Assembly: GCA_030637775.1 (NCBI GenBank)
Contig: DAOWFY010000167.1
Coordinates: 1 to 18,587, forward strand
DNA: 18,587 bases
Direction: 5' to 3'
Origin: DAOVGU01 sp030637775 [NCBI: bacterium]
GTDB lineage: Bacteria; Ratteibacteria; UBA8468
Numbering within the stretch: position 1 is the stretch's first letter; every line of letters begins with the position of its first letter. Both the position numbers and the translations under genes were made by a program. Of the stretch, positions 1 through 18,587 are shown piece by piece. Below the pieces are notes generated by a model. The model saw nothing but the letters and a program-made list of their open reading frames with translations. It ran no database searches and had not been told where the DNA came from.

Positions 1-1
1 A

Positions 2-502
2 ATACCGATCGCCAAGAGTGAGAGGCTAAAAAAGGAATATGGCTGTTGTTTAGAATCTCTAATCACCGACCATAAATTGGAGATCCCGCTCATAGACAGT
101 ATGGGAAGAGCTTTTTCCAAAACAGGACTTACTTCTGTTGCCGAAATTATTGAGCCCAGAATGGAAGAAATCTTCCTTTTAACAAAGCGGATCTTAAATA
201 GAAGTGGCTACAGTAGCCTCATCGGAGCCGGAGTTGTCCTTACCGGAGGAACCTCCCTCTTAAAAGGAATCAAGGAATTGGGGGAGAAAATTTTTAAGAT
301 GCCGGTGCGGATTGGAAGACCACGTGATATTATAGGGTTTGAGAAGAGTATCTACAATCCAATCTTCTCGGCTGCCGTAGGTCTTCTTCAGTATGGACTG
401 AGGAGGAGAGAGGCAACGGAACATATTCCTCGCTTCCCTCAGAACAATCCTTTAGTAAGATTCTATAAAAAGGTAAGAAGAGCATTTAGTGATTTCTTCT
501 GA
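2..502 (+). CDS. ftsA: Cell division protein FtsA, C-terminal part (5' end outside window)
   Basis: This is the last 166 codons of FtsA, the actin-like ATPase that tethers FtsZ filaments to the inner face of the cytoplasmic membrane and recruits later divisome proteins. The frame is open from position 2, so the gene begins before the window; the TTG at 77 is internal. Visible features are the late ATP-binding loop of the actin fold (VVLTGGTSLLKGI) and the following segment IFKMPVRIGRP, which are typical of FtsA subdomain 2B. The protein ends in a basic, amphipathic tail (NPLVRFYKKVRRAFSDFF) that fits the membrane-targeting helix of FtsA. The stop codon overlaps the ftsZ start by one base (TGATG), so the two are probably translationally coupled. 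The neighbour and the motifs leave little doubt about identity. Confidence 0.95.
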   Translation: MPIAKSERLKKEYGCCLESLITDHKLEIPLIDSMGRAFSKTGLTSVAEIIEPRMEEIFLLTKRILNRSGYSSLIGAGVVLTGGTSLLKGIKELGEKIFKMPVRIGRPRDIIGFEKSIYNPIFSAAVGLLQYGLRRREATEHIPRFPQNNPLVRFYKKVRRAFSDFF

Positions 503-1629
503 TGTTAAAGATAAAGGTAGATGAGGGGTTCGATAGGTTTGTAAAAATAAAGGTTGTGGGCATTGGTGGCGGTGGATGCAATGCCGTGGGAAGAATGACA
601 CCTTCGCTTTCGGGAGTAGACCTTATTGGAATTAATACCGATACCCAGGCATTAGCAAACTGCAATGTTCCCATTAAACTCCAGATTGGACAGCGGATCA
701 CCGAGGGCTTGGGTTCAGGAGGAGACCCCGAGAAGGGCAAATTTGCCGCAAACGAAGATAAGGAGCAGATTGCCAAACTCCTCAAGGGGGTAAATATCTG
801 CTTTTTGGCAGTTGGATTGGGAGGGGGAACCGGCACTGGCGCTTCACCAGTCATTGCTAAAATTGCTCGCGAGCAGGGTGCGATCACGGTAGCGGTGGTG
901 ACAACACCATTTGCCTTTGAAGGAGCAAAGCGGACGAATCGGGCTGAGCAAGGATTGATTGAATTAAAAGACAATACCGATACCCTGATTCATATTCCCA
1001 ACGAAAAACTGTTTGAGGTTGTGGACAGGAAAACCACAATTCTTGATGCCTTTAAAAAAATTGATGACATCTTAAGTCAGGGCGTTTCCTCCATTGTTGA
1101 ACTGATTACCCAGCCCGGGGTAATTAATTTGGACTTTGCCGATATCAGAGCGGTGATGGAGAATGGAGGAGAAAGCATTATGGGCGTTAGCAAAGGTAAA
1201 GGGCCAGAAAGGGCAGTAAATGCAGCCAAGGAGGCTATTACCAACCGTCTTTTAGAAGGAAAAGATATTGGTAGTGCCAAAAATATCTTGGTAAGCATTA
1301 CCGGTAGTTCTGATCTTACCCTGCATGAAGTGAAGGATGCAGTGAGAACCATCAATAACAGCCTGCCTTCCCTTTCCCATAGTATCTTCGGGGCGGTGGT
1401 CGATGAGAAATTAGAAGATGAGGTAAAGATTACCGTTATTGCTACTGGACTATCTGAGAAGAAAGAGTTTCCTCTTCCTCCCCAGAAAAGAGCACGTGCC
1501 AAAAAGGAAAAGAAAGAGCCAACCCTCTTTGATGCCGTAGAGACAACCATAATTGAGGGAGAAAATATCGATACTCCAACCTTTATCAGAAAGAGACAGA
1601 AAGACAGAAGGAAAACAGAAGAAGGCTAA
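502..1629 (+). CDS. ftsZ: Cell division GTPase FtsZ
   Basis: FtsZ is a tubulin-like GTPase that polymerises at mid-cell into the Z ring. The 375-residue protein has the glycine-rich nucleotide loop (VGIGGGGCNAVGRM, about residues 19-32), the tubulin signature GGGTGTG at residues 107-113, and the catalytic T7 loop NLDFAD at 209-214, which completes the GTPase site of the neighbouring subunit. After the globular domain there is only a short charged linker, followed by a conserved C-terminal peptide (IDTPTFIRKRQ) that binds FtsA and other partners, and a basic tail. The ATG start overlaps the ftsA stop. The GC content looks higher than that of most downstream genes. A dehydrogenase gene begins only two bases after the stop, so the division operon appears to run on into metabolic genes. 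Confidence 0.98.
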   Translation: MLKIKVDEGFDRFVKIKVVGIGGGGCNAVGRMTPSLSGVDLIGINTDTQALANCNVPIKLQIGQRITEGLGSGGDPEKGKFAANEDKEQIAKLLKGVNICFLAVGLGGGTGTGASPVIAKIAREQGAITVAVVTTPFAFEGAKRTNRAEQGLIELKDNTDTLIHIPNEKLFEVVDRKTTILDAFKKIDDILSQGVSSIVELITQPGVINLDFADIRAVMENGGESIMGVSKGKGPERAVNAAKEAITNRLLEGKDIGSAKNILVSITGSSDLTLHEVKDAVRTINNSLPSLSHSIFGAVVDEKLEDEVKITVIATGLSEKKEFPLPPQKRARAKKEKKEPTLFDAVETTIIEGENIDTPTFIRKRQKDRRKTEEG

Positions 1630-1631
1630 GG

Positions 1632-2948
1632 GTGGATATTTACTCTCTGCTGAACAAAAGATTCATTTGTCCATTTTGTAAGAAGCAGCATTGGATACCC
1701 ACCAAGGAGGTAGTCAGCAAAAAAGGAGCAATTCTTCTCCTACCTTTTCTCCTCTCACGCTTAATAAAGAAAAAGAGGATTTTAATTCTAAGCGATAATA
1801 TAACCTATAGAATAGCTGCCGAGAAATGTGAGAAAATTCTAAAAGAGAAATTTAAGGTATCCTCCCTCATTCTTTTTCCCCAAGGAGGCAAGAGGGTTTA
1901 TGCGGAAGAAAAATATTTACCGGCGATAGTAAAAAGATTACGGAATAAAGATGCGATTCTTATTGTGGGAACGGGCAGCATTACCGATATGGGAAAGTAT
2001 GCCGCTCATCAATTAAGGATACCGGTGATAAGCGTTCCCACCGCTCCTTCAATGAATGGCTTTACCTCGTCGGTAGCAGCCTTTCTCTCAAAAGGATTAA
2101 AGCTAACCCTACCGGTAAAACCAGCCCTTGGCGTCTTGACCGATATTGATCTCGTCTCTAATGCCCCTTTAGATTTGATCAGGGCAGGATTTGCCGATAG
2201 TTTAGCCAAATCCTTTGCTAACAGCGATTGGAAAATCTCCTCTTTTATCACCGGAGAAGATTTTTGCCCTCTTCCTTTAAAAATAACTACCGCGGCAGAA
2301 AAGAGGTATATCAATAAAGGTGAGGAACTTATTAAAAGAGATCGGAAAGTAATCTCTCGTCTGATGGAGGGATTAACCTCAGGAGGTTTTTCTATGGTTA
2401 TTGCCGGCAAATCCTCTCCCTCCTCTGGGGGAGAGCATCTCCTCTCCCATTTCCTGGATGTGGAGGCGCATCAACAGGGAAGAGAACCATTTTCCTACCA
2501 TGGTTTACAGGTCGGGTTGGGAATCATAGTTTCTTCCCATATTTATCAAAGGTTAAAGAATTTTTCTGCAAAGGATGTAGAAAAGGCACTTTCCCATAGA
2601 GATATTGATTATGAGCAAGCGATAAAATTCCTTGGCAGGGACGCTTCTTTAATCAAGAAGGAATTTAAGAAGAAGATTCCTATCTTAAAGGAACTGCCGC
2701 AGAAATTGCCTCCCTTATGGGAGCAGATTAAAGAAGAGGTTTTTCCCCTGGTCTATCCTCCAAGAAAGATAAAAGAATATCTAAGAAAAGCAAAATGCCC
2801 TTTACGTTTTGAGGAGATTGGTGTAAATAAAGAATTAGCCTATAGAACAATAATGTATGCTCGTTACGTCAGGGGAAGGTTGACCATTTTGGACATTGCC
2901 GATGAATTGGGCACACTAAAAGAGATTGCGGAAAGTTTTATAAAATAA
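1632..2948 (+). CDS. egsA: sn-Glycerol-1-phosphate dehydrogenase (EgsA/AraM family)
   Basis: This enzyme family interconverts dihydroxyacetone phosphate and sn-glycerol-1-phosphate with NAD(P)H. It makes the archaeal lipid backbone in archaea; in Bacillus AraM/EgsA feeds heptaprenylglyceryl phosphate synthesis. The 438-residue protein starts with a small CPFC...H motif (Cys13, Cys16, His20) common in bacterial EgsA. The nucleotide loop GTGSITDMGK is at 113-122 and the PTAPSMNGFTSS segment at 136-147. Likely metal ligands are Asp189 (AGFADSLAK), His269 (GGEHLLSH) and His290 (SYHGLQVG). It uses a GTG start with AAGG directly upstream, two bases after ftsZ. The family call is firm. Whether it makes or oxidises G1P here cannot be read from the sequence, and no ether-lipid prenyltransferase is in the window. 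Two glycerophosphodiesterase genes follow. Confidence 0.9.
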   Translation: MDIYSLLNKRFICPFCKKQHWIPTKEVVSKKGAILLLPFLLSRLIKKKRILILSDNITYRIAAEKCEKILKEKFKVSSLILFPQGGKRVYAEEKYLPAIVKRLRNKDAILIVGTGSITDMGKYAAHQLRIPVISVPTAPSMNGFTSSVAAFLSKGLKLTLPVKPALGVLTDIDLVSNAPLDLIRAGFADSLAKSFANSDWKISSFITGEDFCPLPLKITTAAEKRYINKGEELIKRDRKVISRLMEGLTSGGFSMVIAGKSSPSSGGEHLLSHFLDVEAHQQGREPFSYHGLQVGLGIIVSSHIYQRLKNFSAKDVEKALSHRDIDYEQAIKFLGRDASLIKKEFKKKIPILKELPQKLPPLWEQIKEEVFPLVYPPRKIKEYLRKAKCPLRFEEIGVNKELAYRTIMYARYVRGRLTILDIADELGTLKEIAESFIK

Positions 2949-2960
2949 AAAAACTAAATA

Positions 2961-3725
2961 ATGGTGAAGGTTATTGCTCACCGGGGGTTTTCAGGAAAGT
3001 TTCCAGAAAATACGGTATTAGCTTTTCAGAAAGCGGTTGAACTTAACGTGGATGAAATTGAATTTGATGTAAAAATCACTAAAGATAACAAACTCGTTCT
3101 CCTCCATGATGAGACGGTAGATAGAACAACAAATGGAAAAGGGAAAGTTTCCGAGATGAATTTAAGAGAGATTAAGGAATTAGATGCAGGTTCCTGGTTT
3201 AATCCTGAATATAAAGGAACTACAATTCCTACTTTTGAAGAAGCGTTGAAAAATATTCCTGAAGCAGTGGAATTGAATATCCACGCTTTAGCAGATTCTC
3301 AAGTTACTGAGCAGATTATCTTTTATCTCAATAAATACAAAAGAGTTAAAAGTGCTTATATTGCTATTGATGCCAGTCAGATTCCATTAGCCAGGAAACT
3401 ATGTCCTGAAATTCGGCTCTGCAATATGCATCGTCAAACCTCGCCTAACAAATATATTATAGGCACTCCTTATCTTGAAGAAACAAGGAGATTAAATTGT
3501 CCGATACTCCAATTTTCCACTCCTGCTCATGAAGTAACGGAAGATTTAATTAAAAAAGCGCACAGCTATCATCTATTTGTAAATGTTTTCTATGCGGACA
3601 GAAAAGAAGAAATGGAAAAATTAATTAAGTATAAGACAGATGCAATTTTAACAAATTATCCTGATATTCTTATCTCGGTGAAGCGTAGACAAGATAGAAA
3701 TGAACAGAAGGCAGCATTTCTTTGA
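2961..3725 (+). CDS. Glycerophosphodiester phosphodiesterase family protein, altered active site (GDPD1)
   Basis: GDPD enzymes hydrolyse glycerophosphodiesters to glycerol phosphate and an alcohol in a TIM barrel. This 254-residue protein has most signature elements: AHRG with His7, PENT at 15-18, the metal-binding EFD (Glu34, Asp36) and the HDETVDRTT block with His49. The third metal ligand, normally Glu in an NIEIK strand, is His108 here (ELNIHAL), and the following Lys is also lost. It may therefore use a different metal arrangement, belong to a subfamily with a different substrate, or be weakly active. There is no signal peptide, so it should be cytoplasmic. No clear ribosome site precedes the ATG. 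Its 3' end overlaps the UroD-like gene by 26 bases. A second GDPD with intact motifs lies 2.7 kb downstream, and the two are clearly diverged paralogs. Confidence 0.88.
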   Translation: MVKVIAHRGFSGKFPENTVLAFQKAVELNVDEIEFDVKITKDNKLVLLHDETVDRTTNGKGKVSEMNLREIKELDAGSWFNPEYKGTTIPTFEEALKNIPEAVELNIHALADSQVTEQIIFYLNKYKRVKSAYIAIDASQIPLARKLCPEIRLCNMHRQTSPNKYIIGTPYLEETRRLNCPILQFSTPAHEVTEDLIKKAHSYHLFVNVFYADRKEEMEKLIKYKTDAILTNYPDILISVKRRQDRNEQKAAFL

Positions 3726-4788
3726 CTGTGTAAATTTTGTTCCTGGTGCCCGTCCTTTATTAGGGCAAACGCTGTGGCTTATGCCGGGAGTAAAAGAATC
3801 ATGGCTAAAAGAAGGTATTACTCAGAGAGAAATTGACCAACTTATAGCACGCACTGATGATTGTCTTCGGAATCTTGGCATAGCAACTCATGTTTATCCT
3901 CCATTATCTCAGCAAGTCATTGAGGAAACAAAGAGATATTGGGTTCGTATCAATGAATTTGGAGCAACGGAGAAATTTATCAAGGGGTTATATGCAACAA
4001 GAGGTGTTATTATTGAACATCCAGTAAAAAATAAAGAGGATTGGCAGAAACTCAAACCTCGCTTTACCTATTGCTCCGAGAGATTTACTAAGGATTGGAA
4101 GGAAAAAGCATATGGTTTTCTGGAGGAAGGTTTTGGTCTCCAGCTCAGTTGCCATGGATTTTATGGTTTCTCGCGAGAACTCCTTGGTGATGAAAATCTT
4201 TGCCTATACTATTACGAAAATCCAGAATTAGTACACGATATAAATGAAACCTACTGTCGCCTCCTGCTTAATATTGCTGATAGAATAGAGAAGGAAGGAA
4301 TAAAATTAGATTCTGTCTATTTCTGGGAAGACCTGGCTGGTAAAACGGGTCCTATATTTGGTCCAAAGCAGTTTAAAGAATTTCTGTATCCTTACTACAG
4401 AGTTGTCACTCAACGATTTCGTCAATTGGGAGCCTACCATTTTATGGTAGATTCCGATGGCAATGTGGAGATTTTCATTCCATTATTTATGGAGACGGGA
4501 ATAAATAGTCTTTTCCCATTTGAATGTCAAGCCGGGATGGATATTGTAAAGATAAGAAAGAAATATCCCCATTTGGTCATGAGTGGTGGTTTGGATAAAC
4601 GGGTCTTTGTTAGAGATAAAACTGCTATTGATAAAGAACTGGAGTATAGATTGCCACCGATGATTAAATCAGGTGGTTATATATCATCGATTGATCACCG
4701 AGTTTTACTTGGGACTACTTTTAAGAGTTTTTCTTACTATATTAATCGAGTTGCAGATATGTTTGGAATAGGAGAAAAAAATGAGTAG
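3700..4788 (+). CDS. Uroporphyrinogen decarboxylase superfamily protein, function unknown
   Basis: The 362-residue protein has the layout of the UroD/MtaA superfamily, which includes heme-pathway decarboxylases and zinc-dependent methyltransferases. It opens with NRRQHFFDCVNF, which resembles the family's usual RERFLxxLNF start. Later it has an EDLAGKTGPIFGPKQFKEF segment and a GGLDKR turn. The position where methyltransferases of the MtaA type carry a His-x-Cys-Gly zinc motif reads VDSDGN, so it is unlikely to be a corrinoid methyltransferase of that type. It is also unlikely to be HemE, since it differs from heme enzymes and has no heme genes around it. Members like this are often seen among carbohydrate genes in uncultured bacteria, but I know of no assigned reaction. 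ATG 3700 is the only usual start after the upstream in-frame stop at 3679. It overlaps the nitrilase by 8 bases. Confidence 0.78.
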   Translation: MNRRQHFFDCVNFVPGARPLLGQTLWLMPGVKESWLKEGITQREIDQLIARTDDCLRNLGIATHVYPPLSQQVIEETKRYWVRINEFGATEKFIKGLYATRGVIIEHPVKNKEDWQKLKPRFTYCSERFTKDWKEKAYGFLEEGFGLQLSCHGFYGFSRELLGDENLCLYYYENPELVHDINETYCRLLLNIADRIEKEGIKLDSVYFWEDLAGKTGPIFGPKQFKEFLYPYYRVVTQRFRQLGAYHFMVDSDGNVEIFIPLFMETGINSLFPFECQAGMDIVKIRKKYPHLVMSGGLDKRVFVRDKTAIDKELEYRLPPMIKSGGYISSIDHRVLLGTTFKSFSYYINRVADMFGIGEKNE

Positions 4789-5637
4789 ATTGGTGAAAGT
4801 AGCAACGGTTCAGCCTCCTATTCCAAAAGGAGAGAAAGGAGGTGTAGTAACCAATAAAGAAATGGTTCGAAGAGGATTAACTCTTTTAGAAAGTGCTGGG
4901 AAGGAGAAAGTAGATATTACCTGTTTGCCAGAAATATTTAATGTGCTCGGACTTTCTCTTGAAGAATCCCTGAAGAAAGCATCTAATCCGGAACTGCTTT
5001 GCCTGAAAATTTCCAGAATAGCAAGAGAATATCGTATGTATATTGTCTATCCCACATTAGAAAAAAGAAAGGAGGAGTTTTATATCTCGGCAAACATTAT
5101 AGATAGAGAAGGAAAAATAGCAGGTAAATACGACAAGGCTCATCTTACCCGAGCCGAGAAAAGAAATTATGGTGCCACTCCTGGAAATAATTACCCGGTA
5201 TTCAAGACCAACTTTGGCAAGATTGGTGTCATGATTTGCTATGATTGCTACTTCTCTGAAGTAGCCCGAATTTTAACCCTAAACGGTGCAGAAATTATTT
5301 TCTATCCTTCTCTCCAAAGGCATTTTAGCGAGGTTTATTTTGAAATTCAAACCAGAGCCAGGGCATTAGACCATTCCGTCTATATAGTACGTTCCAGTTA
5401 TGGAGTTGAAGAAAGCCATCTATGGTTTCCCGGAATGATATTGGGAAGAAGTTGTATAATTGACAGAGATGGAACGATTATTGCCGACCTTGGACATAAA
5501 TAGGTTATCTTACAAAAGAAATAGATTTAGACAAACCAAGGCTAATGGAAGGTCCTGGCGGAGAAGGCAAGGTAGACATCGGGAAGTTTATACTTGAAGA
5601 TAGAAGACCAGAAACCTATAAAGATATATCCGAGTAA
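4781..5637 (+). pseudogene. Carbon-nitrogen hydrolase (nitrilase superfamily), frameshifted near the 3' end
   Basis: This encodes a nitrilase-superfamily amidohydrolase, which cleaves C-N bonds in amides or N-carbamoyl compounds. The Glu-Lys-Cys catalytic triad is intact: Glu51 (CLPEIF), Lys119 (KYDKAH) and Cys153 (MICYDCYF). The first frame stops at TAG 5501-5503, after ADLGHK. In the -1 frame the sequence continues without a gap as GYLTKEIDLDKPR and on to a TAA at 5635-5637. Aligned this way the whole protein would be about 285 residues, normal for the family, and the GxxxxxIDL strand is the expected next element. One base is therefore missing around 5498-5503, through true mutation or assembly error. 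The 240-residue product would lack only the last strands and the dimer-contact tail and might still fold. A GGAG at 4771-4774 serves the ATG. The substrate is unknown. Confidence 0.85.
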
Positions 5638-5642
5638 TTTAA

Positions 5643-6393
5643 ATGATTATTGGCATAGATCTACATGGAACTCTTCTAAATAAAGATTGGTCTATTGCGA
5701 AGAATCTGGTAGAACCCATGAATGAAGCTTTAGCCAAGTTAAATGAAAAAACAAAGATTTATACCTGCACCGGAAATGACCTTTCCTTTGTTAAGACTCA
5801 TATCCCCTCCTCCATCCAGAAATATTTTGCAGGCTATGTGCTAGAAACCGGATGTGTAATAAGCGATAAGGAGAAGGAGGAAATAATAACTACATAAGGA
5901 AGAAAGAAAAAGAATAAAGGATTTGGAAAAAAGACTAAAAGCAAACAAATTTCCTTTTGATTTTATGGGAAAAAGATTAAGCAGTATCACCATGTTTACC
6001 AAGAATCCCAAAGGACTTTATGCAGAAATTAATAACTTTTTGAAGAAAGAAAAGGTTGGTGGAGTGGATTTTTTCTGGTCGGATGTGGCGGTAGATATCG
6101 TTCCTTCTGGTTACAACAAATATACCGGCTTAATGAGATTTGTAAATGGAGATGCGAAGGTGGGAGCGATTGCTGACTCAATGAATGATGTTTCTCTTCT
6201 CGCCGGTGTCAACTATGGGTTTATCCCCCATAATGCACCAGAGGAGTTACTAACCTGTATTGAAAGGAAGGGAAAGCGCTTAATAAATATAAAAGAAGTT
6301 TCCCGTCTGGATTCATCTTGCATAGTCCAAGCAGATAGAGAAAGGACAGAAGCGGTAATAGAAATTTTAAATCTTATCGAGAAGTTAATTTAA
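5643..6393 (+). pseudogene. HAD-superfamily sugar-phosphate phosphatase-like protein, frameshifted
   Basis: Two reading frames together make one Cof/SPP-type HAD phosphatase of about 249 residues. The first (5643-5897) carries motif I as DLHGT near residue 6 and motif II TCTGND. It stops at TAA 5895-5897 after EEIITT. The second frame is open from 5890 (LHKEERKRIKDLEKRLK) and carries the cap domain and motif IV ADSMND, ending at 6393. Removing one base between about 5887 and 5897 restores a continuous protein. The TTG at 5923 could allow separate expression of the second half, but that half alone lacks the nucleophile. Motif I normally reads DxDxT; here the second Asp is His, encoded CAT where GAT would give Asp. 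Its stop overlaps the next start (TAATG). The substrate is unknown; sugar phosphates are typical for the family. Confidence 0.8.
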
Positions 6394-7127
6394 TGAAAAG
6401 TATATTAATTACTGCTCATCGGGGTCTAAGTTCTCTCTATCCAGAAAACACATTGATTAGTTTTAAAGAAGCGGCTAAACTTGGAGTGGATCTGATAGAA
6501 TTGGATGTTCGTCAAACAAAGGATAGAAAATTAGTGATAATCCATGATGATTCTATTGACAGAACAACGGAGGGAAAAGGGAAAGTGTGCCAGCTTACAT
6601 TAAAAGAGATAAAAAGATATAGTGCAGGAAGATGGTTTTCGAAAAAGTTTAAAGAAGAAAGGATTCCTACCTTATCAGAGGCTTTCGAAGTGATAGAAAA
6701 AAGAGCAAAAATCTTAATAGAGATAAAAGAGCCGGGTATAGAAGAAGGTCTGATTAATTTAATAAAAAGGTATCCGATAGCAAATAACGCTATCTGTGGC
6801 TCCTTTTATTTAGAAAGCATAATCAGAATAAGAAAATTACAGCCATCTATTCCCACTGCCTTCATTACAAACTCTCTTAATTTAGAAAGAATGAAAAAGC
6901 CTTTGCTAAGAGAAGGTATCAATATAGTGGCGATAGACTTTAATCATTTATCATTACCATTATTAAAAAATTGCCATAGTTATGGATTTGTAGTAAATGC
7001 CTGGACAATAAATGAAGAAAAGGATATGAAGAAATTTTTAAAGATGGGGATAGACATCATAACCAGCAATTATCCGCAGAGACTAAAAAGATTATTAAAG
7101 GAGGACACTTATGTTACCAACCATTGA
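6393..7127 (+). CDS. Glycerophosphodiester phosphodiesterase, complete active site (GDPD2)
   Basis: This 244-residue cytoplasmic GDPD should hydrolyse glycerophosphodiesters to glycerol phosphate and the head-group alcohol. All family motifs are present: AHRG with His9, PENT at 17-20, ELD with Glu36 and Asp38, HDDSIDRTTEGKG with His51, and the ILIEIK strand with Glu110 and Lys112. In contrast to the related gene at 2961, the metal-ligand Glu is retained. The C-terminal part (VNAWTINEEKDMKKFLKMGID...TSNYP) is the usual end of the barrel. The ATG overlaps the HAD stop codon, and the 3' end overlaps the next gene by 17 bases, so it sits inside a translationally linked set. Its GC is low, about 32% over 6841-7020. 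Whether it acts on sn-1 or sn-3 glycerol phosphate esters cannot be told from sequence. Confidence 0.92.
   Translation: MKSILITAHRGLSSLYPENTLISFKEAAKLGVDLIELDVRQTKDRKLVIIHDDSIDRTTEGKGKVCQLTLKEIKRYSAGRWFSKKFKEERIPTLSEAFEVIEKRAKILIEIKEPGIEEGLINLIKRYPIANNAICGSFYLESIIRIRKLQPSIPTAFITNSLNLERMKKPLLREGINIVAIDFNHLSLPLLKNCHSYGFVVNAWTINEEKDMKKFLKMGIDIITSNYPQRLKRLLKEDTYVTNH
7097..7104 (+). promoter_or_regulatory. Strong Shine-Dalgarno site inside the end of GDPD2
   Basis: AAAGGAGG lies six bases before the ATG at 7111. It supports that start even though the gene then overlaps the upstream coding region by 17 bases. It is stronger than the sites of the preceding genes, most of which rely on overlap. Confidence 0.7.
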
Positions 7128-7929
7128 TCTATGCGGTAAGGAAATTACCAGACTGATCTGTGGGGGGAATCCATTCTCCGGTTTTTCCCATGTCAGCGAG
7201 GAAATGGATTTTGAGATGATTTCCTACTACACTATGCCTAAACTGCAGGAAGCTCTGATAGAATGCTGGAAGAATGGTATCAACACCTTCCAATCCCGGG
7301 GTGACCGGCACCAGATGCGGATGTACCTTGAGCACCGAGAAAGTGGTGGACAGATGCAATGGATTGCACAAACGGCTTCCGAGTTCGCTGATATCCGGTC
7401 AAATATCCGGGAGATTGTAAAGTACAAACCGATTGCTATTTACCATCATGGTACCCATACCGATAACTCCTGGCATGCGGGTAAGATTGACATCGTGGCG
7501 GACATTGTAAAAGCTATTAAAGATGCGGGATTGCCGGCCGGAATCGGCTCGCATATTCCGGAGGTCATTGAGTATGCGGAAGAGAAGGGCTGGGAGACAG
7601 ATTTCTATATGTGCTGTTTCTATGACTTAGCGCGTGGCTATAAGGCAGCGGTGGCCACCGACCAAGATGCGTATGCTAAGGACCAATTTCCTGAGTCTGA
7701 CCCGGAGCGAATGACGGTGGTGATGCGTCAGGTGTCTAAACCCTGTTTAGGTTTTAAGATTATGGCGGCCAGCCGTAACTGTGAGACGCCCAAGGATACA
7801 AAGGCTACCTTTCAATATGCTTTTAATCATATCAAATCCACTGATGCGGTGGTGGTGGGTATGTTCCAAAAGCACAAGAACCAAATTGCAGAAAATGCCC
7901 GTATCGTCAGTGAATTGTTAAACAAATGA
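7111..7929 (+). CDS. Aldo-keto-reductase-like TIM-barrel protein, function unknown
   Basis: I do not recognise a characterised relative of this 272-residue protein. Its order of segments resembles an aldo-keto reductase barrel: GKEITRLICGGNPFSGF at the N-terminus, KLQEALIECWKNGINTFQS, AIYHHGTHTD, then LPAGIGSHIPEVIEYAEEKGW and DFYMCCFYD. In true reductases the strand after INTF carries a catalytic Asp and later a Tyr; here it reads QSRGD, so the usual Asp-Tyr-Lys-His tetrad is not evident. It may be a non-redox barrel or a different enzyme class. GC over 7261-7620 is about 50%, against about 32-34% in sampled parts of both flanking genes, which suggests strong codon selection or separate origin. 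It overlaps GDPD2 by 17 bases and the FAD dehydrogenase by 4 (ATGA). There is no signal peptide. Confidence 0.65.
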   Translation: MLPTIDLCGKEITRLICGGNPFSGFSHVSEEMDFEMISYYTMPKLQEALIECWKNGINTFQSRGDRHQMRMYLEHRESGGQMQWIAQTASEFADIRSNIREIVKYKPIAIYHHGTHTDNSWHAGKIDIVADIVKAIKDAGLPAGIGSHIPEVIEYAEEKGWETDFYMCCFYDLARGYKAAVATDQDAYAKDQFPESDPERMTVVMRQVSKPCLGFKIMAASRNCETPKDTKATFQYAFNHIKSTDAVVVGMFQKHKNQIAENARIVSELLNK

Positions 7930-9353
7930 TAATAAAGAGAGAGCCGGATGAGATGCTCAGTTATTTGGAGGATAGCTCCAACTTCCAAAAGGGCAAGAGT
8001 GAGGCTCTTTATATCCCGGAGGATGAAAAAGAGGTAATAGAGGCAATAGCCGAATGTGCTGATAAAAGGATTCCTCTAACCATCTCGGCCGGGGGAACGG
8101 GAACGGTTGGAGGAAGAATCCCTCTGGAGGGAGCAATCCTTTCCGTAGAAAAATTAAATAAGATTATTTCCCTGGACAAAAGGGGAAAAAAGGCAATTTT
8201 GCAGGCGGGAGTGGTGATTGATGATTTTTTAAAGATTTTAAAAACTCAAAATCTCTTTTACCCGCCCTTCCCTACCGAAAGAACCGCTTTTATCGGTGGA
8301 AATGTCTCCACCAATGCCTCCGGAGAATATAGTTATCGCTTCGGTTCAACCAGAGGCTATGTGAGGGAAATAAAGGTTATTCTCTCCACTGGAGAAACCC
8401 TAGAGATAGAGAGAGGTAAATATTTTGCCGACAAGGATAGGTATCTGCCGATAGGTGATAAAAAAATAAAGGTTCCTTCTTATATCACTCCCTCTATTAA
8501 ATGTTCCGCCGGCTATTTTTCCCAATCAGGGATGGATTTGATCGATCTATTTATTGGTTCAGAGGGAACTTTGGGAATGATTACCGAGGTAGAGGTAAAA
8601 CTGATTCCTGCCCTTTCTTCTCCATTTATAATGATCATCTTCTTTAAAAAGAATGAAATCCTGAAATTTATCTCCGAGGTTAAGGGAGATAAAAAATTGA
8701 ATCCTCTCTCCTTAGAATATTTTGACAAACGGAGTCTGGACTTTCTAAAAAAGGACTTTCCCAATATACCGGATGTTAGTAGAGAGGCTCTTTACATAGA
8801 ACAAGAAGAAAGCGAAAATATTTTAGAGGAATGGGTAAAGCTGATAGAAAAATATGAGGTGATTGATACCTGGATAAGTCAGGACAGAAGAACCTATGAG
8901 AAACTTATTAATTTCCGCCACAAACTCCCCGAGAATATCAATGACTATTTTAAGAAGATTAGATCAACCAAAATAGCCCTGGATATTGCCGTTCCGCAAG
9001 AGCATTTTAGAGAACTTTTTGACTTTTACCAAACTTTAAGGTTAAATAACCCTCGGATTGAGACCGTCCTCTTTGGTCATATTGGAGAAAATCATCTCCA
9101 TTTTAATTTCTTTCCCCGGGATGAAAAAGAGAGGGAAAAAGTCGCCAAGATCTGTGAAGAGGCAATTAAAAAGGGGATAAACTTAGGAGGAACCATCTCA
9201 GCCGAGCATGGCATTGGCAAGTTAAAGCATAAATACTTAGAGTCAATGTATGGAAAAGAAGGAGTTGGTGAGATGGCAAGGATAAAAAAGGAACTTGACC
9301 CCTATTGCATTTTCGGTTTAGACAATATTTTTCCTAAAAGGTTGCTTATGTGA
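7926..9353 (+). CDS. FAD-binding 2-hydroxyacid dehydrogenase, GlcD/D-lactate dehydrogenase family
   Basis: The 475-residue protein is a VAO/PCMH-fold flavoenzyme with the FAD-linked oxidase C-terminal domain. FAD-binding segments are AGGTGTVGGRIPLEG (about 56-70), GGNVSTNASGEYSYRFGSTRG and the FIGSEGTLGMITEVE block. The C-terminal domain has the catalytic FGHIGENHLHFNFFP and the conserved GGTISAEHGIGKLK. Relatives oxidise glycolate, D-lactate, D-2-hydroxyglutarate and similar hydroxyacids. Alkyl-DHAP synthase is a distant member of the same fold. No GlcE subunit or GlcF-type iron-sulfur partner is next to it and it lacks an iron-sulfur domain, so its electron acceptor is unknown. It begins within the previous gene (ATGA overlap). 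In this setting it could oxidise a sugar acid or a hydroxyacid from the neighbouring enzymes, which is inference only. Confidence 0.88.
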   Translation: MIIKREPDEMLSYLEDSSNFQKGKSEALYIPEDEKEVIEAIAECADKRIPLTISAGGTGTVGGRIPLEGAILSVEKLNKIISLDKRGKKAILQAGVVIDDFLKILKTQNLFYPPFPTERTAFIGGNVSTNASGEYSYRFGSTRGYVREIKVILSTGETLEIERGKYFADKDRYLPIGDKKIKVPSYITPSIKCSAGYFSQSGMDLIDLFIGSEGTLGMITEVEVKLIPALSSPFIMIIFFKKNEILKFISEVKGDKKLNPLSLEYFDKRSLDFLKKDFPNIPDVSREALYIEQEESENILEEWVKLIEKYEVIDTWISQDRRTYEKLINFRHKLPENINDYFKKIRSTKIALDIAVPQEHFRELFDFYQTLRLNNPRIETVLFGHIGENHLHFNFFPRDEKEREKVAKICEEAIKKGINLGGTISAEHGIGKLKHKYLESMYGKEGVGEMARIKKELDPYCIFGLDNIFPKRLLM

Positions 9354-9366
9354 AGGGAGGCGAAGC

Positions 9367-10506
9367 ATGGCAGAGAAATTGAGACTATTAAAGAGGAAGG
9401 AATATCAAAAGACAATGAGGTTCTTAGAAAATGCCTACGGACATTCCTATAATTATTTCGCTTACGCCTGTCCGGCTGTCTGGGGAGAGGACATCTGGTC
9501 TCCGGAGGATATCTCAATAATTATAAAAGATGACAAAATACTTAGTTTAGTCAGACTTTTTCCTCTGAACTTAATTGTAGGAGAAAAAAAGATTAAGACC
9601 GGTGGTATTGGGGGAGTAGCTACCGACGCAGAGAGCAGAGGAAAGGGCTATATGGGTAAACTTTTGAATTATAATATCAAAAGGATGAAGGAAGAGAGCT
9701 ATTGTCTCTCAGTTCTTGGAGGAGACAGGTACAGATATGGAAACTTTGGCTGGGAATATGGGGGAAGACAAATCAACTTGAATATCAGCCGCCGCTCCTT
9801 AAGCAAGACGGGAATAAAACCAGCGACTGAAGTTAAGCGTTACCAGGGAGAAGAAGATATACTGAAAAAAATTATCGAGGTGCATGAGAAAGAGCCTTTA
9901 AGGGTAGAAAGAACAAAAAGGGGCTATCAACTTCTTTACCAAAAAATAGGCACTGCCCTTTATTGGGCGGAAAGCAAAGGAAATTTTGCTTACATCGACC
10001 TTTCTGGAGAAAGTCAGGCTAACCAGGTAATAGAATGGGGAGGAGATGAAAGAATCATTTCTTCTATTGCCTCCTATCTTTTAAACCGCTTTGGCTCCTC
10101 GGCGATGACCTTCCCTGTTCCCGTAAGCAAAAAATTTCCTAAAATCTTATTTGAACTATCGGCTGGCTGGTCTTTAACCATTGTCAATTCGGTTAAAATC
10201 ATTAATCTGAAGAAAACCTTAAAAGGCTTTCTACCCCAGATCGAGGAAAGATGGGGCAGTAATGAGAAAGAGGAAATAACCTTTCAGATAAAAGAAAGTA
10301 AAGAGGCCGTCACCCTCCTCTTGGGCAAAAAGGCCTCGATAGAAGAGGGGAAGGGCAAAAACCTCGTCTCCCTTTCCGAGAAAGATATGGCCGGACTTTT
10401 CTTCAATTTTATTCCGGCAAGATGCTTCTCATTGGGCAGGCCCACCCTTCTCTTAAACAAAATCTTCCCCCTTGACTTTTACATCTGGCCTTTAGACTAT
10501 ATTTAA
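9367..10506 (+). CDS. GNAT-family N-acetyltransferase, Eis-like architecture
   Basis: The first 110 or so residues form a GNAT acetyltransferase domain. The acetyl-CoA loop is GGVATDAESRGKGYMGKLL at about 82-100, matching the family's V-x-T-x-x-x-x-R-x-x-G-x-G pattern. The rest of the 379 residues fits the Eis/COG4552 layout: a second, degenerate GNAT-like region and a C-terminal lipid-carrier-like domain. The chain ends PLDFYIWPLDYI, and in Eis the terminal carboxylate takes part in catalysis. Eis relatives acetylate amines such as aminoglycosides or polyamines, but the substrate here cannot be inferred and resistance should not be assumed. A clear GGGAGG at 9355-9360, six bases before the ATG, supports the start. 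It lies 13 bases after the FAD dehydrogenase, in the same run of genes. Confidence 0.82.
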   Translation: MAEKLRLLKRKEYQKTMRFLENAYGHSYNYFAYACPAVWGEDIWSPEDISIIIKDDKILSLVRLFPLNLIVGEKKIKTGGIGGVATDAESRGKGYMGKLLNYNIKRMKEESYCLSVLGGDRYRYGNFGWEYGGRQINLNISRRSLSKTGIKPATEVKRYQGEEDILKKIIEVHEKEPLRVERTKRGYQLLYQKIGTALYWAESKGNFAYIDLSGESQANQVIEWGGDERIISSIASYLLNRFGSSAMTFPVPVSKKFPKILFELSAGWSLTIVNSVKIINLKKTLKGFLPQIEERWGSNEKEEITFQIKESKEAVTLLLGKKASIEEGKGKNLVSLSEKDMAGLFFNFIPARCFSLGRPTLLLNKIFPLDFYIWPLDYI

Positions 10507-10518
10507 GGAGGTCCACAA

Positions 10519-11331
10519 ATGAAGTTTGGAATCTGTAATGAGATGTTCAAAGGATGGGGTTTTGAGAAAATTGTTAATTATGTGGCTCAACTGGGCTATG
10601 AGGGAATTGAGATTGCTCCCTTTACTTTAGCCGAGAGCGTTGAGGATATTTCTGCTTTGGAGAGAAAAAATATTCTCTCTTTAGCAGAGAAAAATAACTT
10701 AGAAATTATTGGCCTTCACTGGCTCTTAGCCTCACCAAAAGGTTTAAGTTTAAGCTCTCCGGATAAGAAAATTCGCGAGAAAACGACTGGCTACCTGAAG
10801 GATTTAATCAACTTCTGTGCCGATTTAGGCGGTAAATTGATGGTCTTTGGCTCTCCCAAACAAAGGAATATCCTCCCCTCCTCTACCTATAAAGAAACCT
10901 ATAATTATGTACGAGATGGATTTCTTGAAATTGTTCCTCTGGCAAAGGAGAGAGAAATTACCATTGCTTTAGAGCCCTTAACCAAAAAGGAGACTAACTT
11001 TATCAATACTGCCGAGGAAGCAATGAAGATGATCAAGGAGATCAACCATCCTCATTTCAGACTCCATCTGGATGTGAAGGCAATGAGTGACGAAGAGAAA
11101 TCTATTCCAGAGATTATTGAATTATCCAAAGATTATCTTTCCCATTTCCATGCCAATGATCCTAATCTCCTGGGTCCAGGCTTTGGCAAGGTTGCTTACG
11201 AACCGATTAGAAAGGTTTTAGAGAAGATAGGGTATAACGGATACCTTTCCGTAGAGGTCTTTGATTTTAGCCCCGGCCCAGAGGTTATTGCTAAAAAGAG
11301 TATTGAATACTTGAAGAGAATTTTTCAATAG
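10519..11331 (+). CDS. Sugar phosphate isomerase/epimerase (xylose-isomerase-like TIM barrel)
   Basis: The 270-residue protein belongs to the AP-endonuclease-2/xylose-isomerase-like barrel family, which includes D-tagatose and D-psicose 3-epimerases, hydroxypyruvate isomerase and inosose enzymes. The four expected metal ligands are all visible: Glu152 (ALEPL), Asp185 (HLDVKAM), His211 (HFHAND) and Glu246 (SVEVFD). The opening MKFGICNEMF and the YEGIEIAP strand are typical. A near-perfect AAGGAGGT at 10505-10512 sits six bases before the ATG. It is followed by the glycosidase and two genes later by UxaE, so a sugar or uronate ketose is a sensible substrate, but the exact one is not readable from the sequence. 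The protein has no signal peptide and should be cytoplasmic. Confidence 0.88.
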   Translation: MKFGICNEMFKGWGFEKIVNYVAQLGYEGIEIAPFTLAESVEDISALERKNILSLAEKNNLEIIGLHWLLASPKGLSLSSPDKKIREKTTGYLKDLINFCADLGGKLMVFGSPKQRNILPSSTYKETYNYVRDGFLEIVPLAKEREITIALEPLTKKETNFINTAEEAMKMIKEINHPHFRLHLDVKAMSDEEKSIPEIIELSKDYLSHFHANDPNLLGPGFGKVAYEPIRKVLEKIGYNGYLSVEVFDFSPGPEVIAKKSIEYLKRIFQ

Positions 11332-11350
11332 CCTGAAGAAAGCATATAAA
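11322..11350 (+). promoter_or_regulatory. Weak candidate internal promoter before the glycosidase gene
   Basis: TTTTCA (11322-11327) and TATAAA (11345-11350) are separated by 17 bases, ahead of the largest gap (49 bases) in the + strand run. The match is modest in AT-rich DNA and may be chance. Confidence 0.2.
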
Positions 11351-11380
11351 ATAGAGCGGCAAAACAAAAAATTAGGCAAG

Positions 11381-13096
11381 GTGAAGGGAATAAATCTACC
11401 CAATATCTGGAAAGAAGGGCAGCTTTTTGCCTCTTCCGGTTTGGAAGGAAGGACTGACTGGTACCACCCTTTTGTAGCCAGCACATTATTTTCTCCTGGC
11501 GCCCTTCTTTTTCATACCTATCCAGAAAGGAAACTTATTTTCTCAGGGAAAAAGATAAAAAATAAGAAAGAGGATATCGTCACCTCTGATTTCGTTTTCT
11601 TTTCTCGGCCTTTTCTTTCTTATCTTTTCCTTGATAAAGATACCATAATTGGTCAGTCCCATTCCTCAATTATTCCTGAAGTCTCCTCTGGAGAAGGAAT
11701 CAAGGAAAGGAGGGAGGGAAATAGCATCTTTCAATTTGCTTCTCAAAGCTATACCGTATTACTTTGGAAAAAGAGTCAAAAGAAGGTTAAATTTACCTAT
11801 GCCTTTGACTCAAAAAATATTGAAAATGCTTTGAGCAAAGCGAAAAAAGGATTGAAGGTAGATTTCATCTTAAAAAAGAAGAAAAAATTATCCTTCTTTA
11901 AGAGATTGACTCGCTTAAAATTTCCTCGGCCCATTTTAGAAAGAACATATTACAAAGCATTTTCTGTGCTTAAGGTCAATATTGAATCTCCGCAGGGAAA
12001 GATAAAACATATCTGGACCACACCCGACCGTTTTCCTCATAAGGATATGTGGTTCTGGGATTCTGCCTTTCACGCTTTAGGAAACAGATATATCTCTTCT
12101 ACTTTGGCTGAAGATAGTATTAAAGCAGTTCTTCAACTTCAAAGAAAGGATGGTTTTGTTGCTTTTCAAATGAATCCTGAGAAAAAAAGAGCATCTGAAG
12201 AATATACTCAACCTCCACTTCTTGCCTGGGCAAGTTATAATCTTTATTGCCATAGCAAAAACAAGACGTTCTTAAGATATGTTTATCCCAGACTCAAAAA
12301 ATATCTTCTCTGGCTTTACCGAAATAGAGATAAAAATAAAGATGGACTTTTAGAATGGAAGATAAGTCCCTCGGCAGTTTGCAAAGGTGGAGAGACAGGA
12401 ATGGATAATTCTCCTCGTTTTGACCGCTTAAACCCTGGGGATGCGATGGCGGCTATTGACCTTAACAGTTTTGTTATTAATGAGATGGAATATTTGGAAA
12501 GGATGGCGCAGGAATTGAACAAAAAGGGGGACATTATCCTCTGGCACAAAGAAAGGAAACTAAAGAAAGATTCGGTTAATTCCCGGCTTTGGAGTAAGAG
12601 AGATCGCTTCTATTATGACCTAAAAGAAAATGGAAAGTTCAACAAAATTAAAACCATTTCTTCGTTTCTGCCCCTCTTTGCTGGGATTGCCAATAAAAAA
12701 CAGGCACAATCTTTGGTGAACCACCTGAAAAACCGAAAGCAATTCTGGAGTGATTTTCCCATTCCTTCTGTCTCCATGGATGAGCCCTCTTACTGTAAGG
12801 ATATGTGGCGCGGTCCTACCTGGATCAATTATAATTATTTAATTATTGAAGGGTTAAAAAGATATGGCTATAATAGATTAGCTCATCGGATTATAAATAA
12901 AACCCTGAAAGAGATAGCCAGATGGTATAAAAAGAAAGGGGCCATCTTTGAATATTATGATAGTGAAGGGGAAACATCTCCCGTTAGATTGCTACGCAAA
13001 GAATGGCTGGGTGGTAAAAAATATCTTGGAACAATAAAAGATTATCATTGGAGCGCTGCGCTCTATATAGCCTTAGCCAATTTTCAATTTAAATAA
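11381..13096 (+). CDS. GH63/MGH1-like glycoside hydrolase
   Basis: The 571-residue protein has a roughly 200-residue N-terminal region of unclear fold followed by an (alpha/alpha)6 barrel like mannosylglycerate hydrolase and other GH63-type inverting glycosidases. The barrel starts with TTPDRFPHKDMWFWDSAFHALG; Asp227 in WFWDSAF is the likely general acid. GMDNSPRFD at about 340-348 is a second hallmark. The late segment MWRGPTWINYNYLIIEGL and the YHWSAALYI end are typical of the clan. No signal peptide is seen, so it should act inside the cell on imported small glycosides. GTG 11381 is the first usual start after an in-frame stop at 11312 but has no good ribosome site, and a rarer start upstream (CTG 11333) cannot be excluded. 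With UxaE and epimerase genes around it, a uronate- or glycerol-containing glycoside is a reasonable guess. Confidence 0.82.
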   Translation: MKGINLPNIWKEGQLFASSGLEGRTDWYHPFVASTLFSPGALLFHTYPERKLIFSGKKIKNKKEDIVTSDFVFFSRPFLSYLFLDKDTIIGQSHSSIIPEVSSGEGIKERREGNSIFQFASQSYTVLLWKKSQKKVKFTYAFDSKNIENALSKAKKGLKVDFILKKKKKLSFFKRLTRLKFPRPILERTYYKAFSVLKVNIESPQGKIKHIWTTPDRFPHKDMWFWDSAFHALGNRYISSTLAEDSIKAVLQLQRKDGFVAFQMNPEKKRASEEYTQPPLLAWASYNLYCHSKNKTFLRYVYPRLKKYLLWLYRNRDKNKDGLLEWKISPSAVCKGGETGMDNSPRFDRLNPGDAMAAIDLNSFVINEMEYLERMAQELNKKGDIILWHKERKLKKDSVNSRLWSKRDRFYYDLKENGKFNKIKTISSFLPLFAGIANKKQAQSLVNHLKNRKQFWSDFPIPSVSMDEPSYCKDMWRGPTWINYNYLIIEGLKRYGYNRLAHRIINKTLKEIARWYKKKGAIFEYYDSEGETSPVRLLRKEWLGGKKYLGTIKDYHWSAALYIALANFQFK

Positions 13097-13099
13097 ATC

Positions 13100-13104
13100 G
13101 GAGG
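13100..13104 (+). promoter_or_regulatory. Shine-Dalgarno site that decides the PmoA-like start
   Basis: GGAGG is five bases before ATG 13110 but only two before the in-frame TTG at 13107, so the ATG is the better start. Confidence 0.7.
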
Positions 13105-13109
13105 TTTTG

Positions 13110-14225
13110 ATGGAAAAGAAGATTATAGTAAAAGCAGGTTTTCATCACAGGAGATTCTGCCCGGTAAGTTTCAACATTGGGCAAGAATTAGAGAAGGTTA
13201 AATTGCTTGATTTGGAAAAGAATAAGGAAGTTCCTTGCCAGTTTGAAGAAGGGAAGCTTTCCTGGATTATTGAGGATTTAGCCGAAGGAAAGGAAAAGGA
13301 ATATCTTCTTTCAGATAGAAAAGAGCAAGAATTTCCTCCTGTAGAATTGGATAAAAAGGCAGATACAGTCGATGTAAAGATGGGAGGCAATATCTTTACT
13401 ACTTACCATTTCGGAAAGGATTGGGTCAGGCCATTTTTAAATCCAGTAATTGGGCCAACAGGAAAGTCTTTACTCAGGGAACTATTTGATAAACCGGAGC
13501 CACCTGACCATGACCATATCCACCATCGGGGTATTCTTGTTGCCCATGGGGATGTTAATGGGGTTGATGACTGGAGTGAAGAAAAAGGTCATGGCTTTAT
13601 TCGGCATAACTCATTTAGAGAACTTCCTTCCGGGGCTATCTATGGGATGATTGCAGCAGAGAACTCCTGGGTATCTAAAGAAGAAAAAAAGGTGCTTACC
13701 GAGATAAGAAGAATGAAATTCTATAACCTTTCTGAGGTCAGAATCATTGACTTTGAGATAACATTTAAAGCAACGGAAAAGGTTGTCTTTGGAGATACGA
13801 AGGAGGGAGGAATTATCTCGGTGCGGATGGCAACGCCTTTGCGAGGAGATAGAGAAGGCAAGATCGAGAATGGTTTTAGAGGAATTAATGAGAAGGAAAC
13901 CTGGGGAAAAAGGGCGTCCTGGTGTGACTACTCTGGACCTCTTGATTCTGAAAAGGTGGGTTTAACCGTCTTTGATAATCCGGATAATTTCAGATACCCA
14001 ACCTACTGGCATGTGAGGAATTATGGTCTGATGACGGCTAATCCCTTTGCCCTTTCCCATTACTATAACGATAAAAGCAGAGATGGCTCCCATACCTTAG
14101 AAGCAGATAAAGAATTCAAGTTTTGTTATCGGATTTACATTCATCGAGGAGATGCTAAAGAAGGAAAAGTGGCAGAGGCTTTTAATAATTACATTAATCC
14201 ACCGGAGGTCAAGGTAACAGCATAG
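13110..14225 (+). CDS. PmoA-like (DUF6807) family protein
   Basis: This 371-residue protein belongs to the family labelled PmoA or DUF6807. The name comes from an early methane-oxygenase label, and the family has no link to the membrane-bound methane monooxygenase subunit. The hallmark is the His-rich stretch PPDHDHIHHRGILVAHGDVNGVDDWSEE, here interrupted by no gaps, with residues from about 130 to 155; a second part reads KGHGFIRHN. It has no transmembrane segments. Members are common beside Gfo/Idh/MocA dehydrogenases and sugar isomerases in Planctomycetes and related heterotrophs, and a role in carbohydrate processing is suspected. The histidines suggest metal binding, but no reaction is known to me. 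The start at ATG 13110 is chosen from the ribosome site. It lies 13 bases after the glycosidase gene. Confidence 0.8.
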   Translation: MEKKIIVKAGFHHRRFCPVSFNIGQELEKVKLLDLEKNKEVPCQFEEGKLSWIIEDLAEGKEKEYLLSDRKEQEFPPVELDKKADTVDVKMGGNIFTTYHFGKDWVRPFLNPVIGPTGKSLLRELFDKPEPPDHDHIHHRGILVAHGDVNGVDDWSEEKGHGFIRHNSFRELPSGAIYGMIAAENSWVSKEEKKVLTEIRRMKFYNLSEVRIIDFEITFKATEKVVFGDTKEGGIISVRMATPLRGDREGKIENGFRGINEKETWGKRASWCDYSGPLDSEKVGLTVFDNPDNFRYPTYWHVRNYGLMTANPFALSHYYNDKSRDGSHTLEADKEFKFCYRIYIHRGDAKEGKVAEAFNNYINPPEVKVTA

Positions 14226-14234
14226 CTGTCATTT

Positions 14235-15659
14235 ATGATTGAAAGGTTTAAAAAATTATTTCCCGAGTATCAGGTTTACCCAAAGTCTCTACGCCAGAAG
14301 GAAAAAAACTCCTTTTTTATAGTCAGGGATAACCGACAAAAGTATTTAGTAGCCCGCAGTGGGGAAAATAAAGAAATAGCGCAATTTGAAGGGAAAAATT
14401 TAAAGGAGAATTTTAAGTTATGTTATCTGAATCACAACAATAGCGAACTTCTCAGGCAAACCTTTCCTGAGTTTTCTCCGGTTTCCTCTAAACTTAAAAC
14501 TTCCTTTGGCTTTGGAGACAGACTTGGCCTGGCTACCCCAGCACATATAAGATCTGTTCAGAAACATCCCCTCTTCCCTATTTTTGCTCAGCAGTCTATA
14601 AGGGAAATTTTCCGGACCAAAAGAAAGATGGAGGATGTAATGGACAGTAGCATCTGGGGGCTTTTGGAAGCAGGATACATCGGCGAATGGGGAGCCGACG
14701 CCGACCACATCAAGGATATCTTTCACCTCAAAAAGGGGCTAAAAGCAGGCTTTTCGATGTTTACCATTGATATCTCCGACCACATTAAAAACCCTTTTAA
14801 AATGTCACCGATAGAGCAAAATTCTTATCATTCATCTATCCCGAAGGCAAAGGAAACAGAGAAATTTTTCTTAAATAAAGAATATTCTATTGCTAAAAAA
14901 TCTTATATCTTTACTGAATCGGAGCTCAAAAGGATTATTATTACCTTTGCGAAAGGATTAAATTTTGTCATAGAATGCTATCGGGTATTGAAAGCTTCTA
15001 AAAATAATTTCGATTTTGAAATTTCGGTAGACGAAACTGAAGTCACTACTGCCGCTCCTGACCATATCTTTATCGTAGAATACTTAAGGAAAAATGGGGT
15101 TGAACCTACCAGTTTAGCTCTCCGTTTCCCGGGTAAGTTCGAAAAGGGAATAGATTACAAAGGAAACATAAAAGAATTTGAAAAAAGTTATAGGGAGCAC
15201 TATTTAATTTCTCAATTCTTCGGGAATTATAAATTGAGCCTACATTCCGGGAGCGATAAGTTCTCTATCTATCCGATTATTCGTAGAATCAGCGATACTT
15301 TCCATATCAAGACATCCGGTACCAGTTGGTTGCAGGCAATAAGAGCAATTGGTATAAAGAACCCATCCTTATATCGGAAAATTTACCGATGCGCTGTGCA
15401 AAATCTGGAGAAAGCAAAAGTCTCCTATTCTGTGAGTCTCGACTTAAATAATCTTCCTTCAATAGAAGCTCTTTCCGATAAAGGGTTAGCAAAACTATTC
15501 TCTCTCCCCAATCTTCAACAACTAATTCATATCACTTATGGTCCAATTCTATCTGAATTCAGAGAAGAAATATATCGCTTCCTCTTTCTTTATGAAAAGG
15601 AACATCACCAATTGGTAGAGGAACATTTAAATAAACATTTAAACATACTGGAGGGATAA
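14235..15659 (+). CDS. uxaE: D-Tagaturonate epimerase UxaE
   Basis: UxaE interconverts D-tagaturonate and D-fructuronate by C3 epimerisation, as shown for the Thermotoga maritima enzyme; it can join the galacturonate and glucuronate routes. The 474-residue protein has the family's central block: GFGDRLGLATPAHIRSV, then FAQQSIREIFRTKRKMEDVMD and GEWGADADHIKD, followed by GFSMFTIDISDHI. Later conserved parts are FDFEISVDETEV and SLHSGSDKFSIYP, where acidic and His residues probably bind the catalytic metal. Length matches the family. It starts 9 bases after the PmoA-like gene, with no strong ribosome site. The dehydrogenase gene follows after two bases, and GGAGGG within the end of uxaE serves as its ribosome site. 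The other enzymes of hexuronate breakdown (UxaC, KdgK, KdgA) are not in the window. Confidence 0.9.
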   Translation: MIERFKKLFPEYQVYPKSLRQKEKNSFFIVRDNRQKYLVARSGENKEIAQFEGKNLKENFKLCYLNHNNSELLRQTFPEFSPVSSKLKTSFGFGDRLGLATPAHIRSVQKHPLFPIFAQQSIREIFRTKRKMEDVMDSSIWGLLEAGYIGEWGADADHIKDIFHLKKGLKAGFSMFTIDISDHIKNPFKMSPIEQNSYHSSIPKAKETEKFFLNKEYSIAKKSYIFTESELKRIIITFAKGLNFVIECYRVLKASKNNFDFEISVDETEVTTAAPDHIFIVEYLRKNGVEPTSLALRFPGKFEKGIDYKGNIKEFEKSYREHYLISQFFGNYKLSLHSGSDKFSIYPIIRRISDTFHIKTSGTSWLQAIRAIGIKNPSLYRKIYRCAVQNLEKAKVSYSVSLDLNNLPSIEALSDKGLAKLFSLPNLQQLIHITYGPILSEFREEIYRFLFLYEKEHHQLVEEHLNKHLNILEG

Positions 15660-15661
15660 AA

Positions 15662-16657
15662 ATGAAGAAGGTAAAGGTTATTCATTTAGGGGTAGGAGGC
15701 AGAGGTGTCTGGCCAATAAACCTATTTAAGGAAAGGGAAGATTTTGTCTCGGTAGCCTATGTAGATGTGAACAAGGAGGCGATGGAGAAGACTACTGCTA
15801 TCTCCGGTCTTTCTCCCGAGAAATGCTTTCCTACTTTGGAAGAGGCATTAGAAAAGGTTGAAGCAGATAGCGTATTTATCATTACTCCTCCGCAGTTACA
15901 CAGCAAGCAATGTCTGCAGGCAGTGGAGGCGGGTAAACATATCCTGGTGGAAAAGCCCTTTACCCTGTCCTTGAAGGAAGCAAAAGATATTGTCCGCAAA
16001 GCAGAAGAAAAAGGACTAAAGGTCGTTGTGGCGCAAAATGCTCGTTATTCACCGCTTCATAAAAAATTGGGCAGTTTAATTAAAGAAGAGGTTTACGGAA
16101 AACCTTCCTTTGGTCTACAGGTAAATCTTTCCTGGCGTCCAGGGGTTCATCATTCAGGGAAGGGCAGACATTCCTACCTCTGGGAAAGGAGTGTCCATGA
16201 TTTCGATACTATTCGCTCATTCTTTAAGAGTCAGCCAAAAAGGGTCTGGGGGTACAGTTTTAACCCTTCCTGGAGTCCTTATGAACATGGGGCTTGTAAC
16301 TACACCTGGATAGAGTTCGAAGATGGTCTTATTTTTGGTGTTATGGCTGGCTTTGCGGCTCATGGTAGAAAAAATCTTCTGCAGATTGAATGTGAAAATG
16401 GCTCCTTAGAGGTTATTGCCGGTCAAATTCATCTCAGAAGACCAGAGGCAACCGAAGATGAAATTTTGCCCGTAGCGGAAGGAGAACCAGCAGAATCAAT
16501 CCTTTTGGATGGATTTTATAAGTACATCACGGAAGGGGTTGAGCCTCCTTTCAGTGGCAGAGAGAATCTAAAGACCATTGCATTGGTGGAGGCTTCTGGC
16601 ATTGCCTCAGACGAAGGAAAGATTATCGAGGTTTCCGAGGATTTAGGCCTTCTTTAA
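15662..16657 (+). CDS. Gfo/Idh/MocA family oxidoreductase
   Basis: This is an NAD(P)-dependent sugar dehydrogenase of 331 residues. The Rossmann domain begins IHLGVGGRG (about 7-15), has an acidic residue at Asp35 at the end of the second strand, which favours NAD(H), and carries the family's EKP motif at 97-99 (ILVEKPFTLS). The C-terminal domain has SVHDFDTIRSF, which fits the catalytic Asp/His helix. Substrates in this family range from inositols to uronates and amino sugars, so a precise call is not possible. Directly behind uxaE, a uronate or keto-uronate reductase/dehydrogenase is an attractive guess. GGAGGG at 15650-15655 supports ATG 15662. Its last 15 bases overlap the end of the convergent radical SAM gene, so no intrinsic terminator separates the two. 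Confidence 0.9.
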   Translation: MKKVKVIHLGVGGRGVWPINLFKEREDFVSVAYVDVNKEAMEKTTAISGLSPEKCFPTLEEALEKVEADSVFIITPPQLHSKQCLQAVEAGKHILVEKPFTLSLKEAKDIVRKAEEKGLKVVVAQNARYSPLHKKLGSLIKEEVYGKPSFGLQVNLSWRPGVHHSGKGRHSYLWERSVHDFDTIRSFFKSQPKRVWGYSFNPSWSPYEHGACNYTWIEFEDGLIFGVMAGFAAHGRKNLLQIECENGSLEVIAGQIHLRRPEATEDEILPVAEGEPAESILLDGFYKYITEGVEPPFSGRENLKTIALVEASGIASDEGKIIEVSEDLGLL

Positions 16658-18100
16658 ATATTCCTTCTCCCAGATGGGGTCGGTTAATTCTCTATATCTT
16701 CGGTTATACTCAGGCATCTCTCCTTTTTCGATAAAAGAGAGATAGGTTCTTGCTCCTTCGTCTACTGGCCGGGCATTTACCTCTCTCATGGTATTATAGA
16801 AAACTTCAGAATTGTCTCGGATAGGACAGGGAGCCAGTAAATTACCGCATTTCTCACGGGGTTGGTCTAACCAGTAAGAAGAATGCCATTCCCGTATGCG
16901 AGAGAAAAGAGGAGACTTAATTACATCGGTAAGGGTTTCTCCTCTTTCATAAACCTGGTAAATGTTGCCGTAGTTTTTGTCAGCAAAGGGTATAAAGACG
17001 CAAGGGGTAATGGTGCCATCCCACATAATATAAAAATAACCTCCTCCCCGGGCAGCGGCCATACAGCCATCGGAGGCGGTACCTGAATTCCAGAAGTCGG
17101 CAATAAATATCTTATCCTCGGTTACCTTCTTCCAGATTCTTCTGTACATCTGCACTCTTTGTTCCGGAGTAACCATTAAATCCATCGAAGGGCTTCTCCC
17201 AATAGGCATATACTGGAAATACCAGCCGTAAAAGGTGCCTTTTTCCTTAAAGAAAAAATCTACAAATTTATCGGAGAGGAGAATATCGGCATTATGTGCG
17301 CAAGGTGTTACCGAAATACCGAACATTACTCCGGACTCTTTTAGATTGTCCATTGCGGCCATTATTTTCTTAAAAGTTCCTTTTCCTCTGCGCTCATCAG
17401 TCTCTTTTTCAAACCCCTCTACGGAAATAGCGGGAGTAAAATTACCCAATCCACCTAACTGCTTAGCCCTTTCCTTATTTATTAAGGTGCCGTTGGTATA
17501 GGCCATAAAGTAAGCATCCTGGTGCTTAGCTAAAATATCGATTAAAGTTTTGTTTTTGTCTTTATACATAAAAGGTTCTCCTCCAGAGATGACAAAGAAA
17601 TGGGCGGCAAATTCCTTTTTCATATCGGTAATTATTCGGTCAAAAATCTCATAATCTAAGGTATGTCTGGTATAAACATCCCCGGCATAACAACCTTTGC
17701 ATTTCAGGTTACAGACATTGGTGGGAGCGATAGCGATGAGACCGGGTGGTCTAAAATCGTGATCTTCCTTAAATTCTCTTCGAGTATGCATACCCTCCAC
17801 AAAAATTTTGGAAAGGAACACATAGGTCAATTTTCTGACACACTCTTTTGATATACTGCTGGAAGAAAGAGCTCGATCTATAGAATTAAGAAGGGCTCTT
17901 CCCATATAAAACCTATCTTCCTTAGCCTTTTCTGGCCGCTCTGGTCCTTTAAGAGACATCTTATAGGTAGCCTTTTCAATCGCCTTTATCAATGTTCTTC
18001 TTGTCCGGGAGTTTCTAAAACCCATATTTACTATGTAAGTGATAAACTTAGAAGGACTGCTTTTCTCCATAATATTAAATACTTTTTCCTCTAAATTCAT
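16643..18100 (-). CDS. Radical SAM/SPASM-type protein
   Basis: The 485-residue protein binds a radical-SAM 4Fe-4S cluster through Cys130, Cys134 and Cys137 (VCNLKCKGCYAG) and has the SAM-binding SGGEPF at 172-177. The C-terminal part has further conserved cysteines (Cys346, Cys367, Cys418, Cys425), with WDGTITPC and APCPIRDN, which fit an auxiliary-cluster SPASM/twitch region. About 120 residues precede the core, an extension larger than in simple activators. Relatives mature peptides or modify small substrates, and the usual database label of PqqA peptide cyclase would be unreliable here. I see no precursor peptide gene next to it. It starts within the stop of the 61-residue upstream gene (ATGA overlap), so the two are probably made together. 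The substrate is unknown. Confidence 0.88.
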   Translation of the reverse strand: MNLEEKVFNIMEKSSPSKFITYIVNMGFRNSRTRRTLIKAIEKATYKMSLKGPERPEKAKEDRFYMGRALLNSIDRALSSSSISKECVRKLTYVFLSKIFVEGMHTRREFKEDHDFRPPGLIAIAPTNVCNLKCKGCYAGDVYTRHTLDYEIFDRIITDMKKEFAAHFFVISGGEPFMYKDKNKTLIDILAKHQDAYFMAYTNGTLINKERAKQLGGLGNFTPAISVEGFEKETDERRGKGTFKKIMAAMDNLKESGVMFGISVTPCAHNADILLSDKFVDFFFKEKGTFYGWYFQYMPIGRSPSMDLMVTPEQRVQMYRRIWKKVTEDKIFIADFWNSGTASDGCMAAARGGGYFYIMWDGTITPCVFIPFADKNYGNIYQVYERGETLTDVIKSPLFSRIREWHSSYWLDQPREKCGNLLAPCPIRDNSEVFYNTMREVNARPVDEGARTYLSFIEKGEMPEYNRRYRELTDPIWEKEYLKKA

Positions 18101-18282
18101 TTTCTCTCTTTCTCCCCTCTCTCCATTTTCTCTGGCATAGCAATATGATCAGTAATCTCTATCTCCTTACCATCTTTGATTGTCTTTCTCGTCTTAAAGG
18201 GGTCCCCGTCTAAATGTACCCATCCCTTATCTTTGGTAAGTTTTAGAGGTTCCCCACACCAATGACAAATGAATTTTCCCAT
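18097..18282 (-). CDS. Small CxxC/His putative zinc-binding protein
   Basis: This 61-residue protein has Cys6-x2-Cys9 (ICHWCGEPL), His23 in GWVHLDG and His46 in ITDHIAMP. The spacing suggests a single zinc site made by two Cys and two His. The C-terminal tail is highly charged (EKMERGEKERK). It has no signal peptide and no recognisable enzyme domain, and I know no assigned function. Its stop overlaps the start of the radical SAM gene by four bases, which points to a shared role, for example as a small partner, or simply to a shared transcript. ATG 18280-18282 is preceded by a modest purine-rich site (GTGAAAG). Its being a real gene rests on the motif and the tight coupling. Confidence 0.75.
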   Translation of the reverse strand: MGKFICHWCGEPLKLTKDKGWVHLDGDPFKTRKTIKDGKEIEITDHIAMPEKMERGEKERK

Positions 18283-18312
18283 CTTTCACTTAGAATTCCA
18301 AAAGCCAAAAAA

Positions 18313-18336
18313 CTTCGCTATACGAACTATTTAGTT
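18313..18336 (-). promoter_or_regulatory. Overlapping palindromes upstream of the CxxC protein, possible operator
   Basis: The gap between the MarR-type gene and the CxxC gene holds two small inverted repeats. TTCG-CTATA-CGAA is at 18313-18325 and AACTA-TT-TAGTT at 18325-18336; they share one base. Paired dyads of this size beside a MarR gene are the kind of site such dimers bind. On the - strand the first one covers a TATAG element that might be part of a -10 box, but I cannot find a convincing -35. No experimental support is available. Confidence 0.35.
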
Positions 18337-18358
18337 AAAAAAATTATGCCCTTTGGGC
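18337..18358 (-). terminator. Candidate intrinsic terminator at the end of the MarR-type gene
   Basis: Read on the - strand, GCCC-AAA-GGGC (18358-18348) forms a short GC hairpin overlapping the last codons. After four bases it is followed by seven T (18343-18337). The stem is only four pairs, so termination may be partial. If it works, the CxxC and radical SAM genes need their own promoter in the following 54 bases. Confidence 0.4.
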
Positions 18359-18587
18359 CTCTGTTCTCTCCCCAACCCGGGATACTACTTTCAATATGCT
18401 AATCAGAGCGCCTCGATCGTGTTGAGTCAATTTTTCCAAAACAACAGCAACTTGTCTTTGCTTTTTTACATTTATCTTTTTGAGAATCTCTAACCCTGTA
18501 TTTGCCAAATCAACCCAGACTACACGGCGATCCTTCATATCTTTCTTTCTCCTAATAAAATGCCTTTTTGTTAGGCGATTTACCAAT
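18344..18587 (-). CDS. MarR-family transcriptional regulator, C-terminal part (5' end outside window)
   Basis: About 80 residues are visible and the gene runs off the window. The segment LTKRHFIRRKKDMKDRRVVWVDLANTGLEIL matches the end of the recognition helix, the wing with its D-x-x-DRR-x-V motif, and the start of the dimerisation helices of MarR regulators. The remaining part, with KLTQHDRGALISILKVVSRV, fits the C-terminal dimer helix. The TTG at 18586 is internal, not the real start. MarR proteins usually repress nearby genes and respond to small aromatic or oxidant ligands; the ligand-binding and first DNA-contact parts are outside the window. It precedes the CxxC and radical SAM genes on the same strand, so those are its most likely local targets. 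Confidence 0.8.
   Translation of the reverse strand, partial: LVNRLTKRHFIRRKKDMKDRRVVWVDLANTGLEILKKINVKKQRQVAVVLEKLTQHDRGALISILKVVSRVGERTEAQRA

What the first reader, a model, noticed from the sequence alone, without database searches (positions are those of the whole stretch)
1632..7127. Glycerol-1-phosphate dehydrogenase grouped with two glycerophosphodiesterases: a possible G1P salvage or supply module
EgsA-type enzymes handle sn-glycerol-1-phosphate, the archaeal stereoisomer. GDPDs release glycerol phosphate from diesters. Their grouping suggests a route from G1P-type diesters (archaeal lipid head groups or bacterial G1P compounds) to DHAP, or the reverse. I know of no described pathway combining them with a UroD-like protein, an amidase and a HAD phosphatase.
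Basis: inference. Interest (0 to 1): 0.65.

Follow-up and report, generated by a model that had tools for sequence, protein, structure and literature searches.

The report
Mirror-image glycerol-phosphate enzyme with diesterases
A bacterial gene for handling the archaeal mirror-image form of glycerol phosphate sits beside two genes of a family that cuts glycerol phosphate out of lipid head groups; here the neighbours look like a recent insertion, but the same pairing has arisen several times elsewhere and suggests that some bacteria recycle this molecule.

Summary
In detail: 1632-7127 carries a glycerol-1-phosphate dehydrogenase (EgsA/AraM) homologue, two GDPD-family genes, a URO-D-like, a CN-hydrolase and a HAD-IIB gene. 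Corrections: the CN-hydrolase and HAD genes are frameshifted, GDPD1 has an altered active site, and the grouping is young. In the sister genome EgsA, its catalytic core deleted, is followed directly by GlcD, and the six-gene block (GDPD1 to orf272) is missing there. In the class a GDPD was seen beside EgsA in only 2 of 16 genomes; PcrB is over cut-off in 0 of 37.

Yet EgsA beside a GDPD has four separate origins in an 80-row tree (window, a classmate, two Desulfobacterota-type bins), with about 0.1 expected and 3 seen in 76 fetched loci. ABC importer genes lie within 3 kb of EgsA in 14 of 76, including one true UgpB-UgpA set and PhnCE-type sets; UgpB and a phosphonate-family importer were shown in 2025 to carry G1P. 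Salvage (diester to G1P to DHAP) is the best single explanation of the pairing, but is not shown for this locus. Rivals: a chance insertion, G1P supply for lipids, another substrate.

The parts
502..1629 (+). ftsZ, directly upstream of EgsA
   Evidence: PF00091/PF12327; 92.8% identical in sister genome G001
1632..2948 (+). EgsA/AraM-family G1PDH homologue, 438 aa, GTG start
   Evidence: Fe-ADH_2; D189, H269, H290 invariant in 13 of 13 aligned; best solved sequence and fold match is B. subtilis AraM 9h4x
2961..3725 (+). GDPD1, variant GDPD with the canonical E-x-K replaced (N-I-H)
   Evidence: PF03009; N-[IL]-H in 5 of 5 members of its subfamily aligned; model pLDDT 92, nearest fold GlpQ 5t9b
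3700..4788 (+). URO-D-like protein, substrate unknown
   Evidence: PF01208 6.7e-8
4781..5503 (+). CN-hydrolase (amidase), 3' end lost to a frameshift
   Evidence: PF00795; homologue in G013 67% identical in a 291-aa frame
5643..6393 (+). HAD-IIB phosphatase split by a frameshift (5643-5897 and 5923-6393)
   Evidence: PF08282 in both pieces; sequence read
6393..7127 (+). GDPD2, GDPD with canonical residues
   Evidence: PF03009; HR, EN, E-x-D, HD and E-x-K present
7111..7929 (+). orf272, last gene of the inserted block, no Pfam or NCBIfam family at E 0.001
   Evidence: absent from the corresponding place in G001; third-position GC 0.54
7926..9353 (+). GlcD-type FAD-linked 2-hydroxyacid dehydrogenase, probable ancestral neighbour of EgsA
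   Evidence: PF01565/PF02913; directly after EgsA in L073 (76% identical), L078 (52%) and L074 (28%), and after the EgsA remnant in G001

Best explanation
The locus is a G1PDH-family gene (EgsA/AraM) beside which a block with two GDPD genes was inserted. Most likely working: GDPDs without a visible signal peptide cut glycerophosphodiesters in the cytosol (deacylated lipid head groups such as glycerophosphoglycerol). Glycerol phosphate released with sn-1 handedness is oxidised by EgsA with NAD(P)+ to DHAP, which enters glycolysis; the sn-3 product can be used by PlsY or oxidised. Shown: gene identities, conserved EgsA metal-ligand positions, a canonical active site in GDPD2, no PcrB above cut-off in the class, and repeated independent pairing of EgsA with GDPDs and importers elsewhere. 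Inferred: substrate, stereochemistry, direction of the EgsA reaction, location of the GDPDs (judged by eye), and any role for the URO-D-like, amidase and HAD genes (two of which look broken).
For: EgsA is nearest to G1PDHs by profile, sequence and predicted fold (9h4x first, then M. jannaschii G1PDH). GDPD immediately beside EgsA in L081 (=G023), L122 and L137, confirmed with PF03009; the tree needs 4 separate origins with the window and starred branches force all 4 (counted against the 29 rows of the other labelled groups). About 0.1 such neighbours expected in 76 loci, 3 seen. GDPD matches at 3-10 kb from EgsA: none at the same threshold, one weak (L140). L127: UgpB (438.5 over cut-off 411) and UgpA (342.3 over 335) in line with EgsA; L142: PhnC, PhnE and a phosphonate-type binding protein over cut-off, then HAD-IIA, then EgsA. 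Published: GpxB (phosphonate-transporter family) and UgpB carry G1P in Phaeobacter (PMC12718374); LTA is a G1P polymer and the phosphatidylglycerol head group carries G1P (PMC7086022). PcrB over cut-off in 0 of 37 genomes. In G001 the EgsA core and the GDPDs are both missing.
Against: In the class a GDPD was seen beside EgsA in 2 of 16 genomes, and 8 of 16 show no GDPD at all. The window's grouping looks like a recent insertion, and the window was picked for it. In L120 and L124, whose EgsA is very close to that of L122, the neighbour is no GDPD. No UgpB in any of 35 class genomes, own included, and no importer in the window. Importer ATPase profiles hit as often at 3-10 kb (5 genes) as within 3 kb of EgsA (6 genes), and importer profiles were built from the neighbours counted; binding proteins in L101, L110, L141, L143 and L147 are below every specific cut-off. 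GDPD1 lacks a usual active-site Glu. B. subtilis GlpQ and its E. coli and S. aureus orthologues are strictly sn-3 specific (PMC7086022). A G1PDH-annotated protein of Halobacterium is a glycolaldehyde reductase with no notable G1P or DHAP activity (PMC9700705).
Confidence: 0.4

Rival explanations
1. Chance company: a foreign block (GDPD1 to orf272) landed between EgsA and GlcD and has no pathway link with EgsA; EgsA works with GlcD or alone.
For: EgsA directly next to GlcD in L073, L074 and L078, and EgsA remnant next to GlcD in G001; block absent at that place in G001; third-position GC 0.28-0.37 for GDPD1 to GDPD2 and 0.54 for orf272 against 0.37-0.45 for the other genes (suggestive only); two block genes frameshifted.
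Against: Three further EgsA loci have a GDPD as immediate neighbour, on separate branches, more than chance. The MGH gene at 11381 is also missing in G001, so gene content differs there in more than one place and loss in G001 is not excluded.
Confidence: 0.3
2. Supply, not salvage: EgsA reduces DHAP to G1P, which PlsY/PlsC put into phospholipids of mixed handedness; the GDPDs recycle the resulting diesters.
For: plsY and gpsA lie 4-6 kb (gpsA) from EgsA on the same strand in G007, G012, G017, G018 and G026; plsY and gpsA are present in G000; PlsY and PlsC of B. subtilis and E. coli accept both forms (PMC13400652, abstract and passages); VTT-domain (DedA-type) genes within 3 kb of EgsA in 6 of 76 loci and CDP-alcohol phosphatidyltransferases in 3 (Pfam checked for 4 of the 6 and 2 of the 3).
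Against: The run in those genomes also holds formyltransferase (purN-type), argininosuccinate synthase and AIRS (thiL-type) genes, so it may be mere housekeeping; in G000 plsY-gpsA are on another contig (C131); importer contexts elsewhere point to uptake.
Confidence: 0.15
3. Different substrate: the protein reduces or oxidises another short aldehyde, polyol or polyol phosphate within the sugar-acid operon (UxaE, Gfo, AP2, DUF6807, GlcD).
For: Downstream genes are mostly sugar and sugar-acid families; GlcD is the probable ancestral neighbour; distant homologues in Rhizobiaceae sit in polyol-like operons with HAD-IIB, glpD and an FGGY kinase; a G1PDH paralogue is a glycolaldehyde reductase (PMC9700705).
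Against: 174.5 bits to the G1PDH model against 34.5 to the haloarchaeal glycolaldehyde reductase model; AraM is the nearest fold.
Confidence: 0.15

Closest known systems
B. subtilis AraM (bacterial G1PDH, PDB 9h4x)
   Same: Family, fold and metal-ligand pattern
   Different: 28% identical in the structural alignment; the window protein has an N-terminal C-x2-C-x3-H motif, and its genome shows no PcrB over cut-off, the partner of AraM in B. subtilis (recalled)
E. coli ugpBAEC-ugpQ (UgpQ is a GDPD; recalled)
   Same: GDPD linked to glycerol-phosphate salvage; L127 has UgpB and UgpA in line with EgsA
   Different: No UgpB in the window's genome; EgsA stands where G3P enzymes act in E. coli (recalled)
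GpxB / UgpB G1P importers of Phaeobacter MED193 (PMC12718374)
   Same: Importers of the same broad families found next to EgsA in some Desulfobacterota-type bins
   Different: The passages read name no enzyme that degrades imported G1P (its SI table was not seen); no UgpB and no importer beside EgsA here
Archaeal-type ether lipid genes in FCB bacteria (PMC7852524, search listing only)
   Same: EgsA-type enzyme in a bacterium
   Different: PcrB over cut-off in 0 of 37 genomes

Membership tests
G1PDH (EgsA/AraM) family | Fe-ADH_2 domain | tested here: met
   PF13685 92.9 bits over cut-off 28
G1PDH (EgsA/AraM) family | Metal ligands Asp, His, His | tested here: met
   D189, H269, H290 invariant in 13 of 13 and aligned with Asp, His, His of AraM; that these are the ligands is recalled
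G1PDH (EgsA/AraM) family | Closest fold is a G1PDH | tested here: met
   Ranks 1-10 are 9h4x and 4rfl/4rgq/4rgv; 3ce9, named glycerol dehydrogenase, is at 11-12 ahead of G1PDH 5fb3
NCBIfam NF002022 G1PDH equivalog | Score over 413 bits | tested here: not met
   174.5 bits: a homologue, not an equivalog under that model
G1PDH (EgsA/AraM) family | DHAP/G1P activity | not testable with these tools
   needs the enzyme
GDPD family, GDPD2 | PF03009 and canonical active site | tested here: met
GDPD family, GDPD1 | Canonical active site (Glu of E-x-K, aligned with GlpQ Glu152) | tested here: not met
   N-[IL]-H in 5 of 5; PF03009 and fold are met
Archaeal-type ether lipid synthesis in bacteria | PcrB/GGGP synthase | tested here: not met
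   0 of 37 over cut-off, 4 weak matches below it; own genome 83.5% complete
Ugp system | UgpB | tested here: not met
   0 of 35 class genomes, own included
Conserved EgsA-GDPD module | Grouping kept in relatives | tested here: inconclusive
   2 of 16 EgsA class genomes, not kept in close kin of L122, but 4 separate origins in the wider tree

The most novel reading that the evidence does not exclude
Some bacteria run a G1P economy parallel to G3P: EgsA, in one operon-like run with gpsA and plsY in part of this class, makes or burns the mirror-image backbone, and EgsA-GDPD(-importer) modules, assembled several times independently, recycle G1P diesters from their own or foreign membranes to DHAP. 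EgsA would then be the enzyme missing from the described bacterial G1P uptake route.
Probability: 0.2. Interest if true: 0.75.

Novelty: new variant of a known kind. Interest (0 to 1): 0.45.

Why it matters
G1P is the archaeal lipid backbone. Importers for it in marine bacteria were reported in December 2025 (PMC12718374), but the passages read there name no enzyme that uses it; PlsY/PlsC were reported in 2026 to accept it (PMC13400652). A recurrent EgsA-GDPD and EgsA-importer linkage gives a concrete candidate, and relatives in cultured groups (a Desulfuromusa bin, Sinorhizobium plasmids) in which to test it. The window itself is a weak example: young, partly broken and from a draft bin of a lineage known here only from bins.

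Tried and rejected
Archaeal ether-lipid operon: rejected. The genes of about 230 and 297 aa beside EgsA in the class first looked like PcrB and UbiA by size but are DUF72 and AIRS, and PcrB is absent over cut-off. EgsA as sole glycerol-phosphate source: rejected, gpsA and plsY are present. GlcD as alkyl-DHAP synthase: unlikely, its best solved relatives are LctD, a putative oxidoreductase (3pm9), glycolate oxidase and D-2-hydroxyacid dehydrogenases, with alkyl-DHAP synthase far weaker. The whole set URO-D/amidase/HAD/GDPD as a conserved pathway: not found at any other fetched EgsA locus, although URO-D-superfamily genes lie within 3 kb in 7 of 76 loci (that profile was built partly from three of them), a CN-hydrolase in one, and HAD-IIA in 4. 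Orthology of the Rhizobiaceae HAD-IIB with the window HAD: no significant similarity. Viral contigs gave no EgsA relative. Limits: one search returned the best 80 of 195 relatives, so the sample is of near kin, and 11 of the 80 are the same contigs as class genomes; 4 of 80 (L091, L098, L115, L136) dropped out because the script found no EgsA frame; the Poisson figure uses a GDPD density from 15 chosen genomes and treats loci as independent. A GDPD-like frame 8 kb from EgsA in L140 (9e-9) was not counted. G000 and its relatives are draft bins: absences and the G001 deletions could be assembly faults. Elsewhere in G001 only GDPD was searched for, not the other block genes.
Full report
WHAT IS THERE. 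The window is one whole contig (C33) of an 83.5%-complete, 1.40-Mb draft genome, G000. Its genes run in one direction from an ftsA piece and ftsZ to 16.66 kb, with a radical-SAM gene opposite. The CN-hydrolase and the HAD-IIB gene are each broken by a frameshift. PF03009 matches both GDPDs far above cut-off, and EgsA carries the Fe-ADH_2 domain.

EGSA. It scores 174.5 bits to the NCBIfam G1PDH model, below the 413-bit equivalog cut-off, and 34.5 bits to the glycolaldehyde reductase model. Its nearest solved relative by sequence and predicted fold is B. subtilis AraM (9h4x), followed by fold by M. jannaschii G1PDH (model pLDDT 92). D189, H269 and H290 are invariant in 13 of 13 aligned sequences, as is an N-terminal C-x2-C-x3-H. 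A looser form of that motif is in 66 of 80 rows of the family. A G1PDH-annotated protein in Halobacterium turned out to be a glycolaldehyde reductase (PMC9700705, passages), so the substrate stays an inference.

THE TWO GDPDS DIFFER. GDPD2 has the canonical residues. GDPD1 belongs to a subfamily (window, G007, G012, G017, G034) in which the E-x-K is replaced by N-[IL]-H in 5 of 5. The His aligns with Glu152 of GlpQ (numbering worked out by hand), one of the active-site residues listed in PMC7086022 (passages). Its model (pLDDT 92) is closest to GlpQ 5t9b and T. tengcongensis GDPD. It may use another metal or substrate, or be inactive.

THE GROUPING IS YOUNG. In sister genome G001 (L038) ftsZ is followed by an EgsA remnant of 171 aa, then GlcD. 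The remnant lacks about window 1644-1726 and 2015-2726, including the three metal-ligand positions. GDPD1 to orf272 are missing at that place, and G001 has no GDPD match. The MGH gene is missing there too, so this stretch differs at more than one point. EgsA next to GlcD also occurs in Aerophobetes L073 (GlcD 76% identical), Nitrospirota L078 (52%) and WOR-3 L074 (28%). The tree puts L073 beside the window EgsA (94/94, just below its starring limit). GDPD1 to GDPD2 have third-position GC 0.28-0.37 and orf272 0.54, the other genes 0.37-0.45. The simplest history is an insertion between EgsA and GlcD.

CLASS CONTEXT. EgsA matches occur in 16 of 35 class genomes (counting fragments in G001, G011 and G033) and GDPD in 12 of these 35 (which examined 37 genomes). 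Both: 8; EgsA only: 8; GDPD only: 4; neither: 15; Fisher p 0.09. A GDPD was seen beside EgsA only in G000 and G023; contig ends hide one side in G011, G024 and G033. In G007, G012, G017, G018 and G026 EgsA lies in a same-strand run with plsY, gpsA, argG and thiL-type genes. gpsA and plsY are present in G000 on contig C131. PcrB is over cut-off in 0 of 37; UgpB matches 0 of 35.

WIDER CONTEXT. The genome-contig scan confirmed 195 relatives and returned the best 80, of which 76 gave a usable EgsA frame. A GDPD is the immediate neighbour in L081 (the G023 record), L122 and L137. With 36 GDPDs in 54.7 Mb over 15 such genomes about 0.1 is expected, p about 2e-4, or 0.0036 for a 3-kb window. On the 80-row tree the four GDPD-adjacent EgsAs need four origins, and starred branches force four; but L120 and L124, close kin of L122, have no GDPD beside EgsA. 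Importer genes lie within 3 kb of EgsA in 14 of 76 loci, in at least three clades. The permease profiles hit near EgsA more than at 3-10 kb (PhnE-type 6 genes to 0, UgpA-type 5 to 0, PhnU2-type 3 to 1), the ATPase profile does not (6 to 5), and all were built from neighbours. Of those examined, L127 has UgpB and UgpA over equivalog cut-off; L142 has PhnC, PhnE and a phosphonate-type binding protein over cut-off and a HAD-IIA; L110, L101 and L143 have PhnS2-like proteins below cut-off; L141 and L147 have binding proteins of other kinds. URO-D-superfamily genes lie within 3 kb of EgsA in 7 of 76 loci, five of them class genomes, against 2 loci at 3-10 kb (L073 confirmed by Pfam). In six Rhizobiaceae plasmid regions read, a more distant EgsA (25% identical in the one compared) is followed by a HAD-IIB gene in 5 and has glpD annotated after that in 4, mostly with an ABC importer.

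MECHANISM. These facts fit salvage best: GDPD releases glycerol phosphate and EgsA takes the sn-1 form to DHAP. Natural sn-1 sources include LTA and phosphatidylglycerol head groups (PMC7086022, passages) and archaeal lipids. UgpB and GpxB import G1P in Phaeobacter (PMC12718374, part 1 of 6 of the text and passages). A supply role is possible, since PlsY and PlsC take both enantiomers (PMC13400652, abstract and passages). For this very locus, chance company by insertion remains a strong rival.

NOVELTY. Each enzyme family is known. No paper joining a bacterial G1PDH and a GDPD in one module was found in the library searches. The papers there that hold the words were looked at as passages: PMC13140500 and PMC9880548 list both proteins in one genome without linking them, and PMC8262930 discusses AraM only. 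Most subscription journals are not in that library.

Noticed in passing
L038:9270-9782 (G001): In-frame remnant of EgsA (171 aa, open) between ftsZ and GlcD, with the catalytic part deleted.
   Followed up: yes
window 2961-3725 and relatives in L040, L062, L064, L067: GDPD subfamily with the E-x-K motif replaced by N-[IL]-H; possible new activity. In L040, L062 and L067 a DAO-type FAD oxidoreductase lies beside it or one gene away.
   Followed up: partly
L029, L032, L034, L036, L037: Same-strand run plsY-gpsA-...-argG-(URO-D)-(DUF72)-EgsA-thiL type, placing both glycerol-phosphate dehydrogenase kinds and PlsY together.
   Followed up: partly
window 1668-1691 (EgsA residues 13-20): N-terminal C-x2-C-x3-H, a looser form of which is in 66 of 80 rows; possible extra metal site, absent from the five Rhizobiaceae and Rubrobacter sequences checked.
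   Followed up: partly
L105, L112, L116, L131, L133, L144: VTT-domain (DedA-type) gene near EgsA (mostly Myxococcota-labelled bins), CDP-alcohol phosphatidyltransferase near it in L094, L112 and L131: a lipid context.
   Followed up: partly
window 16643-18100; L075, L076, L063: A radical-SAM/SPASM protein 60-69% identical to the window's lies two genes from EgsA in L075 and L076 and two genes from a GDPD in L063.
   Followed up: no
L073, L080, L082, L086, L089, L090, L106: URO-D-superfamily genes one or two genes from EgsA in 7 of 76 loci, a recurrent company of unknown meaning.
   Followed up: partly
L040:9207-9822 (G012): Decayed second EgsA copy about 5 kb from a GDPD1-GDPD2 tandem.
   Followed up: no
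window 5490-5640 and 5880-5930: Two frameshifts within about 400 bases, in the CN-hydrolase and HAD genes: assembly error or decay of the inserted block.
   Followed up: partly
L161, L162, L163, L164, L168: Rhizobiaceae plasmids of named strains: EgsA-HAD-IIB, in four of these five with glpD annotated next, then a kinase or ABC importer.
   Followed up: partly
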